A DNA stretch of 64,000 bases, taken from assembly GCF_000688475.1 (NCBI RefSeq), contig NZ_JIAN01000005.1:124001-188000 (forward strand). Direction: 5' to 3'. Source of the DNA: Cellulomonas sp. URHE0023 (lineage in GTDB: Bacteria; Actinomycetota; Actinomycetes; Actinomycetales; Cellulomonadaceae). Of the stretch, positions 1-64,000 are shown one piece after another. A program made the translations under genes and the position numbers. Every line of letters begins with the position of its first letter. The first letter of the stretch is position 1. The notes beneath the pieces are model-generated. The model did no database searches. It saw only the letters and a program-made list of their open reading frames with translations, and was not told the origin of the DNA.

Positions 1-73
1 CCATGTCCGGCACGCCGGACGCCGTCGAACCCGTTCGGGCTCAGCGGTCGGTGGCGTCCTGCCCTGGGGACGC

Positions 74-925
74 TCACCCGAGAGTCACCGTGACCACGAC
101 CTCCTCCCCCGCCACGACACTGACGTCGGACACCGTGACTCCGGCAGGGAGCTGAGCTGCGAGGTCGATCCTGCGGTCGGAGGCGGCCGAGATCTTCGAG
201 CGGAACGGCGCGATGAGTCCCTCCACGACAGGATTGCTGCCCGACATCTTCACGTCGGCGACGTCGAGCACCAACGACCGGTCGATCGACGCCGAGGCGG
301 TCACGGTCACACCCGCTCGCAGGAACGCCTTCGCCACCTTCGCGTCCGCGCGGACAGTGAGCGCCCGTGGCCCGTCGTTCCGGACGGTGAGGTCGAGCGC
401 CGTGAGCGTGAAGCCCTTGGACCGGAGAATCCCTGCAAGCGCAGTCCTGGCCGCCGCGACGATGTCCTTGTGCGCTGCTGCGATGCGGGCCGTGCCGACC
501 GCGGGAGTCGAGTCCGAGGGGGGTCGGACCTCGACGTAGAGCTGGTCGTCCGAACCGAAGGCCCAGTCGAAGTGCAGGTCGCGCGCCGCGATGTCCACGT
601 CAGCGCGGACACCCATCACCGACGCCGGGTGCGCAGTGACCTCGAGGGTGCGGATGGTCCCTGGGTCGCGACGGGTGACGTCGACCGACGGTGCCGTGAT
701 CCGCACCCTGCTCAGCCGGTCGTCGTCGACGGTGACACCCGTCGCATCCACCCGAAGCGAAGCAATGTCCGCGCCGTCGAGCACAGCCACCACGTGGGCG
801 CCGTCGAGGCCACGCACACCAGGCTGCGCGAGGGACGCCAGCAAGGCCCTGATCCGGCTCTCGAGTTCGGTATCGCTCGACGGCACCGGGGCTGCGCCGA
901 ACGGGAGAGGGTGCGTGTCTGTCAT
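74..925 (-). CDS. LmeA family (DUF2993) phospholipid-binding protein
   Basis: 283 aa from the ATG at 925. The protein is a run of alternating beta-strand segments typical of DUF2993/LmeA proteins, which bind phospholipid and in mycobacteria take part in lipomannan elongation in the periplasm. The family call rests on overall pattern (VRADVDIAARDL, TLTALDLTVRNDGPRAL, LAAQLPAGVTVSDVSV near the C-terminus), not on a catalytic motif. Unlike mycobacterial LmeA I see no signal peptide at the chosen start; an in-frame ATG at 937 and further upstream codons do not add one. An AAGGA lies 11 nt before the 925 start. It is divergent from the PhzF-like gene. A cytosolic or leaderless-secretion variant is possible. 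Confidence 0.7.
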   Translation of the reverse strand: MTDTHPLPFGAAPVPSSDTELESRIRALLASLAQPGVRGLDGAHVVAVLDGADIASLRVDATGVTVDDDRLSRVRITAPSVDVTRRDPGTIRTLEVTAHPASVMGVRADVDIAARDLHFDWAFGSDDQLYVEVRPPSDSTPAVGTARIAAAHKDIVAAARTALAGILRSKGFTLTALDLTVRNDGPRALTVRADAKVAKAFLRAGVTVTASASIDRSLVLDVADVKMSGSNPVVEGLIAPFRSKISAASDRRIDLAAQLPAGVTVSDVSVVAGEEVVVTVTLG

Positions 926-1288
926 GTCGCGATGCATCCTTCGGACGTGAGGACCTCGTCGGTACCGCGGCGGAGGCGTCCGGTCCGAATGTCCCGCCCG
1001 CCTGCCGGAGGCTCCAGAGCCGTGCGTCGATCGAAGCACAGTTCACACGGGAGCACCCGACGCGGGGATCGCGCGCTGACGACCTGCTGACCAGCGAGGA
1101 CCAGCCGGTCGTCGAGAGCGGGTACCTACCGGGTCCTGCGCCACTGACCTACACCGGCCTGCAGCTCCCCGTCGCCAGCCGTGCTCGGCTCTGCCCTTCG
1201 TCTGGCAGCTCGGGACGACGAGCGCCAACGGCCATCGCTGTCCGACTGGCCGTCGCGGTCCGACGGGATCCGAGGGGACCATGGCGGC
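926..1288. other. divergent intergenic region
   Basis: 363 bp between the divergent starts of the DUF2993 and PhzF-like genes. It must hold both promoters. I see no convincing -35/-10 pair, hairpin or coding segment. Open frames through it are out of frame with both neighbours' conserved parts. Confidence 0.5.
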
Positions 1289-2116
1289 ATGGAGATTCTG
1301 CGGTACCGCGCGTTCACCACCGCCGAGCCGAACCCGCAGTCAGGAAACCCGGCCGGTGTCGTGCTGGACGCCGAGGAGCTCAGCGACCGGGACATGCTGC
1401 GGATAGCGGCGGAGCTCGGCTTCAGCGAGACAGCGTTCCTCACAGCGATCGAGCCGGACGCAGCGCGGGTGCGCTACTTCACCCCTCGTGCGGAGATCGC
1501 GTTCTGCGGCCATGCGACGGTCGCGTCGGGAGTGGCACTGGCGCGCTGGCGGAACGCGGCACCCGTGGTGCACCTGACGACGAACGCCGGCCTTGTTCCC
1601 GTGCGGGCGACCGCGGAGCGGGCGACCCTGGAGGCGGTCGAGACCGGCGTCGAGGACCTCGACGGTCGCCTCCTGGACGACCTGCTGAGCGCCCTGCGGC
1701 TCCACCGCGGCGACCTCGACCCCGTGATGCGTCCGGCGCTCGTGCACGGAGGCAACCTGCATCCTCTCGTCATGGTGCGAGAGGGCGTCCTCGAGCGGCT
1801 CGACCATGACGGCGACGCGGTGCTCACGCTGCAGGACGCCCACGGGTGGGACGGCACGGTCCCGGTCGTCCACCGCATCTCGCCGACGCGGTTCGCGTCG
1901 CGCAACCCGTTCCCCCGGGGTGGGATCCGCGAGGACCCCGCGACGGGATCCGCGGCTGCGGGGCTCGGCGCCTACCTGCGGGCCGGCGGGCACATCGACG
2001 TGCCGGCGGTGCTGACGGTCGACCAGGGGGCCGAAGCGGGGCGCCCTTCGCTCATCGTCGTCGAGGTCCCGCGCGAGGGCCGCGTGCGCGTCACGGGTGC
2101 CGCGGAAGAGATGTAG
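1289..2116 (+). CDS. PhzF family phenazine biosynthesis-like isomerase
   Basis: 275 aa. PhzF-fold proteins are two-domain isomerases/epimerases; PhzF itself isomerises trans-2,3-dihydro-3-hydroxyanthranilate, but most homologues have unknown substrates. Visible hallmarks are the N-terminal NPAGVVLDAE and ETAFL segments around the catalytic Glu, FCGHATVASGVAL near residue 73, and the C-terminal EDPATGSAAAGLGAYL motif, all typical of the family. Length fits (usual 260-300 aa). The ATG at 1289 was chosen because GAGGGG lies 12 nt upstream and the family begins at MEILRYRAFTT; the frame is open further upstream but without homology. No phenazine genes are nearby, so a phenazine role is unlikely. 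A hairpin at 2153-2181 follows. Confidence 0.9.
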   Translation: MEILRYRAFTTAEPNPQSGNPAGVVLDAEELSDRDMLRIAAELGFSETAFLTAIEPDAARVRYFTPRAEIAFCGHATVASGVALARWRNAAPVVHLTTNAGLVPVRATAERATLEAVETGVEDLDGRLLDDLLSALRLHRGDLDPVMRPALVHGGNLHPLVMVREGVLERLDHDGDAVLTLQDAHGWDGTVPVVHRISPTRFASRNPFPRGGIREDPATGSAAAGLGAYLRAGGHIDVPAVLTVDQGAEAGRPSLIVVEVPREGRVRVTGAAEEM

Positions 2117-2152
2117 CGGGCGCTGCTGAGGGTGCGCACCACACGCACGTCG

Positions 2153-2181
2153 GGCCGGGCATCGGTGTGCCGATGTCGGCC
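2153..2181 (+). terminator. probable terminator after the PhzF-like gene
   Basis: Hairpin GGCCG-CATCGG / CCGATG-CGGCC with a TGTG loop and a small internal loop, 37 nt after the PhzF stop. No U-tract, as usual in this genome. Confidence 0.5.
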
Positions 2182-2339
2182 TGGGCCGCCGTGGGAGCGG
2201 ATATGCTCCGCGCACGCCGGGAATCCAGGCAGTCGCGTTCGCGTGGTGCATGGCTCGGGAGCCAGGCGTCGTCGCCGTTCACGCCGTCCCGCCCCGGAGG
2301 GCTGGAACAGCCCTCGCCCAGCATCGATTGGAGATCCAC

Positions 2340-3329
2340 GTGCGTCCCCTCCGAACAGCAGTCGCGCTGGTCGTGACCGGCCTGCTGCTCCCGCTCGCGG
2401 CGCAGCCCGCCGCCGCGACCATCCCCATGCCCGACCCGGCCCTGAGCCTGACCATCGGGCACTATGTCGACGAGGTGTACTGGGATCTCTTCGACCGCGC
2501 GGCGGACCCGACGGGCCACGGAACCTGGACCTGGCAGCTGTCGACAGGTACGCCCCGCATCGCGGTAGCCAACGCGATCACGTCGTCGACGGAGTTCCGT
2601 GCCGGATTGATCGCCGACGCCTACGACGGGTGGCTCGGGCGCGAACCCGACGCCGAGGGCCTGCAGTTCTGGCTCCGGAAGATGAACTCGGGGCTGACGA
2701 TCGAGCAGCTGGACTCGGGCTTCATCGCGTCGGACGAGTACTGGGCGGATGCCGGCAGCACGAAGGCCGGCTGGGTGCGGGCCCTGTACTCGGACGTCCT
2801 GGGCCGTGACGCGGCCGACGCCGAGGTCGCGGCCTGGGTGGGCCAGCTCGATCTGGGCGCCACACGGGCGCAGGTCGCGATGGGCTTCCTGCTCTCGACC
2901 GAGTACCTGTCATCGGTCGTCGACGGGTACTACTGGTGGCTGCTCGGGCGGGGCCTCGACCCGGTGGGTCGCACGTCCTGGGTCTCGGCGATCCAGCAGG
3001 GCTCGCGGGACGAGCAGATCATCGGCGGCATCGTCGCCTCCGACGAGTACTGGACCAACGCGACGTCTCGGCCATTCGTCTCGTCCATCCTGCTGTCACC
3101 GCACGACGCCAGCACGGTCCTCGGGTCGGGTCAGTACTTCGAGGTCACGGCGTACGACCGGTTCGGGACGCCCATCGACGACGTCACCGCCGCCTCGACC
3201 GTCGAGTGGGACGGCCAGCCGTGCCCGGACTCGTACTGTGTGCCGGCATCGTCCGGCGCCCACGAGGTGCACGCCGTCTACCGGGGGCTCAACGCGTTCG
3301 CGACGCTGACGGTGGCGCCTCCGAACTGA
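2340..3329 (+). CDS. secreted DUF4214 domain-containing protein
   Basis: 329 aa from a GTG at 2340 with GGAG 6 nt upstream. Residues 1 to about 29 form a Sec signal peptide (RPLRTAVALVVTGLLLPLAAQPAAA). The middle holds repeated DUF4214-type units: helices ending in motifs such as YDGWLGREPDAEGLQFW, YSDVLGRDAADAEVAAW and YWWLLGRGLDPVGRTSW, each followed by a GF..S.EY-like segment. About 80 C-terminal residues are beta-rich and contain two cysteines (PCPDSYC). DUF4214 repeats occur in secreted, surface and S-layer-associated proteins; no enzymatic function is established. A possible TATGCT -10 lies near 2201 in a 223-bp upstream gap. The gene ends 51 nt before a perfect 16-bp terminator stem. 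Confidence 0.85.
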   Translation: MRPLRTAVALVVTGLLLPLAAQPAAATIPMPDPALSLTIGHYVDEVYWDLFDRAADPTGHGTWTWQLSTGTPRIAVANAITSSTEFRAGLIADAYDGWLGREPDAEGLQFWLRKMNSGLTIEQLDSGFIASDEYWADAGSTKAGWVRALYSDVLGRDAADAEVAAWVGQLDLGATRAQVAMGFLLSTEYLSSVVDGYYWWLLGRGLDPVGRTSWVSAIQQGSRDEQIIGGIVASDEYWTNATSRPFVSSILLSPHDASTVLGSGQYFEVTAYDRFGTPIDDVTAASTVEWDGQPCPDSYCVPASSGAHEVHAVYRGLNAFATLTVAPPN

Positions 3330-3380
3330 TCCCGCCGGGGCCTGGGACGCACTCCCCCCGGAAGCCTCCGACCCGCGAAC

Positions 3381-3416
3381 GACGACGGCCCGGACCAGCA
3401 GGTCCGGGCCGTCGTC
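3381..3416. terminator. 16-bp perfect GC terminator hairpin
   Basis: A 16-bp perfect stem whose core GGCCCGGACC/GGTCCGGGCC closes on an AGCA tetraloop, after the DUF4214 gene. It ends only 23 nt before the next ATG (3440), so the next promoter must overlap it or transcripts read through. Its core is nearly identical to that of the hairpin at 15965-15998. Confidence 0.85.
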
Positions 3417-3439
3417 GCTGTGCAGCGGTTGAATGAGGC

Positions 3440-4405
3440 ATGGCCCCGGAACACTCGCCCGCCGTCGAGCTCGACGTCGGGTCCCGCACCGTGCGCCTCT
3501 CCAATCCGGAGCGCGTCTACTTCCCTGCCAGCGGCACCACGAAGCTCGACCTCGCGCACTACTACCTCGCCGTCGGTGACGGGATCGTCCGTGCGCTGCA
3601 GGACCGCCCCTGCATGCTGCACCGATACCCGACCGGCGTCGGCGGAGAGAAGGTGCACCAGAAGCGGTTGCCGCGCGGGGCCCCGCCCTGGATGGAGACG
3701 GTCGAGGTCTACTTCCCGCGATTCGGCCGCACCGCCGACGAGCTCTGCGTCACCGAGCTGGCCCACGTCATCTGGGCGGTGCAGATGTCCACCGTCGAGT
3801 TCCACCCGTGGAACAGCCGTCGGGCCGACACCGAGCGCCCCGACGAGTGGCGCATCGACCTGGACCCGATGCCGGACTGCCCCTTCGACCGGGTGCGGCG
3901 CGTGGCACATGTCGCACAGGAGGTGCTGGCGGACCTGGGGGCGGTCGGCTGGCCCAAGACCTCCGGCGGCTCCGGCCTGCACGTCTATGTCCGGATCGCG
4001 CCCGAGCACGGGTTCGCGGACGTGCGACGTGCGGCGCTCGCCTTCGCGCGCGAGGTCGAGCGCCGTGCACAGGACGACGTCACCACCGCGTGGTGGCGGC
4101 GCGACAGGGACCCGTCGCTCGTCTTCGTGGACTACAACCAGAACGCGCGCGACCACACCATCGCCTCGGCCTACTCGGTGCGCGGCACCCCCGACGCCAC
4201 CGTGTCGACGCCGCTGCGTTGGGACGAGATCGACGACGTCGATCCGCGCGACTGCACCCTGCGCACGGTGCCGGCACGCTACGCCGAGCTCGGCGACCTC
4301 CATGCCGGCATCGACGACTCGGTGTTCGACCTGGCGCCTCTGCTCCAGTGGGCCGAGCGCGACGAGCGCGACGGGGCGCCGGTACCTCCGGACGACGAGG
4401 GCTGA
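3440..4405 (+). CDS. LigD-type polymerase domain (primase-polymerase) protein
   Basis: 321 aa, a stand-alone archaeo-eukaryotic-primase-fold polymerase domain like the PolDom of NHEJ ligase D, which adds NTPs/dNTPs at double-strand breaks. Visible are LSNPERVYFPASG-TKLDL at the N-terminus, the catalytic DLD (D140, D142 in RIDLDPMP), the nucleotide-binding TSGGSGLHVYV with H181, and the third acidic residue D231 in VFVDYNQN. No ligase or nuclease domain is fused and no Ku gene is in the window, so any NHEJ partner lies elsewhere. The start lacks a good SD (GAGG is 1 nt away) and lies just after a strong terminator hairpin; the true start could differ. It converges on the GDPD gene across a shared terminator. 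Confidence 0.92.
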   Translation: MAPEHSPAVELDVGSRTVRLSNPERVYFPASGTTKLDLAHYYLAVGDGIVRALQDRPCMLHRYPTGVGGEKVHQKRLPRGAPPWMETVEVYFPRFGRTADELCVTELAHVIWAVQMSTVEFHPWNSRRADTERPDEWRIDLDPMPDCPFDRVRRVAHVAQEVLADLGAVGWPKTSGGSGLHVYVRIAPEHGFADVRRAALAFAREVERRAQDDVTTAWWRRDRDPSLVFVDYNQNARDHTIASAYSVRGTPDATVSTPLRWDEIDDVDPRDCTLRTVPARYAELGDLHAGIDDSVFDLAPLLQWAERDERDGAPVPPDDEG

Positions 4406-4442
4406 GCAGGCCACGAACGGTGGTGCTGACCGCACGACGAGG

Positions 4443-4478
4443 CGCTACCCGCTCGGGACACGCCACGAGCGGGTAGCG
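4443..4478. terminator. bidirectional terminator
   Basis: 13-bp perfect stem CGCTACCCGCTCG/CGAGCGGGTAGCG with a 10-nt loop, between the convergent polymerase-domain gene (ends 4405) and the GDPD gene (ends 4496). Confidence 0.85.
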
Positions 4479-4495
4479 CGGGCGCTTCCTGTGGG

Positions 4496-6733
4496 CTACC
4501 CGACCGTCTGAGACGCCACGTCCGGGTTGTCGCTGAACACCCCGTCCATGCCTGCACCGACGAACACCCGGATCTCTGCGGCCAGGTCCCCCACCGCGTT
4601 CGGGTCGGTGCTGCTGCGGAACTCGAGCGGCAGGAACTGGTTCTCCCGACGGAAGGTCCAGCCGTGCACGACCAGACCGACCCGGTGCGCATCGGCGATG
4701 ACCGCGGTCGGCGCCGCGAGGGAACCGTCGGCGTTCCGCGGGATCATCACGTCCTTGCACAGACCGACCCCGGAGGCGTACCGCGCGACCTGCGCCAGGC
4801 CCTTCCTGGTGACGAGGTCCTTGTACGTCCTGGGGTCACCGGATGCGACGAGGTCGTACGGCGCACCCGAGCAGTCGACGAGCTGGACCAGCGGCAGACG
4901 CGTCTGCTGGTGGAGCTGGCGCAGGTTCGCCGTCTCGAAGCTCTGGATGAAGACGGGTGACCGTCGCCCGTCCATGCCGTTGGCCGCGAGCTGAGCGAGC
5001 AGCGGCTCCTCGAGCGACAGCCCGACCGAGTCGAAGTACGTCGGGTGCTTGGTCTCGGGGTAGACGCCGACCGGCTGGCCGTCGCATGTCGTCGAGTGTC
5101 GGGCCAGGTCCAGCACCTCGTCGAACGTCGGGATCTCGTACAGGGTGTCGAACGCGGTGTTCGCGGGCCGCACCAGCGGCAGGCGCTCCTTGGCACGCAG
5201 GGTCCTGAGCTCCGCGAGCGTGAAGTCCTCCGTGAACCAGCCCGTGATGCTGCGGCCGTCCACCGTCTTCGTGGCCTTGCGGTCCGCGAACTCGACGTGG
5301 TTCGCGACGTCGGTGGTGCCGCCGATCTCGTTCTCGTGCCGCGCCACCAGCACTCCGTCCTTGGTCGAGACGAGGTCCGGCTCGATGTAGTCCGCACACA
5401 TCCGGATCGCCGTCTCGTAGGACGCGAGCGTGTGCTCGGGTCGGTAGCCGCTGCCGCCGCGGTGGCCGATCACGGTCACCGCGGCCGCTGAGGGCGCGCG
5501 CACCTGTCGCAGGTCGACGATGTCCATCTCGGTGTCGTCGGGCGTGCCTGCGATGCGTGCTGCGTTTCCGGGGTAGTTGTTGTCGTTCGCGATGAGCAGG
5601 CGGCCGTCGCGCAGCTGGACCACGGTCTCGAACGACTGAACCGGTAGCGAGAACGGCTCGTCGGTGCCGTAGCCGTCGCCGTTGCCGAGGTGGTCGGGGT
5701 TGGCGATCTTCAGCGCGTCGAGCACGAGCGTCTTGGTGACGAACCCGTCGGCGTCTGCCGTGTCGAGGTCGAGCCGGTAGACCCGCTTGATCACCGCGGC
5801 CTCGCCCTGGAAGTTGTCCCGCTCGACGACGAGCATCTCGTGCTTGCCGGTCATGAAGGCATCGCCGACGAGGTTGGCCTCCTGGTCGGTCTGGTACGCC
5901 CAGGTCCGGCCGGTGTACCCGTTGGCGCCCGTGTCGAACTCGGAGATCGTGCGGCGGCGGGCCACCGCGTCGTCCACGAAGGCGCCCTCCGTGACGGGGT
6001 AGAGGAACCGCCCGTCACGCGAGCCCGCCATGGCCTCGAAGCCGTTGCTGCCCTTGAGCCGGGGCGTCTCCCCCGGCTGCAGGTACGGGTTCTGCGGTGA
6101 CTTGGCGGCCGGGAAGGGCACCGGCGCCGCGAGCAGCGTGCCGGTGGCGTCGACGTGCAGGAGGAACGGACCGAACTCCTCACCGATCCAGAAGCTGCCG
6201 TCCTTCGAGCGCACGACGGACTCGACGTCGAAGTCCGCACCGGTCAGGAGCCGGTCAGGGGTCGCGTCGTTGACGATCGGGAAGTCGATGCGGTGGTCGG
6301 GATCGCGCAGCGACACGAACTCGCCCACCTGGATCTGCCCGTCACCGCCCGAGGCCGTCTGCCACTGCGGCGTCACGTGGTAGAGCCTGAGGAGGAAGTC
6401 GGCCGAGTTGGTCTTCGCGCCGAACCCGTTGTCGGGCAGGGCCCAGAAGGTGCCGTCACCGGCATCGACCATGCCGGAGAATCCCGGGATCACCTGCCCG
6501 GCGAACGGGCCCTGCCTGCCGTTGGCGGGCGTGGACTGCGCGCCGGACGGTGGTCCTGGAGCGAGGTAGTCGGCCGAGAGCGTGGCGCGAGCAACCAGGG
6601 TCGGCTGTGTGATCGTGTGACGACCCCGGGCGTCCGGCGGGCCGCCGTGGTCACCCGCGAGCGCGGGAGTCGGGGCGAGGAGGGCGGCGGCCACGGTCGC
6701 CGCGAGGACTGAGAGTGCTGCGGTGCGTCTCAT
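4496..6733 (-). CDS. secreted phytase-like esterase / glycerophosphodiester phosphodiesterase fusion
   Basis: 745 aa, exported. Residues 1-26 are a signal peptide (RRTAALSVLAATVAAALLAP, cut after ALA). Residues about 40-420 are an esterase-like/phytase-like beta-propeller (FSGMVDAGDGTFWALPDNGFG, RSKDGSFWIGEEFGPFLLHV, FETVVQLRDGRLLIANDNNYPG). Residues about 425-740 are a GDPD barrel with HRGGSGYRPEHTLASYE, IEPDLVSTKDGVLVARHE and C-terminal GMDGVFSDNPD, so catalytic H..E..E-D..H are present. GDPD cleaves glycerophosphodiesters to glycerol-3-phosphate and alcohol. The two halves probably scavenge phosphate outside the cell. Divergent from the PiT phosphate transporter, with candidate PHO-box-like repeats between them. 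Start ATG 6733 is fixed by the signal peptide; its SD is weak. Confidence 0.93.
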   Translation of the reverse strand: MRRTAALSVLAATVAAALLAPTPALAGDHGGPPDARGRHTITQPTLVARATLSADYLAPGPPSGAQSTPANGRQGPFAGQVIPGFSGMVDAGDGTFWALPDNGFGAKTNSADFLLRLYHVTPQWQTASGGDGQIQVGEFVSLRDPDHRIDFPIVNDATPDRLLTGADFDVESVVRSKDGSFWIGEEFGPFLLHVDATGTLLAAPVPFPAAKSPQNPYLQPGETPRLKGSNGFEAMAGSRDGRFLYPVTEGAFVDDAVARRRTISEFDTGANGYTGRTWAYQTDQEANLVGDAFMTGKHEMLVVERDNFQGEAAVIKRVYRLDLDTADADGFVTKTLVLDALKIANPDHLGNGDGYGTDEPFSLPVQSFETVVQLRDGRLLIANDNNYPGNAARIAGTPDDTEMDIVDLRQVRAPSAAAVTVIGHRGGSGYRPEHTLASYETAIRMCADYIEPDLVSTKDGVLVARHENEIGGTTDVANHVEFADRKATKTVDGRSITGWFTEDFTLAELRTLRAKERLPLVRPANTAFDTLYEIPTFDEVLDLARHSTTCDGQPVGVYPETKHPTYFDSVGLSLEEPLLAQLAANGMDGRRSPVFIQSFETANLRQLHQQTRLPLVQLVDCSGAPYDLVASGDPRTYKDLVTRKGLAQVARYASGVGLCKDVMIPRNADGSLAAPTAVIADAHRVGLVVHGWTFRRENQFLPLEFRSSTDPNAVGDLAAEIRVFVGAGMDGVFSDNPDVASQTVG

Positions 6734-6865
6734 GCGTGCCAGGCAACCGGCGCCCGGCGACGGCGGACCGACATCCCGGGAATGTCCGGATGGCGGCGCT
6801 GTGAAACCTCTCACTGCGACGCGCGACAGCCGTGTGCTCGGCGCACTGTCTTTGTCGCGACGCGC

Positions 6866-6898
6866 ACGGTGACGTCCGCGTGAACACTCGGCAAACTC
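6866..6898 (-). promoter_or_regulatory. candidate PHO-box-like 11-bp direct repeats
   Basis: Read on the minus strand, three adjacent 11-mers GAGTTTGCCGA, GTGTTCACGCG and GACGTCACCGT give the consensus GNGTTCACCGN, resembling the actinobacterial PhoP box of 11-nt direct repeats around GTTCACC. They lie 132 bp upstream of the phytase/GDPD start and 48 bp from the PiT start. Confidence 0.35.
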
Positions 6899-6945
6899 GC
6901 CTTGCTCGGGTTGCCGGAGCCATCCGACGGGCTGACCTTCGTCGT

Positions 6946-8088
6946 GTGACCGATGTCCCGCTCCTCGTCCTGGTGGTCGTGACGGCGCTCGCCTTCGACT
7001 TCACCAACGGCTTCCACGACACGGCGAACGCCATGGCGACGTCGATCGCGACCGGCGCGCTCAAACCGAAGGTCGCTGTGCTCCTGTCGGCGGTCCTGAA
7101 CGTCGTCGGCGCGTTCCTCTCCCTGGCGGTCGCCGCGACCATCGCGTCCGGCATCGTCGAGCAGGACGCCGTGACCCTGTCCGTCGTCTTCGCCGGCCTG
7201 GCCGGCGGCATCCTGTGGAACCTCGTCACGTGGTACCTCGGCCTGCCGTCGAGCTCGTCCCACGCGATCATCGGCGGGCTCGTCGGTGCCGTCCTCGCGG
7301 CGGCCGGACCGTCGGGTGTCATCTGGGCGGGACTGATCGGCAAGGTCGTGATCCCGGCCGTCGTCGCCCCCGTGGCCGCCGGTGTCGTCGCCCTGATCGG
7401 GACCTGGCTGGTCTACCGCATCACGCGGGGCGTACCCGGCCGGGAACGCACGCAGGAGTTCCGGTGGGGTCAGGTCGGCTCGGCGTCGATGGTCTCCCTC
7501 GCACACGGCACCAACGATGCCCAGAAGACGATGGGGATCATCCTGCTGGCGCTGATCGCGGGAGGAGCGCTCCCCGACGGCTCCGCCGTGCCCGCCTGGG
7601 TCATCGTCTCGTGCGCGCTGGCGATCGGGCTCGGCACGTATCTCGGTGGCTGGCGGGTGATCCGCACCCTGGGCAAGGGCCTCGTGGACATCGAGTCGCC
7701 GCAGGGTCTGGCCGCTGAGACGTCGTCGGCAGTGGTCATCCTGGTCTCGAGCAACCTCGGGTTCCCGCTGTCGACCACCCACGTCGCGAGCGGCTCGATC
7801 ATGGGCTCCGGCGTGGGGCGCGGCAGTCAGGTGCGCTGGTCCACGGCCCGCCGGATGGCCGTCGCCTGGCTGGTGACCCTGCCCGCCGCCGCCATGGTCG
7901 GCGCAGGTGCCGAGGCCCTGCAGAGCTGGGTCGGAGGCACCCTCGGCAACGTGGCCGTGCTGATCCTGCTCGTGGCGGCGTCGACTGCCATCTTCGTCGC
8001 GGCACGACGTAGCGCCGTGAACCACGAGAACGTCAACGACGAGTGGTCGGAGCCGGCGCGCCCGGCCCGCCGCCCGGCCACGGTCTGA
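6946..8088 (+). CDS. pit: inorganic phosphate transporter, PiT family
   Basis: 380 aa integral membrane protein of about ten helices. PiT proteins import metal-phosphate complexes by proton symport. Both signature repeats are visible: DFTNGFHDTANAMATSIATG near the N-terminus and SLAHGTNDAQKTMGIILLAL after a central loop (RGVPGRERTQEFRWGQ), plus SSSHAIIGGLVGA and STTHVASGSIMGSG. The GTG at 6946 starts the family-typical TDVPLLVLVVV; the frame is open 38 codons further but those residues are charged and not membrane-like. SD is weak. It heads an operon with a two-TM peptide (gap 11 nt) and a DUF3349 protein. Confidence 0.95.
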   Translation: MTDVPLLVLVVVTALAFDFTNGFHDTANAMATSIATGALKPKVAVLLSAVLNVVGAFLSLAVAATIASGIVEQDAVTLSVVFAGLAGGILWNLVTWYLGLPSSSSHAIIGGLVGAVLAAAGPSGVIWAGLIGKVVIPAVVAPVAAGVVALIGTWLVYRITRGVPGRERTQEFRWGQVGSASMVSLAHGTNDAQKTMGIILLALIAGGALPDGSAVPAWVIVSCALAIGLGTYLGGWRVIRTLGKGLVDIESPQGLAAETSSAVVILVSSNLGFPLSTTHVASGSIMGSGVGRGSQVRWSTARRMAVAWLVTLPAAAMVGAGAEALQSWVGGTLGNVAVLILLVAASTAIFVAARRSAVNHENVNDEWSEPARPARRPATV

Positions 8089-8099
8089 CAGGAGGAGAC

Positions 8100-8324
8100 A
8101 TGGACAACCTCATCGACGGCGGCGCACTGCTGAGGGTCGTGGTGGTGAGCCTGCTGCTCGGCACGAGCATCCCGGCAGTCTTCGCCCTCGGGGTCCGGGC
8201 CCTGGCCACCGACGCCGGAGCCGCACCGCGACCCGCGATCCGCACTCTTGTCGGGTACCTCTGCTTCGCCGTCGTCGTCGCCGCCGTGGTCCTGGGCATC
8301 TACAGCATCACCACGGCCAAGTGA
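8100..8324 (+). CDS. small two-TM membrane protein next to PiT
   Basis: 74 aa with AGGAGG 4 nt upstream of the ATG at 8100, so translation is well supported. Two hydrophobic segments (VVVVSLLLGTSIPAVFALGV and LVGYLCFAVVVAAVVLGIYS) flank a short linker. No domain is recognised. Its position between pit and a DUF3349 gene with tight spacing suggests an accessory subunit or regulator of phosphate uptake; this is inferred from context only. Confidence 0.8.
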   Translation: MDNLIDGGALLRVVVVSLLLGTSIPAVFALGVRALATDAGAAPRPAIRTLVGYLCFAVVVAAVVLGIYSITTAK

Positions 8325-8623
8325 TGTCCCGGCCGAACGCGGTGCGCCGCGTCACCGACTGGCTCCGGGCCGGCTACCCCGTCGGCGTGCCCGAGAACGA
8401 CTACGTCGCGCTCCTGGCTCTGCTGCGACGCAAGCTGACCGAGGACGAGGTGCAGGAGGTCGCCGACCGCGTGATCCTGCTGCACCCGGACGGCGCGACG
8501 CAGGCCGCCGTGGGCGAGCAGATCGGCGTGCTGCTGCGCGAAGACCCGCACGAGAGCGACATCGCCCGGGTCAGCGCTCGGCTCGCGGCAGTCGGCTGGC
8601 CGCTCGCCGACGTCGACGAGTAG
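8324..8623 (+). CDS. DUF3349 domain-containing protein
   Basis: 99 aa. The start overlaps the stop of the upstream membrane peptide (TGATG), indicating translational coupling. The sequence shows the DUF3349 pattern: helical WLRAGYPVGVPENDYVALLALLRRKLTEDEVQEVA, then IARVSARLAAVGWPL at the C-terminus. DUF3349 proteins are small actinobacterial proteins of unknown function; presence in a pit operon is the only functional hint. No cysteines or metal motifs are seen. Confidence 0.85.
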   Translation: MSRPNAVRRVTDWLRAGYPVGVPENDYVALLALLRRKLTEDEVQEVADRVILLHPDGATQAAVGEQIGVLLREDPHESDIARVSARLAAVGWPLADVDE

Positions 8624-8738
8624 GCGGGTCGGCCGCACCTCCGGTTCGCCGTCTCCGCCCGAGGGTGCAGACGGGCGGAGAAGACTCTCAGCCCGTCGTG
8701 CCCCGCGTCCAGGGCGTCCCGTACCGGAACGGGTCCGA

Positions 8739-11408
8739 TCAGGCGATGAGCGTCCAGGCGGACCACGGGGTGCCCGGGGCCGTGCCGGCGGTCCACCACT
8801 GCGCCTGGTACGTGTGGCCGAGGTAGGTCACGGTCTCTCCGCCGACGTAGACGGTGGCCGCGCTCCACGCCGGCGACGAGCCGGGCGAGACGACTGCCGG
8901 GATCTCGGTCCAGGCACCTCCGACGACGCCAGGCACCTGGTTGCGGGTCCACCACCGGGCCCGGTACGTCGTGCCGTTGCACGTGACGACATCGCCGGTG
9001 GTGAAAACGCGCGACGGCGTCCAGATGGCAGTGCCGTCTGCAGCGGTCGCGAGCTCCTGCCAGGAGCCGTACGCAGTGGAGCCGGGCACCTCACCGGACG
9101 TCCACCACTGCGCCAGGAACACCGTGCCGGCGTAGGTGACCTTGTCACCGGTGTTGTAGACCTTGCCGGACTCCCAGACTGGCGGTCCGGGGACGCCCTG
9201 CGCGCCCAGACCGAGGTCGCAGCTGACCCGGCCGCTGTAGAGAGCGTGCCCCTCGCCGGGTGTGCCCGGTCCGGCGCCGAAGACGCCGTCGTCGGACCAG
9301 ACGACCTCCTTGGTGCCGTCGACGCAGGTCGAGCTCGGGGCGATCGCGAAGCCCTCCACGTTGTCCACGGGCAGGTCGGCGGGCTTGGCGAAGACGACCT
9401 CCGGGATGATCGTGCCGGTCGAGCTCACCTTGAGCACGGTCGAGGTGACGCCGCACGTGTTGTCGCACAGCGCCCAGATCCGCTGCGCGTAGGCGTCGTA
9501 CTGGACGTCCATGACGTGGCCCATGCCCGTGTCGACGACCGCGACGCGGTGGAACGAGTGGTCGCCGTTGAGCGCGTAGGCGTAGAGCTTGCCGTCGTTC
9601 TCGAGCGCCGCGAAGTACAGGCCCGTCCCGTGCAGCGGGTAGCTGCTGGGCTTGTAGGTCAGGCCGGTGGACTCGACGAACCCGTTCGCCACCAGGTAGC
9701 TGTCCGGCACGTAGGTGACGCCCTCGAACCCGAGGTTCGCCTCGGTCTTGTTGCCCGCGCGCAGCTCCGGGAACTCGGCGGTCAGGTCCCACTGGTCCGT
9801 CGCGACGAGCTGCGCGCCCGACTGGGTCGGGTCGAACCGCAGGATCGAGTTCAGCGGGTTGGTGTTCGACGCGTTGTTGCGCTCGGTGGTGACGTACAGA
9901 GCGCCGTCCGCGCCGACGGTCAGGCCCTCGGAGTCGGGCTGGTTCGTCACCGGGTCGGTGCTGCCCGGGAAGAAGATCTCCTTGCCCGCGCCCCAGCCGT
10001 CGGCGGTGTCGGACACCCACACGTTGCCTTGTTTGACCAGGCGGAACACCCAGCTCTTGTTCTTCACCGAGTACAGGACGTTCGCGTTGGTGGGGTCGAA
10101 CACCAGCCCGCTGATGTCACGCCCCTCCGGGCCCGTCGTCGTTCCCCACGCGCACTGGGCGTCCGCGACGGTGACGGCCGGTGACCCCTTCCAGGCGGTC
10201 GGGGTCAACGCAGTGGCCGGCAGCGTTCCGGTGCCGGAGGGTCCCTCGGGCTGGCAGGCAAGCGTCGGACCGCCGCCCGTGCCCCCGCCCGGAGCGCCCA
10301 CGGGCGTCAGGCACGCGGTGGCGTTCGAGGCGCCGAAGCTCTTGGTCGTCACAGGGACGAGGTCGCCGGACCCGTCGGGGCAGCGCGCGTAGGCGCCGGC
10401 GCCGATGGCGTTCGTCTCGTCCGTCCCCGCCTGCCCTGCGGTGTAGGTCACCGAGTCGACGAGGGTTCCGGCCGTCCCGTGAGGGCCGTCCGGCAGGTAG
10501 ACCTTCACACCGTCGCCCCCGCTGCCCAGCCCCTTGGTCGACCCGAGGTACACGAAGCCGTGCGACGGCACGATCGTGGTGGCCGTGCCGTCGGGCAGCT
10601 TCGCCGAGAACGCCGTGGCCGCGGTCGCGGCGCCGCTGTCGATCTGCAACCAGCCGGCGATGCTGACGTCGGCGCTGCCGCTGTTGTACAGCTCGACCGC
10701 GTCGCCGACGGGCGTGGCACCGTTGTCGGACGACACCTCGTTGATGCGGATGTGCGTCCAGTCCGGCGCGGCCGGCGCGAAACGGCTCGTGCCCGGCGAG
10801 CCGACGTCGCCGGTGGTCGACGCCCACGACGCCTCGCCGTCGCCCACGGTCGAGAGCTGCCACTGCGATGCGTCGTTGGCGCCGAGCGCGGCTGCGCTGA
10901 CCGGGACACCGGCCACGCCTTGCGTGCGCGGACCCTTGACGGTGCCGCTGCCCTGGTCGTTGTAGGTGAGCCGGTCGACCAGGTTCGCGACGCCGTCGGG
11001 CCCGTCGAAGAGGTTGATCTCGTCGGCGCGGCCCAGGTTGGTCGCGTTGCCCGCGAGGATCTTGACGGTGGCGCCCAGGGCCCACTCGCTGCGGAACGTG
11101 GCGTCCGAGGACTCGGTGATGATCGCGGACTCACCGGCCGCGAGGGTGCCCAGACCGTCCAGCGGCACTGTGGTCGGCGCCGTGCTGTCGTCGTCGAACG
11201 ACCAGCCGGCGAGGTTGACGGGTGACGCACCGAGGTTGGTGATCTCGAGGTACTCACCCGAGGAGTGCACCGGGTTGTACATCCACTCGGTGATCCTGAC
11301 GTCCGGCACCGCGTCGGCGTGGGCTGCGGCCGGCAACGCGGTCGCCAGGGCGCTCATGGTGGTCAGTACGGCCAAGGGCGCGACGGCGCGCGAGATGCCA
11401 GGTTTCAC
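8739..11408 (-). CDS. secreted lamin-tail / phytase-like propeller / triple chitin-binding-type protein
   Basis: 889 aa from the GTG at 11408, which starts a signal peptide (ISRAVAPLAVLTTMSALATALPAAAHA). Order: lamin-tail domain 1 about 37-160 (DVRITEWMYNPVHSSGEYLEI), lamin-tail domain 2 about 205-330 (IRINEVSSDNG...AVELYNSG), an esterase/phytase-like propeller about 380-720 (FEGVTYVPDSYLVANGFVES, NVEGFAIAPSS), then three CBM5/12-like modules over the last ~145 residues, each with W...Y..GD.V.Y.G..Y.A.WWT. Such modules bind chitin or cellulose, so the propeller is probably tethered to polysaccharide or cell wall. The substrate is unknown; phosphate ester hydrolysis is suggested by the propeller family and by the phosphate-related neighbours. 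The frame runs to 12122 but that part is antisense to ppk2. Confidence 0.88.
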   Translation of the reverse strand: MKPGISRAVAPLAVLTTMSALATALPAAAHADAVPDVRITEWMYNPVHSSGEYLEITNLGASPVNLAGWSFDDDSTAPTTVPLDGLGTLAAGESAIITESSDATFRSEWALGATVKILAGNATNLGRADEINLFDGPDGVANLVDRLTYNDQGSGTVKGPRTQGVAGVPVSAAALGANDASQWQLSTVGDGEASWASTTGDVGSPGTSRFAPAAPDWTHIRINEVSSDNGATPVGDAVELYNSGSADVSIAGWLQIDSGAATAATAFSAKLPDGTATTIVPSHGFVYLGSTKGLGSGGDGVKVYLPDGPHGTAGTLVDSVTYTAGQAGTDETNAIGAGAYARCPDGSGDLVPVTTKSFGASNATACLTPVGAPGGGTGGGPTLACQPEGPSGTGTLPATALTPTAWKGSPAVTVADAQCAWGTTTGPEGRDISGLVFDPTNANVLYSVKNKSWVFRLVKQGNVWVSDTADGWGAGKEIFFPGSTDPVTNQPDSEGLTVGADGALYVTTERNNASNTNPLNSILRFDPTQSGAQLVATDQWDLTAEFPELRAGNKTEANLGFEGVTYVPDSYLVANGFVESTGLTYKPSSYPLHGTGLYFAALENDGKLYAYALNGDHSFHRVAVVDTGMGHVMDVQYDAYAQRIWALCDNTCGVTSTVLKVSSTGTIIPEVVFAKPADLPVDNVEGFAIAPSSTCVDGTKEVVWSDDGVFGAGPGTPGEGHALYSGRVSCDLGLGAQGVPGPPVWESGKVYNTGDKVTYAGTVFLAQWWTSGEVPGSTAYGSWQELATAADGTAIWTPSRVFTTGDVVTCNGTTYRARWWTRNQVPGVVGGAWTEIPAVVSPGSSPAWSAATVYVGGETVTYLGHTYQAQWWTAGTAPGTPWSAWTLIA

Positions 11409-11439
11409 GGTGCAGAGTCTGACGATGCCGCATAGACGG

Positions 11440-11472
11440 ACAAAGACGGCGGGGCGAACAACGAGGAAACAC
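11440..11472 (-). promoter_or_regulatory. second candidate PHO-box-like direct repeat
   Basis: On the minus strand, consecutive 11-mers GTGTTTCCTCG, TTGTTCGCCCC and GCCGTCTTTGT, 31 bp upstream of the start of the propeller/CBM gene. Matches to the GNGTTCACCGN pattern at 6866-6898 are partial (TTGTTCGCCCC is closest). Weak alone. Confidence 0.25.
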
Positions 11473-11599
11473 CTCGCCCGGGGGACCCGCCTCGCCCGTT
11501 CCCGCGCTCTAGCGGTCGAGGTCCTCCGCCTTCTCGGTGCGCCAAAGCCCGTCCAGATGTGCCGGCGGCCGACGTTCACGGCCTGGGGGCCGCGGCTGC

Positions 11600-12529
11600 T
11601 CAGTCGCCCGCAGCGTGGACGCCGCGATGCACGATGAGCGGATCGACCTCGCCGATGACGTCCTGGTTCTTGCCCTCGTAGGAGAACTGGTTCAAGAAGT
11701 GGCGCATGGCGTTGAGCCGTGCGCGCTTCTTGTCGTTGCTGCGCATGGTGATCCAGGGCGCGTGGTCGGTGTCGGTGCCTGTGAACATCGCCTCCTTCGC
11801 CGCGGAGTAGTCCTCCCAGCGGCCCAGGGACTCCAGGTCCATCGGGGACAGCTTCCAGCGGCGCACAGGGTCGATCTGCCGGATCGCGAAGCGGGTGCGC
11901 TGCTCGCGTCGGGTCACGGAGAACCAGAACTTGGTCAGGTGGGTGCCATCGTCGACGATCAGGCGCTCGAACTCCGGGGCCTGCCGCATGAACGCCGCGT
12001 ACTCGTCGTCGGAACAGAACCCCATCACCCGCTCTACTCCTGCACGGTTGTACCAGGACCGGTCGAACAGCACGATCTCCCCTGCCGTGGGGAAGTGCTG
12101 GATGTACCGCTGGAAGTACCACTGGCCCTGCTCGGTGGTCGTCGGCCTGCCCAGTGCGACGACTCGTGCGGCGCGGGGGTTCAGGTGTTCCATGAACCGC
12201 TTGATGGTGCCGCCCTTGCCGGCGGCGTCGCGGCCCTCGAACACGATGATGTGCCGCTCGCCCTGGTCCTCCGCCCAGTACTGCAGCTTCAGCAGCTCGA
12301 TCTGCAGCAGGTACTTGGCGTGCTCGTACTCGTCCCGGTCCATCAGCTGGTCGTAGGGGTAGTCCTCGCGCCAGGTCTCCACGGCCTTGCCACCGGGGTC
12401 GATGAGGACGGGATCCGCTCCTTCGCCGCCGGCCACCGTGTACCCCTCGGCGACGAGCCGATCGATGTACTCACGGAGGTTGTCCTCGGCGTCGGGTTCG
12501 ATCGCGCTCAGATCGAGAGAGAAGTCCAT
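11600..12529 (-). CDS. ppk2: polyphosphate kinase 2 (PPK2) family protein
   Basis: 309 aa with a textbook AGGAGG before the ATG at 12529. PPK2 enzymes transfer phosphate between polyphosphate and nucleoside di-/monophosphates. Visible are the Walker A GRDAAGKGGTIKRF (about 99-112), the Walker B-like FDRSWYNRAGVE (D156), the lid region and the conserved WREDYPYDQL leader. One PPK2 domain, with the length of class I enzymes, so GDP/ADP phosphorylation by polyP is the likely reaction; direction cannot be told from sequence. Lies 142 bp downstream of the CYTH-CHAD gene in the same orientation, forming a polyphosphate pair. Confidence 0.95.
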   Translation of the reverse strand: MDFSLDLSAIEPDAEDNLREYIDRLVAEGYTVAGGEGADPVLIDPGGKAVETWREDYPYDQLMDRDEYEHAKYLLQIELLKLQYWAEDQGERHIIVFEGRDAAGKGGTIKRFMEHLNPRAARVVALGRPTTTEQGQWYFQRYIQHFPTAGEIVLFDRSWYNRAGVERVMGFCSDDEYAAFMRQAPEFERLIVDDGTHLTKFWFSVTRREQRTRFAIRQIDPVRRWKLSPMDLESLGRWEDYSAAKEAMFTGTDTDHAPWITMRSNDKKRARLNAMRHFLNQFSYEGKNQDVIGEVDPLIVHRGVHAAGD

Positions 12530-12671
12530 CGTGTCCTCCTGGCTCGCCCGGCCGTTGACGACCGTAGCGATGACGTCGGGCGACGAGCACTGCTCCACCC
12601 TGTACCCATTCTGCGAGCGCACACCGTCACCTCGCACGGGGTCGCCGCTCAACGTTCCGGCCGGATGGTGG

Positions 12672-14237
12672 TCACCGCAGCCAGCGCCGCAGGCGCTTCT
12701 TGCTGACCCGGGACCACACAGCCGGCAGCTGTTCCTCGGCCTCGCGCCCACGAAGCTCCTCGAGGGCGTCCAGCCGACCATAGGTGAACGCAGCGCCCAG
12801 GTCGGAGGTGGTCTGGGCGAGCTCCCGCAGCCGCTCGCGGAGCACGACGGAGTCCTGGTGCTGACCCAGGAGCTCCTGCGTGCGCTCCATCGCGGCGGCG
12901 AAGGCCCGTGCGTCCGGACCGAACGCGTCGCTGGCCAGCTCCGCCGAGTAGCGAGTCCGCTTAGCGGCCTTGCGCGCGTCGTGGAGCAGCTCCGCGCGCT
13001 GCTGCGAGCCGGTGGTTGCTGCGACGCGCTCCACGAGTCGTCGGACACCGGCGTACTCGCGCGCAACACCCCGCCGAAGCTCTTTCTTGGCCGGTCGACG
13101 GCCGCGCTCCGTGACGGGCGGGTCCTGGACGAAGGTCTCGAGGACGTCGAGGAGCCGGTCGTATCGCTCACCGTCGAGCTCGAGGAGCAGCGCATCTCGC
13201 GCCGCGGCATACGCGGACCCCAGCTGCGCCTCGGCCTCGGACGGACCTGAGGAGGCCCCGGCGTGCGCCGACGCCTGCAGGACGCCGAGAACGCGCTCCC
13301 GCATCACCTCGGCGTCGCGGACCCGGCCGAGGATGCTGGCGAGCCACCTGAGCTCATCGCGCAGCGGCCCCACAGCCTCGGAGTCGAACGAGCGCCGGAA
13401 CGTCGCCAGGGCGCTCCGCACGCGCCGGGTCGCGACGCGCATCTTGTGCACGCTGCCCGGCACGCCCATCCGGACCAGGAGATCTTGGGTCCGCAGCTGC
13501 TCCAGCTGCTCACCGACGTACGCCAGCACGACGTCACTCGTCGTCGACCTGACCGACAGACCGGAGCCCTTGCTGCGGTCGGTGACCGCCGCCCGCTCGT
13601 CAAGCTGAAGGACCCGAGCGACCTTCGACGTGTGCGGTGCCGTGGTCAGCCCTTGCGACCGCAGCGTGCTGCCGACCACGGCCAGAAGGTCGCGATCCCC
13701 GTCGAGCAGCTCGACCTCGATCTCGCGCCAGGCGATCTCCGGCCCGGTCGCATCACCGGATCCCCCGAGGGGCAGAACACGCCGGGCGCTGACCCGGTCG
13801 TCCGCCAGCTCGAGCAACGCGCGATCGGTCGCGTCGACGACCTCGTGCACAGTGCGCCTGGTCGTGATCGTGGCGACTGCGACGAGCGGCTTGCCGTGCG
13901 TCCGGGCACGGACGAGCCGCTGCATCCGCTCAGGCACAGAGCCACCGGCACGGCCGGGAGGCAGACGGACCTCCGCGCGCTCGGGCCCGTCTCCGGGGAC
14001 CTTCAGGTGCCAGCCGGCATCCTTGCCGCCGACGCGCCGACGCAGCGTCAGGTGATGGCGGACGAGGTCCAGGTCTGCGGTGTCGTAGTACGTGGCGCGC
14101 AGCACGTGCTGCTGAGGCTCGCCCTGCGTCAGTCGTTCGCCATCCCTCGTCTGACCCACAAGCTCGACCAGACCCGGCACCACCGTGTCGGGCCCCACGG
14201 AGAACGTCAGCTCGACCTCGTCGTGCACCGCAGCCAC
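12672..14237 (-). CDS. CYTH and CHAD domain-containing protein
   Basis: 521 aa. Residues 1 to about 210 form a CYTH/triphosphate-tunnel domain (TYYDTADLDLVRHHLTLRRR, GWHLKVPG, EIAWREIEVELLDGD). Residues about 225-515 form a CHAD helical domain rich in His/Arg (VHKMRVATRRVRSALATFRR, ELRWLASILGRVRDAEVM, LLHDARKAAKRTRYSAEL). CHAD domains bind polyphosphate and CYTH enzymes hydrolyse triphosphate or polyphosphate chains, so it fits the adjacent PPK2. Oddity: the usual N-terminal ExExK reads E7-V-E9-L-T11, so the lysine is replaced by threonine. GTG start at 14237 has AGGA 8 nt upstream. Confidence 0.92.
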   Translation of the reverse strand: MAAVHDEVELTFSVGPDTVVPGLVELVGQTRDGERLTQGEPQQHVLRATYYDTADLDLVRHHLTLRRRVGGKDAGWHLKVPGDGPERAEVRLPPGRAGGSVPERMQRLVRARTHGKPLVAVATITTRRTVHEVVDATDRALLELADDRVSARRVLPLGGSGDATGPEIAWREIEVELLDGDRDLLAVVGSTLRSQGLTTAPHTSKVARVLQLDERAAVTDRSKGSGLSVRSTTSDVVLAYVGEQLEQLRTQDLLVRMGVPGSVHKMRVATRRVRSALATFRRSFDSEAVGPLRDELRWLASILGRVRDAEVMRERVLGVLQASAHAGASSGPSEAEAQLGSAYAAARDALLLELDGERYDRLLDVLETFVQDPPVTERGRRPAKKELRRGVAREYAGVRRLVERVAATTGSQQRAELLHDARKAAKRTRYSAELASDAFGPDARAFAAAMERTQELLGQHQDSVVLRERLRELAQTTSDLGAAFTYGRLDALEELRGREAEEQLPAVWSRVSKKRLRRWLR

Positions 14238-14358
14238 CGTTCAGTCCTACCTCACCACCTCCGAATCTGCTCGCGGTGCGCGCAGTGCCGACCTCCTCCC
14301 CCGCTGCCCACCTCACAGTCCGTCGCCGACGACCGATGAGAGACGGTGGAGGTCTCGC

Positions 14359-15876
14359 GTGCCCACGCTCGTCTATGTCGTCTCGCTGCTCGCCGCCGTC
14401 GTCGCTGGGGCGGCCGGCGTCATGGTGCTGCGCCGACGACGGATCTCGCACCTGGCGCTCCCGCTCGGCGTCATGCTGGCCGGCGCGTCGTTGTGGTCGG
14501 CGTGCCGCGGGTCGCTGCTCGTCACGGGGGCGTCGGTTCCGGCGACGATCACCCTGCGCTACCTGGTCTTCGTGGGCGTGGCGCTCGTCGCGGGCGCGTC
14601 CTTCTGGTACTTCGCCGTGCTGTCCGGGCACCGACTGACCCGCCGGAGCGCCGCGATGCTCATGGTGCACCCGACGGTGCTGCTCTGCCTGCTCCTCTCG
14701 GACAGCGGGCGCGAGGCGTTCCTCCACGTGGACACGGTCGGCACCACGGTCGTCGTCGGGCACACGCCGCTGTTCTGGCTGCACACGGCCTACTGCTTCG
14801 GGTTGCTCGTCACGGGCATCGGACGCGCGTCGGCCGCTATGGGCAGGGCGATCCCCCGGCATCGGCACGTGTTCGCCGTCGCCGCGCTGGGCGCGGCCCT
14901 GCCGTTGGCGGGCTGCATGGTGGGCCTCGTCTTCACGATCGGGCCAGGAGACCCCGACCTCACACCGGTGTGCTTCCTGTTCAGCGCGGCGATGTGGTGG
15001 TGGGTCGAGAGGTTCGGGCAGCACAGCACGACCGTGCCCGTGAGCACCCGACGAGTGCTCGACATCCTCGACGACGCCGTGGTGGTGCTCGACGCGCGCG
15101 GCAGCGTGATCGATGCGAACCCGGCGGCTCGATGCCTCCTCGGCGGCGGGCTCGATGACACCTCGCTCGCCGAGGGCGACGCCGGCGTGCCGTGGCGTCG
15201 CTACCTGGATGCCGACCAGGACCGGCACGACCGGGGCACGCTGGTCACGTCCACGGGGACCGTGCTCGATGTGCGTGTCATCCCGATGTCGGACGCCCTC
15301 GGCCGCTCCGCCGGGGTGGTCGTGGTCCTGCGGGACGTCACCGAGATGGAGCGGCTGCGAGCCGAGCTCGTGGACCAGGCGACGCACGACTGGCTGACCG
15401 GCCTGAACAACCGCCGCGTCCTCGAGCACCGGCTCGCGAGCGCCGTCGGGCACGCTACGTCGTCGGGGCAGCCGCTGAGCATGGTGCTCGTCGACGTCGA
15501 CCACTTCAAGGCCGTCAACGACGAGCACGGCCACTCCGTCGGCGACCGGTTGCTCGCCCAGATCGGTCGGGTCCTGGAAGCGTCGGCCGGCCCGGACGAG
15601 ACGGCCGCGAGGCTGGGCGGCGAAGAGTTCGTCCTGCTCCTGCCCGGGTACGCAGCTGACGACGCGGCGCGCCGCGCAGACGACCTGCGGGCACGCTGTG
15701 CGCGGATCACCCTGCCGACCGCGACCGGGACCGTCGGCGCCACGGTCAGCGCCGGTGTCGCGACCCTCGCTCCCGGCTGGTCACCTGATGACATGCTGCG
15801 CGCCGCCGACGACGCGATGTACGCGGCGAAGGCCGCAGGGCGCGACCGGGTCGCGCACGCTCCGCTGCCGGTCTGA
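14359..15876 (+). CDS. membrane PAS-GGDEF diguanylate cyclase
   Basis: 505 aa from the GTG at 14359 with GGAGG 6 nt upstream. About seven N-terminal transmembrane helices (residues 1-215, resembling the 7TM module of histidine kinases), then a PAS domain about 225-335 (LDDAVVVLDARGSVIDANPAA), then a GGDEF domain (DWLTGLNNRRVLEHRL, VDVDHFKAVNDEHGHSVGD, RLGGEEFVLLLP). The catalytic loop is GGEEF, normally active for making c-di-GMP from two GTP. No RxxD inhibitory site is seen five residues upstream of it (ASAGPDETAARLGGEEF), so product inhibition at that site is unlikely. No EAL domain. Probably a membrane sensor making c-di-GMP; the signal is unknown. Confidence 0.93.
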   Translation: MPTLVYVVSLLAAVVAGAAGVMVLRRRRISHLALPLGVMLAGASLWSACRGSLLVTGASVPATITLRYLVFVGVALVAGASFWYFAVLSGHRLTRRSAAMLMVHPTVLLCLLLSDSGREAFLHVDTVGTTVVVGHTPLFWLHTAYCFGLLVTGIGRASAAMGRAIPRHRHVFAVAALGAALPLAGCMVGLVFTIGPGDPDLTPVCFLFSAAMWWWVERFGQHSTTVPVSTRRVLDILDDAVVVLDARGSVIDANPAARCLLGGGLDDTSLAEGDAGVPWRRYLDADQDRHDRGTLVTSTGTVLDVRVIPMSDALGRSAGVVVVLRDVTEMERLRAELVDQATHDWLTGLNNRRVLEHRLASAVGHATSSGQPLSMVLVDVDHFKAVNDEHGHSVGDRLLAQIGRVLEASAGPDETAARLGGEEFVLLLPGYAADDAARRADDLRARCARITLPTATGTVGATVSAGVATLAPGWSPDDMLRAADDAMYAAKAAGRDRVAHAPLPV

Positions 15877-15964
15877 GCGGACACCACGTCGGACGGTTTC
15901 GGCCTCCAGCGGCAACGCGGACCGGGTTCGCGTCGGAGGAGCGCGACAGCTGACTGCATGAACG

Positions 15965-15998
15965 ACGAAGGCCCGGACCGTGAGGTCCGGGCCTTCGT
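15965..15998. terminator. bidirectional terminator between diguanylate cyclase and tRNA-fMet
   Basis: 15-bp perfect stem ACGAAGGCCCGGACC/GGTCCGGGCCTTCGT with a GTGA tetraloop, 88 nt after the cyclase stop and 8 nt beyond the 3' end of the minus-strand tRNA. Serves both converging transcripts. Confidence 0.88.
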
Positions 15999-16006
15999 CT
16001 TCTGTG

Positions 16007-16080
16007 TAGCGGGGGCAGGATTTGAACCTGCGACCTCTGGGTTATGAGCCCAGCGAGCTACCGAGCTGCTCCACCCCGCG
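16007..16080 (-). tRNA. initiator tRNA-fMet (CAT)
   Basis: 74 nt cloverleaf on the minus strand beginning CGCGGGGTGGAGCAG. Anticodon CAT in CTCATAA; the anticodon stem carries the three G-C pairs (GGG/CCC) diagnostic of initiators. Position 1 is an unpaired C opposite U72, the bacterial initiator mismatch in the actinobacterial C1-U72 form. T-arm GCAGG-TTCAAAT-CCTGC. The 3' CCA is not encoded (CAC follows), so CCA is added by nucleotidyltransferase. Confidence 0.97.
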
Positions 16081-16091
16081 TCGGTAGTTAC

Positions 16092-16120
16092 AACCTACCT
16101 CACACGACTGGGGCACCCAA
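16092..16120 (-). promoter_or_regulatory. promoter of the initiator tRNA
   Basis: On the minus strand TTGGGT (16120-16115), a 17-bp spacer and TAGGTT (16097-16092), 11 nt before the mature tRNA 5' end. A good sigma-70-type match sitting just beyond the terminator of the upstream UPF0182 gene. Confidence 0.7.
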
Positions 16121-16135
16121 ATTGGCGGCCCCCGA

Positions 16136-16168
16136 ACGAGGGTCGCGTACGTCACACGCGACCCTCGT
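16136..16168 (-). terminator. terminator of the UPF0182 gene
   Basis: 13-bp perfect stem ACGAGGGTCGCGT/ACGCGACCCTCGT with a 7-nt loop, starting 11 nt after the UPF0182 stop and isolating the tRNA promoter from it. Confidence 0.8.
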
Positions 16169-16179
16169 CCGGGCTGTCG

Positions 16180-19146
16180 TCACGGTGTCGGGTTCAGCCG
16201 AGCCTCGGCCGCGAGCGCCGCGTCGATGGCCGAGTCGAGGCTCTTCTGCGCGTCTCCGTAGGCCGCGAAGTCGCCGATCGCCAGGGCGGCCTGACCGTCC
16301 TGGATCGCCTTGTTCGCCTGCTGGAGCGCCTTGGTGAGGTCGTCTCGGGCCTGCGCCTGGTCCCCGGCTCCGCCGCCGTCGCCGGTCGTCGGCGGCTCGG
16401 GGGTCGGGGTGGGCGTCGGTTCACCGGCGCCCGGATCGGTCCCTGCGTCGCCGGCATCGGCCCCGGAGTCGCCGCCGAACACCTGGTCGAGGGCGCCGTC
16501 GAGCGTGTCCGCGAACCCGATGTTCTCGCCGAAGCCGACGAGCACGCGCTGCAGGGTCGGGTACGTGGTGCCCGTGGCCGCTTGGACGTACACCGGCTGG
16601 ACGTACAGCAGCCCTCCGCCGACGGGCAGCGTCAGCAGGTTTCCGCGACGCACCTTGGAGTCTCCGCGCCCCAGGATGTTGAGCTCGTTGGAGACCGTGG
16701 GGTCGGACGTGAAGTTGTTGTTCATCTGCCCGGGCCCGGGCACGGTCGAGTCTCGCGGCAGCTCGAGCAGCCGCAGCTTGCCGTAGTCGGCCGACGGCTT
16801 GCCCGCCTCGCTCCCCGCGTCTGCGTCGACCGCCAGGTAGCCCGTCATCACGTTGCGCGCGTTCTCACCGCGAGGGATGAACGTCGACATCAGCGAGAAC
16901 TTCGCCTCGGGCTGGTCGGGCATCTGCAGGGTCAGGTAGTACGGCGGCTGGGGAACCGTGACGGTGCTCGTCGGGTCGTCCGGGTTGTTCCAGAAGTCGT
17001 TCCCCGAGAAGAACTGGACCGAGTCGGTGACGTGGTACTGCGTGAGGAGGTTGCGCTGCACCTTGAACAGGTCCTCGGGGTAGCGCAGGTGCGCCATCGT
17101 GGCACCGTCGATCTCCGTGATGGGCTTGAGCGACGTCGGGAAGGTCTTGGACCACGCCTTGAGGATCGGGTCCTTGGCGTCCCAGGCGTAGAGCGTGACC
17201 GAGCCGTCATAGGCGTCGACGGTGGCCTTCACGGAGTTGCGGATGTAGTTGACGCTCTTGGGCTGCAACGCCTGGATCGTGTCGGAGGTCTCCGTGAGCG
17301 AGTCGGTCGTCGCAGCGTCGAGCGAGCGTGACGCCGAGTACGGGTACTGGTCCGTCGTCGTGTAGCCGTCGATGATCCACTTGACCCGTCCGTCGATCAC
17401 CGCGGGGTACACGCGGCCGTCGAGCGTCAGGTACGGGGCGACCTTCTGCACGCGCTCGCGTGGGTCGCGGTCGTAGAGGATCTGCGAGTCGGACGTCACC
17501 CGGTCGGAGAACAGCATGTTGCCCTGCCCGAACTTCAGCGTGTAGAGCAGCTTGTTCAGCGGGTTGCCGATGCTCGGACCTGCGCTGACCGTCTGCGTCG
17601 GGAAGGCCGTGTTCACGGCTCCCGATGCCTCGTCGTCCGGGTAGTCGAGCTCCCAGCCCTTCGAGCCTGCCGGGGCACCGACGATCGAGTACTCGGGCGA
17701 CTTCGGGCTGAAGTAGATGCGCGGCTCGTACGGGCCCATGTCACCCGTGGACGGGATGCCTCCCTCCCAGAAGTCGGGGGCGCCACGGGCGGCCGTCGTG
17801 TTGCCGAACGCCGCGACCACACCGAAGCCGTGCGTGTAGACGGTCGCGTCGTTGGTCCAGTTGCGCTGCTGCGTGTCCAGGCCGGCCAGGTCGAGCTCAC
17901 GGACGGCGATCACGGTGTCGCGGCTCTCGCCGTTGACCTCGTAGCGGTCGACCGCGAGCGAGTCAGGGAAGTCGTAGAACCCGCGGATCTGCTGCAGCTG
18001 CTTGAACGACGGGCTGACCACCTGCGGGTCGAGCAGACGGATCGACGCGGTCGTCTCGGCGTCCTGGCGCAGAGCGAAGGGCTCGGCCGTGACCTTCGCG
18101 GTGTAGTCGGTCTTCTCGACGTCCTCGAGCCCGTACGCCGTCAGCGTCGCGTCGATGTTCCGGGAGATGTACTCCGACTCGGCGTCCTGCTGGTTGGGCT
18201 GCACCTGGAACTTCTGGACCACGGCCGGGTAGATCCCGCCGACGGCGATGGCCGCGACGATCATGAGGCCGACGCCGATCGCCGGCAGGCGCCAGTTCCC
18301 ACGGATCGCTGTGAGGACGAACAGCACCGCGACGAAGACCGCGATGAGCGCCAGGATCAGCTTGGACGGGATGACGGCGTGCACGTCCGTGAACGAGGCG
18401 CCGGCGAACTTGTTGCTCTGGCTCTTGGTGAGGATCGAGTACCTGTCGAGCCAGTAGTTCGCTGCGATCAGCAGCATGATCACCGCCGCGATGACCGACA
18501 GGTGCACGCGGGCCGCCCGGGTGGTCCGGGGTGCCCCACCACGCTGGCCGCCGATCCGCAGACCGCCGTAGAGGTACTGGGTGGCGACGGCGCCGATGCC
18601 CGCGAGCACTGCGACGGCCATGAGGAACGACGCGACGAACCGCAGACCCGGCAGCGTGAACATGTAGAAGCCGAGGTCGATGTTGTACTGCGGGTCGACC
18701 TGGCCGACGGTTCCGCCGTGGATCCACAGCTGGATCGTCGCCCACTGCTGCGACGCTGCCGCCCCGGCGAACAGCCCGAGCACCGCGGGCCCGACGATCA
18801 TCACGAGCCGACGCAGCGGCTCGATGGCCTCGCGGTACTGGTCGAGGTTCGCCTGCTCCTGCGTGGACGGTGCATAGACGGGCCGGGAGCGGTAGCCGTA
18901 GCTGAGGCTCCACCCGACCGCACCCGCCATGACGGCGAACCCGACGACGAACAGGATCAGTCGCGTGCCCCACTCGGTCGCCAGCACCTGTCCGAAGCCG
19001 AGCTGGCGGTACCAGAGCACCTCCGTCCAGACCTGAGCCAGGATCAGAACGACGATCACGAGCACACCGAGCACGATCAGCGTGGGGACGAGCGCTCCAC
19101 GCCGACGCTGACGAGGGGCTGGGCGGGGCGGGCTGGCAGATGTCAC
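16180..19146 (-). CDS. UPF0182 family large membrane protein
   Basis: 988 aa from the GTG at 19146 (GAGGA 10 nt upstream). UPF0182 (Rv3193c-like) proteins have about seven N-terminal helices then a large extracytoplasmic domain; function is not established. Visible are TM segments from LVPTLIVLGVLVIVVLILAQ to about residue 340 and family motifs such as QNQQDAESEYISRNI, NWTNDATVYTHGFGVVAAFG, PRIYFSPKSPEYSIVG and YPEDLFKVQRNLLTQYHV. The C-terminus has an acidic Pro/Thr linker followed by a helical tail rich in Ala/Gln (DLTKALQQANKAIQDGQAAL). Codons further upstream to 19746 belong to an antisense frame over the PPA1309 gene. First gene of the conserved Rv3193c-like block. Confidence 0.95.
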   Translation of the reverse strand: MTSASPPRPAPRQRRRGALVPTLIVLGVLVIVVLILAQVWTEVLWYRQLGFGQVLATEWGTRLILFVVGFAVMAGAVGWSLSYGYRSRPVYAPSTQEQANLDQYREAIEPLRRLVMIVGPAVLGLFAGAAASQQWATIQLWIHGGTVGQVDPQYNIDLGFYMFTLPGLRFVASFLMAVAVLAGIGAVATQYLYGGLRIGGQRGGAPRTTRAARVHLSVIAAVIMLLIAANYWLDRYSILTKSQSNKFAGASFTDVHAVIPSKLILALIAVFVAVLFVLTAIRGNWRLPAIGVGLMIVAAIAVGGIYPAVVQKFQVQPNQQDAESEYISRNIDATLTAYGLEDVEKTDYTAKVTAEPFALRQDAETTASIRLLDPQVVSPSFKQLQQIRGFYDFPDSLAVDRYEVNGESRDTVIAVRELDLAGLDTQQRNWTNDATVYTHGFGVVAAFGNTTAARGAPDFWEGGIPSTGDMGPYEPRIYFSPKSPEYSIVGAPAGSKGWELDYPDDEASGAVNTAFPTQTVSAGPSIGNPLNKLLYTLKFGQGNMLFSDRVTSDSQILYDRDPRERVQKVAPYLTLDGRVYPAVIDGRVKWIIDGYTTTDQYPYSASRSLDAATTDSLTETSDTIQALQPKSVNYIRNSVKATVDAYDGSVTLYAWDAKDPILKAWSKTFPTSLKPITEIDGATMAHLRYPEDLFKVQRNLLTQYHVTDSVQFFSGNDFWNNPDDPTSTVTVPQPPYYLTLQMPDQPEAKFSLMSTFIPRGENARNVMTGYLAVDADAGSEAGKPSADYGKLRLLELPRDSTVPGPGQMNNNFTSDPTVSNELNILGRGDSKVRRGNLLTLPVGGGLLYVQPVYVQAATGTTYPTLQRVLVGFGENIGFADTLDGALDQVFGGDSGADAGDAGTDPGAGEPTPTPTPEPPTTGDGGGAGDQAQARDDLTKALQQANKAIQDGQAALAIGDFAAYGDAQKSLDSAIDAALAAEARLNPTP

Positions 19147-19296
19147 GGTGCTGCGATCCTCGTCTTCGGCGGCGAAACGTGGTGTGCGGGTCAGGCGTTC
19201 CAGCAGGTGAGGCAGGTCTGGCACGGTACCGGACCGGACCAATCCGGACGGACTCGCCGGGTGAACCGCTCGAACCCTGAACGCGCCGCTCGGTGT

Positions 19297-19338
19297 CCGG
19301 GTTCCCGCCGTTACCGGTTCGAGTCCCGGCGGGCCCGG
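19297..19338 (+). other. hairpin upstream of the PPA1309 start
   Basis: Stem CCGGG-CCCGCCG / CGGCGGG-CCCGG (12 bp, 2-nt bulge) with a 16-nt loop, ending 15 nt before the GTG at 19354. It could occlude initiation of the PPA1309 gene or act in the divergent control region. No direct regulatory evidence. Confidence 0.4.
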
Positions 19339-19353
19339 ATGCGACGATGAGGC

Positions 19354-19905
19354 GTGACCGAACCAGTCCTGGACCCCGCCGTGATCGCCCTGGCCCAATC
19401 CGTTCTCGAGATCGAGCAGCACGTCGCCGACGCCGGGTGGGACGGACCAGTCCGGGTGTTCGCGCTGGTCCGGACGCAGGAGGCGCTCCTGACCGAGCCC
19501 GGGCTCGCCGCGCAGCTCGACCCGTCCGTGCTCGCGGCCGCGACCGCGCAGCCATGGCACCTGACCTCGATCGAGCAGGAGGACCTGCCGGCCGCACCGG
19601 ACCTGGAGACGCTGCTCGCCGGTCTGTCGTGGCCGGAGACGGTCGACGGGATGGCCGTCACCGTCGAACGCGTCGTGCTCCCGCCCGCCGCCGAGGAGGC
19701 CATGCCGCAGGAGCCGGCCGCGGCACTGGAGTACCTGCTCGCCCACCCCGAGCGCCAGGACGTGCGGCTCGCGGTCGGGGCCCTGCGGGGCGGACCGTCG
19801 TGGTGCGCGGTGCGCATGCGCGCCAACGACGACTCCCAGCAGGTCGGCCAGGGACCCGACCTCGTGCCCGGGCTCGTCGCGGCGGTGCGCTCGACGTTCG
19901 CCTGA
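19354..19905 (+). CDS. PPA1309 family protein
   Basis: 183 aa. Matches the actinobacterial PPA1309 pattern: VIALAQSVLEIEQHVADAGWDGPVRVFALVRT at the N-terminus, QPWHLTSIEQEDLP, then ERVVLPPAAEEAMP and VRLAVGALRGGPSWCAVRMR. Function is unknown; it is consistently found beside UPF0182 in this phylum. Start GTG 19354 with GATGAGG just upstream. It is divergent from UPF0182 and ends 1 bp before the stop of the convergent Lon-type protease, with no hairpin between, so the two 3' ends probably overlap as antisense transcripts. Confidence 0.88.
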   Translation: MTEPVLDPAVIALAQSVLEIEQHVADAGWDGPVRVFALVRTQEALLTEPGLAAQLDPSVLAAATAQPWHLTSIEQEDLPAAPDLETLLAGLSWPETVDGMAVTVERVVLPPAAEEAMPQEPAAALEYLLAHPERQDVRLAVGALRGGPSWCAVRMRANDDSQQVGQGPDLVPGLVAAVRSTFA

Positions 19906-19906
19906 G

Positions 19907-21028
19907 CTACGAGGCGCAGGTGGGCAAGGTGTCGCCCGCGCCCGCGCCGATCGCCGTGACTGCCTCCCGGGCCTCGTGCAGCGTGGAGATCTTCGCGACG
20001 CGCAGCCCGTCCGGCACGTGCCCGATCACGTCGTCGCAGTTGGACGACGGCGCCAGGAACCACGTCGCACCGTCGCGCTTGGCGCCGGCCAGCTTCTGCC
20101 GTATCCCGCCGATCGCGCCGACGTCGCCGTTGACGTCGATCGTGCCCGTGCCGGCGATGTCCTTGCCGCCCGTCTCGTCCTCGGGCGTCATCTTGTCGAT
20201 GATCCCGAGCGCGAACATCGTGCCGGCGCTCGGGCCGCCGATGTCGTCGATGCTGATCTTCACGTCGACCGGGAACTCGAACGACGGGTCGATGAAGATG
20301 CCGATCTGAGCCGTTCCGTCGTCCTTGGTGCCCGTGACGATCGGCACGTCGAGGTTCTCCCCGTGCCTCCTGACCGTCAAGGTGATCGTCGAGCCCGGCT
20401 CGACGCCGGCCAGGTGGTCCAGCAGGGTCGTGTAGTCCGGCACGGTGATCCCGTCGATGGCGACGATCACGTCGCCCTTCTCGACCTTGCCGTGAGCGTC
20501 GGAGCCTTCGACGGTGCCCGCGATGACGAGCGTCGCCGGGACCTCGTAGCCGAGCTCGGTCAGGGCGGCGACCGTCGCGTTCTCCTGCGAGGAGACCATC
20601 TCGGCGTTGTTGGTCTCGTCGAGCTCGTCCTGTGAGGTGTCCGGGGGGTACAGCAGCTCGACGGGAACGACGACCGACGTCGGGGACACCCAGCCGGACA
20701 CCACGTCCCGGACGGTGGACGGGAAGCCCGGACCGCCCGTCCCGGACACGGTGGTCAGCCGCAGCTCACCCGTCGTCGGAAAGGTCTCGGCACCGCTGAT
20801 CTCGATGAGCGGGGTGCCGTCGTGCTCGCCCAGGACGTTGCGCGTGGGCCCGGGACTGTTCACCGCGTACGGCGTCGGCAGCACGATCAGTACCGCCAGG
20901 AGCACCGCCGACGAGAGCATCCCGACCGAGAGCATGATCGAGCGAGGGCTGGTGCGAGGTGCCTGTTCGTCGTAGACGTACGACGAGCCGGTCTCAGGTT
21001 CAGAAGGCAGGGGGGGCTGCTCGAGCAC
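19907..21028 (-). CDS. membrane-anchored PDZ/Lon-type serine protease (YlbL family)
   Basis: 373 aa. One N-terminal transmembrane helix (IMLSVGMLSSAVLLAVLIVLP), a PDZ domain about residues 165-235 (GKVEKGDVIVAIDGITV) and a C-terminal Lon protease domain with the Ser-Lys dyad: S267 in GGPSAGTMFALGI and K312 in IGGIRQKLAGAK. Corresponds in family and position to Rv3194c. The active domain lies outside the membrane. Substrates are unknown. Start GTG 21028; a GGGGAT lies 10 nt upstream. Tail-to-tail with PPA1309. Confidence 0.93.
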   Translation of the reverse strand: MLEQPPLPSEPETGSSYVYDEQAPRTSPRSIMLSVGMLSSAVLLAVLIVLPTPYAVNSPGPTRNVLGEHDGTPLIEISGAETFPTTGELRLTTVSGTGGPGFPSTVRDVVSGWVSPTSVVVPVELLYPPDTSQDELDETNNAEMVSSQENATVAALTELGYEVPATLVIAGTVEGSDAHGKVEKGDVIVAIDGITVPDYTTLLDHLAGVEPGSTITLTVRRHGENLDVPIVTGTKDDGTAQIGIFIDPSFEFPVDVKISIDDIGGPSAGTMFALGIIDKMTPEDETGGKDIAGTGTIDVNGDVGAIGGIRQKLAGAKRDGATWFLAPSSNCDDVIGHVPDGLRVAKISTLHEAREAVTAIGAGAGDTLPTCAS

Positions 21029-21055
21029 CCGCTGATCATCCCCTACCCCGGCGCG

Positions 21056-22150
21056 TCAGCGTCCCCGGCGCGCTCGCGCCTGGCGCCACACGGCCGCGGT
21101 GCCGACGAAGGCGACGGCCGCACCGGCCGCACCGATCGCCGCCGCGTCCCGGGAGCCCAGACGCCGGCCCGCCACGGCCACCCGACCCTGGACGCCCTCG
21201 AGCAGCACGTCCAGGCACTGCGCGCTCGACCAGCGCGGAGCCCAGCCCGCCGCACGCAGCCGGTCCGACGCCACGGTCCACGGATAGACCACGAAGGCCA
21301 GCTCCGCGGCGGGCGAGGGCAGCACACCCACCTTGTGCAGTCGCTCCGCGGTGCCGAACGCGGTGGTCGCCGCCAGCTCGATCCTGCGCATCCCGGCGGC
21401 TCGCTCCACCTGCTCGGGCTCGAGCACGTCCGTCGCGCCGACCGTCAGCGGCCCGACGAGCCCGTGCTCCACGGCGAACCCGGCGGCCGCCACGACGTCC
21501 TCGACGTGCACGAACTGCCACGTCCGCACCGCGCCCCGCACGGTCAGCAGTCGTGGCGCCTCGAAGTGCCGCGTGACGAACGTGTCGACGCCGACGCCGG
21601 CCAGGGCAGCCGGTCGCAGGACGGTGATCCGTGGGCTCGCGCGTCGGGCGCCTCGCTCGAGCACGGCCTCCATGGCGAGCAGGTCACCGACGAGGCCGCC
21701 CAGAGAGGCCTCGTCGAACGTGGCGACCGCGGTGCCGTCGTGGATCTCCGGGCGGTCGGGCCACGCTCCGTGCACGGTCGCCGACGAGATGGCGACGAGG
21801 TGCGTGACCTTGGCCGCACGCGCGGCGGCCAGCGTGCGCTGCGTGTGGGCGACGATCGCCTTCTGCCGATCGTGCGCGCCTCGGCTGCCCGTCGAGGCCA
21901 GATCACCAGTGTGCCCGACGAGGACCACCACCGACGCACCGTCGAGCAGGTGCTGGGCGCCCTGCGACGGAAGCTCCTCGACCGCGCGCACCGTACCCGG
22001 CCACCCGGCCGCGACTGCCCGTGCGACCGGGCCGCGCCCGACGACCACCACGACCGTCTCGGCGTCCGTGGGCAGCGCCGTCTCGCCATGCCGTGGGCTG
22101 CGGCGCGGGCCGACCCGCGTGCTGCGCCCTGAGCGAACCTGCTCCCCCAC
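21056..22150 (-). CDS. NAD(P)-dependent epimerase/SDR-like protein
   Basis: 364 aa. An extended-SDR/epimerase-like Rossmann protein: VVVVVGRGPVARAVAAGWPG near the N-terminus, VVVLVGHTG, HLVAISSATVHGAWPD in the catalytic Ser region, and WQFVHVEDVVAAAGFAVEHGL near 220. The glycine-rich loop is GRGPVA rather than GxxGxxG, and no clear YxxxK is visible, so it may be atypical or catalytically altered. The C-terminus ends in a possible TM helix (AAAIGAAGAAVAFVGTAAVW) and Arg-rich tail. The GTG at 22150 is the longest start; residues 1-30 look unstructured and a later start is possible. Probably co-transcribed with the Lon-type protease downstream. Confidence 0.7.
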   Translation of the reverse strand: MGEQVRSGRSTRVGPRRSPRHGETALPTDAETVVVVVGRGPVARAVAAGWPGTVRAVEELPSQGAQHLLDGASVVVLVGHTGDLASTGSRGAHDRQKAIVAHTQRTLAAARAAKVTHLVAISSATVHGAWPDRPEIHDGTAVATFDEASLGGLVGDLLAMEAVLERGARRASPRITVLRPAALAGVGVDTFVTRHFEAPRLLTVRGAVRTWQFVHVEDVVAAAGFAVEHGLVGPLTVGATDVLEPEQVERAAGMRRIELAATTAFGTAERLHKVGVLPSPAAELAFVVYPWTVASDRLRAAGWAPRWSSAQCLDVLLEGVQGRVAVAGRRLGSRDAAAIGAAGAAVAFVGTAAVWRQARARRGR

Positions 22151-22230
22151 TGTTCCCCGTTCTCGCCGCTGCTTCGTTACCGTGGATCGCAGCCGGCGCC
22201 ATCGTCGCAGGTCCTTCCAGGGAGGTCATT

Positions 22231-23613
22231 GTGAGCCCCGACAACTCGGCCGTGCCAGGCGACGGCGTCCCTGCGTGGGAGCAGATGATGCGCGCCATGC
22301 TGGGCGACGGCGCCGACGACGCGATCCGCGAGCTCCAGTCGCGCGGTTTCGACCCCGCAGCCATGGCTGCGGCGTCCGGCCTGCCCGACGACCCGGCGGC
22401 GCTCCAGCAGGTCGTCGCCCAGGTCCAGGCGCTGCTGTCGGCCTCCGGCGACGAACCCGTCAACTGGCAGATGGCCCACGACCTGGCCCGCCAGCAGGCC
22501 GCCGCAGGCGGGGACCCGTCGCTGACGGCTCAGCAGTCGAAGCAGGTGCTCGACGCCCTGGCGGTAGCGGAGCTGTGGCTCGACGCCGCCACCGAGCTAC
22601 CACCGTCGACCGGCACGCCGCACGCCTGGAGCCGAGCCGAGTGGGTCGAGGCGACCCTGCCCACCTGGCGCACGCTGACCGAGCCGGTCGCGTCCTCGCT
22701 GTCGTCCGCGCTCGTCTCGGCCCTCGGCGGCTCCCTGCCGCTCGGCCTCGATGACTCGGAGGTCCCGGGGCTCGACGCCGGGAACCTGCTTCGCCAGCTC
22801 GGGTCGGCGGTGTTCGGCATGCAGGTCGGTCAGGCCGCCGGAACTCTGGCGCACGACGTGTTCGGCACCACAGACATCGGTCTGCCTCTGCTCGACCAGC
22901 CGACACCCGCCCTCGTGGCTGCGAACGTCGACGCGTTCGCCGAAGGCCTCGACGCACCGGCCGACGAGGTCCGCCTCTTCCTGGCCCTGCGGGAGGCCGC
23001 CGCGACACGGTTGTTCACGCACGTGCCGTGGCTTCGTTCGCACCTGCTCTCGACGGTCGAGACCTACGCGCGCGGCATCACGATCGACGTGGACCAGCTC
23101 GAGGAGGCCGTCTCCTCGATCGACCCCACCGACGCCGCCGCGCTGCAGCAGGCGCTGTCCGGCGGCGTGTTCGCCCCGCACACCACCCCCGAGCAGGTCG
23201 CCGCGCTCGAACGGCTCGAGACGGCGTTGGCGCTCGTCGAGGGCTGGGTCGACGAGGTGGCGTCCAACGCGGCGCTTCCACACCTGCCGCACACGATGGC
23301 GCTGCGCGAGATGATCCGCCGTCGCCGCGCCGCGGGCGGGCCGGCCGAGCAGACGTTCGCCAACCTCGTGGGTCTCGAGCTGCGGCCTCGCCGGCTGCGG
23401 GACGCGGCCGCGCTGTGGGCTCAGATCGCCCGGGACAACGGGGCCGCAGCGCGCGACGCCGTCTGGGACCACCCCGACCTGCTCCCCGGCACCGAGGACC
23501 TGGACGACCCGTCCGGGTACGCCGCACGCAGGGCGACAGCGGTCGACGACGCGGCGGAGGTCGACCGCGCGCTCGCCGAGATCCTCGGCGAGGAGCCGGG
23601 CGAGCAGGCGTAG
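22231..23613 (+). CDS. DUF2342 'zinc-dependent metalloprotease' family protein
   Basis: 460 aa from the GTG at 22231 with GGGAGG 5 nt upstream. Matches the actinobacterial DUF2342/zincin_2 family (Rv3195 position) by AWEQMMRAMLG at the N-terminus, GSAVFGMQVGQAAGTLAHDVFG, ALREAAATRLFTHVPWL, LERLETALALVEGWVDEVA and LVGLELRPRRLRDAAALW. Despite the family name, no HExxH is visible and the EGW segment lacks the EGH histidine I associate with zincin members, so protease activity is doubtful here. The 3' end (ILGEEPGEQA-stop) is the first unit of a decayed tandem repeat that continues to 23775. Confidence 0.88.
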   Translation: MSPDNSAVPGDGVPAWEQMMRAMLGDGADDAIRELQSRGFDPAAMAAASGLPDDPAALQQVVAQVQALLSASGDEPVNWQMAHDLARQQAAAGGDPSLTAQQSKQVLDALAVAELWLDAATELPPSTGTPHAWSRAEWVEATLPTWRTLTEPVASSLSSALVSALGGSLPLGLDDSEVPGLDAGNLLRQLGSAVFGMQVGQAAGTLAHDVFGTTDIGLPLLDQPTPALVAANVDAFAEGLDAPADEVRLFLALREAAATRLFTHVPWLRSHLLSTVETYARGITIDVDQLEEAVSSIDPTDAAALQQALSGGVFAPHTTPEQVAALERLETALALVEGWVDEVASNAALPHLPHTMALREMIRRRRAAGGPAEQTFANLVGLELRPRRLRDAAALWAQIARDNGAAARDAVWDHPDLLPGTEDLDDPSGYAARRATAVDDAAEVDRALAEILGEEPGEQA

Positions 23614-23775
23614 CGGCGGCGGACTCTCGCCGAGATCATCGGCGAAGGGCCGGGCGAGCAGGCGTAGCGGCGCCCGTCCGCTCGCGGAGATCGTCGGCGA
23701 AGGGCCGGGCGAGCGGCGCCCGTCCGCTCGCGGAGATCGTCGACGAGGGGCCGGGCCAGCAGGCGTGGCGGCGCA
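23572..23775. repeat. four-unit imperfect tandem repeat at a gene 3' end
   Basis: Units start near 23572, 23626, 23681 and 23727 (periods 54, 55, 46 bp). Each begins CTCGCCGAG or CTCGCGGAG and continues through GGGCCGGGCGAGCAGGCG. The first unit encodes the last residues and stop of the DUF2342 protein; the second repeats the TAG, the third has lost a short segment including it and the fourth reads TGG there. They look like an old tandem duplication of the gene end. The remaining gap to 23880 shows nothing else. Confidence 0.85.
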
Positions 23776-23880
23776 CGAAGGCGTCGCCGGGCGACCACCT
23801 CGCGTGAACCGGGCGAGAACTGTGCACTGGGCGCGAGCGCAGCCGACCGGCCGGGCGTGTCCCGTTGATCGACCGGACCG

Positions 23881-24522
23881 TCAGGCGCCGTCGCCGAACA
23901 ACGTCTCGCTGAACTCCTCGTCCAGGGTGCGCGAGTCCTCGGCATCCAGGACCGCGTCGTCGTCCGACGTGTCACCGTCCGGCCGGTCCTCGTCTGCCAG
24001 GTCGTCACCGGGTCGGTCCCCGCGGTAGGCGTACCCCTCGAGGAAGCCCCGCGCCCGGGCCGTGCGTGGGTAGGTGTCGAGCTCAGCCCAGAACTCAGGC
24101 CCGTGCCCCGCGTGCAGCAGGTGCGCGAGCTCGTGCAGCAGCACATAGTCCAGCACCCAGCGCGGCATCCCTCGGACGCGGTCGGAGATGCGGATCGTGC
24201 CGTCAGTGGGCGTGCACGATCCCCACCGACGGCCCTGGTTGGTGGCCCACCGCACACTCGTGGGGACCGCGCGGCCGCCCAGGTAGCGGGTCGAGAGGTC
24301 CAGAGCGCGCGCCGAGAGCTCGACGTCGGACGGTTTGCGGCGTCGCTCCTGCGTCTCCAGCCGGGTGAGCATCCGCTCGACCCACTCGCGCTCCTGCGCC
24401 CGCGTGAACCGGGCGGGAACGGCGACGATCGTGCGGTCGCCCTCGCGCCACGCCGAGACGGTGCGCACCCGCTTGCGCGACCGACGGATCTCGACCTGGG
24501 ACAGGTCCTGAGTAGACGCCAC
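23881..24522 (-). CDS. YgjP-like/M48-type metallopeptidase domain protein
   Basis: 213 aa. Zinc peptidase of the DUF45/YgjP type: RWGSCTPTDGTIRIS at about 99-113 and H130-ELAHLLHAGHGPEFW, giving HExxH with a third ligand H140. Proteins of this fold are minigluzincins of unknown substrate; a DNA-protein crosslink role is known only for the distantly related SprT group. The C-terminal 40 residues are acidic (DEDRPDGDTSDDDAVLD). GTG start at 24522 without a clear SD. It converges with the DUF2342 gene and is divergent from the DUF5679 gene. Confidence 0.9.
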   Translation of the reverse strand: MASTQDLSQVEIRRSRKRVRTVSAWREGDRTIVAVPARFTRAQEREWVERMLTRLETQERRRKPSDVELSARALDLSTRYLGGRAVPTSVRWATNQGRRWGSCTPTDGTIRISDRVRGMPRWVLDYVLLHELAHLLHAGHGPEFWAELDTYPRTARARGFLEGYAYRGDRPGDDLADEDRPDGDTSDDDAVLDAEDSRTLDEEFSETLFGDGA

Positions 24523-24712
24523 CCGTCAACGCTAGCGTGGCGGTCCCACAGCGGCGGATTCGCCGTGCCGACACGGCGAGTCCCGCGAGATCTCGGCGAT
24601 CTGAGCAGGTCCGGCCACTACTGTGAACGACGCGCGGGCGTCGGTGCACCACCACGTCCGGCCGCCGGCCGGCGGAATCCCGGTCCGGTGCACGACACCG
24701 AGGGAGGCCACC

Positions 24713-24871
24713 ATGGCGGAGACGTATTCGGGCGAGTTCTACTGCGTCAAGTGCAAGGAGAAGCGCGAGGCCGAGGGCGACGTCGTCATCTCGGAGTCGG
24801 GTCGACGCATGGCGAAGGCCGTCTGTCCGGTTTGCGGCACCAAGCTGAACCGGATCCTCGGCAAGGCCTGA
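24713..24871 (+). CDS. DUF5679 small zinc-ribbon protein
   Basis: 52 aa with GGGAGG 5 nt before the ATG at 24713. Two CxxC pairs (FYCVKCKEKREAEG and AVCPVCGTKLNRILGK) form a treble zinc-ribbon. The sequence after the second pair (GTKLNRILGK) is typical of DUF5679. Function unknown; probably nucleic-acid or ribosome associated by analogy with other minimal zinc ribbons. Conserved beside whiB7/uvrD2 in many actinobacteria (recollection, not verified). Confidence 0.85.
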   Translation: MAETYSGEFYCVKCKEKREAEGDVVISESGRRMAKAVCPVCGTKLNRILGKA

Positions 24872-25020
24872 TCGCAGCAGCTACGCCCACGGGGCATCGT
24901 CCGTGCGGACGGTGCCCTTCGGCGTGTCTGGGCGCGCACTGCACCTGGGCCTGCGGCACCGACGGGCGGCTCTGTGGATGACCCGCTCCTCGCGTCCGGA
25001 CGACGTGCCAAAGTCCACGG

Positions 25021-25965
25021 ATGCAACTGCGCGGAGGTCTACGTGTGCTGCGCCGGACCTCGACAGAGGTGCAGGTGGGCACCGATCCGCGCTGGGCTGT
25101 GCGGCTCACCGACCTCACGCCGTCCGAGGCCGACCTCCTGCCTGACCTGGAGGCCGTCGACCCGTCTCTCACCGACCTGCTGACGCGGGCGCACCTGACG
25201 CAGGGCGACGAGGTGTCGATCCCGAGCGGGCCCCGGGCCGTGGACGCGCAGGTGTGGTCGCTCCTGCGGCCGCACGCCGACGGCGCGGACCTCGTCCGTG
25301 GGCGCGAGCAGCGGGTGGTCGCGGTTCTCGGGCTCGGACCGACCGGCGCGGGGGTAGCCGTCGGTCTGGCGACCGCCGGCGTCGGCACGATCCTGCTGGA
25401 TGACGGAACCCCGGTCCGCCCCGTCGACGTCGGACCCACCGGCTACCGATGGACGGATGTGGGAGCGGTACGCAGCTCCGTCGCCGCCAGGATGCTGCGC
25501 GACGTCGCTCCGCGGGTGTCGACGGACTCGGTGCGGACACCCGACGTCGTGGTGCTGGTCGAGAGCGATGTGGCCGACCCCGACCGAGCACCCGCGCTCG
25601 TCACCGTTGGCACCGTGCACCTATCGGTGGTCGTCCGGGAGGCGGACACGGTCGTCGGCCCTCTCGTCCTGCCCGGGGACGGGCCGTGCCTGCGGTGCCT
25701 GGACCTGCACCGCACCGACGCGGACCCGTTGTGGCCGGTCCTCGCCCGTCAGCTACGAAGCAGCGCCCCGTCGGACGAGCCCGCGACCACGGCGGTCGTC
25801 GCCTCCGGCCTCGCCACGGCCGCTGTGCTGGCCCACCTCGACGGCGCCGCCGGCACCGCACGCGGGACGACGTTCGAGATCTCCGCACCCGACGTGGTCC
25901 CCCGCCAACGCACGTGGGCGGTGCACCCTGACTGCGGGTGCACCGCCCTACCGGCCCTCGCGTAG
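25021..25965 (+). CDS. ThiF/E1-like adenylyltransferase-fold protein (TOMM leader-binding type)
   Basis: 314 aa. A C-terminal E1-like/ThiF Rossmann domain starts at about residue 98 (VVAVLGLGPTGAGVAVGLATAGVG), with zinc cysteines CLRC near 222 and CGC near 307; the N-terminal ~95 residues resemble the winged-helix leader-peptide-binding part of azoline (TOMM) proteins. It corresponds in position to Rv3196. No YcaO, dehydrogenase or precursor peptide is nearby, so a natural-product role is unproven. A 13-bp hairpin lies inside its last codons. Start ATG 25021 has no SD. It ends 3 bp from the convergent whiB7 stop. Confidence 0.75.
   Translation: MQLRGGLRVLRRTSTEVQVGTDPRWAVRLTDLTPSEADLLPDLEAVDPSLTDLLTRAHLTQGDEVSIPSGPRAVDAQVWSLLRPHADGADLVRGREQRVVAVLGLGPTGAGVAVGLATAGVGTILLDDGTPVRPVDVGPTGYRWTDVGAVRSSVAARMLRDVAPRVSTDSVRTPDVVVLVESDVADPDRAPALVTVGTVHLSVVVREADTVVGPLVLPGDGPCLRCLDLHRTDADPLWPVLARQLRSSAPSDEPATTAVVASGLATAAVLAHLDGAAGTARGTTFEISAPDVVPRQRTWAVHPDCGCTALPALA
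25916..25948. terminator. terminator hairpin embedded in coding sequence
   Basis: 13-bp perfect stem GGGCGGTGCACCC/GGGTGCACCGCCC with a 7-nt loop, inside the last codons of the ThiF-like gene and 20 nt beyond the whiB7 stop on the other strand. It is well placed to terminate whiB7 transcripts. Confidence 0.7.
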
Positions 25966-25968
25966 CCG

Positions 25969-26316
25969 TCAGGCTGCAGGCGCCGCGTCCTTGCGAGGCC
26001 GTCCGCGACCGCGCTTGGTCGCGACGACCACACCGCCGACGAACACCTCGCCGCCCCAGACGCCCCACGGCTCGGCACGCTCGATAGCGCCGGCCAGGCA
26101 GCCCTCGATCAGCGGGCACTCGCGGCACAGGGCCTTGGCCTGCTCCACCTGCGAGGTCCGCTCGGCGAACCAGAGCTCCGGGTCGTTGGACCGGCATGGG
26201 ATGAAGTCGGCGACCAGCTGGTCGAACTGCTGCCGGTCGTCGGTCGTGCTCTCGGTGACGGGCCAAGGACCGGATCCGCCCTGGTTCACCGTGTCGAGCA
26301 GCGTCGTGAGCCGCAC
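25969..26316 (-). CDS. whiB7: WhiB7-type transcriptional regulator
   Basis: 115 aa from the GTG at 26316 with AGGAGG 5 nt upstream; the longer frame from 26355 lacks an SD. Four [4Fe-4S] cysteines: C41, C64, C67, C73 (IPCRSND, CRECPLIEGC), the EPWGVWGGE turn (82-90), and a C-terminal AT-hook RGRGRPRK (102-109). The AT-hook, the motif and the location directly downstream of uvrD2 are diagnostic of WhiB7, which binds SigA and activates intrinsic antibiotic-resistance genes and itself. It is preceded by a 330-nt leader with a uORF and attenuator, and by an AT-rich promoter like those WhiB7 recognises. Confidence 0.95.
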   Translation of the reverse strand: MRLTTLLDTVNQGGSGPWPVTESTTDDRQQFDQLVADFIPCRSNDPELWFAERTSQVEQAKALCRECPLIEGCLAGAIERAEPWGVWGGEVFVGGVVVATKRGRGRPRKDAAPAA

Positions 26317-26407
26317 GATGTCCTCCTGATGTCCTTGCTGGTGAGCGTCTTGCATCGGTGCCGGACCGACTGCCTCTCGCTCACCCGGTTCATCGGGAGA
26401 AACAGAA

Positions 26408-26440
26408 AGGCCGCGGATCCGAGTTCGGATTCCACGGCCT
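26408..26440 (-). terminator. Rho-independent attenuator in the whiB7 leader
   Basis: On minus-strand RNA a stem of AGGCCGUGG-AAUCCG against CGGAU-CCGCGGCCU (one bulge, one G-U pair) is followed by UUUCUGUUUCU (26407 downwards). It is the only U-tracted terminator I found in the window. It lies 17 nt after the uORF stop and 91 nt before the whiB7 start, so it controls read-through into whiB7. Confidence 0.85.
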
Positions 26441-26457
26441 ATGACCCTTTCGAGGGC

Positions 26458-26646
26458 CTAGAGCATGAGAATCCGCTCATACGTACGACGATCGGTCCAC
26501 GTGGAAATCGACACGTGGCCGACCGGCGTGAGGGCGGCACCGCCGATGGGCAGAGCGCTCCCCTGGGAGCCGAACGTGGTGGGTGCGAGAGATCGCGGCA
26601 TGAACGCGCAGACGGCGTTCGACAGATCGATCTTCGTGATGTTCAT
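26458..26646 (-). CDS. whiB7 leader uORF (62 codons)
   Basis: ATG at 26646 with AAGGAGG 11 nt upstream; begins MNITKIDLSNAVCAFMPRSL and ends ERILML-stop. An in-frame GTG at 26658 overlaps the SD and is unlikely. It lies between the whiB7 promoter and the attenuator, as in the uORF-controlled whiB7/wblC leaders described in mycobacteria and Streptomyces. The codons for R-I-L near the end contain CGGAUUC, exactly complementary to GAAUCCG in the terminator's 5' arm, so a ribosome finishing the uORF would hide it and one stalled earlier would expose it. The peptide itself is probably not functional. A hairpin CGGTC-CACGTG/CACGTG-GACCG (26493-26525) lies mid-uORF. Confidence 0.75.
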   Translation of the reverse strand: MNITKIDLSNAVCAFMPRSLAPTTFGSQGSALPIGGAALTPVGHVSISTWTDRRTYERILML

Positions 26647-26715
26647 CAGGGCACCCACCTCCTTCCGACTCGGACCCTCGCGTCTTCCGCGCGGCCCATC
26701 AACAGGGACATCGTC

Positions 26716-26745
26716 ACCCTAGGGCGGCGTTCCGAGGCTCGACAA
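26716..26745 (-). promoter_or_regulatory. whiB7 promoter
   Basis: Minus strand: TTGTCG (26745-26740), 18-bp spacer, TAGGGT (26721-26716). Immediately upstream is an AT-rich stretch (TTAATTGTG) unusual in this genome. WhiB7-dependent promoters carry AT-rich sequence just upstream of the -35, read by the AT-hook, so autoactivation is expected. The SD of the uORF is 60 nt downstream. Confidence 0.7.
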
Positions 26746-26801
26746 CACAATTAACGAGAATTCTTCGACGAGTTTCTGCCATCCGCGCTGACGGCTTCCG
26801 T

Positions 26802-28769
26802 TCAGCGCACAGGCGAGCGCAGAGCCTCGAGGATCTGCTCCCCCACGTCGGCCAGGACCTTCGGGCCGACGCCGCGCACCTGACCGAGCTCCTCCAGGTT
26901 CGCGGGGCGACGCTCAGCGATCGCACGGATGGTCGCGGTCGTCAGCACCGAGCCCGGCTGCCGGCGCAGGTCGGCGGCTCGGGCGTCCCGCCACCGCGTC
27001 AACGACTCGACCAGCTGCGCGTCCGGCTCCGCGGTGGGCGCCTTGACGGACCGGCGCTCACCCGGCCAGAGGTCCGTGAGGAAGCGTGAGACGTTGCGCG
27101 ACGCACGTGCCCGGGGGTGCCGGGCCCGCGAGTAGGACAGCTCAAGATGCTCGCGGGCGCGGGTGACGCCCACGTAGAGCAGCCGCCGCTCCTCGGCGAT
27201 CGCGGCGTCGGACTGTGCCTGCACCGTGGGCAGGAGGCCCTCGGAGAGCCCCACCAGGAACACGGCCTCCCACTCCAGGCCTTTCGCTGCGTGCAAGGAC
27301 GCGAGCGTGACTCCCTCGACTGTCGGAGCGTGCTGCGCGGCGGCACGCTCGTCGAGCTCGGCCACGAGGTCCGCGACCGTCGGCGTCGTGCCCGTCGGCG
27401 GGGCGGCCGTGAGTGAGTCGGCGAGCGAGACGAGCGCCTGCAGCGCGTCCCATCGTTCGCGGCTCGCACCACGCCCCTCGGGCGCCTTCTCCGTCCACCC
27501 TGCCGAGCGCAGGATGTCTCGCACGGCCTCCGGCATCGGCACCTCAGGGTCCGCGCTCCGGGCGCCGCCGCGCAGGAGGACCAGCGCCTTGCGCACGTCG
27601 GCGCGGTCGAAGAAACGGGCGTTGCCGCGCACCTGGTAGCCGATCCCCCGGTCCGCGAGGGCGGCCTCGAACGCCTCCGACTGCACGTTGGTCCGAAACA
27701 GGACGGCGATCTCAGCCGCCGGCAGGCCGCCACGGACCAGCGCCGCGATCTGGGCGGTGACACCGATCGCCTCCGCCTCGTCGTCCGCGTACGTGACGAA
27801 CGAGACGTCCGGGCCGTCGGGACGCTGCGCGCGCAGGGCGAGCGCGGCCGGACCGTCGGCCCGCCGCATGAGGTGGTTGGCCAGCCCCACCACCTGCGGC
27901 GTCGACCGGTAGTCCCGGACGAGCTCGATGGTGGTGGCCCGCGGGTACGACGCCGTGAACGCCGTCAGGTGGTGGGCCGAGGCACCCGCGAACGAGTAGA
28001 TGGTCTGGCTCGGGTCACCGACCACGCACAGCTCGTCGCGACCGCCGAGCCACTGATCGAGCAAGTACTGCTGCAGCGGGCTCACGTCCTGGTACTCGTC
28101 GACCACGAAGTACCGGTACTGCTCCCGCACCGAGTCGGCGACATCCCGCCTCTCCGCCAGCATCGCCGCGAGCAGGAGCAGCACGTCCTCGAAGTCGATG
28201 ACGCCCTGCTGGTCCTTCGCGGTCTCGTACGCCGTCATGAGCCGGGCCACCGACTGCGGGTCGATCCCGCCAGGAGCGGGGCGGTCCGTGGCAGCCGCAG
28301 CCTTCTCGTAGTCGTCCGCGGTCACGAGCGAGACCTTGGCCCACTCGATCTCCGATGCCAGGTCCCGGACGCTCTCCCGGTCCGTCTCGACCCCGACCAG
28401 CTGCGCAGCATGCGCCACGACCTGCAGCTTCTTCTCGAGGATCCTCGGAGGCGGACCTCCGACGACCTTGGGCCAGAAGAAGCCGAGCTGACGCAGTGCG
28501 GCCGCGTGGAAGGTTCGCGCCTGGACGCCGGACGCGCCGAGAACGCGCAGGCGCGTCCGCATCTCGCCCGCGGCGCGGGCCGTGAACGTCACGGCGAGGA
28601 TGTTGCCCGGCCGGTAGGCGCCCACCTGGATGCCGTACGCGATCCTGTGCGTGATGGCCCGCGTCTTGCCCGTCCCCGCGCCCGCGAGCACCCGGACGGG
28701 CCCGCGCAGCGTCGTCGCGACGGTCCGCTGCTCAGGGTCGAGCGCGTCCAGGAGGGGTTCGGAGGACAT
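26802..28769 (-). CDS. uvrD2: UvrD2-like superfamily 1 DNA helicase with HRDC domain
   Basis: 655 aa. 3'-5' ATP-dependent helicase: Walker A LAGAGTGKTRAITHRI (from residue 28), VTFTARAAGEM, Walker B FVVDEYQDVSPLQQ, VVGDPSQTIYSFAGA, LVRDYRST, LASLHAAKGLEWEAVFL and LYVGVTRAREHL. The last ~80 residues are an HRDC domain (TIRAIAERRPANLEELGQVRGVGPKVLADVGEQIL). Mycobacterial UvrD2 carries a tetracysteine motif between the helicase and HRDC parts; no cysteines are present in that stretch here. The ATG at 28769 (MSSEPLLDALDPEQ) was chosen because Q-motif-like sequence starts there; residues upstream are antisense to mrx1. Divergent from mrx1. Confidence 0.94.
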   Translation of the reverse strand: MSSEPLLDALDPEQRTVATTLRGPVRVLAGAGTGKTRAITHRIAYGIQVGAYRPGNILAVTFTARAAGEMRTRLRVLGASGVQARTFHAAALRQLGFFWPKVVGGPPPRILEKKLQVVAHAAQLVGVETDRESVRDLASEIEWAKVSLVTADDYEKAAAATDRPAPGGIDPQSVARLMTAYETAKDQQGVIDFEDVLLLLAAMLAERRDVADSVREQYRYFVVDEYQDVSPLQQYLLDQWLGGRDELCVVGDPSQTIYSFAGASAHHLTAFTASYPRATTIELVRDYRSTPQVVGLANHLMRRADGPAALALRAQRPDGPDVSFVTYADDEAEAIGVTAQIAALVRGGLPAAEIAVLFRTNVQSEAFEAALADRGIGYQVRGNARFFDRADVRKALVLLRGGARSADPEVPMPEAVRDILRSAGWTEKAPEGRGASRERWDALQALVSLADSLTAAPPTGTTPTVADLVAELDERAAAQHAPTVEGVTLASLHAAKGLEWEAVFLVGLSEGLLPTVQAQSDAAIAEERRLLYVGVTRAREHLELSYSRARHPRARASRNVSRFLTDLWPGERRSVKAPTAEPDAQLVESLTRWRDARAADLRRQPGSVLTTATIRAIAERRPANLEELGQVRGVGPKVLADVGEQILEALRSPVR

Positions 28770-28851
28770 CGCGCCCAGTCTCGCAGCCCGCGCCCACAGC
28801 ACCGGACGGCCTGTGGACGAGCAGGACCGACCACCGCACGCGTCGGCTACC

Positions 28852-28880
28852 TTGACCGACGCTCGTCCCGTGCCGATAGA
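28852..28880 (+). promoter_or_regulatory. possible mrx1 promoter
   Basis: TTGACC (28852-28857), 17-bp spacer, GATAGA (28875-28880) in the uvrD2-mrx1 divergent gap; implies a leader of about 74 nt. The -10 is weak. Confidence 0.35.
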
Positions 28881-28960
28881 CCGAGCACCGAGCGCGGAAT
28901 CAGCGCGAGGTCCCCCGCGTTGCTGCCTGCAGCACCCATCACCGACCATCTCGAGGACCG

Positions 28961-29221
28961 ATGACCACGCAGACCCTGCCCGCGACCGGCACCGTGACGA
29001 TGTACTCCACGACCTGGTGCGGCTACTGCCGTCGGCTGAAGACACAGCTGGACTCCGCGGGCATCGGCTACACGGAGGTCGACATCGAGAACCACCCGGA
29101 CGCGGCCGCGCTCGTCGCCTCGCTGAACGGCGGGAACCAGACCGTCCCGACGGTGGTCTTCCCTGACGGGTCGGCGGCGACGAACCCGTCGCTCGTGGAC
29201 GTCAAGGCGCGCCTGACCTGA
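28961..29221 (+). CDS. mrx1: mycoredoxin 1 (glutaredoxin-like)
   Basis: 86 aa. Glutaredoxin fold with the active site C20-G-Y-C23 (MYSTTWCGYCRRLK) and the cis-Pro segment TVPTVVF near 62-67. Mycoredoxins reduce mycothiol-protein mixed disulfides in actinobacteria. Between uvrD2 and nudC it occupies the Rv3198A position. GAGGA lies 3 nt before the ATG. It converges with nudC, 42 bp apart. Confidence 0.95.
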   Translation: MTTQTLPATGTVTMYSTTWCGYCRRLKTQLDSAGIGYTEVDIENHPDAAALVASLNGGNQTVPTVVFPDGSAATNPSLVDVKARLT

Positions 29222-29263
29222 CGTCGTCGCGGGCTGCTCGCCTCGGCTCGCGCGCGAACCGTC

Positions 29264-30235
29264 CTACAACGGCCCGCCGAACCAGTCCTCGATGAGGGCA
29301 CGGGCGATCGACGCGCGTCCCGGTGGGATGACCTCCCCGCTCGCGACCGCCGTGGCAAGCTCGTCACGCGTGAACCAGCGCGCGTCGCCGAGCTCGACCC
29401 CGTCGACCACGATGTCCGAGGTCAGCGCCACAGCGCGGAAGCCCAGCATGAGCGATGCCGGGAACGGCCACGGCTGGCTTCCGCGGTAGGCCACGTCGCC
29501 GACGACGACGCCCGTCTCCTCGAGCACCTCGCGCCGGACGGCGTGCTCCAGCGACTCCCCCGACTCGACGAAGCCGGCCAGGGTCGACCAGCGGCCCGGC
29601 GCCCACTGGGCGGCATGGCCCAACAGGATCCGGTCGGCGTCGTCGACCACCGCCATGATCACCGCAGGGTCGGTGCGCGGATAGTGCTCCGAGCCGTCCA
29701 CGACGCACACCCGGATCCACCCGGCCTGCCGCACACGCGTGGCGGCACCGCACCGGGGGCAGCGGACGTGCCGGTCGTGCCACGCGTCGAGCGCCACCGC
29801 GGTCGTGGCAAGCCCTGCCTCGGCGCCGTCGAGCGTCGCACCGAGCACTCGCAACGAGGCCCACCCAACCGGCTCCGCCGCCGCACGACCGTGCACGAGG
29901 ACGTCCGACGGCTCACCCGCGAGCGGCAGCGGCTCCGGCTCAGGCACCCGACGCGCCAGGTAGGTGGCTCCCTGAGGGTCCTCTCCGAGCAGCAGCCAGT
30001 CCGCTTCCGGCTCCGACTCGTCCGCGTGCGGCAGGTCGGCCACCTCGGCGGCCGACCGGAACGCGATCGACCCCTCGGGCGTCGCGCCGACCGACCCGCC
30101 TCTCACCAGGACGATGCGCGTCGACGACGCACGAAGCGCGTTCTCGACGACGTCAGGATCTGCACGGCGGTGGGCGGCACGGTCGACATCGGCACGGGAC
30201 AGGGGCAAGTCGTCGGACGGGATCACTCGCGCCAC
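29264..30235 (-). CDS. nudC: NAD(+) diphosphatase NudC
   Basis: 323 aa. Nudix hydrolase cutting NAD(H) to NMN(H) and AMP and able to remove NAD caps from RNA. Visible: a zinc-ribbon-like CPRCGAATRVRQAGWIRVC, the Nudix box GFVESGESLEHAVRREVLEETGV and the NudC-specific SQPWPFPASLMLGF array. The fourth zinc ligand is not an obvious Cys; HYPRTDP follows. The GTG start at 30235 lies inside the first copy of a 64-bp tandem repeat, and two identical upstream GTGs (30299, 30363) open 20-codon frames that stop 1 nt before the next GTG. A start inside the repeat is therefore fixed by frame, not by SD. Confidence 0.93.
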   Translation of the reverse strand: MARVIPSDDLPLSRADVDRAAHRRADPDVVENALRASSTRIVLVRGGSVGATPEGSIAFRSAAEVADLPHADESEPEADWLLLGEDPQGATYLARRVPEPEPLPLAGEPSDVLVHGRAAAEPVGWASLRVLGATLDGAEAGLATTAVALDAWHDRHVRCPRCGAATRVRQAGWIRVCVVDGSEHYPRTDPAVIMAVVDDADRILLGHAAQWAPGRWSTLAGFVESGESLEHAVRREVLEETGVVVGDVAYRGSQPWPFPASLMLGFRAVALTSDIVVDGVELGDARWFTRDELATAVASGEVIPPGRASIARALIEDWFGGPL

Positions 30236-30391
30236 GCTACGGCGTCCGGCACCAGGCCGAGGTGGTGCACGAACCGTCGGACGGGATCACTCGCGCCACG
30301 CTACGGCGTCCGGCACCAGGCCGAGGTGGTGCACGAACCGTCGGACGGGATCACTCGCGCCACGCTACGGCGTCCGGCACCAGGCCGAGGT
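30211..30391. repeat. 64-bp tandem repeat (2.8 copies) over the nudC start
   Basis: Copies start at 30211, 30275 and 30339; the first two are identical over 64 bp and the third matches through its first 53 bases. Copy 1 contains the nudC GTG and first eight codons. Because 64 is 21 codons plus 1, each extra copy shifts frame: the GTGs of copies 2 and 3 each begin a 20-residue ORF (MARVIPSDGSCTTSAWCRTP) ending TAG one base before the next GTG. Not CRISPR: no spacers. The rest of the gap to 30540 shows only the promoter of the downstream gene. Confidence 0.95.
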
Positions 30392-30528
30392 CGTGCGGCC
30401 GACGTAGAGGATCACGACGTCACGCTCGGCGTGCGTGCATCGCTCGCAAGTCGTGCTCCGACCGGCAAGGTGACGATTCGGACGCAGACACGCCGCGCGG
30501 CTCCGCGGGATGCACGGAGCGACGCTCC

Positions 30529-30534
30529 TATCCT
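30529..30534 (+). promoter_or_regulatory. -10 element, leaderless
   Basis: TATCCT exactly 6 nt before the GTG at 30541, with no SD; implies transcription starts at the start codon. Confidence 0.6.
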
Positions 30535-30540
30535 TGCGGG

Positions 30541-31488
30541 GTGGTCCGCTCCCCCCTCGCCCTGGCCGCACTGGCAACCGTTGCCGTGCCGGGCCTTGAC
30601 GCGTTCGACGTCCGCCGACCTCTTCGACCCGGCACCGACTACGACACGGCGGTCGTCATCGACTCCACCCGGCAGCGCTGGGTCGTTCGCGCGCCGCAGC
30701 ACGCCGCCGCAGGCGCCGCACTCGAGGCGGAGGCCGTCCTGCTCGGGCAGCTGGGCCCCGCGGCAGATGCCGGTCACCTGCCCTTCGCGGTTCCGGTTCC
30801 CGCAGGATTCGCCCACCTGACCGAGGGTGGACGAGCCACGGTGCACCTCGAGATCCCCGGTCGTCCGCTGGAGCTCGAGCAGCTGCACCCCGGTCCTGGC
30901 CTCGCTGCGTCGCTCGGCCGTGCGCTCGCCGCACTGCACGAGCTCCCGACGAGCATCGTCGAGAACGCTGGTCTTCCCGTGTACGACCCGTCCGCGTACC
31001 GGCAGCGCCGGCAGGCCGAGGTCGACGAGGCTGCACGCACAGGAAAGGTCCCGCCCGCGCTCCTGCGCCGATGGGAGGCCCGCCTCGAGGACGTCGCCCT
31101 GTGGCGGTTCCGGCCCACGGTCGTGCACGGTGATCTCAGCGCCGAGCGCGTCATCGTCGTCGGTGATGCGGTGTCGGGGATCCTGCACTGGGGGGACGCC
31201 TGCGTGGCAGACCCCGCCGACGACCTCGCGTGGCTGCTCGTCGCAGCCCCGAGCGACGCCGCCGACTCCATCATGGAGGCGTACCAGCTCCGTCGGACCG
31301 AGCTCATCGACCCGCACCTGGTGGACCGGGCGCTGCTCGCGGGTGAGCTCGCACTGGCCCGCTGGCTGCTCTACGGCGTGCGGACCAACGACGTCGAGAT
31401 CATCGACGACGCTGTCGCGATGCTGGTCGACCTCGATGACAGCACGCGGGCTCTCGACGAGGTCGGGGCCGAACGCCAGATGGCGTGA
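30541..31488 (+). CDS. aminoglycoside/macrolide phosphotransferase-like protein
   Basis: 315 aa kinase-like protein of the APH/choline-kinase fold. Visible are the N-lobe VVIDSTRQRWVVRAPQHAAAGAALEAE (nucleotide-binding strand and invariant Glu), the catalytic-loop VVHGDLSAERVIVV (Brenner HGDL) and the metal-binding GILHWGDACVADPADDLAWLL (DFG equivalent WGD). Macrolide 2'-phosphotransferases share this pattern, but the same family includes metabolic kinases, so resistance is not shown. Its place between nudC and adnB is conserved in several actinobacteria (recollection). GTG start 30541 is probably leaderless. Convergent with adnB across a tandem duplication. Confidence 0.85.
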   Translation: MVRSPLALAALATVAVPGLDAFDVRRPLRPGTDYDTAVVIDSTRQRWVVRAPQHAAAGAALEAEAVLLGQLGPAADAGHLPFAVPVPAGFAHLTEGGRATVHLEIPGRPLELEQLHPGPGLAASLGRALAALHELPTSIVENAGLPVYDPSAYRQRRQAEVDEAARTGKVPPALLRRWEARLEDVALWRFRPTVVHGDLSAERVIVVGDAVSGILHWGDACVADPADDLAWLLVAAPSDAADSIMEAYQLRRTELIDPHLVDRALLAGELALARWLLYGVRTNDVEIIDDAVAMLVDLDDSTRALDEVGAERQMA

Positions 31489-31528
31489 CCGTCGTGCGCA
31501 TGCACCCGTTACGCACGCACGGCTGACG

Positions 31529-31590
31529 CAGTCCGTCCGAGGACGGCTGCTGTCAGCAGCAGTCCGTCCGAGGTCGGCTGCCGTCAGCGG
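31529..31590. repeat. 31-bp tandem duplication at the adnB 3' end
   Basis: Two adjacent 31-bp copies (31529-31559 and 31560-31590) starting CAGTCCGTCCGAGG, 28 of 31 positions identical. The second contains the stop and last codons of adnB, so the first is a downstream copy of the gene end. Confidence 0.85.
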
Positions 31591-34500
31591 TCAGCCGCGG
31601 ACTCGCCCACGAGGTCGCCCAGGTCGAGCGTCGGCTCCTGCACGTCGCGACGGGGCTTGCGTCCAGCCCAGCCGGACTGCGTCCGCGCGGTGCTGTTGTC
31701 CCGACGATCGGCGCGATTGGTGCCCGCTCGTGCGGTGCGGTCGGCTCGACCGGGGAGGGAGACGTCGCGGGTGGTTGCTCCACGCAGCAGCGCGGTGATC
31801 TCGGACTCGTCGAGCAGGCGCTCCGGGTAGACGGTCGTCGCCGAGCCGACGTAGCAGAAGGCGGCGCGAACGCGATCGAGCGGGATGCCCGTCCACCGCG
31901 ACCACGCCAGCCGGTACACGGCTAGCTGCACCTCACGTGCGGCACGGCTCGCCGCATCCTTGGGTGGACTCCCCGTCTTCCAGTCGACGACGACCACACC
32001 GTCAGACCGGTCTGCCTCCGGATCCACGAAGACTGCGTCGATCCGCGAGCGCACCACGTATCCGTCGATCGGAGTCTCGACGTCGACCTCGATCGCGATC
32101 GGCGACCGGTGCGCCCACTCGGAGGTCTGGAAGGCCTCCTGCAGCGCCTGCACGTCCAGGTCCGTCGCCGCCGTGTCGTCGTCGGCGCCCGGCAGCGCGT
32201 CGACGTCCACCAGGGACGCAGCGCCGTACCAGCTCTCCACCCAGGCGTGGAACCGGGTGCCGCGCCGCGCCTGCGGGGACGGCTCGGCCGGGACGGGGCG
32301 GCGCAGGTGTCGAGCGAACTCCACGGGATCGCTCTCCAGTCGGACGAGCGCCGACGCGGACAGGTGCGAGGGCAGCTCGACCGAGCCCGCGGGCGTCCGG
32401 ACGCGCTCCTGCTCTGCCAGGAGCCGGGACGCCAGCAGGTCCCACGGGTGCGTGCCCGGTATCGCGTCGGTGTGCGCGGGCGCCTGGATCGCCGTCCGCA
32501 CCCAGTGCGCGGCCTGCTCGACGTGTGCGCGTCGCGTCGACCCCCCGTCGGTCGCGAAAGGGTCCGACGGCCAGGTCGCCGACAGGACGAGCGCGGCACG
32601 GGGGTTCTCCTCACCGTCGACCGGTGCGGGGTCCCATGCATCGAGCTCGACCATCCCTGCTTCCGCGAGCTCGTTCAGGAACGTCGAGACCTTTCGCGCG
32701 CGGGATCCTTCGCCCCACCATGCCGCGGTCAGGAACAGGTCCGTCCTGGCGCGGGTCAGGGCGACGTAGGCCAGCCGGCGCTCCTCGGCCACCTGGTGGT
32801 CCCCGGCGCGGAGCACGAAGTCCTTCCGACGCTCCTCGAGCTCCTTGGGGTCCGCCGCGCCCGCGTAGGCGAGGTCGGGGAGGTCGTGCCGGTCACCGCG
32901 CAGCGGGTAGGGCAGTGAGCCGAGCCCGGTCAGCCAGGCCGAGTCCTTCGGCCCGTCCTTGCCCTGCGTCGCGGTGGCGGGCAGACCACCGTCCACCAGA
33001 CCGGCGACCGCGACCACATCCCACTCCAGCCCCTTCGCCGCGTGCACCGTGATGAGCTGGACCGCATCGGGGTCGGGCTCCGAGACCGGCATGTCGAGCC
33101 CGTGCTCCTTGGCGTCGGCCGCCTCCAGCCAGGCGAGGAAACCGCCCAGGGTGGGATGGTCCGCGGACCGTGCGAACTCTGCGGCGACGTCGCGGAACGC
33201 GTCGAGCTGGGCTCGCGCTCGGCCCGGTGGGGTGCCGGCGCGGGCGGCGACCTCGATGTCCAGCCCGAGCAGGCGTTCCGCCTCCGCGACCAGCTCGGGC
33301 ACCGACAGGTACGTGTGCGAGCGCACGACCCTGAGCAGCCCGGCGAGCTCGACGAGCCGCGCCCGCCCTGTGGCGCTCAGGGTCCGACCGCTGCGGCTCG
33401 TCCAGCCGGACTCCGGCAGCTCGCCGATCGCGTCGAGCGCGTCCACGATGCTGCGCTCGTCCACGGCGTCCGCCTCGACGACCACGGCCTCACCCTGAGG
33501 CGACTCGACGTCGCTGACCGGCTGCGCCGCCGCCGCACTGTCGGACCGCCCGGACCGCTGCCGCGCCGAACCTGTGTACCGCGCGGCAAGCTCCCCGGCC
33601 CACGCAGCCAGGGCGTGCAGGTCAGCCGCACCAAGGGCGGTCCTGGCTCCCGTGAGCAGGCGCATGAGCGCGTCACCCCGAGAGGGGTCGTGCGCCGCCT
33701 GCAGCACCGCGACCAGGTCCACCACCTCGGGCGCGGACAGGAGGCCGCCGAGCCCGACGACCTCGACCGGCAGACCGCGGGACCGCAGCGCACGCCGCAG
33801 AGGTTCGAACTGCGAGCGCTTCCGGCACAGCACCGCCGCGCTGACCCGTCCCGAGCCGCCGACGGAGGGCTTCCACCGCTCCGCGACGAACGCCGCGACC
33901 GCGGTCGCCTCGTCCTCGATGGTCGCGGCCACGTACCCGTGCACGCGCCCCTCGCCGGCACCGGGGCGTGCGGAGAGCACCGGGACCTCGACCCTCGTGG
34001 CAGCCGCGCGAAGTGGGCCGGCGACGAGGTTGGCGGCCTCGAGGATGCGTGAGTCGTTGCGCCAGGAGGTCGACAGCTGGTGCACGTCCGCTCGTGTCCG
34101 GCTCCCGTCCGGGTGGACCTGCGGGAACTGCGCAGGGAAGCCCTCGAGCCCGCCGGCGCTGGCGCCGCGCCAGCCGTAGATCGACTGGTGCGGGTCGCCG
34201 ACGGCGGTCACCGGGTGACCGTCGGCGAAGAGGGCACCGAGCAGCGTCAGCTGGGCGTAGGACGTGTCCTGGTACTCGTCGAGAAGCACGACCCGGAACC
34301 GCGTCCGCTCCCCCGCGCCGACCTCCGGCACGTCGAGCGCGAGCCGTGCCGCGAGCGCGACCTGGTCCCCGAAGTCGATCGCGTCGGAGGCACGCTTGCG
34401 TCGCCGGTACTCGGCGACGAGGTCCAGCACGCGGACGCGTTCGCCCAGCGACCTGACCAGCCTCTTGACCTCGGCGTACGGCTCTCTCGGTGGCGTGCCC

Positions 34501-35180
34501 GCGGGAGTCGCCAGCAGCGCGTCGATGATGTCCTCGATCGCGGCGCGCGCAGCGGACGGGTCGAGAAGGTGCTCGTCGAGCGCACCGGAGAGAGTCAGCA
34601 CGGCCTCGGTCACGGTCGACGTCGCCGCGTCCGTGTCGAGGTCGTCGCTCCACGCCTCGACCACGTCGCTGGCCAGCTGCCACTGGGCGGCCTCACCGAG
34701 AAGGCGTGCGGACGGGTCGAGGCCCAGCCGCAGGGCGTGGTCGGCGACGAGTGAGGCCGCATAGGAGTTGTAGGTCGAGATCGTCGGCCGCGCGAGGCCC
34801 ACGAGAGCGTCGGCCGCGCCGGCTGAGGCCCCGTCCGCGAGCACGACGCCCTGGACAGCGGCTGCGCGAGCGAGCGTGCGCAGGCGCTTGCGCACCCGCT
34901 CCGCGAGCTCGCCGGCCGCCTTGCGGGTGAACGTCAGGCCGAGCACCTGGTCGGGCTGCACGACGCCGTTGGCCAGAAGCCAGACCACTCGGGCCGCCAT
35001 CGTCTCGGTCTTGCCGGACCCCGCACCGGCGACCACGAGGGACGGGGTCAGCGGAGCCTCGATGATGCGGCGCTGCTCGTCGGTCGGGGCGGGCTGTCCG
35101 ACGAGCTCGGCGATCCGCGAGGCCGACAGCAGCGGGGGCGCTCCGACCGGAGCCATCCGGTCCGTGATCGAGCTGGTCAT
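31584..35180 (-). CDS. adnB: AdnB-like helicase-nuclease
   Basis: 1198 aa. N-terminal UvrD-type motor: Walker A AGAGSGKTET (51-60), LTFTRKAAGELAERV, Walker B VVLLDEYQDTS, AVGDPHQSIYGWRGA, LITVHAAKGLEWDVV, AYVALTRARTDL. C-terminal RecB-like PD-(D/E)XK nuclease with VVVVDWKTG near 1110 and QLAVYRLAW. AdnAB resects double-strand breaks in mycobacteria; AdnB is the leading motor. The ATG at 35180 overlaps the adnA stop (ATGA), fixing the start and showing coupling. The frame continues to 37010 only as antisense-free reading through adnA. Confidence 0.95.
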   Translation of the reverse strand: MTSSITDRMAPVGAPPLLSASRIAELVGQPAPTDEQRRIIEAPLTPSLVVAGAGSGKTETMAARVVWLLANGVVQPDQVLGLTFTRKAAGELAERVRKRLRTLARAAAVQGVVLADGASAGAADALVGLARPTISTYNSYAASLVADHALRLGLDPSARLLGEAAQWQLASDVVEAWSDDLDTDAATSTVTEAVLTLSGALDEHLLDPSAARAAIEDIIDALLATPAGTPPREPYAEVKRLVRSLGERVRVLDLVAEYRRRKRASDAIDFGDQVALAARLALDVPEVGAGERTRFRVVLLDEYQDTSYAQLTLLGALFADGHPVTAVGDPHQSIYGWRGASAGGLEGFPAQFPQVHPDGSRTRADVHQLSTSWRNDSRILEAANLVAGPLRAAATRVEVPVLSARPGAGEGRVHGYVAATIEDEATAVAAFVAERWKPSVGGSGRVSAAVLCRKRSQFEPLRRALRSRGLPVEVVGLGGLLSAPEVVDLVAVLQAAHDPSRGDALMRLLTGARTALGAADLHALAAWAGELAARYTGSARQRSGRSDSAAAAQPVSDVESPQGEAVVVEADAVDERSIVDALDAIGELPESGWTSRSGRTLSATGRARLVELAGLLRVVRSHTYLSVPELVAEAERLLGLDIEVAARAGTPPGRARAQLDAFRDVAAEFARSADHPTLGGFLAWLEAADAKEHGLDMPVSEPDPDAVQLITVHAAKGLEWDVVAVAGLVDGGLPATATQGKDGPKDSAWLTGLGSLPYPLRGDRHDLPDLAYAGAADPKELEERRKDFVLRAGDHQVAEERRLAYVALTRARTDLFLTAAWWGEGSRARKVSTFLNELAEAGMVELDAWDPAPVDGEENPRAALVLSATWPSDPFATDGGSTRRAHVEQAAHWVRTAIQAPAHTDAIPGTHPWDLLASRLLAEQERVRTPAGSVELPSHLSASALVRLESDPVEFARHLRRPVPAEPSPQARRGTRFHAWVESWYGAASLVDVDALPGADDDTAATDLDVQALQEAFQTSEWAHRSPIAIEVDVETPIDGYVVRSRIDAVFVDPEADRSDGVVVVDWKTGSPPKDAASRAAREVQLAVYRLAWSRWTGIPLDRVRAAFCYVGSATTVYPERLLDESEITALLRGATTRDVSLPGRADRTARAGTNRADRRDNSTARTQSGWAGRKPRRDVQEPTLDLGDLVGESAADR

Positions 35181-38100
35181 GCGACCACCTGTCCACCTTC
35201 GCCGCGCACCGGGCAGGAGCGTCGGACGGGGCACCTGTCGCAGAGGTCGTTCGTGGTCGCCTCGAACGTGGACGCTGCCATCTTGTCCGCTACCTGGTCG
35301 ACGAGCACCCGTGCCCAGCTGGGCTCGTCGTCCTCGGGTCCGAGCGGCGGCTGCGCACGCGTGGTGGCCGACACGCCTGTCCCGAGGAAGACGAGCTGCG
35401 CTCCGGCGCTCGTCGCACCAGCGGGCAGGTCCGCGAACGAGCCGGCGTCGACCGCGAGCTGGTAGGCACCGAGCTGCGGGTTCTCGGCCGCCTTGGCCAC
35501 GCTCGGCGGGCTGGCACCCGTCTTGAGGTCGACCACACGCACGGTGCCGTCCTGCGCCTGCTCGATGCGGTCGACGCTGCCACGTAGCGACGCACGGTCC
35601 GTCTCGAGCGAGAACGCCCCCTCCACCAGCAGCGGCGCCCCGGCGGAGCTCAGGTAGCCGGCCAGCCGGTGCACCATCGCGTCCGCTCGCCGTCGCGTCG
35701 CCATCGCGGGCCATCCCGTCCCCAGCCCGAGCTCGCCCCACCGGCGATCGAGCGCCTCCGACAGCTCGGCCTCGGTCCCCTGCGGGTGCTCCTGCGCGAT
35801 CGCGTGCAGGAGGGTGCCGAGGTTCTGGCCGCCGCTCGCCGAGGCGGTGCCGCCGGCAGACTCGAGCGCCCAGCGCAGGGCGCAGCGCTGTGCGGTCTCC
35901 ACCTTCGAGGGCGACACCGGCACCCGCTCGTCGGCCGCCCACAGGGGCGAGTCGCTCGACGGCGCTGCCAGGCCGAGCCACGCCTCCGGGTCGGCACCGG
36001 CGACGCCGGCCGCGGCGAGCCGTGCCAGCGTCCGCACCGCGGCCGGGTCGGGCTCGACGCCGTCCAGCGTCGACTGCTCGAGGTGGGCGCGCAGCTGGGC
36101 GACGAGCCCACGCAGGTCGAGCGGGGAGGGCGCACTGGTCCGACGCGGGTCGACGTCGTCCTCGTTGGGCTCCACGAGCTCGATGAACAAGGACGGCTGG
36201 TGGTCGACGTCCTCGACGGCCGTGACGACGAGGGACGTCCTGGCGCGCGAGCACGCGACCGCGAACGTCCGCAGCTCGTCGGCGAGCACGGCCTGGCGGG
36301 CCTCGGCAGCCTCTCGCCCGGGGTCCGAGAAGGTACCGGCACGCCCGGACACGATGTCCACCAACGTCTGCGAACCCAGCAGCGAGTCGCGCAGGCGCAG
36401 GTCGGGCCAGGTGCCGTCCTGCACCCCGGCGACGACGACGACCTCCCACTCGCGTCCGGCCGCCCCGGCCGGAGTGAGGACCTGGACGGCCGCTCGTCGC
36501 GCCCGAGCGGCCAGCGAGTCGGACGGCAGGTCCTGCGCCTGCAACCAGTCGACGAACGCGGCGGGCGTCGAGCGTGGCATCCGGTCGACGAACGTCTCTG
36601 CGGCACGGAAGAGTGCGAGCACCGCGTCGAGGTCTCGGTCGGCCCGCTCGCCGGCGGCGCCCCCGGCGAGCGCTGACCTGCGCCACGTCTCTGCCTGCTC
36701 GGCGGCGTCCCACAGGGCCCACAGCACCGTCTGCGCGTCGGCGTCGGGACGCGCGACGGCCGCCCGGCCGGCGGCCAGGACACGTGCCAGTCGGACCACC
36801 GGCCGCGCCGCGAGGGGCAGCTCCTCCGGGGCCTGGCCGCTCAGCGCCTCGACGAGGAGCACGTCGCTCGCACGTCCGCCGCCGGCGGCGAGCTCGTGGG
36901 CGCGCAGCGCACGGCGCACGCGCCTCAGCCCCACGGCGTCCAGGCCCCCGAGCGGCGAGCACACGAGCCGGGCGGCGCTGCTGGCATCGAGCGGCACGGC
37001 GCCCACGCACACCCGCATGGCGTCGAGCAGAGGTGCGACAGCAGGCTCATCGCGCAACGGCACGTCGCTGCCCAGCACGCTGACCGGCACCGCGGCGCCC
37101 GCGAGCGCGCGCCGCAGGGCCGTGACCTGCGCACCGGTCGGCGCGATGACCGCCAGGTCGGCCCACGGAACGCCCTGCTCGATGTGTGCGGTGCGCAGCG
37201 TGTGGGCGATGTACGCAGCCTCCTGCGCGGTGCTCGGCAGGAGCGCCACGCGCGCTCCCGTGCCGCCCTGTCCGGCAGCGGTCGCAAGCCGGTGGCGAAC
37301 GACGCCGACGGTGCCGATGCGCTCGGTGACCCGCTCGACCACCTGCCGTATGGCGTCGTCGTGGCGCCACACCGTCGAGAGTGTCGTCGTGCGCGCCCCG
37401 AGCTCGCCCGGACCTGTTCCCGTGACGACGGCGCGGCCCACGAGCGACGGCGCGGCGCCCCGGAAGGTCTGCACCGCGGCGTCGGGATCTCCCAGGAGGA
37501 CGACTCGGGCGTCGTCGTCGGCGAGCGCGCGCACGAACCGTGCCGTGGCTGACGTGCTCTCCTGGTGGTCGTCCACCACGACGAGGCTCCAGCGAGGGCG
37601 GACGCCACCGGGGACCTCGTCCTCCCAGGCCAGGAGCGCTTGTGCCGCCTCGTCCACGACCACAGCGGGGTCGAGGCGCGCCCCGAGGTCCGGCGTGCCC
37701 GTGCGCAGCTCGACGACGTCCAGGTACTCCTCGTACAGACGCGCTGCGCTGACCCAGGCCGGCCGGCCGTACACCTGCCCGAGCTGCGCGAGGTCCGCCG
37801 GACGCACACCACGCTCGGCCGCCCGCATGAGCAGGTCGCGCAGCTCGTCCCGGAAGGGGCGCAGCTTCAGGACGTCCGGCCGGACCTCGGCGGGCCAGGC
37901 CAGCGGGACGCCCTCACCGGCCGCGTGCCCCGCCAGCAGCTCGCCCAGCATCAGGTCCTGCTCGGCCCCGGAGACGAGCGTGGGCGGCGGGTCGCCGAGG
38001 AGCGTCGCGCGTGCGCGCAGGACGGAGAACGCCGCGGCCGCCGCCGTCTGCACGAGCGGCCGCCCCGAGGTTGCCCGCAGGCGGGCCGAGAGCCGGTCGC

Positions 38101-38377
38101 GGAGGTCCGCCGCGGCGCGGCGGCTTGCGGCGATGACCAGCACCCCGTGCGGGTCCAGACCGGCGTCCACGGCCGCGACGACCGACTCGATCGCGACCGT
38201 CGTCTTGCCCGTCCCAGGGGCTCCGAGAACGAGGAGAGCCGGATCCGTGCCACGCGCGACGGCTGCGACCGCAGCGGCCTGGTCGGGGTCCAGCTGGACC
38301 AGCGACCCGGGGCCGGAGGACGGGACGTCTGCGAACGCCGGGCGCACGAGGCGCAGGGAGGGCGTCGCGGTGGTCAC
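35177..38377 (-). CDS. adnA: AdnA-like helicase-nuclease
   Basis: 1066 aa. Partner of AdnB (Rv3202c position). Intact Walker A LGAPGTGKTTVAIE near 55, VVVDDHQE in place of the DExx box, and AVQVLTPAGAAGREWEVVVVAG. C-terminal nuclease with VVDLKTG near 975 and a four-cysteine Fe-S signature: AQRCALRW plus CDRCPVRRSC near the end, as in AddB/AdnA-type nucleases. DExx reads DDHQ, suggesting altered ATP hydrolysis like an accessory motor. GTG start at 38377 with no clear SD; residues further upstream overlap the DUF3152 promoter region. Followed by adnB with a 4-bp overlap. Confidence 0.94.
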   Translation of the reverse strand: MTTATPSLRLVRPAFADVPSSGPGSLVQLDPDQAAAVAAVARGTDPALLVLGAPGTGKTTVAIESVVAAVDAGLDPHGVLVIAASRRAAADLRDRLSARLRATSGRPLVQTAAAAAFSVLRARATLLGDPPPTLVSGAEQDLMLGELLAGHAAGEGVPLAWPAEVRPDVLKLRPFRDELRDLLMRAAERGVRPADLAQLGQVYGRPAWVSAARLYEEYLDVVELRTGTPDLGARLDPAVVVDEAAQALLAWEDEVPGGVRPRWSLVVVDDHQESTSATARFVRALADDDARVVLLGDPDAAVQTFRGAAPSLVGRAVVTGTGPGELGARTTTLSTVWRHDDAIRQVVERVTERIGTVGVVRHRLATAAGQGGTGARVALLPSTAQEAAYIAHTLRTAHIEQGVPWADLAVIAPTGAQVTALRRALAGAAVPVSVLGSDVPLRDEPAVAPLLDAMRVCVGAVPLDASSAARLVCSPLGGLDAVGLRRVRRALRAHELAAGGGRASDVLLVEALSGQAPEELPLAARPVVRLARVLAAGRAAVARPDADAQTVLWALWDAAEQAETWRRSALAGGAAGERADRDLDAVLALFRAAETFVDRMPRSTPAAFVDWLQAQDLPSDSLAARARRAAVQVLTPAGAAGREWEVVVVAGVQDGTWPDLRLRDSLLGSQTLVDIVSGRAGTFSDPGREAAEARQAVLADELRTFAVACSRARTSLVVTAVEDVDHQPSLFIELVEPNEDDVDPRRTSAPSPLDLRGLVAQLRAHLEQSTLDGVEPDPAAVRTLARLAAAGVAGADPEAWLGLAAPSSDSPLWAADERVPVSPSKVETAQRCALRWALESAGGTASASGGQNLGTLLHAIAQEHPQGTEAELSEALDRRWGELGLGTGWPAMATRRRADAMVHRLAGYLSSAGAPLLVEGAFSLETDRASLRGSVDRIEQAQDGTVRVVDLKTGASPPSVAKAAENPQLGAYQLAVDAGSFADLPAGATSAGAQLVFLGTGVSATTRAQPPLGPEDDEPSWARVLVDQVADKMAASTFEATTNDLCDRCPVRRSCPVRGEGGQVVA

Positions 38378-38467
38378 GCAGACGAGTCCATCACGGCCCA
38401 CTGACAGGGTCGCGCACGACCCGCCACCGGCGCTCGATCGGGTCGGCGCCAGTCGCACGACCCGCGT

Positions 38468-39424
38468 CTACGGGAACGGCCAGGGATTCGGCTGGCAGGG
38501 TGCGGCCTTGTACGACTGCTGCTGCATGACGGCGGCGACCTGCCCCGCTCCGGCGCACTTCTCGTGCCCGTGCCCGAGGAGGTGCCCGACCTCGTGGTTC
38601 ACGAGGTACTGCCGGTACGCGGTCTTGTCGTTGGCGTACTCGGACGTCGCGTGGACCCACCGTCGCAGGTTGAGCACGGCACGGCCCCCGCGTCCGCACG
38701 AGACCTCACCGCCGGTCTCCAGCGGCGCGCACAGCTCGTCGACCGTCTGGGGCGACGCGAGCACCACACGGAGCTCCGCGTCGCCGTCGGTGCGGGCGAA
38801 CGACATCGAGCCGTCCCCGCCCCAGCTGCGGGGATCGTTGAGCGTGGCCATCACGGTCGCGGCGAACGCTGCTCCGTCCACCGCGAGCCCGTGCTCGACC
38901 TCGACACGGACGGTCCGCACGGGTCCCGTTCCCGGTCCGGGGTCGCTTCCGGGGACGACGACGAACGTGCCTCCGGCGACCTCGGGCACGTCGGGTGACA
39001 ACAAGCCCGACTCGACGTCTGCGGCGGTCAGACCCGCAGGCAGGGCCATGACGCTCGGCGCCGGCTCCACGACATCGGCCGCCGTGGGCGGGGCGACGAT
39101 CACGTCCGGCTCGTCGAACGGTCGGTTCGCGGAGGACCGGCTCTGCCGGGAGGTCCGGTCGATGGCGGACTCGTCCGCGCCGCCCGCGCCCGCCACGTCG
39201 GACGCGCTGACCGCCTGTCCGGCGGATCCCCCGAACAGGCCCGCCGTGCGTGGGTTCGTGGCCGCCGCGAACGCGCTGCCCATCCCGGCGACGAGCCCGA
39301 GGGTCACGGCCAGGGCCAGCGGTCCGCGCCGCCGCTGGGCTGCACGACGGCGCCGCGCACGGCGACTCCTGTGCACGGTCTCATCGGCGTTCCGGCTTGC
39401 GCCGCTCCTCGTCACGTCACACAT
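38468..39424 (-). CDS. DUF3152 zincin-fold protein
   Basis: 318 aa. N-terminal basic stretch (RRARRRRAAQRRR) then one hydrophobic segment (GPLALAVTLGLVAGMGSAFAAA) acting as signal anchor, a low-complexity linker, and a C-terminal DUF3152 domain with HEVGHLLGHGHEKC, a HExxHxxGHxH metzincin-like zinc site, followed by AAVMQQQS. Corresponds to Rv3207c. Probably an extracytoplasmic metalloprotease of unknown substrate. The ATG at 39424 has no SD; an alternative GTG is at 39415. Divergent from the tetR gene. Confidence 0.9.
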   Translation of the reverse strand: MCDVTRSGASRNADETVHRSRRARRRRAAQRRRGPLALAVTLGLVAGMGSAFAAATNPRTAGLFGGSAGQAVSASDVAGAGGADESAIDRTSRQSRSSANRPFDEPDVIVAPPTAADVVEPAPSVMALPAGLTAADVESGLLSPDVPEVAGGTFVVVPGSDPGPGTGPVRTVRVEVEHGLAVDGAAFAATVMATLNDPRSWGGDGSMSFARTDGDAELRVVLASPQTVDELCAPLETGGEVSCGRGGRAVLNLRRWVHATSEYANDKTAYRQYLVNHEVGHLLGHGHEKCAGAGQVAAVMQQQSYKAAPCQPNPWPFP

Positions 39425-39451
39425 CGTCGCATCGTTGACACATGGCGTCGC

Positions 39452-39457
39452 TACCAT
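39452..39457 (+). promoter_or_regulatory. -10 element, leaderless
   Basis: TACCAT 6 nt before the ATG at 39464, no SD. TTGACA at 39435 is only 11 bp away and is unlikely to be its -35. Confidence 0.55.
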
Positions 39458-39463
39458 CGCGGG

Positions 39464-40132
39464 ATGACGGCCGGGACTGACGACTCCACCCCTCGCCCGC
39501 GCAGCCCGCGGATGGCGCGCGACGAGCGGCGCGCGCAGGTGCTCCGCATCGCCCAGGAGCTGTTCTCCACCGAGGGCTTCCACCACGTCTCCATGGACGA
39601 CATCGCGGAGCGCGCACAGGTGAGCAAGCCGGTTCTGTACCGGCACTTCCCGTCCAAGCTCGACCTGTACCTCGCGGTCGTCGACCTGCGCGGTACCGAC
39701 CTGCTCGTCGCGGTCGACGCGGCGGTGGCGGGCATCGAGCAGGGACCTGTCCGGCGGGGCGACGGGCGCGACGTCATCGCGGCGATCGTGAAGGCGTACG
39801 TGATGTTCGTCGACGGCGCAGGAGAGGCGTCGGTGCTGCTCTTCGAGTCCGACGTCACGCACGACGCCGACGTGCGCGCCCGCGTCGAGCACGCGTCCTC
39901 GCAGGCGGCGCTGCGGATCACGACGGTGTTGTCCGAGGTCACGGCCCTGTCGCTCGAGGACGCCGGCCTTCTCGCGGTCTCGCTGATCTCGATGGCGCAG
40001 GGTGCGGCGACGCACCGGCTGCGCAAGCCGGACGACGTGGCGCCCGCACGCACCGTCGAGCTGGTCACGCAGCTGGCCTGGGGAGGGGTCTCGGCGCTCA
40101 TCCGGCCCGACTTCCTCTACGAGGACGCCTAG
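39464..40132 (+). CDS. TetR family transcriptional regulator
   Basis: 222 aa. HTH about residues 20-65 (RRAQVLRIAQELFSTEGFHHVSMDDIAERAQVSKPVLYRHFPSKLDLY, split here only by description: the recognition helix is VSKPVLYRHF). The ligand domain (DVIAAIVKAYVMFVDG, LLFESDVTHDADVRARV) is typical of the Rv3208-like group. Target is unknown; it may repress the divergent DUF3152 gene. Leaderless start at 39464. Confidence 0.93.
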   Translation: MTAGTDDSTPRPRSPRMARDERRAQVLRIAQELFSTEGFHHVSMDDIAERAQVSKPVLYRHFPSKLDLYLAVVDLRGTDLLVAVDAAVAGIEQGPVRRGDGRDVIAAIVKAYVMFVDGAGEASVLLFESDVTHDADVRARVEHASSQAALRITTVLSEVTALSLEDAGLLAVSLISMAQGAATHRLRKPDDVAPARTVELVTQLAWGGVSALIRPDFLYEDA

Positions 40133-40135
40133 GAT
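40130..40135 (+). promoter_or_regulatory. -10 element upstream of DUF3107
   Basis: TAGGAT, overlapping the tetR stop, lies 6 nt before an ATG at 40142 that is in frame with the DUF3107 gene. It gives either a leaderless 100-residue form or a 72-nt leader to the SD-preceded ATG at 40214. Confidence 0.5.
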
Positions 40136-40213
40136 CGGACGATGTGCCCCGGCAGACCGCCGGTCTGGCGTGGACAAAGCTTGAGTACCGACAGTTCGAG
40201 AAGGACGGTAGAG

Positions 40214-40444
40214 ATGACGGTGGAGATCACCATCGGCGTGCAGAACTCGCCCCGCGAGATCAGCCTGGAGTCGGACCAGACGCCCGACGAGATCGGTGCC
40301 GCCGTCGCGGCCGCTCTCAGCGGTCGGCCGACGCTCGAGCTCACCGACGTCCGCGGTCGCCGGGTCATCGTGCCGGTCGCGAGCCTCGGCTACGTCGAGA
40401 TCGGCTCGGAGACCAAGGGACGCGTCGGCTTCGGCAACATCTGA
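40214..40444 (+). CDS. DUF3107 family protein
   Basis: 76 aa, beginning MTVEITIGVQNSPREI and containing EIGAAVAAALSG and VIVPVASLGYVEIGSE, the full DUF3107 (Rv3208A/TB9.4-like) pattern. AAGGA is 9 nt before the ATG. A longer leaderless form from 40142 adds 24 residues with no family similarity. Function unknown. Followed by a shared terminator with the convergent ferritin-like gene. Confidence 0.93.
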   Translation: MTVEITIGVQNSPREISLESDQTPDEIGAAVAAALSGRPTLELTDVRGRRVIVPVASLGYVEIGSETKGRVGFGNI

Positions 40445-40482
40445 CGGTCCCGGTTCTCGGCACCGCACGCACGCCACGAACA

Positions 40483-40514
40483 ACGAGCCCCGGACGGCGA
40501 CGTCCGGGGCTCGT
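40483..40514. terminator. bidirectional terminator
   Basis: 14-bp perfect stem ACGAGCCCCGGACG/CGTCCGGGGCTCGT with a GCGA tetraloop between convergent DUF3107 and ferritin-like genes. Confidence 0.88.
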
Positions 40515-40544
40515 GCGCGTTCGTGGGTCGTCGCGCAGGACGGG

Positions 40545-41279
40545 TCAGGCGGTCAGCCCGAGCCGCGCCATGCGTCGGGTGTGCTGAGCGGTGAGCTCCC
40601 CGAACAGCTTGGTCGGCGAACCGTCCGCAGGGACGTCGTCGGCCGATGCCCGGCTGGACCCCAGCGCGACGAGCCGCACGAGAGCCGGTCGCTGCACGAG
40701 GAGTCGCTGCACCACCCCGAGCGCCTCGCCCACGAGCCGGCGACCCCACAGGGCGAGGCGCGCCGTGAGGACGCCGTCTGCGGACCCGGCGGCGTCGAGC
40801 TCCGCGACGGCCAGCTCGGCGTGCGAGGCGTCGTCGAGGACCTCCAGGACGATCACGCGCGACTCCTCGTCGAGACCCTCGGCGGCGAGCCGGCAGAAGT
40901 CGTCCGCGACGCCGTACCCGACGTACGACTTGAGCAGCCGCTCCCACCAGGTGCTGGGTGGCGTGCGGGCGTCGAAGTCGTCGAGCACATGGTCGTACTG
41001 CCGCACGGCCTCCACGGGGTCGCCGCCGATGTCGGCGATCCGGGCAAGGATCCGGTCGCGGCGGCCGACCGCGCCCACGGCGAACCGGCTCAGCTCGAGG
41101 CGCTGCTCGATGGTCGGAGCGAGGGCGGCGTCCGCCGCGAGGCGCCCGAACGCGACGTGCTCGAGCTGCGCGACGAGCCCGAGGAGCTCGACCGCGTCGG
41201 CGAGCTCCAGGGCGCTGTTCCTGTCGCCGTGACCGACGGCTCGTCCGGCACTCTCAGGTCGCGAAGGGATCGTGGTCAT
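40545..41279 (-). CDS. ferritin-like fold protein (Rv3210c-type)
   Basis: 244 aa, all-helical. ELADAVELLGLVAQLEHVAFGRLAADAAL, QYDHVLDDFDARTPPSTWWERLLKSYVGYG and VLDDASHAELAVAEL carry E-x..H and Asp/His residues of a ferritin-like di-iron bundle; the family includes tRNA-hydroxylase-like proteins but this subgroup is uncharacterised. The ATG at 41279 is preceded by TACGAT 6 nt upstream with no SD, so leaderless; the frame upstream to 41414 is not homologous. Confidence 0.85.
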   Translation of the reverse strand: MTTIPSRPESAGRAVGHGDRNSALELADAVELLGLVAQLEHVAFGRLAADAALAPTIEQRLELSRFAVGAVGRRDRILARIADIGGDPVEAVRQYDHVLDDFDARTPPSTWWERLLKSYVGYGVADDFCRLAAEGLDEESRVIVLEVLDDASHAELAVAELDAAGSADGVLTARLALWGRRLVGEALGVVQRLLVQRPALVRLVALGSSRASADDVPADGSPTKLFGELTAQHTRRMARLGLTA

Positions 41280-41601
41280 CCGAGGATCGTAGTCCGGTCC
41301 TCGCAGGCTGGTGCGGGCGTGCGGCGGGTCCGGGACGTGACAGCACATGTGTCGGATAGACTGGTGCGGTAATTCGGTTGCCCGGTCGTCTCGTTCACAA
41401 GAGTTCTGACCCACCTCGCTCAGCCCCGGCCCGTCCGGAAGACGCTCGCGAGTCGCCTTTCACGATCGGCTGCCGGCCACATCGCGTGGTGCGCTCCGCT
41501 GTCGCCCGGGAACGATCCGACGAGACTCCGACTCCAGCTGTCGGCCCGTCGTGAACCCGGACTGCGCGCGGGTCACCACCCTTCGCAGTGAAGAGCCTTT
41601 G
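41280..41601. other. divergent control region and long leader of the DEAD-box gene
   Basis: 322 bp between the ferritin-like start and the helicase GTG. On the minus strand TACGAT (41291-41286) is a -10 for the ferritin-like gene. On the plus strand TAGACT (41357-41362) is a candidate -10, giving a leader of about 234 nt for the helicase. Long leaders are common on DEAD-box mRNAs. No conserved ORF seen; the frame is open only from 41551. Confidence 0.5.
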
Positions 41602-43350
41602 GTGACGACGACCGACATCAACCCGACCGCGCCCGACGACACGCCCGACCAGATCTCCGCTCTTGCAGCGCCGATGTCCCGCCCGCTCAAGAACACCTGG
41701 TCCTCGGTGCAGGCCGTCGAGGCCTCGTTCGCCGACTTCGACGTGCGCCCCGAGATCGTGCAGGCGCTCGCCGACGCCGGGATCACGCACCCGTTCCCGA
41801 TCCAGGCGATGACCCTGCCGGTCGCACTGTCCGGCCACGACATCATCGGCCAGGCGAAGACCGGTACCGGCAAGACCCTCGGCTTCGGTGTCCCGATGCT
41901 GCACCGCGTGATCGCCCCCGGGGAGGAGGGCTACGACCAGCTGCCCGAGCCCGGCAAGCCGCAGGCGCTCGTCGTCGTGCCCACCCGTGAGCTCGCGGTC
42001 CAGGTGGCCGGCGACCTCGCCACGATGAGCGCACGTCGCTCGGTCCGCGTGCTGCAGGTCTACGGCGGGCGTGCCTACGAGCCGCAGATCGCCGCGCTGA
42101 ACAGCGGTGTCGACGTGGTCGTCGGGACGCCGGGTCGCATGATCGACCTGCTCAAGCAGCGCCACCTGGACCTGTCCCGCGTCAAGGCGGTCGTGCTCGA
42201 CGAGGCCGACGAGATGCTGGACCTGGGCTTCCTGCCCGACGTCGAGACCCTGCTGAGCGCGACGCCGGCCACCCGCCACACCATGCTCTTCTCGGCGACC
42301 ATGCCGGGGGCCGTCGTCGCGATGGCCCGCCGCTACATGACGCAGCCGACGCACATCCGTGCGGCCGACCCGGACGATGACGGCCAGACCGTCAAGAACA
42401 TCAAGCAGGTCGTCTACCGCGCGCACGCGCTGGACAAGGTCGAGCTGCTCGCGCGCATCCTGCAGTCGCGTGACCGGGGCCTGACCATCGTGTTCGCCCG
42501 CACCAAGCGCACCGCCGCCAAGGTTGCCGACGACCTCGCCGAGCGTGGCTTCGCCGCCGGTGCGCTGCACGGCGACCTCGGCCAGGGGGCCCGCGAGCAG
42601 GCGCTGCGCGCGTTCCGCCACGGCAAGGTCGACGTGCTCGTCGCCACCGACGTGGCCGCCCGCGGCATCGACGTGGAGGCCGTCACGCACGTCATCAACT
42701 ACCAGTGCCCCGAGGACGAGAAGACCTACCTGCACCGCACGGGCCGCACCGGCCGCGCGGGCGCCAAGGGCACCGCGGTCACGTTCGTCGACTGGGACGA
42801 CATCCCCCGCTGGGGCTTGATCGACAAGGCGCTCGGCCTGGGCATCCCCGAGCCGATCGAGACGTACTCGAGCTCGGCGCACCTGTTCACCGACCTCGAC
42901 ATCCCCGAGGGCACCAAGGGGCGCCTCCCCAAGGCGCAGCAGACCCGCGAGGGCCTCGGTGCCGAGAAGCTCGAGGACCTCGGCGAGACCGGGAAGCGTG
43001 GCGGCGGGGCTCGTCCCGACCAGCAGCGCACGGGCGGCTCGCGCGCCGGCTCGGCCCCGCGCAGCGGCGCACCCCGCTCCGAGGGTCCCGCAGGCGGCGA
43101 CGGCGAGGCCCACGAGGGTCGGAGCCGCCGTCGCGGTGGTCGCGGTCGGGGCCGTGGCGAGGGCGACGAGGGCACGACGACGTCCAGTGCGGCACCCGAC
43201 GGCGCCGCGGGCCCGTCGACGGAGAACATCACCGGTGAGGCCGGTCCGAGCACCGGCACGCGACGCAGCCGGAACCGCCGGCGCACGCGCAGCGGTGCCA
43301 GCGGGAGCGCGAGCACCGAGAGCGCACCGGTCCCCTCGACGGACGCCTGA
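41602..43350 (+). CDS. DEAD-box RNA helicase with RG-rich tail
   Basis: 582 aa. All core motifs: Q motif (ASFADFDVRPEIVQAL, GITHPFPIQAM), AKTGTGKT, PTRELAVQV, GTPGRMIDLL, DEADEMLD, FSATMP, ATDVAARGIDVE, HRTGRTGRAG. After about residue 430 comes a low-complexity tail rich in Gly, Arg, Ser and Pro (RRRGGRGRGRGEGDEG) ending in RRSRNRRRTRSG, an RNA-binding type of extension. RhlE/CsdA-like (Rv3211 position), probably in cold adaptation, ribosome assembly or RNA decay. The GTG at 41602 (VTTTDINPTAPDD) is the first good start; SD is weak (AAGAG). Confidence 0.95.
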   Translation: MTTTDINPTAPDDTPDQISALAAPMSRPLKNTWSSVQAVEASFADFDVRPEIVQALADAGITHPFPIQAMTLPVALSGHDIIGQAKTGTGKTLGFGVPMLHRVIAPGEEGYDQLPEPGKPQALVVVPTRELAVQVAGDLATMSARRSVRVLQVYGGRAYEPQIAALNSGVDVVVGTPGRMIDLLKQRHLDLSRVKAVVLDEADEMLDLGFLPDVETLLSATPATRHTMLFSATMPGAVVAMARRYMTQPTHIRAADPDDDGQTVKNIKQVVYRAHALDKVELLARILQSRDRGLTIVFARTKRTAAKVADDLAERGFAAGALHGDLGQGAREQALRAFRHGKVDVLVATDVAARGIDVEAVTHVINYQCPEDEKTYLHRTGRTGRAGAKGTAVTFVDWDDIPRWGLIDKALGLGIPEPIETYSSSAHLFTDLDIPEGTKGRLPKAQQTREGLGAEKLEDLGETGKRGGGARPDQQRTGGSRAGSAPRSGAPRSEGPAGGDGEAHEGRSRRRGGRGRGRGEGDEGTTTSSAAPDGAAGPSTENITGEAGPSTGTRRSRNRRRTRSGASGSASTESAPVPSTDA

Positions 43351-43360
43351 CACCAGCACC

Positions 43361-43403
43361 ACGAACGGGCACGCACTCCTGCGCGGAGTGCGTGCCCGTT
43401 CGT
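43361..43403. terminator. 19-bp perfect bidirectional terminator
   Basis: Stem of 19 bp (ACGAACGGGCACGCACTCC and its complement) with a 5-nt loop, 10 nt after the helicase stop and 18 nt beyond the marC stop on the other strand. The longest perfect hairpin in the window. Confidence 0.92.
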
Positions 43404-43421
43404 CGTCCGGAGGTGCGGGAG

Positions 43422-44045
43422 CTACGCGGCCTTGATGAACGCCTCGACGGCGTTCGCGATCAGCTGGACCGCGATCGCGGCGAGCAGCAGACCGGCGATC
43501 CGGGTGACGAGGATGGTGCCGCCGTCTCCGAGCACGCGGTGGATGACGTTCGCGAACCGCATCGCGAGGTACAGGCACACGTGCACGGCGAGGACGCCGA
43601 GCGCGATCGCCACCCAGTCGGCCGCGGTCTGGTCGGACTGCTGCACGAACACCATGGTCGCGACGATCGCTCCCGGGCCGGCCAGCAGCGGGGTCCCGAG
43701 CGGGACGAGCGCGACGTTGACCTTCCCGTCGCCGGCGGGCTGCGGCTGCTCCATCTTGCCGGTCAACAGCTCCATGGCGACGACCAGGAGGAGCAGCCCG
43801 CCGGACGCCTGCAGGGCAGGGAGTGTGATGTGCAGGTAGTCGAGCAGCTTCTGCCCGAACAGCGCGAACGCGACGATCACGCCGAGCGCGACGAGCACGG
43901 CCTGCCGGGCGGCGCGGTTGCGCTGCTGCCGGGTCATCGCCGCCGTCAGGCCGAGGAAGATCGGGACGGTTCCGGGCGGGTCCATGATCACGAAGAGCGT
44001 GATGAAGACGGACCCGAAAAGCTGCCAGTCGATCACGGCGCTCAC
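43422..44045 (-). CDS. MarC family integral membrane protein
   Basis: 207 aa, six transmembrane helices. MarC/UPF0056 pattern: FITLFVIMDPPGTVPIFLGLTAAM at the N-terminus, LVPLGTPLLAGPGAIVATMVF in the middle. Function of MarC proteins is unsettled; a multiple-antibiotic-resistance role has been disputed. The GTG at 44045 overlaps the PHP stop (GTGA), so the two are coupled. Confidence 0.95.
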   Translation of the reverse strand: MSAVIDWQLFGSVFITLFVIMDPPGTVPIFLGLTAAMTRQQRNRAARQAVLVALGVIVAFALFGQKLLDYLHITLPALQASGGLLLLVVAMELLTGKMEQPQPAGDGKVNVALVPLGTPLLAGPGAIVATMVFVQQSDQTAADWVAIALGVLAVHVCLYLAMRFANVIHRVLGDGGTILVTRIAGLLLAAIAVQLIANAVEAFIKAA

Positions 44046-44884
44046 GGGCGCACGACCTTCGTGGTGCCCTGGTCCTCGATCTCTGCGAGCACCTCCGGAC
44101 CGGTCAGGTTCTCGCCCAGGCGGTTGGCCTTGCCGGACCCGTGGTAGTCGCTCGACCCGGTCACGAACAGCCCCAGCCGCTGCGCGATCGCGGTCAGGCG
44201 GGTGCGCTGTGCGGGGCTGTGGTCGCGGTGGTCCACCTCCAGCCCCGCGAGACCTGCCTCTGCGAGGGCGTCGAAGACGTCGTCCGGCACGATCTCGCCG
44301 CGGGCGTCGGCGCCCGGGTGCGCGAAGACGGGCACCCCGCCCGCTGCTCGGATCGCGCGCACGGCGTCGACGCCCGCAGGGGCGTAGTGCGGCACGTGGT
44401 ACGGGCCGTCGGCTCGCAGCAGCCGCGCGAAGGCGGCGTCGCGGTCAGGGACGACTCCGCGCTCGACCAGCGCGTCCGCGATGTGCGGGCGCCCGAGCAC
44501 GACCGCGTCGCGGGACTGCGCGACGACGTCGTCCCAGGTGATGGGGTAGTCCTGCGCGAGCAGCTCCACGATCGACCTGGCCCTGCCCACGCGTGCCTCG
44601 GCCGTCCTGTCGAGCTCGTGGGTGAGTGCCAGGGCGGTCGGGTCCTGCAGGTAGGACAGCAGGTGGATGCTGATGCCGTGCGCGCGCGCCGAGACCTCGG
44701 TCCCGAGCACGAGGTCGATCCCGTGCCGCCGTGCCGAGTCGGTGGCCTCGACCCAGCCCGCGGTCGTGTCGTGGTCGGTGAGGGCCACCACGTCGAGTCC
44801 CGCCGCGGCGGCGGCAGCGACGACGTCACCGGGCACCTCGGTGCCGTCGGACGCGGTGGAGTGGGTGTGGAGGTCGATACGCAC
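44042..44884 (-). CDS. PHP domain phosphoesterase
   Basis: 280 aa. PHP metal-site motifs: MRIDLHTHSTASDGT at the start, VVALTDHDTTAGW, GTEVSARAHG, VFAHPGA, LEVDHRDHS and TGSSDYHG. Single-domain PHP proteins of this size include 3',5'-nucleotide-bisphosphate phosphatases and RNase AM. The GTG at 44884 (not 44893) was chosen because TACCGT lies 7 nt upstream (leaderless) and the family starts MRIDLHTH. Operon with marC; divergent from the aminopeptidase gene with only 44 bp between start codons. Confidence 0.93.
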   Translation of the reverse strand: MRIDLHTHSTASDGTEVPGDVVAAAAAAGLDVVALTDHDTTAGWVEATDSARRHGIDLVLGTEVSARAHGISIHLLSYLQDPTALALTHELDRTAEARVGRARSIVELLAQDYPITWDDVVAQSRDAVVLGRPHIADALVERGVVPDRDAAFARLLRADGPYHVPHYAPAGVDAVRAIRAAGGVPVFAHPGADARGEIVPDDVFDALAEAGLAGLEVDHRDHSPAQRTRLTAIAQRLGLFVTGSSDYHGSGKANRLGENLTGPEVLAEIEDQGTTKVVRP

Positions 44885-44891
44885 GGGCCCC

Positions 44892-44897
44892 ACGGTA
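44892..44897 (-). promoter_or_regulatory. -10 element of the PHP gene
   Basis: TACCGT on the minus strand, 7 nt before the GTG at 44884; leaderless. Confidence 0.5.
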
Positions 44898-44928
44898 TCG
44901 GTGCGGCCAGGGTGGGAAGATGTGGCCC

Positions 44929-46443
44929 ATGAACGCGGAGAGCACGGCCGAGCAGCCCCTGGCGGATCGCGGATCCAACCGGTCTCAGCGACCGTCGTCC
45001 GCCGAGTTCCTGCGCTTCATCACCTCGGGGTGGGGAGGGCGGCCCGAGTCGACCGTGACGCGTGGCCCGGCTGCCGACGCGACCGCCCGCCGCCGCTCCG
45101 AGATCTCGGGCCGGTTCCCCGGCGAGCGTCTGGTGGTCCCGGCCGGCACGTTCAAGGTGCGCTCCAACGACACCGACTACCGGTTCCGGCCGCACTCCGC
45201 CTTCGCGCACCTGACAGGGCTGGGCGCCGAGCAGGAGCCGGACGCTGTGCTCGTGCTGCATCCGGTGGAGGACGGCTCCGGTGACGACGGCAGCGGGCAC
45301 GAGGCCGTCCTGTACATCCGGCCGCTCGCGGGACGGGACACCGAGGAGTTCTTCTCCGACAGCAGGTACGGCGAGTTCTGGGTGGGCGCGCGCCCGACGC
45401 TCGAGGAGATCGAGACCTTGACCGGGGTGCGGACCGCTCACATCGACGACCTGCGCGACGCTCTGGCCAAGGACGTCGGCGAGGACGGTGTGCAGCTGCG
45501 GATCGTGCCCGACGTCGACGAGGCGATCGAGGCGGTCGTCGAGGACATCCGTGCCGCCGAGCAGGCCGGCGCCCGCGACGAGGTGCTCGCCGAGGCGCTC
45601 TCCGAGCTGCGACTGGTCAAGGACGCTCACGAGGTCGAGCAGATGCGGCGCGCGGTCGCGACGACGATCGAGGGCTTCGAGAAGATCGTCCGTGCGCTGC
45701 CGGACGCGATCGCGCATCAGCGCGGCGAGCGCGTCATCGAGGGGACGTTCGTGGGTCACGCGCGCCAGGAGGGCAACGCGGTCGGCTACGAGACCATCGC
45801 CGCCGCCGGCGAGCACGCCACGACCCTGCACTGGATCGACAACGACGGCCATGTCCGTGAGGGCGAGCTGGTGCTGGTCGATGCCGGCGTCGAGATCGAC
45901 TCGCTGTACACCGCGGACATCACACGGACCCTGCCGGTCGACGGCACGTTCACCGAGGTGCAGCGGCGCGTCTACCAGGCGGTGCTCGACGCCGCCGACG
46001 CCGCGTTCGCTGCCGCAGTGCCCGGCGCCAGGTTCCGCGACGTGCACGCTGCCGCCATGAAGGTGATCGCCGAACGCCTGTCCGAGTGGGGCCTGCTGCC
46101 GGTGTCCGCGCAGGAGTCGCTCCTGCCGGAGAACCAGCACCACCGTCGCTGGATGGTGCACGGGACCAGCCATCACCTCGGGCTCGACGTGCACGACTGC
46201 GCGCAGGCCCGGGCCGAGCTCTACCTCGACGGCGTGCTCGAGCCCGGCATGGTGTTCACCATCGAGCCGGGTCTCTACTTCAAGTCCGACGACCTGCTGG
46301 TCCCGCAGGAGTACCGCGGCATCGGGGTACGTATCGAGGACGACGTGCTCGTCACGGCGCACGGCAACGAGAACCTCTCGGCCGCGTTGCCGCGGGAGCC
46401 TGCGGCGGTCGAGGCCTGGATGAAGAAGCTCCGCAACGGTTAG
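44929..46443 (+). CDS. pepP: Xaa-Pro aminopeptidase (aminopeptidase P family)
   Basis: 504 aa. M24B metallopeptidase removing N-terminal residues before proline. C-terminal pita-bread domain with metal ligands in VLVDAGVEID, YTADITRT, HGTSHHLGLDVHD, TIEPGLYF and GIGVRIEDDV; N-terminal domain contains FRPHSAFAHLTGL typical of type II enzymes. Start is uncertain: ATG 44929 has GAAGAT 7 nt upstream and no SD, an in-frame ATG at 44920 would add three residues. Confidence 0.93.
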   Translation: MNAESTAEQPLADRGSNRSQRPSSAEFLRFITSGWGGRPESTVTRGPAADATARRRSEISGRFPGERLVVPAGTFKVRSNDTDYRFRPHSAFAHLTGLGAEQEPDAVLVLHPVEDGSGDDGSGHEAVLYIRPLAGRDTEEFFSDSRYGEFWVGARPTLEEIETLTGVRTAHIDDLRDALAKDVGEDGVQLRIVPDVDEAIEAVVEDIRAAEQAGARDEVLAEALSELRLVKDAHEVEQMRRAVATTIEGFEKIVRALPDAIAHQRGERVIEGTFVGHARQEGNAVGYETIAAAGEHATTLHWIDNDGHVREGELVLVDAGVEIDSLYTADITRTLPVDGTFTEVQRRVYQAVLDAADAAFAAAVPGARFRDVHAAAMKVIAERLSEWGLLPVSAQESLLPENQHHRRWMVHGTSHHLGLDVHDCAQARAELYLDGVLEPGMVFTIEPGLYFKSDDLLVPQEYRGIGVRIEDDVLVTAHGNENLSAALPREPAAVEAWMKKLRNG

Positions 46444-46517
46444 TCGAACTCGCCCGGCCTCGTACGTCACCCCTGCATCGAGACGATCCTCGTCCCGCAC
46501 GCACCAGGAGGCGCACG

Positions 46518-46784
46518 ATGGAAGGTCAGCTGGCACCGCTGTTCTCGAGGCGCACCGTGCTGCGCGAGAGCCGCAGCGCATACCCGGACGCACCGCGGCT
46601 GGAGCCGAGACGCAGCCGCAGCGAGCGCCGAGCCGCTCGAGTCAGGGTGCGGGCGGAGGCGCGGGCTGTTCGCTCGGCGGAGAAGGTGGTGCGCTCGGCG
46701 GCTCGGTCCGCTCCGGCGGCACGGAGGGTGCCTCCGCGGCAGGCGGCTGCGCTGCCGGCGGACCCGACGACGATGTGGTGGTGA
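46518..46784 (+). CDS. possible small Arg-rich protein overlapping antisense gene
   Basis: 88 aa with a perfect AGGAGG 6 nt before the ATG at 46518, downstream of pepP. The product is very basic (LEPRRSRSERRAARVRVRAE) with no recognised domain. Its last 143 nt overlap the 3' end of the convergent stress-protein-like gene, whose tail there is a Pro-rich linker. The first 41 codons lie in otherwise empty DNA. Third-position GC is lower than in neighbours. Could be a real small protein, or an SD remnant. Confidence 0.45.
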   Translation: MEGQLAPLFSRRTVLRESRSAYPDAPRLEPRRSRSERRAARVRVRAEARAVRSAEKVVRSAARSAPAARRVPPRQAAALPADPTTMWW

Positions 46785-47292
46785 CCGGCCGCGCCGGCCA
46801 GCCGGACTGGACTCCCCCGATCTCCCGCAGCAGGTTGCGCGCCTTGTTCGCCTGCTCCGCGCGGCACAGGAGCGCGTACGACGACGCGACGATCTGGCTG
46901 GTCGAGGTGAAGTCGCGGCGTCGCCTCGTCAGGGAGTACGTGACGACCGAGAAGAGCATCCCGAAGGCACCACCGATGAGGATCGCGGAGAACATGGGGC
47001 TGCTCGACGCGTCGGTGGAGAACAACGTGAGCAGAAGGCCGACGAACAGCCCGAGCCACGCCCCGGTGAGGAAGCCGCCGAGCGCCGCACGGGGGTACGA
47101 GAGCCGTCCCGTGACCCGCTCGACCATCCGCAGGTCGGTGCCGACGATCGTGACCAGCTGAACCGGGAAGTCCTTGTCGGCAAGGTGCGCGACCGCGCGC
47201 TGGGCCTCGAGGTACGTGGCGTAGGCCGCGATCGTCTCGCCCTGCGGCTGCGTCGGGTTCCGGGGCGTCCGGGCCGAGCTGGAGAACGACAT
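46642..47292 (-). CDS. general stress protein-like two-TM membrane protein
   Basis: 216 aa from the ATG at 47292 with GGGAGG 8 nt upstream. N-terminal domain resembling general stress protein 17M/YflT (IAAYATYLEAQRAVAHLADKDFPVQLVTIVG), two TM helices in a Gly-rich hairpin (ALGGFLTGAWLGLFVGLLLTLF and MFSAILIGGAFGMLFSVVTY), then SQIVASSYALLCRAEQANKARNLL, and a proline-rich C-terminal tail (PSAPPSPPSEQPAPPPAP). Function unknown. Divergent from the MgtE-N gene. Confidence 0.85.
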   Translation of the reverse strand: MSFSSSARTPRNPTQPQGETIAAYATYLEAQRAVAHLADKDFPVQLVTIVGTDLRMVERVTGRLSYPRAALGGFLTGAWLGLFVGLLLTLFSTDASSSPMFSAILIGGAFGMLFSVVTYSLTRRRRDFTSTSQIVASSYALLCRAEQANKARNLLREIGGVQSGWPARPVTTTSSSGPPAAQPPAAEAPSVPPERTEPPSAPPSPPSEQPAPPPAP

Positions 47293-47386
47293 GCGGTCAT
47301 CCTCCCCCGGCGGTCGTTCGGGCGACCACCCGGTCACGGTCGACGGGAGGCCCGGCGTCGGTCACGCCGGTTCAGGGACTCCGGTC

Positions 47387-47392
47387 TAGGCT
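47387..47392 (+). promoter_or_regulatory. -10 element, leaderless
   Basis: TAGGCT 7 nt before the GTG at 47400, no SD. Confidence 0.5.
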
Positions 47393-47399
47393 GACCGGC

Positions 47400-48674
47400 G
47401 TGAGCAGCGTCGGGACCAGGGTTTTCGTCGCGCGCCTAGCCGGGACCAGCGTGTTCGACCCCCTCGGAGACCAGGTGGGACGTGTGCGCGACGTCGTCGT
47501 GCTGGTGCGCCCCAAGGGCGCGCCCCGAGCCGTCGGGCTGGTGGTCGAGGTCGGCAGCCGCCGACGCGTGTTCCTCCCGCTCACGCGCGTCACCTCCATC
47601 GACTCCGGCCAGGTCATCTCGACGGGCCTGGTGAACATGCGCCGGTTCGAGCAGCGTGCGTTCGAGACGCTGGCCGTGGGCGAGCTGCTGGACCGCACCG
47701 TCGAGCTCGTGGACGGCTCGGGAGTCGCGGACATCGAGGACGTCGCCATCGAGCTCCAGCGCAACGGCGACTGGGTGATCTCCAAGCTGTTCGTCCGTCG
47801 TCGGCCCGCCGGCCGGCCGGGCATCCTGCGCCGCCGCGGCGAGACCCTGCTGGTCTCGGTCGACGAGGTCACGGGCCTCGGGCAGGCGTCCGCCGCACAG
47901 GGCGCCGAGCTCATGCTCGCGCAGTACGAGGACCTCAAGCCCGCCGACCTGGCGGACGTCCTGCACGACCTCGGACTGACGCGGCGGCTCGAGGTGGCCA
48001 GCGCGCTGGACAACGAGCGGCTCGCCGACGTGCTCGAGGAGCTGCCCGAGGACGACCAGGTCGGGATCCTGCAGGGCCTGGCGCGCACCCGGGCCGCCGA
48101 CGTCCTCGAGGCGATGCAGCCGGACGACGCGGCCGACCTGCTCGGCGAGCTCCCCGACGACCAGCAGGCCGAGCTGCTCGAGCTGATGGAGCCCGAGGAG
48201 GCTCGCGACGTCCGGCGACTGCTGGCCTACGAGGACAACACCGCCGGCGGTCTCATGACCACCGAACCGGTGATCCTTGGGCCGGAGACCCCCATCGCGG
48301 CGGCTCTCGCGCACGTGCGCCGCCAGGACCTGACCCCCGCGCTCGCGTCCATGGTGTTCGTCGCACGGCCGCCGCTGGAGACGCCGACCGGTCGGTTCAT
48401 CGGCGTCGTGCACCTGCAGCGTCTGCTGCGCGAACCGCCTCACGAGTCGATCGGGTCGATCATCGACACCGACATCGAGGCGCTTCCCGTGGATGCGCCG
48501 CTGCTCGCCGTCACGCGCCAGCTCGCGACGTACAACCTGCTCGCGCTGCCGGTCGTCGACCAGGAGCGGCGCCTGCTCGGCGTGGTCTCGGTCGACGACG
48601 TCCTCGACCACCTGCTGCCCGAGGACTGGCGCGAGACGGACGACGAGCTGAGCACGGGGGTGCACCGTGGCTGA
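47400..48674 (+). CDS. MgtE N-terminal/CBS domain protein without channel domain
   Basis: 424 aa. N-terminal PRC-barrel-like segment (VRDVVVLVRPKGAPRAVGLVVEV), MgtE intracellular N domain about 190-290 (RLADVLEELPEDDQVGILQGL, DDAADLLGELPDDQQAELLELM) and a CBS pair about 290-415 (GGLMTTEPVILGPETPIAAAL, LPVVDQERRLLGVVSVDDVLDHL). MgtE transport helices are absent, so it is a cytosolic Mg2+-sensing-type regulator, as in the Rv1232c group. Overlaps the DUF1003 gene by 8 bp. Confidence 0.93.
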   Translation: MSSVGTRVFVARLAGTSVFDPLGDQVGRVRDVVVLVRPKGAPRAVGLVVEVGSRRRVFLPLTRVTSIDSGQVISTGLVNMRRFEQRAFETLAVGELLDRTVELVDGSGVADIEDVAIELQRNGDWVISKLFVRRRPAGRPGILRRRGETLLVSVDEVTGLGQASAAQGAELMLAQYEDLKPADLADVLHDLGLTRRLEVASALDNERLADVLEELPEDDQVGILQGLARTRAADVLEAMQPDDAADLLGELPDDQQAELLELMEPEEARDVRRLLAYEDNTAGGLMTTEPVILGPETPIAAALAHVRRQDLTPALASMVFVARPPLETPTGRFIGVVHLQRLLREPPHESIGSIIDTDIEALPVDAPLLAVTRQLATYNLLALPVVDQERRLLGVVSVDDVLDHLLPEDWRETDDELSTGVHRG

Positions 48675-49218
48675 CCGCCTGGACACCCCACGCGAGACGC
48701 GGCGCGTCCTGATCCGCCGACCGCAGATCGACGAGGACGCCTCGGGCAAGATCTCGGAGAGCATCGCCCGGTTTTTGGGCACCCCGCGGTTCATCATCTG
48801 GCTGACGATCTTCTGCATCGCCTGGATCCTGTGGAACCTGGACTGGGGTCCTGACCGGGCCCGGTTCGACCAGGCGGCCAACGGGTTCACGGCCCTGACC
48901 CTGGTCCTGTCGCTGCAGGCCTCGTACGCGGCTCCGCTCATCCTGCTCGCGCAGAACAGGCAGACGGACCGGGACCGCGTCCAGGCCGAGCAGGACCGTC
49001 AGCGCTCGGAGCGGAACCTCGCCGACACCGAGTTCCTCGCGCGCGAGATGGCCGCGCTCCGGATCGCGCTGTCCGAGGTGGCCACCCGTGACTTCGTCCG
49101 CTCGGAGCTGCGCGCGCTGCTCGAGGACATGACCGCCGAGCGCGACGACGACAAGGATCCCGAGGCCGACCAAGGGCCGAAGGAGTCCAAGAAGGCTCGT
49201 CGCAACCAGCGCCCGTAG
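48667..49218 (+). CDS. DUF1003 membrane protein
   Basis: 183 aa. Two transmembrane helices (FIIWLTIFCIAWILWNL and ALTLVLSLQASYAAPLILLA) preceded by KISESIARFLGTPRF and followed by a charged coiled-coil (QNRQTDRDRVQAEQDRQRSERNLAD), matching DUF1003. Coupled to the MgtE-N/CBS protein by overlap, as in Rv1232c-Rv1231c; a Mg2+-related function is inferred. The C-terminus is Lys/Asp rich. Confidence 0.92.
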   Translation: MADRLDTPRETRRVLIRRPQIDEDASGKISESIARFLGTPRFIIWLTIFCIAWILWNLDWGPDRARFDQAANGFTALTLVLSLQASYAAPLILLAQNRQTDRDRVQAEQDRQRSERNLADTEFLAREMAALRIALSEVATRDFVRSELRALLEDMTAERDDDKDPEADQGPKESKKARRNQRP

Positions 49219-49264
49219 CCTCCGCCGACCACGGACCCGGGGCGGACGGGCCGGCTCGCCGACC

Positions 49265-49270
49265 TACGAT
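49265..49270 (+). promoter_or_regulatory. -10 element, leaderless
   Basis: TACGAT 6 nt before the ATG at 49277, no SD; the same hexamer and spacing as the ferritin-like gene at 41279. Confidence 0.6.
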
Positions 49271-49276
49271 GGGCAC

Positions 49277-50422
49277 ATGCCCGAGCCGACCGACCCGTTG
49301 ACCGCTGCGATCCGCGCCGCTCTGGCGGGCGTCCTGGACCCGGAGATCAAGCGCCCGATCACGGACCTCGGGATGGTGCGCTCGATCGAGCTCACCGACG
49401 GCGACGGCCGGGTGAGGGTCGGGATCGACCTGACGACTCCCGGCTGCCCGCTCAAGGACACGCTCACCCGTGACGTGTCCGCTGCGGCGGCGGCCGTCGA
49501 GGGGGTCCGGGCCGTCGAGGTGGTGTTCGGTGTGATGTCAGCGGAGCAGCGCGCCGACCTGCGCACGCTGCTGCGCGGCCCCGGTTCCGAGCCGGTCATC
49601 CCCTTCGCGCAGCCGCAGTCGCTCACCAAGGTGTTCGCGATCGCGTCCGGCAAGGGTGGGGTGGGGAAGTCGTCGGTCACGGCGAACCTCGCGGTCGCGA
49701 TGGCCGCCGACGGCCTGCGGGTGGGCATCGTCGACGCCGACATCTACGGCTTCTCGATCCCCCGGATGCTCGGCGTGACGCGGCAGCCCACGCGGGTCGA
49801 CGACATGCTGCTGCCGCCGGAGGCGTTCGGGGTGCTCGTCGTGTCCATCGGCATGTTCGTGCCGCCGGGGCAGCCTGTGGTCTGGCGTGGACCGATGCTC
49901 CACCGCGCCCTGCAGCAGTTCCTGGCCGACGTCTTCTGGGGCGACCTGGACGTCCTGCTCCTCGACCTGCCGCCCGGCACGGGGGACATCGCCATCTCCG
50001 TGGCTCAGCTGCTGCCGAGCTCCGAGCTGGTCGTGGTGACCACTCCTCAGCTCGCCGCGGCCGAGGTGGCTGAGCGGGCGGGGTCGATCGCCGTGCAGAC
50101 GCGGCAGAACGTCGTCGGCGTGGTCGAGAACATGTCGTGGCTGGCGCAGCCGGACGGCACGCGGCTGGAGCTGTTCGGCTCGGGCGGTGGGCAGCGCGTC
50201 GCGGACAACCTGTCGACGCTGACGGGGAGCGACGTTCCCCTGCTCGGGCAGATCCCGCTGGACGTGCGCCTGCGCGAGGCGGGGGACGGCGGGGTCCCGG
50301 TGGTGCTGTCGGAGCCGGACTCGCCCGCCGCCGAGGTCCTGCGTGGCGTCGCGCGCTCGCTCGCCGGTCGTCGTCGTGGGCTGGCCGGCCGCTCGCTGGG
50401 GCTCTCCCCCGCGGCGCGGTGA
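49277..50422 (+). CDS. mrp: Mrp/NBP35 (ApbC) family P-loop ATPase
   Basis: 381 aa. N-terminal MIP18/DUF59 domain (LDPEIKRPITDLGMVRSIEL, TTPGCPLKDTLTRDV) and a C-terminal deviant Walker A GKGGVGKSSVTANLAVAMA (from about 124), VDADIYGFSIPRML, LDLPPGTGDIAIS. Fe-S cluster carrier/assembly ATPase, as in Rv1229c. The CxxC in the usual place is replaced (NMSWLAQPDGTRLELFGSGGG), as is common in actinobacteria. No terminator before deoR. Confidence 0.95.
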   Translation: MPEPTDPLTAAIRAALAGVLDPEIKRPITDLGMVRSIELTDGDGRVRVGIDLTTPGCPLKDTLTRDVSAAAAAVEGVRAVEVVFGVMSAEQRADLRTLLRGPGSEPVIPFAQPQSLTKVFAIASGKGGVGKSSVTANLAVAMAADGLRVGIVDADIYGFSIPRMLGVTRQPTRVDDMLLPPEAFGVLVVSIGMFVPPGQPVVWRGPMLHRALQQFLADVFWGDLDVLLLDLPPGTGDIAISVAQLLPSSELVVVTTPQLAAAEVAERAGSIAVQTRQNVVGVVENMSWLAQPDGTRLELFGSGGGQRVADNLSTLTGSDVPLLGQIPLDVRLREAGDGGVPVVLSEPDSPAAEVLRGVARSLAGRRRGLAGRSLGLSPAAR

Positions 50423-50470
50423 GAAATCACCCGCTCAGGCGGCACGATCTCCACGAGCGCTCGTTGGATT

Positions 50471-50500
50471 CTGTTCGACCCTGTGCGACGATGTTCACAT
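50471..50500 (+). promoter_or_regulatory. candidate DeoR operator (10-bp direct repeats)
   Basis: CTGTTCGACC, CTGTGCGACG, ATGTTCACAT in strict 10-bp register immediately upstream of and overlapping the ATG at 50499. GACGAT within it ends 6 nt before the ATG. Three helical-turn-phased units are typical of DeoR-type sites and would give autoregulation of the gal operon. Confidence 0.45.
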
Positions 50501-51335
50501 GCTCGCCAGCCAGCGCCAGGAGCGCATCCTCGCGGCCGTCCGCACGCACGGCGCCGCACGCGTAGCAGACCTGGTCGAGAGCCTCGACGTGTCGGACATG
50601 ACGGTCCGTCGGGACATCGCCGAGCTCGCCCGCGCCGGACTGGTGCGCCGCGTCCACGGTGGTGCCGTAGCACCCGACGCGCCGGGGCGACCCACCGACG
50701 AACCAGGGTTCGACGCCAAGCGCGGGTGGGCGAGCACCGAGAAGCTCGTCATCGCGCAGGCCGCGCTCGGCACGATCGAGCCCGGGCAGGCCATCGCACT
50801 GTCTGCCGGGACCACGACCTTCCTGCTCGCCGAGCTCATCGCGTCGGATCCTGCCCTGCGCCCTCTCACGGTCGTGACCAACGGGCTGCGGATCGCCGAG
50901 GTGCTGCACAACGCCACCGGGGTCCAGGTCATCCTCACCGGCGGTGTGCGCACGCCGTCGGACGCCCTGGTCGGGCCCGTCGCGGACTCGACCCTGGCCA
51001 GCCTGCGCGTCGACCGCACGTACCTCGGCGTGCACGGGTTCGACGCCGCGGGCCTGACCACCCCGAACCTGGCCGAGGCGGCGACGGACCGCGCGCTCAT
51101 GTCCTGCGCCGCGGTCACCACCGTCCTTGCCGACCACACCAAGTGGGGCGTCGTCGGCCTGGCCCGCATCGTGCCGCTGGACGACGTGGACACCGTGATC
51201 AGCGACGACTCCCTGCCGTCGGACGCACGCCGCCACCTGACGGGCGGAGCGACCCAGCTCCGGCTCGTCAGCGTGGACCCGCTCGGCTCACCGACGAGCA
51301 CCGCCCCCGCACCGCTTCCTGGAGCCCCATCGTGA
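50499..51335 (+). CDS. DeoR/GlpR family regulator of galactose genes
   Basis: 278 aa. N-terminal winged HTH (RQERILAAVRTHGAARVADLVESLDVSDMTVRRDIAEL) and DeoR sugar-phosphate sensor domain (LVIAQAALGTIEPGQAIALSAGTTTFLLAEL, LTVVTNGLRIAEVL, ILTGGVR, VLADHTKWGVVGLARI). It precedes galT with GTGA overlap, so it probably senses a galactose metabolite and represses the operon. Confidence 0.92.
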   Translation: MLASQRQERILAAVRTHGAARVADLVESLDVSDMTVRRDIAELARAGLVRRVHGGAVAPDAPGRPTDEPGFDAKRGWASTEKLVIAQAALGTIEPGQAIALSAGTTTFLLAELIASDPALRPLTVVTNGLRIAEVLHNATGVQVILTGGVRTPSDALVGPVADSTLASLRVDRTYLGVHGFDAAGLTTPNLAEAATDRALMSCAAVTTVLADHTKWGVVGLARIVPLDDVDTVISDDSLPSDARRHLTGGATQLRLVSVDPLGSPTSTAPAPLPGAPS

Positions 51336-52531
51336 CCGTGCCCGACGCGACGACACTGCCCGTCCGAGTCACCACCACCCGTCTCGCCGACGGTCGTGAG
51401 CTCCTCTACTTCGACGACAGCGAGCCGTACCTCTCGGGCGCCCTGACCCGTCGGCTCGACGACCCGCGGCCCCTGCCGGACCGCTTCGAGCCGCTCGTCG
51501 GTGAGGACGGTGTCGCTCGCCCCGTGACCGGGCCCGAGCTGCGCCGCGACCCGCTGACGGGCGAGTGGATCCCGATGGCTGCCCACCGGATGAACCGCAC
51601 GTTCCTGCCGCCCGCCGACGCGAACCCGCTCGCCCCGGCGAAGCCGGGTGCGGTCTACCAGGACGGCGAGATCCCGGCCGAGGACTACGACGTCGTGGTG
51701 TTCGAGAACCGGTTCCCGTCCCTGCTGGCCGTCCCGGGCGTCCCGGACGCACCGACGCTGCGCTCGGACGAGCCGCTGTGGACCGTCCGGCCGGCCGCCG
51801 GCCGCTGCGAGGTCATCTGCTTCTCCTCGGACCCCACCGCGTCCCTGAGGACAGTCGGCCCGCGACGCATGCGGACGATCGTCGAGGCCTGGGCGCAGCG
51901 GACCGAGGCACTGAGCGCGCTGCCCGGGATCGAGCAGGTCTTCATCTTCGAGAACCGCGGCAAGGAGATCGGCGTCACCCTGCACCACCCCCACGGGCAG
52001 ATCTACGCGTTCCCTTACGTGACGCCGCGCACGCAGGCGATGCTCGGTGAGGCCCGCGCCCACGCCGCACGCACCGGCCGTCTGCTCGGACGCGACGTCC
52101 TGGACGCCGAGCTGGAGCACGGCGAGCGGATCGTGATCGAGTCCGAGCACTGGGTGGCGTACGTGCCGTTCGCTGCGCGCTGGCCGGTCGAGGTGCACCT
52201 CGCCCCCCGCCGGGACGTCCCTGACCTGCCGTCGCTCACGGGCGACGAGCGCGAGGACCTGGCTCGCACGTACCTGACCCTCCTGGAGCGGCTCGACCGG
52301 TTCTTCGTCGGCCCGGAGGGTGAGGCCATCCCGCTCCCGTACATCTCCGGCTGGCACCAGGCACCCGTCGGCGAGGGGCGCGACGTGTCCCGCCTGCACC
52401 TGCAGCTCTTCTCGGTCCTGCGGGCACCGGGCAAGCTCAAGTACCTGGCCGGCGTCGAGTCCGGCATGGGGGCGTGGATCAGCGACACCACCCCCGAGCG
52501 GATCGCGGCTCGCCTGCAGGAGATCGCGTGA
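51332..52531 (+). CDS. galT: galactose-1-phosphate uridylyltransferase
   Basis: 399 aa. Leloir enzyme exchanging UMP between UDP-glucose and galactose-1-phosphate. HIT-type active site HPHGQIYAFP (covalent His-Pro-His) preceded by IFENRGKEIGVTLHH, DPLTGEWIPMAAHRMNRTF at the N-terminus, and SRLHLQLFSVLRAPGKLKYL near the end. Starts at GTG 51332 overlapping the deoR stop (GTGA) with GGAG 8 nt upstream. Ends with a GTGA overlap with galK. Confidence 0.96.
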   Translation: MTVPDATTLPVRVTTTRLADGRELLYFDDSEPYLSGALTRRLDDPRPLPDRFEPLVGEDGVARPVTGPELRRDPLTGEWIPMAAHRMNRTFLPPADANPLAPAKPGAVYQDGEIPAEDYDVVVFENRFPSLLAVPGVPDAPTLRSDEPLWTVRPAAGRCEVICFSSDPTASLRTVGPRRMRTIVEAWAQRTEALSALPGIEQVFIFENRGKEIGVTLHHPHGQIYAFPYVTPRTQAMLGEARAHAARTGRLLGRDVLDAELEHGERIVIESEHWVAYVPFAARWPVEVHLAPRRDVPDLPSLTGDEREDLARTYLTLLERLDRFFVGPEGEAIPLPYISGWHQAPVGEGRDVSRLHLQLFSVLRAPGKLKYLAGVESGMGAWISDTTPERIAARLQEIA

Positions 52532-53751
52532 GCGCGGAGGCCACCTCGGTCCCGTGGCTCGATGCGTGGACGCCTGAGGAGGGCGCCGAGCGGGTCCGTG
52601 CACTCTTCGAGGCCCGCTTCGGCGACGGTCCCCCGGACGGCACCTGGTCGGCCCCGGGCCGGGTGAACCTGATCGGCGAGCACACCGACTACAACGGCGG
52701 CCTGTGCCTGCCCATCGCCCTGCCGCACCGCACCTACGTCGCGCTGCGGCGCCGCGACGACGACCGGGTCCGGCTCGTCTCCGCCCAGGAACGGACCGGG
52801 CAGCGCGAGCTCGAGCTCGCGGACGTCGCGCCCGGAACGGTCGACGGGTGGGCCGGCTACGTGGTCGGTGTCGCCTGGGCCATGCGCGAGGCCGGTCTGG
52901 CCGTCGGCGGGTTCGACGTCGCCGTGGACTCCTGCGTCCCGTACGGCGCGGGGTTGTCGTCGTCCGCGGCGCTCGAGGCGTCGGTCGCGGTCGCGCTGGA
53001 TGCGGTGTTCGGACTCGGGCTCGCCGGCGCCACCGACGACGCCGGACGGAGCAGGCTCGCCGCGATGTGCGTGCGCGCCGAGAACGAGATCGCCGGCGCC
53101 CCGACGGGTGGCATGGACCAGGCGGCCTCGCTGCGCGCGCGCGCCGGCCACGCGCTGCTGCTCGACTGCCTGGACGGGTCGCTACGGCACGTGCCCTTCG
53201 ACCTGAGTGCGCACGGGCTTGCGCTCCTCGTCGTCGACACGCGCGCCGAGCACCAGCTCGCGGACGGTCAGTACGCCGCTCGCCGGGCGTCGTGCGAGGC
53301 CGCCGCGGCGCGCCTGGGAGTCGCGACCCTCCGGGAGATCACGGTGGACCCCCGGGGCATGGAGTGGGCGCTCGACAAGCTCGACGACGAGGTCCAGGTG
53401 CGTCGGGTGCGGCACGTCGTCACCGAGATCGACCGCGTGACCTGGTTCGTGGCGCTCCTCGAGTCGGGCGCGGTCGACGCGGTCGGCCCGCTGATGAACG
53501 CGTCGCACGCGTCGCTGCGCGACGACTACGAGGTGTCCTGCCTCGAGCTCGACCTCGTGGTCTCCGCGGCGATGTCGGCGGGCGCGCTCGGTGCCCGGAT
53601 GACCGGCGGCGGCTTCGGCGGCTCTGCGATCGCACTCGTCCGGGCTGACTCGGTCGACGAGGTGGCCCGCGCCGTGCACGCCGCGTTCACGAGCGCGGGC
53701 CTGCGGTCGCCCGCGTTCCTCGTCGCGACCGCGCAGACCCCGGCGGCCTGA
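52528..53751 (+). CDS. galK: galactokinase
   Basis: 407 aa GHMP kinase. Signature GRVNLIGEHTDYNGGLCLP, ATP loop VPYGAGLSSSAALEASVA, GAPTGGMDQAASL and GARMTGGGFGGSAIAL. Phosphorylates galactose at C1 for galT. Start GTG 52528 overlaps galT and has AGGAG 6 nt upstream. The galE epimerase is not in the window. Confidence 0.96.
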   Translation: MSAEATSVPWLDAWTPEEGAERVRALFEARFGDGPPDGTWSAPGRVNLIGEHTDYNGGLCLPIALPHRTYVALRRRDDDRVRLVSAQERTGQRELELADVAPGTVDGWAGYVVGVAWAMREAGLAVGGFDVAVDSCVPYGAGLSSSAALEASVAVALDAVFGLGLAGATDDAGRSRLAAMCVRAENEIAGAPTGGMDQAASLRARAGHALLLDCLDGSLRHVPFDLSAHGLALLVVDTRAEHQLADGQYAARRASCEAAAARLGVATLREITVDPRGMEWALDKLDDEVQVRRVRHVVTEIDRVTWFVALLESGAVDAVGPLMNASHASLRDDYEVSCLELDLVVSAAMSAGALGARMTGGGFGGSAIALVRADSVDEVARAVHAAFTSAGLRSPAFLVATAQTPAA

Positions 53752-53793
53752 GAGTCGCCCGTCGCGCAGGCGTGACCTGCGACGTGGCGTGTG

Positions 53794-53821
53794 CGCGCTA
53801 GCGCGGTTCGCACAGTAGTGT
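53794..53821 (+). promoter_or_regulatory. 12-bp palindrome and -10 upstream of the MacA-like gene
   Basis: Perfect palindrome CGCGCTAGCGCG (53794-53805) nested in an outer TGTGCG/CGCACA pairing, centred 16 bp upstream of TAGTGT (53816-53821). It may be an operator, a galK terminator or both. It implies a leader of about 160 nt before the GTG at 53990. Confidence 0.4.
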
Positions 53822-53989
53822 CTCACTCGCGGTTGCGGTTCCAGATCATCCTCGAGGCGGATCCGAGCCCTCTCCCGGGTCGATACCGTCCGACCAGCCG
53901 TTCGGCAACGCACCAGCTCATGAGCACAGGCACCACCCCGGGGCGACCACGTCGCACCCGCACAGCCACTCGACCCGAGGAGTCCGACC

Positions 53990-55018
53990 GTGGGGGTCAC
54001 CCGCAGGATCATCTTTCCGATCGTCCGCCTGCTCCTGTGGGCGGTCATCGCAGCAGCACTGGTCAAGATCGCGTTCACCGGAGCGGACGTCGGCGGTGAG
54101 GGCACCTCGTTGATGCCGACGGGCGCCGCCGTGGAGCCGACCGTCCAGGTGGAGACGGCCGCGGTGACCAACGCCGTCACGATCCAGGCCTCCGTCGTCG
54201 CCGACCCGGCCGTCGTGGTCAAGGCGACGCTCGCCGGGACGGTCAAGAAGCTGCGGGCCAAGGACGGTGACGTCGTGGCTGTCGACACACCCATCCTCGA
54301 GATCCGCAAGGAGACGCCACAGGACCCCGTGGTCACCACGAACGCCGAGACGGGTGAGACCACCACGACCGAGGTCAAGCCCAAGGTCGAGGTGGTCGTC
54401 GTGAAGTCGCCCGTCGCGGGGACGCTGTCGCTGCCCACGCTGAAGGATCAGGAGGTCACGGTGGGGACCCAGGTCGCGACCGTCGCGCCCGGCACGCTCT
54501 CCGTGAGCGGGACACTCACGCCTGACCAGCAGTACCGGCTGGTCGGAGCCCCCACCCAGGCGAGCGTGACGCTCAACGGCGGACCGGCGCCGTTCGACTG
54601 CGCAGGGCTGCGAGTCGGTACCGCTCCGCAGAGCACCAGCGCGGACCCCGACACGGACCCGGGCGCGACACCGCAGTCGAGCGGCACCGTGGCCTGCGCG
54701 ATCCCGGCGGGCGTCACCGCGTTCCCCGGTCTCGGCGCGACCGTGGAGATCCTCAACGGGTCGGTCGACGGCGCCGTCGTGGTCCCGATCTCTGCCGTGC
54801 AGGGCACGATCCAGACGGGCAATGTCTGGCTCGTCGGCGCGGACGGCGAGAGCACCAAGAAGGCCGTCTCGCTCGGGCTCACCGACGGGAAGGTCGTGCA
54901 GGTCACCGACGGCCTCGCCGCAGGCGACACGGTCCTGCAGTTCATCCCGGTGCCCGGCGGGGCCGGCCTGCCCGTTGACTGCACCATGAACTACGACCCG
55001 ACGGTGTGCGGCGGATGA
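53990..55018 (+). CDS. MacA-like periplasmic adaptor, cassette 1
   Basis: 342 aa. One N-terminal TM helix (IVRLLLWAVIAAALVKIAF) then an HlyD/RND-type adaptor: biotinyl-lipoyl-like halves around VVVKATLAGTVKKLRAKDGDVVAVDTPILEI and SPVAGTLSLPTLKDQEVTVGTQVATV, ending in VLQFIPVPGG and a Cys-containing tail (DCTMNYDPTVC). A central insertion (DPDTDPGATPQSS) is a low-complexity linker. Probable accessory protein of the ATPase/permease genes that follow with ATGA overlaps. GTG start 53990, weak SD. Confidence 0.85.
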   Translation: MGVTRRIIFPIVRLLLWAVIAAALVKIAFTGADVGGEGTSLMPTGAAVEPTVQVETAAVTNAVTIQASVVADPAVVVKATLAGTVKKLRAKDGDVVAVDTPILEIRKETPQDPVVTTNAETGETTTTEVKPKVEVVVVKSPVAGTLSLPTLKDQEVTVGTQVATVAPGTLSVSGTLTPDQQYRLVGAPTQASVTLNGGPAPFDCAGLRVGTAPQSTSADPDTDPGATPQSSGTVACAIPAGVTAFPGLGATVEILNGSVDGAVVVPISAVQGTIQTGNVWLVGADGESTKKAVSLGLTDGKVVQVTDGLAAGDTVLQFIPVPGGAGLPVDCTMNYDPTVCGG

Positions 55019-55797
55019 GCCTGCTCGAGCTCACCGACGTCACCCGTTCGGTCCGGCTGCCCGACGACCGCCTGCTGCACATCCTGCAGGGCGTCACCCT
55101 CTCGGTCGACGCCGGCGAGCACGTCGCCGTCGTCGGCCGCTCGGGAACGGGCAAGTCGACGCTGCTCAACATCCTCGGTCTGCTGGATGCTCCGACCAGC
55201 GGCGAGTACCTGCTCGAAGGCGTTCCGATCGGGCGCCTCTCCCACGGCACCCGCACCCGCCGCCGAGGCCGCGACTTCGGGTTCGTCTTCCAGCAGTTCA
55301 ACCTGCTTCCCGGGCGGACCGCGCTCGAGAACGTGACCGCTCCCCTGCTGTACGCCCGCGGGAAGCAGTTCTGGCGCCGCGCCACGCTGGCGCGGCAGAT
55401 GCTCGAGCGCGTGGGCCTCGGCGACCGGGTCGACACCATGCCGGACAAGCTCTCGGGCGGTGAGCAGCAGCGCGTCGCCATCGCCCGCGCCCTCGTGCGT
55501 GGACCGCGCGTGATCCTCGCCGACGAGCCGACCGGCGCGCTCGACGTCGAGACGGGCGGCTCGGTCATGGACCTGCTCGACGAGATCGCGTCCCAGACCG
55601 GCGCCGCACTCGTCACCATCACGCACGACCTGGCCGTCGCGGCTCGCGCCGAACGGCAGTACCGCCTGACCGAAGGAGTGCTGGTGCCGATCCGGCTGGA
55701 CTCGGGCTCGGACTGGGTGGGCGACGTGCCGACCCTGGTCGCCGACCGGTCGCGAGCGACCGAACGGCCGATGCCCGAACCCGAGGTGCTCGCATGA
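55015..55797 (+). CDS. MacB-like ABC transporter ATPase, cassette 1
   Basis: 260 aa. Walker A GRSGTGKSTLLN (about 45), Q-loop FVFQQFNLLPGRT, LSGGEQQRVAIARAL signature, Walker B VILADEPTGALD, switch His (TITHDLAVAARA). Matches LolD/MacB-type ATPases that act with FtsX-like permeases. Starts at ATG 55015 overlapping the adaptor stop and overlaps the permease start (ATGA). Confidence 0.95.
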   Translation: MSLLELTDVTRSVRLPDDRLLHILQGVTLSVDAGEHVAVVGRSGTGKSTLLNILGLLDAPTSGEYLLEGVPIGRLSHGTRTRRRGRDFGFVFQQFNLLPGRTALENVTAPLLYARGKQFWRRATLARQMLERVGLGDRVDTMPDKLSGGEQQRVAIARALVRGPRVILADEPTGALDVETGGSVMDLLDEIASQTGAALVTITHDLAVAARAERQYRLTEGVLVPIRLDSGSDWVGDVPTLVADRSRATERPMPEPEVLA

Positions 55798-57044
55798 CCG
55801 GCATCGTCGGAGCGATAGTCGAGGCCTGGGACGAGCTGCGGATCCACAAGCTCCGCGTCCTGCTCGCACTGATCGGCGTCGCGTGCGCGGTCACCGCCAT
55901 CACGAGCGTCACGGCGGTCATCGCGATGCTCAAGCAGGCGACCCAGGAGCAGACCGACCGGCAGAACGGTCGCCAGATCACCCTCATGGTGAGCGCCTAC
56001 CCGAAGGGTCAGTCCGCCGCGACACCCGCCGAGTGGGACACCGCGTTCGGGGAGCTTCTCGACCGCTACTCGATCACCTACGCGAGCCGCGACGCGTGGC
56101 TGCAAGTCCCTGTGCGCCTCGCCGCCGGGAAGCGGACGATCCAGATCCGCACCGTGGACGCGGACCTGGGCACGATCAACCGCATCGTTCCTGTCGCGGG
56201 CCGCTGGTTCACCGACGTGGACGAGACCGCTTTCGCTCCCACCCTCGTCGTGAACGAGTCCTTCCTGCACCAGCTCGGGCTCAACGACCTGTCCAGCCAC
56301 CCGACCGTCGAGATCGGGGACCGGGCGCCGGTCACCGCGACGATCGTCGGAGTGATGGCGAACGACTGGCCGCAGGCCGACCCGCTCGCGATGGCCCTCT
56401 ACACCCCGTACCACCGGTGGATCGGCGCCGACGGGTCGGGCATCCAGTCCGGCGGTGCGGCACCGCCCGAGGGGTCGATGGCGGCGTCGATGAACCAGCA
56501 GGTTCCGACGGTGTACCTGTGGGTGCCGAGCGACCAGGCGCACGAGCTGACCGAGCGGATCACGCAGGACATGCAGAGCGTCGCGCCCGGCTGGCAGGTC
56601 GACGTCTCTGACAACGCCTACCGCGGCGGCGGGCTCGGCAGGGCGACGACGTACGTCGGCATCGGGATCGGCGGGCTGGCACTTCTGCTCGGCGGACTCG
56701 GCCTGGTGAACATCGCCCTCGTGACGGTGCGCTACCGGATCCGTGAGATCGGCATCCGACGCTCCTTCGGCGCAACGTCGGGCCGCGTGTTCTTCGGCGT
56801 GCTGCTCGAGTCGGTCGTCGCCACCTTCGTCGCGGGGCTCGTCGGCGTGACGATCTCGGTGGCGATCATCAAGAACATCCCGGTCGACCGCCTGTTCGGA
56901 GGCGGGATCCAGGACATGCCGCCCTTCCCGATCTCCGCAGCGGTCGTCGGGATGCTCTGCGCAACCGCGGTCGGTGCGCTGGCTGGGATCATCCCGGCGA
57001 GCTTCGCGGTGCGCGTCCGGGTCATCGACGCGATCCGCTACTGA
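55794..57044 (+). CDS. MacB/FtsX-type ABC permease, cassette 1
   Basis: 416 aa. First TM near 20-45 (LLALIGVACAVTAITSVTAVIAML), an extracytoplasmic MacB periplasmic-core domain about 50-280, then three C-terminal helices from YVGIGIGGLALLLGGLGLVNIALVTV through EIGIRRSFGATSGRVFFGVLLESVVATFVAG to AVVGMLCATAVGALAGIIPAS. The E-I-G-I-R-R-S-x-G-A motif is the coupling segment of this family. Confidence 0.94.
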   Translation: MTGIVGAIVEAWDELRIHKLRVLLALIGVACAVTAITSVTAVIAMLKQATQEQTDRQNGRQITLMVSAYPKGQSAATPAEWDTAFGELLDRYSITYASRDAWLQVPVRLAAGKRTIQIRTVDADLGTINRIVPVAGRWFTDVDETAFAPTLVVNESFLHQLGLNDLSSHPTVEIGDRAPVTATIVGVMANDWPQADPLAMALYTPYHRWIGADGSGIQSGGAAPPEGSMAASMNQQVPTVYLWVPSDQAHELTERITQDMQSVAPGWQVDVSDNAYRGGGLGRATTYVGIGIGGLALLLGGLGLVNIALVTVRYRIREIGIRRSFGATSGRVFFGVLLESVVATFVAGLVGVTISVAIIKNIPVDRLFGGGIQDMPPFPISAAVVGMLCATAVGALAGIIPASFAVRVRVIDAIRY

Positions 57045-57182
57045 GGGGGGATGCAGCGGTCGCAGGCCACCGGGGCCAAAAGTCCACCCACAGGCGGATC
57101 AACTGCCCCGGTCGGACCACTAACGTCACGTTCGGCGCCCCCGCGACGGGCGCCAACCACAACGCCGAGGGGGCAACCGCAC

Positions 57183-58193
57183 GTGAGAAAGACTCAGTTC
57201 GCAGCAGCCATCACGACCGCTTCGGTGCTCGTCCTGCTGGTCGCCGGGTGTAGCGGCGGGCCGGCGGACTCCGAGCCCACCGGCGGATCCTCGACCGACG
57301 ACATGGGTCCGCTCTCCGAGATCATGAACAACCTGGGCGGCGCCCAGGACGAGGCCAAGATGAACGAGCAGGCGGCCGCCTCCGAGGAGATCGTCGCCGC
57401 CTGCATGCGCGACCAGGGCTTCGACTACATCCCGCAGGACACGAGCGCGATGGCCCCCTCCGAGGCGGATGCCGACATGCCGGACTGGGACTCGCTCGAG
57501 TTCGCCCAGCAGTACGGCTACGGAGCGACCACGTGGCAGGACATGCCCGGCTCGCAGACCGAGGGTCCCGAGGACCCGAACGCCGATGCCGTCGCGGCCA
57601 TGAGCGAGAGCGAGCAGACCGCGTACTACGAGGCCCTCTACGGCAAGCAGGAGGAAGAGCCCGCACCGACCGGCGTCGAGACCGCCGACGCGTCCGGAGA
57701 GTCGTCCGAGGACGACATGCAGGAGTACGACTGGACGACCGCCGGGTGCCAGGGCAAGGCCCAGCACGAGACGTACGAGCAGGGCCAGATCTGGGAGGAC
57801 CCGGAGTTCAAGCCGCTGTTCGACGAGATCAGCAAGCTGTACGAGAACAGCGCGGACGACGAGAGCGTCCTCGCCGCTCAGGAGGAGTGGGCGCAGTGCA
57901 TGGCCGACGCGGGCTTCGACTTCGACACCCCGCAGGACGCCCAGCAGAGCATCTACACCGCCTCGGACGGCATCCCCTACGACGAGACGACCGGTGAGCA
58001 GGACCCGACCGCCCTCGCCGACCTGAAGAAGACAGAGATCGCCACGGCCGTCGCCGACCGCACCTGCAACACGAAGGCCGATCTCGACAAGGCCACGCTG
58101 GCGGCCAGCAAGAAGGCCGAGCAGGAGTTCGTCGACTCGCACAAGGAGGAGCTGGACGCTCTCGTCGCGAAGGCCGCCGAGAACGCCGGCTGA
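57183..58193 (+). CDS. cysteine-containing lipoprotein between MacAB cassettes
   Basis: 336 aa. Lipoprotein signal with lipobox LVAGC at about residue 19-23 (VLVLLVAGCSGG). Acidic mature part with two similar CMxxxGFD[YF]-type motifs (IVAACMRDQGFDYIPQ and WAQCMADAGFDFDTPQ) and further cysteines in TAGCQGKA and RTCNTKAD, suggesting disulfides. No recognised domain. The GTG at 57183 follows a GA-rich GAGGGGG. It has its own 138-bp upstream gap (TAACGT at 57121 is a possible -10), so it may be a separate transcript. Likely surface partner or substrate of the transporters; inferred from position. Confidence 0.8.
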   Translation: MRKTQFAAAITTASVLVLLVAGCSGGPADSEPTGGSSTDDMGPLSEIMNNLGGAQDEAKMNEQAAASEEIVAACMRDQGFDYIPQDTSAMAPSEADADMPDWDSLEFAQQYGYGATTWQDMPGSQTEGPEDPNADAVAAMSESEQTAYYEALYGKQEEEPAPTGVETADASGESSEDDMQEYDWTTAGCQGKAQHETYEQGQIWEDPEFKPLFDEISKLYENSADDESVLAAQEEWAQCMADAGFDFDTPQDAQQSIYTASDGIPYDETTGEQDPTALADLKKTEIATAVADRTCNTKADLDKATLAASKKAEQEFVDSHKEELDALVAKAAENAG

Positions 58194-58240
58194 GGCACGC
58201 CGCTCTCCCCACCGTGCCCGCTACCTCGCAAGGAGAACGC

Positions 58241-59884
58241 ATGAGCTCCCCACTGTCCACCGGGCGCCGCACCATCGTCGCGATGGCGGTCGTCGCGGTG
58301 GTCTGCCTCGGCGCCGGGCTGCTGCTGAGTCGGCTGCTGACGTCTCCGGGCAAGGCTGCCGCCGACGCGGCGCCACCCGTCGCGGGGCCGATCACCGTCC
58401 CGGTCGAGAACCGGGTGATCGCCAACACCGTCGTCATCCGAGGCGACGTCGGGTACGACGACCCGGTGACGCTCCGGGTCGAGACCGGAGACCTCGGCGG
58501 ACCGGCAGTGGTCACGGGCCAGGTGCCGGCGGTCGACGCGATCCTGCAGCCGGCGTCGGTCGCGCTCGAGGTGGTGGGCCGCCCGGTGATCGTGCTGCCC
58601 GGGGACCTGCCGACCTACCGGACGCTCCGGGCCGGTGTCTCGGGGCCCGACGTCGTCCAGCTCAAGGCGGCGCTGGCGTCGCTCGGGATCGACGCGGGCG
58701 CCTCCACCGACACGTACGACGCAGCGACGGCCGCCGGAGTCCGTGCCCTGTACCAGCGCGTGGGGTACGAGCCGCCGACGGCCGGCGAGGACCTGACCGC
58801 GGCCGCCGAGTCCGCGCAGGACGAGGTCAGGAGCGCGAAGTCCGCTCTGGCGGCAGCCCAGCGTGCGCTCGCAGCCGCAGGCACCGGTCAGGCACGCTCC
58901 GCGCTGATCGGTCTGGACACGGCGGTGGCGGTCGCCAGGCAGACCCTGGCGACCGAGCAGGCGCGGTGCGCCTCGCCGGCGCCTGCGCCTGCGCCTTCCC
59001 CTTCGTCCGAAGGGGGTTCGCCCGCACCTGAGCAGGGCGAGCCGTGCAGCCCGGTCGCCGTCACCCAGGCACAGGGCGCGCTGGACCAGGCCCTCGCCGC
59101 ACGCCAGGAAGCCGATGCTGCGCCACAGACGGCTGCCGAGCGCGACGCCGTCGCCTCCGCCCAGCTGCAGCTCAGCACGGCGCAGAAGCGGCAGACGGAG
59201 GCCGAGAGCGCGACGATCACCCCCCTGCCGGCGAGCGAGGTGGTGTTCGTCCCGACCCTGCCGCGCCGGGTGGACAGCGTGGACGTCCAGCGCGGCGGCA
59301 CGGTGTCGGGGAACTTCATGTCGGTGTCGGGCGCGACGATCCAGGTGGTGGGGGTCGTCTCGCGTGAGGACACCGAGCTGCTGCCCGTCGGCACCACCGG
59401 CACGGTGTCGGTCGACGACACCGACCTCACGGTCACCGTGACCGAGGTCCGCGACCCCAAGCCGAAGACACCAGCCGACCCGGCCGCCCCGGCGGACCCG
59501 GCCAAGGACGACGCTGCGGCCCCCGGTGACCGCAAGGAGGTCGTCTTCACGCTGCCTGCCCTGACCGCGGAGCAGGCCGCCTCGCTCCAGGACTCGAACG
59601 TCCGTGTCCGTGTCCCGGTCAGCTCGACCAACGGAGAGGTGCTGGCCGTGCCGCTCGCCGCACTGACGGCCGGACCCGGTGGCGAGTCCCGGCTCGAGCT
59701 CGCCGGCAAGGCCGGTGCGAGCACCCTGGTGACCGTGACGACGGGGCTGGCCGCGGACGGTTTCGTCGAGATCGCGAAGGCGGAGAAGCCGCTCGCCGCC
59801 GGCGACCTGGTGGTCGTGGGAACCGCCAAGAAGGACGAGCCGGACCCGAAGGCCACGGCCAAGGACTCGAAGGCGAAGGGATGA
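58241..59884 (+). CDS. MacA-like adaptor with peptidoglycan-binding domain, cassette 2
   Basis: 547 aa from the ATG at 58241 with AAGGAG 5 nt upstream. One N-terminal TM, an adaptor beta domain, a peptidoglycan-binding fold about 130-175 (LRAGVSGPDVVQLKAALASLGIDAGASTDTYDAAT), a long coiled-coil with a Pro/Ser-rich break (PAPAPAPSPSSEGGSP) and two cysteines, then a C-terminal domain with Lys/Pro-rich linker and tail (DPKATAKDSKAKG). Larger than the cassette 1 adaptor; the PG-binding part may fix it to the wall. Confidence 0.85.
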   Translation: MSSPLSTGRRTIVAMAVVAVVCLGAGLLLSRLLTSPGKAAADAAPPVAGPITVPVENRVIANTVVIRGDVGYDDPVTLRVETGDLGGPAVVTGQVPAVDAILQPASVALEVVGRPVIVLPGDLPTYRTLRAGVSGPDVVQLKAALASLGIDAGASTDTYDAATAAGVRALYQRVGYEPPTAGEDLTAAAESAQDEVRSAKSALAAAQRALAAAGTGQARSALIGLDTAVAVARQTLATEQARCASPAPAPAPSPSSEGGSPAPEQGEPCSPVAVTQAQGALDQALAARQEADAAPQTAAERDAVASAQLQLSTAQKRQTEAESATITPLPASEVVFVPTLPRRVDSVDVQRGGTVSGNFMSVSGATIQVVGVVSREDTELLPVGTTGTVSVDDTDLTVTVTEVRDPKPKTPADPAAPADPAKDDAAAPGDRKEVVFTLPALTAEQAASLQDSNVRVRVPVSSTNGEVLAVPLAALTAGPGGESRLELAGKAGASTLVTVTTGLAADGFVEIAKAEKPLAAGDLVVVGTAKKDEPDPKATAKDSKAKG

Positions 59885-60600
59885 GCGTCCTGGAGCTGCT
59901 CGACGCGGCGGAGGACGTCGGACCGCAGGCTCCGGTGCTCGAGCTGCGGGCCGCGACGAGGTCGTTCGCGGGTGATCCGCCGGTGCACGCCCTGCACCAG
60001 ACGGACCTCGTGGTGCAGGCGGGTGACTACGTCTCGGTGATCGGCCCCTCGGGCTCCGGCAAGTCCACCCTGCTCAACCTCCTCGGGCTGCTCGACCGGC
60101 CGACCGAGGGCGAGTACCTGCTCGACGGCATCCCGACGCGCGACTCGGGCGAACGAGAGCGCGCGGCCCTGCGGGCGGGGCACATCGGCTTCGTCTTCCA
60201 GGCGTTCCACCTCATGCCGCACCGCACGGTCCTGGAGAACGTCATGCTCGCGACCCTCTACAGCGGCGTACCGCGCGCGGAGCGCCGTGAGCGCGCCATG
60301 AGCGCCCTCGACCGTGTCGGGCTCGCCCACCGGACGGACTTCCTGCCGACCGTGCTGTCCGGCGGCGAGCGTCAGCGCACGGCGGTCGCACGAGCGGTCG
60401 TCGCCCAGCCGCGCGTCCTGCTGGCCGACGAGCCGACCGGCAACCTCGACTCCGAGAGCACGTCCGCCGTGCTCGACCTCTTCGACGAGCTGCACGCCGA
60501 CGGTCTGACGCTGCTCGTGATCACGCACGACGCCGACGTCTCGGCGCGGGCTCAACGTCGTGTCCGGATCGCCGACGGTCACCTGCGGGAGCTGACGTGA
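59881..60600 (+). CDS. MacB-like ABC transporter ATPase, cassette 2
   Basis: 239 aa. Walker A GPSGSGKSTLLNLLGL, FVFQAFHLMPHRTV, LSGGERQRTAVARAV, VLLADEPTGNLDSE, VITHDADVSARA. Overlaps the adaptor stop (ATGA) and the permease start (GTGA). Paralogous to the 55015 gene. Confidence 0.95.
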   Translation: MSVLELLDAAEDVGPQAPVLELRAATRSFAGDPPVHALHQTDLVVQAGDYVSVIGPSGSGKSTLLNLLGLLDRPTEGEYLLDGIPTRDSGERERAALRAGHIGFVFQAFHLMPHRTVLENVMLATLYSGVPRAERRERAMSALDRVGLAHRTDFLPTVLSGGERQRTAVARAVVAQPRVLLADEPTGNLDSESTSAVLDLFDELHADGLTLLVITHDADVSARAQRRVRIADGHLRELT

Positions 60601-61844
60601 CGACGCAGACGGTGCGCGGCGCGCGCAGCGACCGGTTTGGCATCCGCGACCTGCTCGCCGAGGCCTCGGCCGGCATCGGTGCGCGACCCGGCCGGCTGAT
60701 GCTCACCATCCTCGGCACGGTTCTGGGCATCGCGTCGGTCGTCGTGACGGTCGGTCTCGCCCAGACGGCATCCGGCCAGATCAACAAGCAGTTCGACGCG
60801 GTCGCCGCCACGCAGGCGTCCGCACGACCCACGACCTCGTATGGTCGCGACGGGCAGGAGCATGCGCAGGCGCCGCTCCCCTGGGACTCCGCCGCACGCG
60901 CCCTGCGGCTGGCCGGCGTCGAGGCGGCCGGCACGATCTCGCCGGTCACCGTCGGCGACGTCGAGGTGACGGCCGTCCCGGTGCACGACCCGTCCGCGCC
61001 GCGCACCACGTCCCCCGACGTCGTGGCCACGTCGCCCGGCGCGCTCGACGCGGTGCGCGGCCACGTGGTCCAAGGCCGCTACTTCGACTCGGGGCACGAT
61101 GCGCGCGGTGACCGTGTGGTCGTCCTGGGTGCCAAGGCCGCCGAACGGCTGGGCGTGACGCGTGTCGACCGGCAGCCCTCGATCTTCATCGGGACCGACG
61201 CGTACCAGGTCATCGGCATCGTCGACGGTGTCGCGCGTCGCTCGGACCTCCTCGGCGCCGTCATCATCCCCGAGGGCACCGCACGAGCGGACTTCGGCCT
61301 CACGTCGCCGGCCGAGCTCGACCTGCACCTGGCCGTCGCGGCCGGCCCCGTGGTGCACGACCAGCTGCCGGTCGCGCTCAACCCGAACGCGCCGGAGACG
61401 GTCGACGTGGACACCCCACCGGCCACGTCCTCCGTCCGGGCTGGCGTGCAGACCGACGTCAACACGATCTTCCTGGCGCTCGGCGGTGTGGCGCTCCTGA
61501 TCGGCGGCGTCGGCATCGCGAACGTCACGCTGCTGTCCGTGCTGGAGCGCGTCGGTGAGATCGGCCTGCGCCGCGCGCTGGGTGCCACGCGCCGGGACAT
61601 CGGTGCCCAGTTCATGGTGGAGTCGGTCGTGGTCGGGCTGCTGGGTGGCCTGATCGGCGCGGCGGTCGGCGTCGCTGCCGTCGTCGCGGTGAGTGCGGCG
61701 CAGGACTGGACGCCGATCCTCGATCTGCGGATGGTGGCGGTCGCAGCGCTGGCCGGTGGCGTGATCGGTCTGCTCGCGGGCCTCTACCCGTCGCTCAAGG
61801 CCTCGTCCATCGAACCGATCGCCGCGCTGCGCGGGGGCGTCTGA
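60597..61844 (+). CDS. MacB/FtsX-type ABC permease, cassette 2
   Basis: 415 aa. GTG start overlapping the ATPase stop. One N-terminal TM (LMLTILGTVLGIASVVVTVGLA), extracytoplasmic core domain, then three helices with IFLALGGVALLIGGVGIANVTLLSV, the EIGLRRALGATRRDIGAQFMVES motif, GLLGGLIGAAVGVAAVVAV and GVIGLLAGLYPSLKASSIEPIAALRGG. Closes the cassette 2 operon. Confidence 0.95.
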   Translation: MTTQTVRGARSDRFGIRDLLAEASAGIGARPGRLMLTILGTVLGIASVVVTVGLAQTASGQINKQFDAVAATQASARPTTSYGRDGQEHAQAPLPWDSAARALRLAGVEAAGTISPVTVGDVEVTAVPVHDPSAPRTTSPDVVATSPGALDAVRGHVVQGRYFDSGHDARGDRVVVLGAKAAERLGVTRVDRQPSIFIGTDAYQVIGIVDGVARRSDLLGAVIIPEGTARADFGLTSPAELDLHLAVAAGPVVHDQLPVALNPNAPETVDVDTPPATSSVRAGVQTDVNTIFLALGGVALLIGGVGIANVTLLSVLERVGEIGLRRALGATRRDIGAQFMVESVVVGLLGGLIGAAVGVAAVVAVSAAQDWTPILDLRMVAVAALAGGVIGLLAGLYPSLKASSIEPIAALRGGV

Positions 61845-61850
61845 CGCGTC

Positions 61851-61912
61851 GCGACCTCCCCGACGTGCCCGTCCCTGACGGACCACCGAGGAGGTCGCCT
61901 GACGATCAGGCG
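61851..61912. terminator. possible convergent terminator
   Basis: GCGACCTCC (61851-61859) pairs with GGAGGTCGC (61890-61898), and CGCCTGA/TCAGGCG (61896-61912) overlaps the SHOCT stop. These alternative stems are weaker than other terminators here. Confidence 0.4.
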
Positions 61913-62208
61913 GGCGGCTGCGGACCGGTCGCGAGCAGTACCTCGAGGCGGGCCCGGTACTCGGACTCGTCGATCTCGCCGCGGGCGTACCGCTCGGCGA
62001 GCACGGAGCGAGCGCTCTGGGTGCCGCCGCGCGGGCCCCACCCGCCGTACTCCGCCCAGTACGCGCGGCGGCGGCGAGCGCCGAAGAAGATGCACAGGGC
62101 GACGACGCCCAGCCAGAAGAACGGGATGAACAGGAACCAGGGGCCGGGACCCCAGCCCCAGCCCGTCCCCACGGGGTGTGCCGCCACCGCGGCGAGCGAG
62201 CTGAACAT
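61906..62208 (-). CDS. small SHOCT-domain membrane protein
   Basis: 100 aa from the ATG at 62208 with GGAGG 5 nt upstream. One hydrophobic helix (FLFIPFFWLGVVALCIFFGA), a WG-rich region before it, and a C-terminal SHOCT motif (SVLAERYARGEIDESEYRARLEVL). Often found beside ABC or two-component genes; role unknown. Convergent with cassette 2. Confidence 0.9.
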   Translation of the reverse strand: MFSSLAAVAAHPVGTGWGWGPGPWFLFIPFFWLGVVALCIFFGARRRRAYWAEYGGWGPRGGTQSARSVLAERYARGEIDESEYRARLEVLLATGPQPPA

Positions 62209-62322
62209 GATGACCTCCGGGTCGTGCGGGGCGGCCGACCGTCGGCCGCACCACCACACTCGCTCGCGGCAACCTCGGCCGTCGTCGTCCAGCCGGAGCG
62301 TCCGCCCGCTCCATCCGGACCG

Positions 62323-62985
62323 TCAGGCCCAGCCCGGCCGGACCACGCCCGACTCGTACGCGACGACCACCAGCTGCGCCCGGTCGCGGGCCCCGACCTT
62401 CGCCATCGCCCGCAGCACGTGGGTCTTGACGGTGAGTGGCGACAGGAACATACGAGCGCCGATCTCGTCGTTGGACAGCCCTTCCGCGACGAGCGTGAGC
62501 ACCTCACGCTCGCGTGGCGTCAGGTCGGTCAGGCCCGGTACCTCTGCCACCTCACGGGTCGCGCGCGCGACGGTCGCGAGCAGCCGACGTGTCACCGTCG
62601 GCGAGAGCAGCGCGTCACCGGCCGCGACCACCCGCACCGCGCGCAGCAGGTCCGCGGGCTCGGTGTCCTTCACGAGGAACCCCGACGCTCCCCCACGGAT
62701 CGCCTCGGCGACGTACTCGTCGAGCTCGAACGTGGTCACCACAACCACCCGCACCCCGCCCGTGCGGGGGTCCTCGATGATCCGCCGGGTCGCTGTCAGG
62801 CCGTCACCGCCGGGCATCCGTATGTCCATGAGGACGACGTCCGGCAGAAGCTCGGTCGCGAGCCGGACTGCATCGTCGCCCGTCGCTGCCTCGCCGACGA
62901 CGGTCAGGTCCGCCTCGGCATCGATGAGCGCTCGAAACCCACCCCGCACGAGCGCCTGGTCGTCGGCGAGCAGCACCCGGATCAC
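62323..62985 (-). CDS. NarL/FixJ family response regulator
   Basis: 220 aa. Receiver domain with phosphoacceptor D54 (DVVLMDIRMPGG), acidic DD near the N-terminus (LLADDQ), Thr/Lys switch (VVVTTF, FLVKD), and a LuxR-type HTH about 150-210 (LTPREREVLTLVAEGLSNDEIGARMFLSPLTVKTHV). GTG start 62985 overlaps the kinase stop (GTGA). Target unknown; may regulate the adjacent transporter module. Confidence 0.95.
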   Translation of the reverse strand: MIRVLLADDQALVRGGFRALIDAEADLTVVGEAATGDDAVRLATELLPDVVLMDIRMPGGDGLTATRRIIEDPRTGGVRVVVVTTFELDEYVAEAIRGGASGFLVKDTEPADLLRAVRVVAAGDALLSPTVTRRLLATVARATREVAEVPGLTDLTPREREVLTLVAEGLSNDEIGARMFLSPLTVKTHVLRAMAKVGARDRAQLVVVAYESGVVRPGWA

Positions 62986-64000
62986 GAGTCCACCACCGGG
63001 ATCTCGAGGCGCACGCGGAAGCCGTCAGGCCCCGGCTCGACCAGCAGGGCGCCACCGACGGCCGCGGCACGCTCGCGCATGCCGCGCAGCCCGTACCCCT
63101 CGACGAGCATGCTCACCGGCGGCCCGTCATCGTTGACCTCGAGCACGACCGGTCGACCGCCATCCAGCCTCACCTGGACGGACGCGCCCGGGGCGTGCCG
63201 CCGGACGTTCGTCAGCGCCTCCTGCAGCGTCCGGTGCAGCACGGGCGCGACCAGGGGCGGAACCGGCGTCTCCAGGCCCTCGGCGCGAACGGTGAGGCCG
63301 TCGGCACGCGCCCGGTCGACGAGGCGCACCAGACCACCTGCGGGGCTCTTCGGTGCCTGGTCGTCCGGCCCGCCGTCCGCGCGGAGCACTCCCAGGACAT
63401 CACGGACCTCGTCGAGCGCGTCGCGGCTGGCATCGCGGATCTCGACGAGCGCTCGTCGGGCGGCGCCGGGCTCGCGGTCCATGAGGTGCAGACCGACACC
63501 GGCCTGCACCGTGATCCCCGACAGCGAGTGGGCGAGCACGTCGTGCAGCTCACGTGCGATGCGGAGCCGCTCCGCCACGACGGCCGACTCCTCGCGTGAC
63601 GCCCGTGCCGCCCGCAGTGCCTGGAGCCGTTCCCCTCGACCGCGGGCACCCTCCCCGAGGAGCATCGCGGCAGCGAGCCCGGTGATGGTGAGGGTCGCGT
63701 AGATCCCGTTGAGCCCGTCGGGTCGGACGGCAAGGGCGCCCACCGCGAGGGCTCCGACCGTCCCCGACCCCCACGACAACGCGCGACGACGGGTGGCCCC
63801 CAGGGCCACGACCACGAAGCCGAGCGGCACCATCGCCGGACCTGGCCCGTACCCCAGCGCCAGGTAGCTCACCGGTCCGATGACCGACACGGATGCTGCG
63901 AGCGCGGCTGCCCGCCCGCCACGCACGGCCAGCACGAGCCCGGTGGGGGCCAGCAGCAGGAGCAGCGCCGCGACCGCGTCGAACGACCTGGCCGACGCCT
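62982..64000 (-). CDS. sensor histidine kinase, HisKA_3 type (partial)
   Basis: At least 339 codons; the frame stays open to the window edge, so the true N-terminus is outside (residues before the GTG at 63935 look like another TM helix, AVAALLLLLAPTGLVLAV). At least four TM segments in the N-terminal part, then ERLRIARELHDVLAHSLSGI with the phosphoacceptor His in RELHDVLAHS, and an HATPase-type C-terminus (LQEALTNVRRHAPGASVQV, GYGLRGMRERAAAVGG). NarL-type kinase pairing with the response regulator by 4-bp overlap. Confidence 0.95.
   Translation of the reverse strand, partial: ASARSFDAVAALLLLLAPTGLVLAVRGGRAAALAASVSVIGPVSYLALGYGPGPAMVPLGFVVVALGATRRRALSWGSGTVGALAVGALAVRPDGLNGIYATLTITGLAAAMLLGEGARGRGERLQALRAARASREESAVVAERLRIARELHDVLAHSLSGITVQAGVGLHLMDREPGAARRALVEIRDASRDALDEVRDVLGVLRADGGPDDQAPKSPAGGLVRLVDRARADGLTVRAEGLETPVPPLVAPVLHRTLQEALTNVRRHAPGASVQVRLDGGRPVVLEVNDDGPPVSMLVEGYGLRGMRERAAAVGGALLVEPGPDGFRVRLEIPVVDS

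Follow-up and report, generated by a model that had tools for sequence, protein, structure and literature searches.

A conserved, covarying RNA pairing and a probable ribosome-controlled attenuator in the whiB7 leader of Cellulomonas sp. URHE0023

The whiB7 locus and its leader

We analyzed a 64,000-nt stretch of the genome of Cellulomonas sp. URHE0023 (hereafter the window), in which whiB7 is encoded on the minus strand. This gene, also called wblC, governs actinobacterial intrinsic resistance to ribosome-targeting drugs. Its product matched the Pfam WhiB family (E = 7e-16), with an AT hook scoring below the cutoff, and a search against NCBIfam returned no family for it at E <= 0.001. The locus is the best of five matches in its own genome, and its name as a WhiB7 orthologue rests on best matches across the class. 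An in-frame ATG at 26355, 39 nt 5' of the GTG start, would give a WhiB7 of 128 codons; the better Shine-Dalgarno (SD) sequence lies at the GTG. Upstream on the minus strand, an ORF of 747 aa (26802-29045), which we take to resemble a UvrD-type helicase, stops 47 nt short of the AT-rich promoter box of whiB7. The features of the leader and the gene are as follows.

26749-26754, minus strand: AT-rich box TTAATT, 3 nt 5' of the -35 box
26740-26745, minus strand: -35 box TTGTCG, separated from the -10 box by 18 nt
26716-26721, minus strand: -10 box TAGGGT, from the sequence and the family pattern
26658-26663, minus strand: SD sequence of the uORF, AGGAGG, from the sequence
26458-26646, minus strand: uORF of 62 codons plus UAG (ATG at 26646, TAG at 26460-26458)
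26548-26562, minus strand: putative pause-like, nucleotide-constrained element GGGAGCGCTCTGCCC, with a putative RNA 3' end near 26552
26464-26475, minus strand: 5' strand of the antiterminator in the last uORF codons (CGGAUUC, a bulged U, CAUG), from folding and conservation
26443-26458, minus strand: apical hairpin GGCCCU-CGAA-AGGGUC, beginning at the G of the stop codon
26408-26440, minus strand: intrinsic terminator hairpin, whose 5' arm (26440-26426) is the 3' strand of the antiterminator
26399-26407, minus strand: interrupted U-tract UUCUGUUUC, from the sequence
26322-26327, minus strand: SD sequence of whiB7, AGGAGG, from the sequence
25969-26316, minus strand: whiB7, GTG start at 26316, 115 codons, from the Pfam WhiB match

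An original prediction made from the letters of this region had placed the promoter TTGTCG-18-TAGGGT, an SD-led uORF of 62 codons, a terminator and the SD and GTG of whiB7 in this order on the minus strand, and every coordinate that it gave was correct. A generic consensus scan of the leader listed neither the promoter nor the terminator; it missed the latter because the U-tract is interrupted. A search of 26290-26800 with Rfam 15, carried to E = 1, matched no model, and the only match at the gathering threshold in the whole window was a tRNA.

We collected leaders from relatives at two levels. At E <= 1e-20, WhiB7 matches were found in 77 of 81 genomes of the genus and 192 of 200 of the family. 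Family leaders were taken from 115 of the matched genomes; a pattern search placed a terminator core in 107 of them, the eight lacking it were left out, and removal of nine duplicates gave 98 distinct leaders. At E <= 1e-16, matches were found in 239 of 295 genomes of the class. Leaders were taken from 40 of these 239, with cores located in 38, and from 80 named loci, with cores located in 72, of which 48 distinct ones were kept. The resulting 184 distinct leaders are not independent, since the named loci that were kept are largely from Streptomyces. Among the no-match genomes listed, all 16 genomes of one other family of the same order (f5) lack a WhiB7 match at this threshold, and none of its genomes is among the matches; this family may have lost whiB7, and a further 36 no-match genomes lie outside that list.

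Of the 98 distinct family leaders, 83 carry the promoter pattern (0.4 expected), 81 of them with a spacer of 18 nt. The 15 nt 5' of the -35 box have a mean AT content of 0.55 over the 83 leaders, and a similar AT-rich box is present there in the first 25 of the 83 rows listed. The reported binding site of WblC is GAAAWY, 3 nt 5' of the -35 box (PMC7157823). The TTAATT box lies at the matching distance, although its letters do not match GAAAWY exactly, and it is probably a site of WhiB7 autoregulation.

The terminator and a competing helix

The terminator hairpin is followed on the minus strand by TTCTGTTTC. The stretch 26441-26403 folds at -25.4 kcal/mol (z = -5.6), and none of 200 shuffles was as good. 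The U-tracted terminator of the original prediction thus holds up in its hairpin; the U-tract is present, but interrupted.

The same prediction had proposed that CGGATTC in the last uORF codons (26475-26469) pairs with GAATCCG (26432-26426) in the 5' arm of the terminator. The complementarity is present on the minus strand. Taken alone, it is close to chance: a run of 7 nt also arises in about 7% of dinucleotide shuffles, and the same two regions share a second one, TTCCACG/CGTGGAA. The match becomes significant only because it is conserved in relatives. In addition, the real extent of the pairing is larger than was first seen. When the RNA preceding the 3' arm of the terminator (26480-26426) was folded, the predicted structure was a single rod of 21 pairs that includes the stop-codon hairpin; its energy is -26.4 kcal/mol (z = -4.4), which none of 200 shuffles reached. 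Its segments are CGGAUUC:GAAUCCG, CAUG:CGUG, UCUA:UAGG and GGCCCU:AGGGUC, and it occupies nearly all of the terminator 5' arm. The apical hairpin (26458-26441) has a predicted energy of -9.0 kcal/mol and, in this folding model, may persist in both the terminator and the antiterminator state. A hairpin of -4 kcal/mol or better is found at the uORF stop in 86 of the 98 family leaders (median z = -1.8). The small stop-codon hairpin (26458-26443 in the window; leaders L001-L123) recurs with very different letters across the family.

A second structure had been suggested for the uORF end, a protecting hairpin AUGAG/CUCAU. It exists in the window, where all seven pairs, counted with the flanks, can form, but it is not conserved. 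It is complete in one of 56 leaders, that of the window, the other 55 keep at most four of the seven pairs, and 148 of 390 cells (38%) are paired over the 56 rows. We therefore rejected it as a general part of the leader.

The uORF and its peptide

An SD-led ORF with a stop near the terminator is present in 182 of the 184 distinct leaders, a count to be read against the fact that long open frames are common in GC-rich DNA. The stop codons are TGA in 123, TAG in 55 and TAA in 4; in the window, the stop lies 17 nt 5' of the terminator hairpin. A peptide pattern in the middle of the uORF recurs in 116 of the 182 uORFs, compared with 6.4 in shuffled peptides. Such recurrence would be expected if the uORF product were an arrest peptide, stalling in response to certain drugs or to a shortage of certain amino acids; the sensor would then be the peptide itself and not the general status of translation. 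The recurring part is, however, constrained at silent positions. Many family uORFs share GG[G/C]-NNN-NST-STG-YCC near codon 28. In 46 distinct family instances, chosen from the 98 uORFs by amino acids alone, codon 4 of the element ends in T in all 46 (7.4 expected, judged by codon use in the rest of these uORFs), codon 5 ends in G in all 46 (16.1 expected), codon 6 ends in C in 41 (19.2 expected) and codon 2 ends in G in 36 (8.8 expected), with no departure from expected codon use at codons 1 and 3. Of 22 instances from outside the family, 18 have T as the last letter of codon 4 (5.0 expected). The p-values of these counts are too small, because the leaders are related. Given that the bias falls on third positions at silent sites, it indicates a nucleotide signal and not a peptide.

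The remainder of the evidence also speaks against a sensing peptide. The uORF peptide showed no net conservation, with a median dN/dS of 1.0 over 55 close pairs, a ratio that is inflated by RNA constraint at silent sites. Furthermore, the codon phase at the uORF end differs among leaders. The pairing element there is usually GGACTCC- or GACTCCG-like and lies 4 to 30 nt 5' of the stop in the 98 family leaders. Its codon phase is 0 in 49 of them, 1 in 44 and 2 in 5, with the reservation that the frame of a few uORFs may have been assigned wrongly. This points to RNA letters, rather than amino acids, being kept at the uORF end: what is retained there is a pairing and not a peptide. On these grounds, we regard the arrest-peptide explanation as improbable.

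Conservation and covariation of the pairing

In all 98 distinct family leaders, the predicted nascent fold had six or more of 10 arm nucleotides paired with uORF codons. The z-score of these folds had a median of -2.45 and was below -2 in 66 of the 98. When the upstream part was shuffled, the arm was still paired in 626 of 980 controls, because the GC-rich arm easily finds partners. This frequency, together with the near-chance 7-nt match in the window alone, is what can be said for an ordinary terminator, for example one serving transcripts of the upstream gene, with a merely coincidental complementarity to the uORF end. Comparisons among leaders were used to distinguish a coincidental from a maintained pairing.

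We aligned the family leaders by sequence only, in two sets, A1 (56 rows) and A2 (42 rows), a split that was made by predicted partner position and thus leans towards structure. Paired cells amounted to 82.5% in A1, against 22-52% when slid, and to 92.0% in A2, against 28-49%. Cells that changed on both sides numbered 11 in A1 (5.6 in shuffles) and 3 in A2 (0.5 in shuffles), and in each set 2 of 500 shuffles were as high. When whole pairs were counted, the excess was modest: 3 in A1 (1.8 in shuffles; 87 of 500 as high) and 2 in A2 (0.5 in shuffles; 28 of 500 as high). RNAalifold recovered the helix de novo from A2 and found nothing in the 56 rows of A1. Compared with its nearest relative (G038), the window carries U-A in place of a C-G pair inside the helix. 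A ranking of swapped arms within the family gave a mixed result, the own arm being first of nine in 8 of 18 genomes with a variant arm; the window is one of these eight, by a tie.

Among the leaders of the class, those of Streptomyces pair UUCCGUGG with CCGCGGAA (L221 from S. coelicoflavus and L240 from S. cyaneofuscatus), and leader G223 has the arm CCACGGAC and the upstream strand GUCCGUGG. We performed a swap test on the 184 distinct leaders, which carry 18 arm types. The fit of the uORF ends to their own arms was -1.86 kcal/mol beyond the row and column means (z = -5.1). Permutations, which assume that the arm types are independent, gave 0 +/- 0.37 kcal/mol, and none of 20,000 was as low. 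The arm type of the window scored lowest (-4.8, followed by -4.7), and two of the 18 types were slightly positive, meaning that their own tails fit worse than expected. The same test on control regions was null, with z = 0.8, 0.2 and 1.5 for three upstream regions and -0.4 for one downstream region.

The original prediction had called for covariation between 26469-26475 and 26426-26432 across leaders. It is seen as compensatory changes, as independence from codon phase and in the swap test with its null controls. By this covariation, we regard the antiterminator pairing as established. The swap test with its null controls and the codon-phase independence of the pairing element argue against a coincidental complementarity, and a conserved promoter separates the hairpin from the upstream gene. 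An ordinary terminator is thus highly improbable.

A probable ribosome-controlled attenuator of whiB7

The leader combines the anatomy listed above with a conserved, covarying pairing. From this, we infer that it is very probably a ribosome-controlled transcription attenuator of whiB7 in Cellulomonas sp. URHE0023, with masking, termination, read-through and autoregulation as its proposed steps. A ribosome at a stop codon covers roughly 15 nt upstream of the P site and a dozen nucleotides downstream, and the geometry of the leader fits masking by a terminating ribosome. During healthy translation, a ribosome would follow RNA polymerase through the uORF and end at the UAG (26460-26458), where it would cover CGGAUUC (26475-26469) and open the apical hairpin. 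The terminator at 26440-26408 would then form, and transcription would stop. If, on the other hand, the ribosome stalled anywhere up to about codon 52, or if no ribosome were on the uORF, the uORF end would be free to pair with the 5' arm of the terminator as it emerges. The 21-bp rod would form first, transcription would read through into whiB7, and WhiB7 would then probably raise the activity of its own promoter. Since termination would be decided by a ribosome at the stop, the proposed switch would report completion of the uORF, whatever slows the ribosomes. In leaders whose pairing element lies at least 24 nt 5' of the stop, a ribosome ending at the stop would sit over the middle of the rod and not over its base.

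A different account would have Rho acting on untranslated leader RNA to set premature termination, with the hairpin being secondary. The leader is indeed long and GC-rich. However, blocked translation should then lower whiB7, and in M. tuberculosis treated with linezolid, downstream transcription was reported to be lowered with whiB7 as a notable exception (PMC10937400). Moreover, the terminator and its rival helix are both conserved, so that control by Rho has a slimmer chance still than an ordinary terminator. For the attenuator proposed here, by analogy, the linezolid exception has the right sign. Least probable of all, to the point of being negligible, is translational control by a leader structure that hides the whiB7 SD: the minimum-energy fold through the whiB7 start does put this region in helices, but the terminator lies about 80 nt 5' of the SD and the downstream control region did not fit the arm specifically (z = -0.4).

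A constrained element as a candidate pause site

The constrained element near codon 28 can be written as GGN6TSTGYCC, which occurs in 110 of the 184 leaders, against 2.0 expected from shuffles that ignore relatedness. It is present in 64 of the 98 family leaders, in 36 of the 48 distinct named loci and in 10 of the 38 class leaders, the last belonging to 5 of 18 families and including five of the six leaders of family f22. Since the pattern occurs once in the 64-kb window, against 4.45 expected, the lone copy carries no meaning by itself. Within the uORF, the element is strongly constrained at the level of its nucleotides.

The extended consensus for pausing of RNA polymerase has been given as G-11G-10T-3G-2Y-1G+1 (PMC6062546). 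The element of the window agrees with it in five of six letters, with C at -2. Among the 110 leaders, TGTG is found in 47 and TCTG in 63. In 61 of the 64 family cases, the would-be RNA 3' end falls 82-103 nt into the uORF. Accordingly, a pause at about uORF codons 26-31 (GGNNNNNNTSTGYCC) might be a third part of the attenuator in the family, in Streptomyces and in some other actinobacteria, a suggestion that we make tentatively and hold to be somewhat less probable than its opposite. Under this pause reading, polymerase would be held about 82-103 nt into the uORF until a ribosome loads and catches up, so that the uORF end would truly report the progress of the ribosome. The E. coli-type pattern GGN6TGYG is only mildly enriched (76 of 184 leaders, 46.8 expected), and neighbouring spacings are enriched too (GGN5TSTG in 79 and GGN7TSTG in 116, about 30 expected for each); the nucleotide constraint is therefore firmer than the pause reading. 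GN6TGYG was not enriched (130 against 122.4 expected in the 184 leaders).

We considered other roles for the element. No RNA partner for GGN6TSTGYCC was found in seven tested regions (|z| up to 1.1). A GGG/YCC hairpin was rejected, as it would be one pair short in the majority of leaders from outside the family, 84% of which have C at the third position. For Streptomyces, an internal start site is improbable, since its instances of the element have no AGGGG in front of them. Among the titles and abstract openings listed for whiB7 together with pausing, antitermination or uORFs, none reports such an element.

Relation to known systems

In the attenuators of amino-acid operons such as trp, the position of the ribosome selects between exclusive RNA helices, and pausing of the polymerase keeps the two machines in step. 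The proposed whiB7 switch resembles them in that ribosome position would decide between mutually exclusive helices. It differs in that no run of regulatory codons was seen in the uORF, and in that absent translation is expected to switch whiB7 on.

The nearest relatives are the whiB7/wblC attenuators themselves. Translation of the uORF is described as favouring the terminator and disturbed translation the antiterminator (attributed to Lee, Lee and Roe 2022 by PMC11550727 and PMC13393426), and ribosome stalling in the uORF is described as inducing whiB7 (PMC13236596, citing Lee et al. 2022). These accounts bear out the original remark that uORF control of whiB7/wblC is known in mycobacteria and Streptomyces. 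An SD-led uORF and an intrinsic terminator before the gene are common to those systems and the present leader, for which the translation-dependent choice of helix described there is predicted as well. The two Streptomyces leaders named above, L221 and L240, show a rod equivalent to that of Cellulomonas, whereas their uORF peptide differs and the place of CGGAUUC/GAAUCCG is taken by UUCCGUGG/CCGCGGAA. For M. marinum and M. bovis, a uORF and a terminator have been described in the whiB7 leader (Dinan et al. 2014, PMC4128351). As in Cellulomonas, an SD lies about 10 nt before a small uORF, and a stem-loop with a T-rich tail follows at the uORF end, where transcription is described as dropping in those species; the sequence differs, and an antiterminator is not among the parts described in the available text of that report. 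The switch type is thus already published for Mycobacterium and Streptomyces, and this leader is very probably a new case of it. What is added is the base-level coordinates of such a switch, supported by covariation, for one more family.

Attenuators of antibiotic-response genes other than whiB7 follow similar lines. For vmlR of Bacillus subtilis and for are5sc/tiaA of Streptomyces coelicolor (PMC12421871), the choice between terminator and antiterminator is likewise described as depending on whether a small leader ORF is translated. The are5sc/tiaA leaders differ in their very short leader peptides and in stalling at the start codon (PMC12421871).

Other observations in the uORF

The SD region of the uORF, GGTGGGTGC (26659-26651), is perfectly complementary over 9 bp to GCACCCACC (26586-26578, codons 21-23). 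Over the family, the mean longest run was 6.59, compared with 6.13 in codon shuffles, and there was no covariation (z = -0.45); this pairing was rejected and stands outside the model. An AP[TIVA] motif is frequent at codons 21-23 of family uORFs, where its Pro codon is CCC in 61 of 67 cases, compared with 111 of 235 later in the uORFs.
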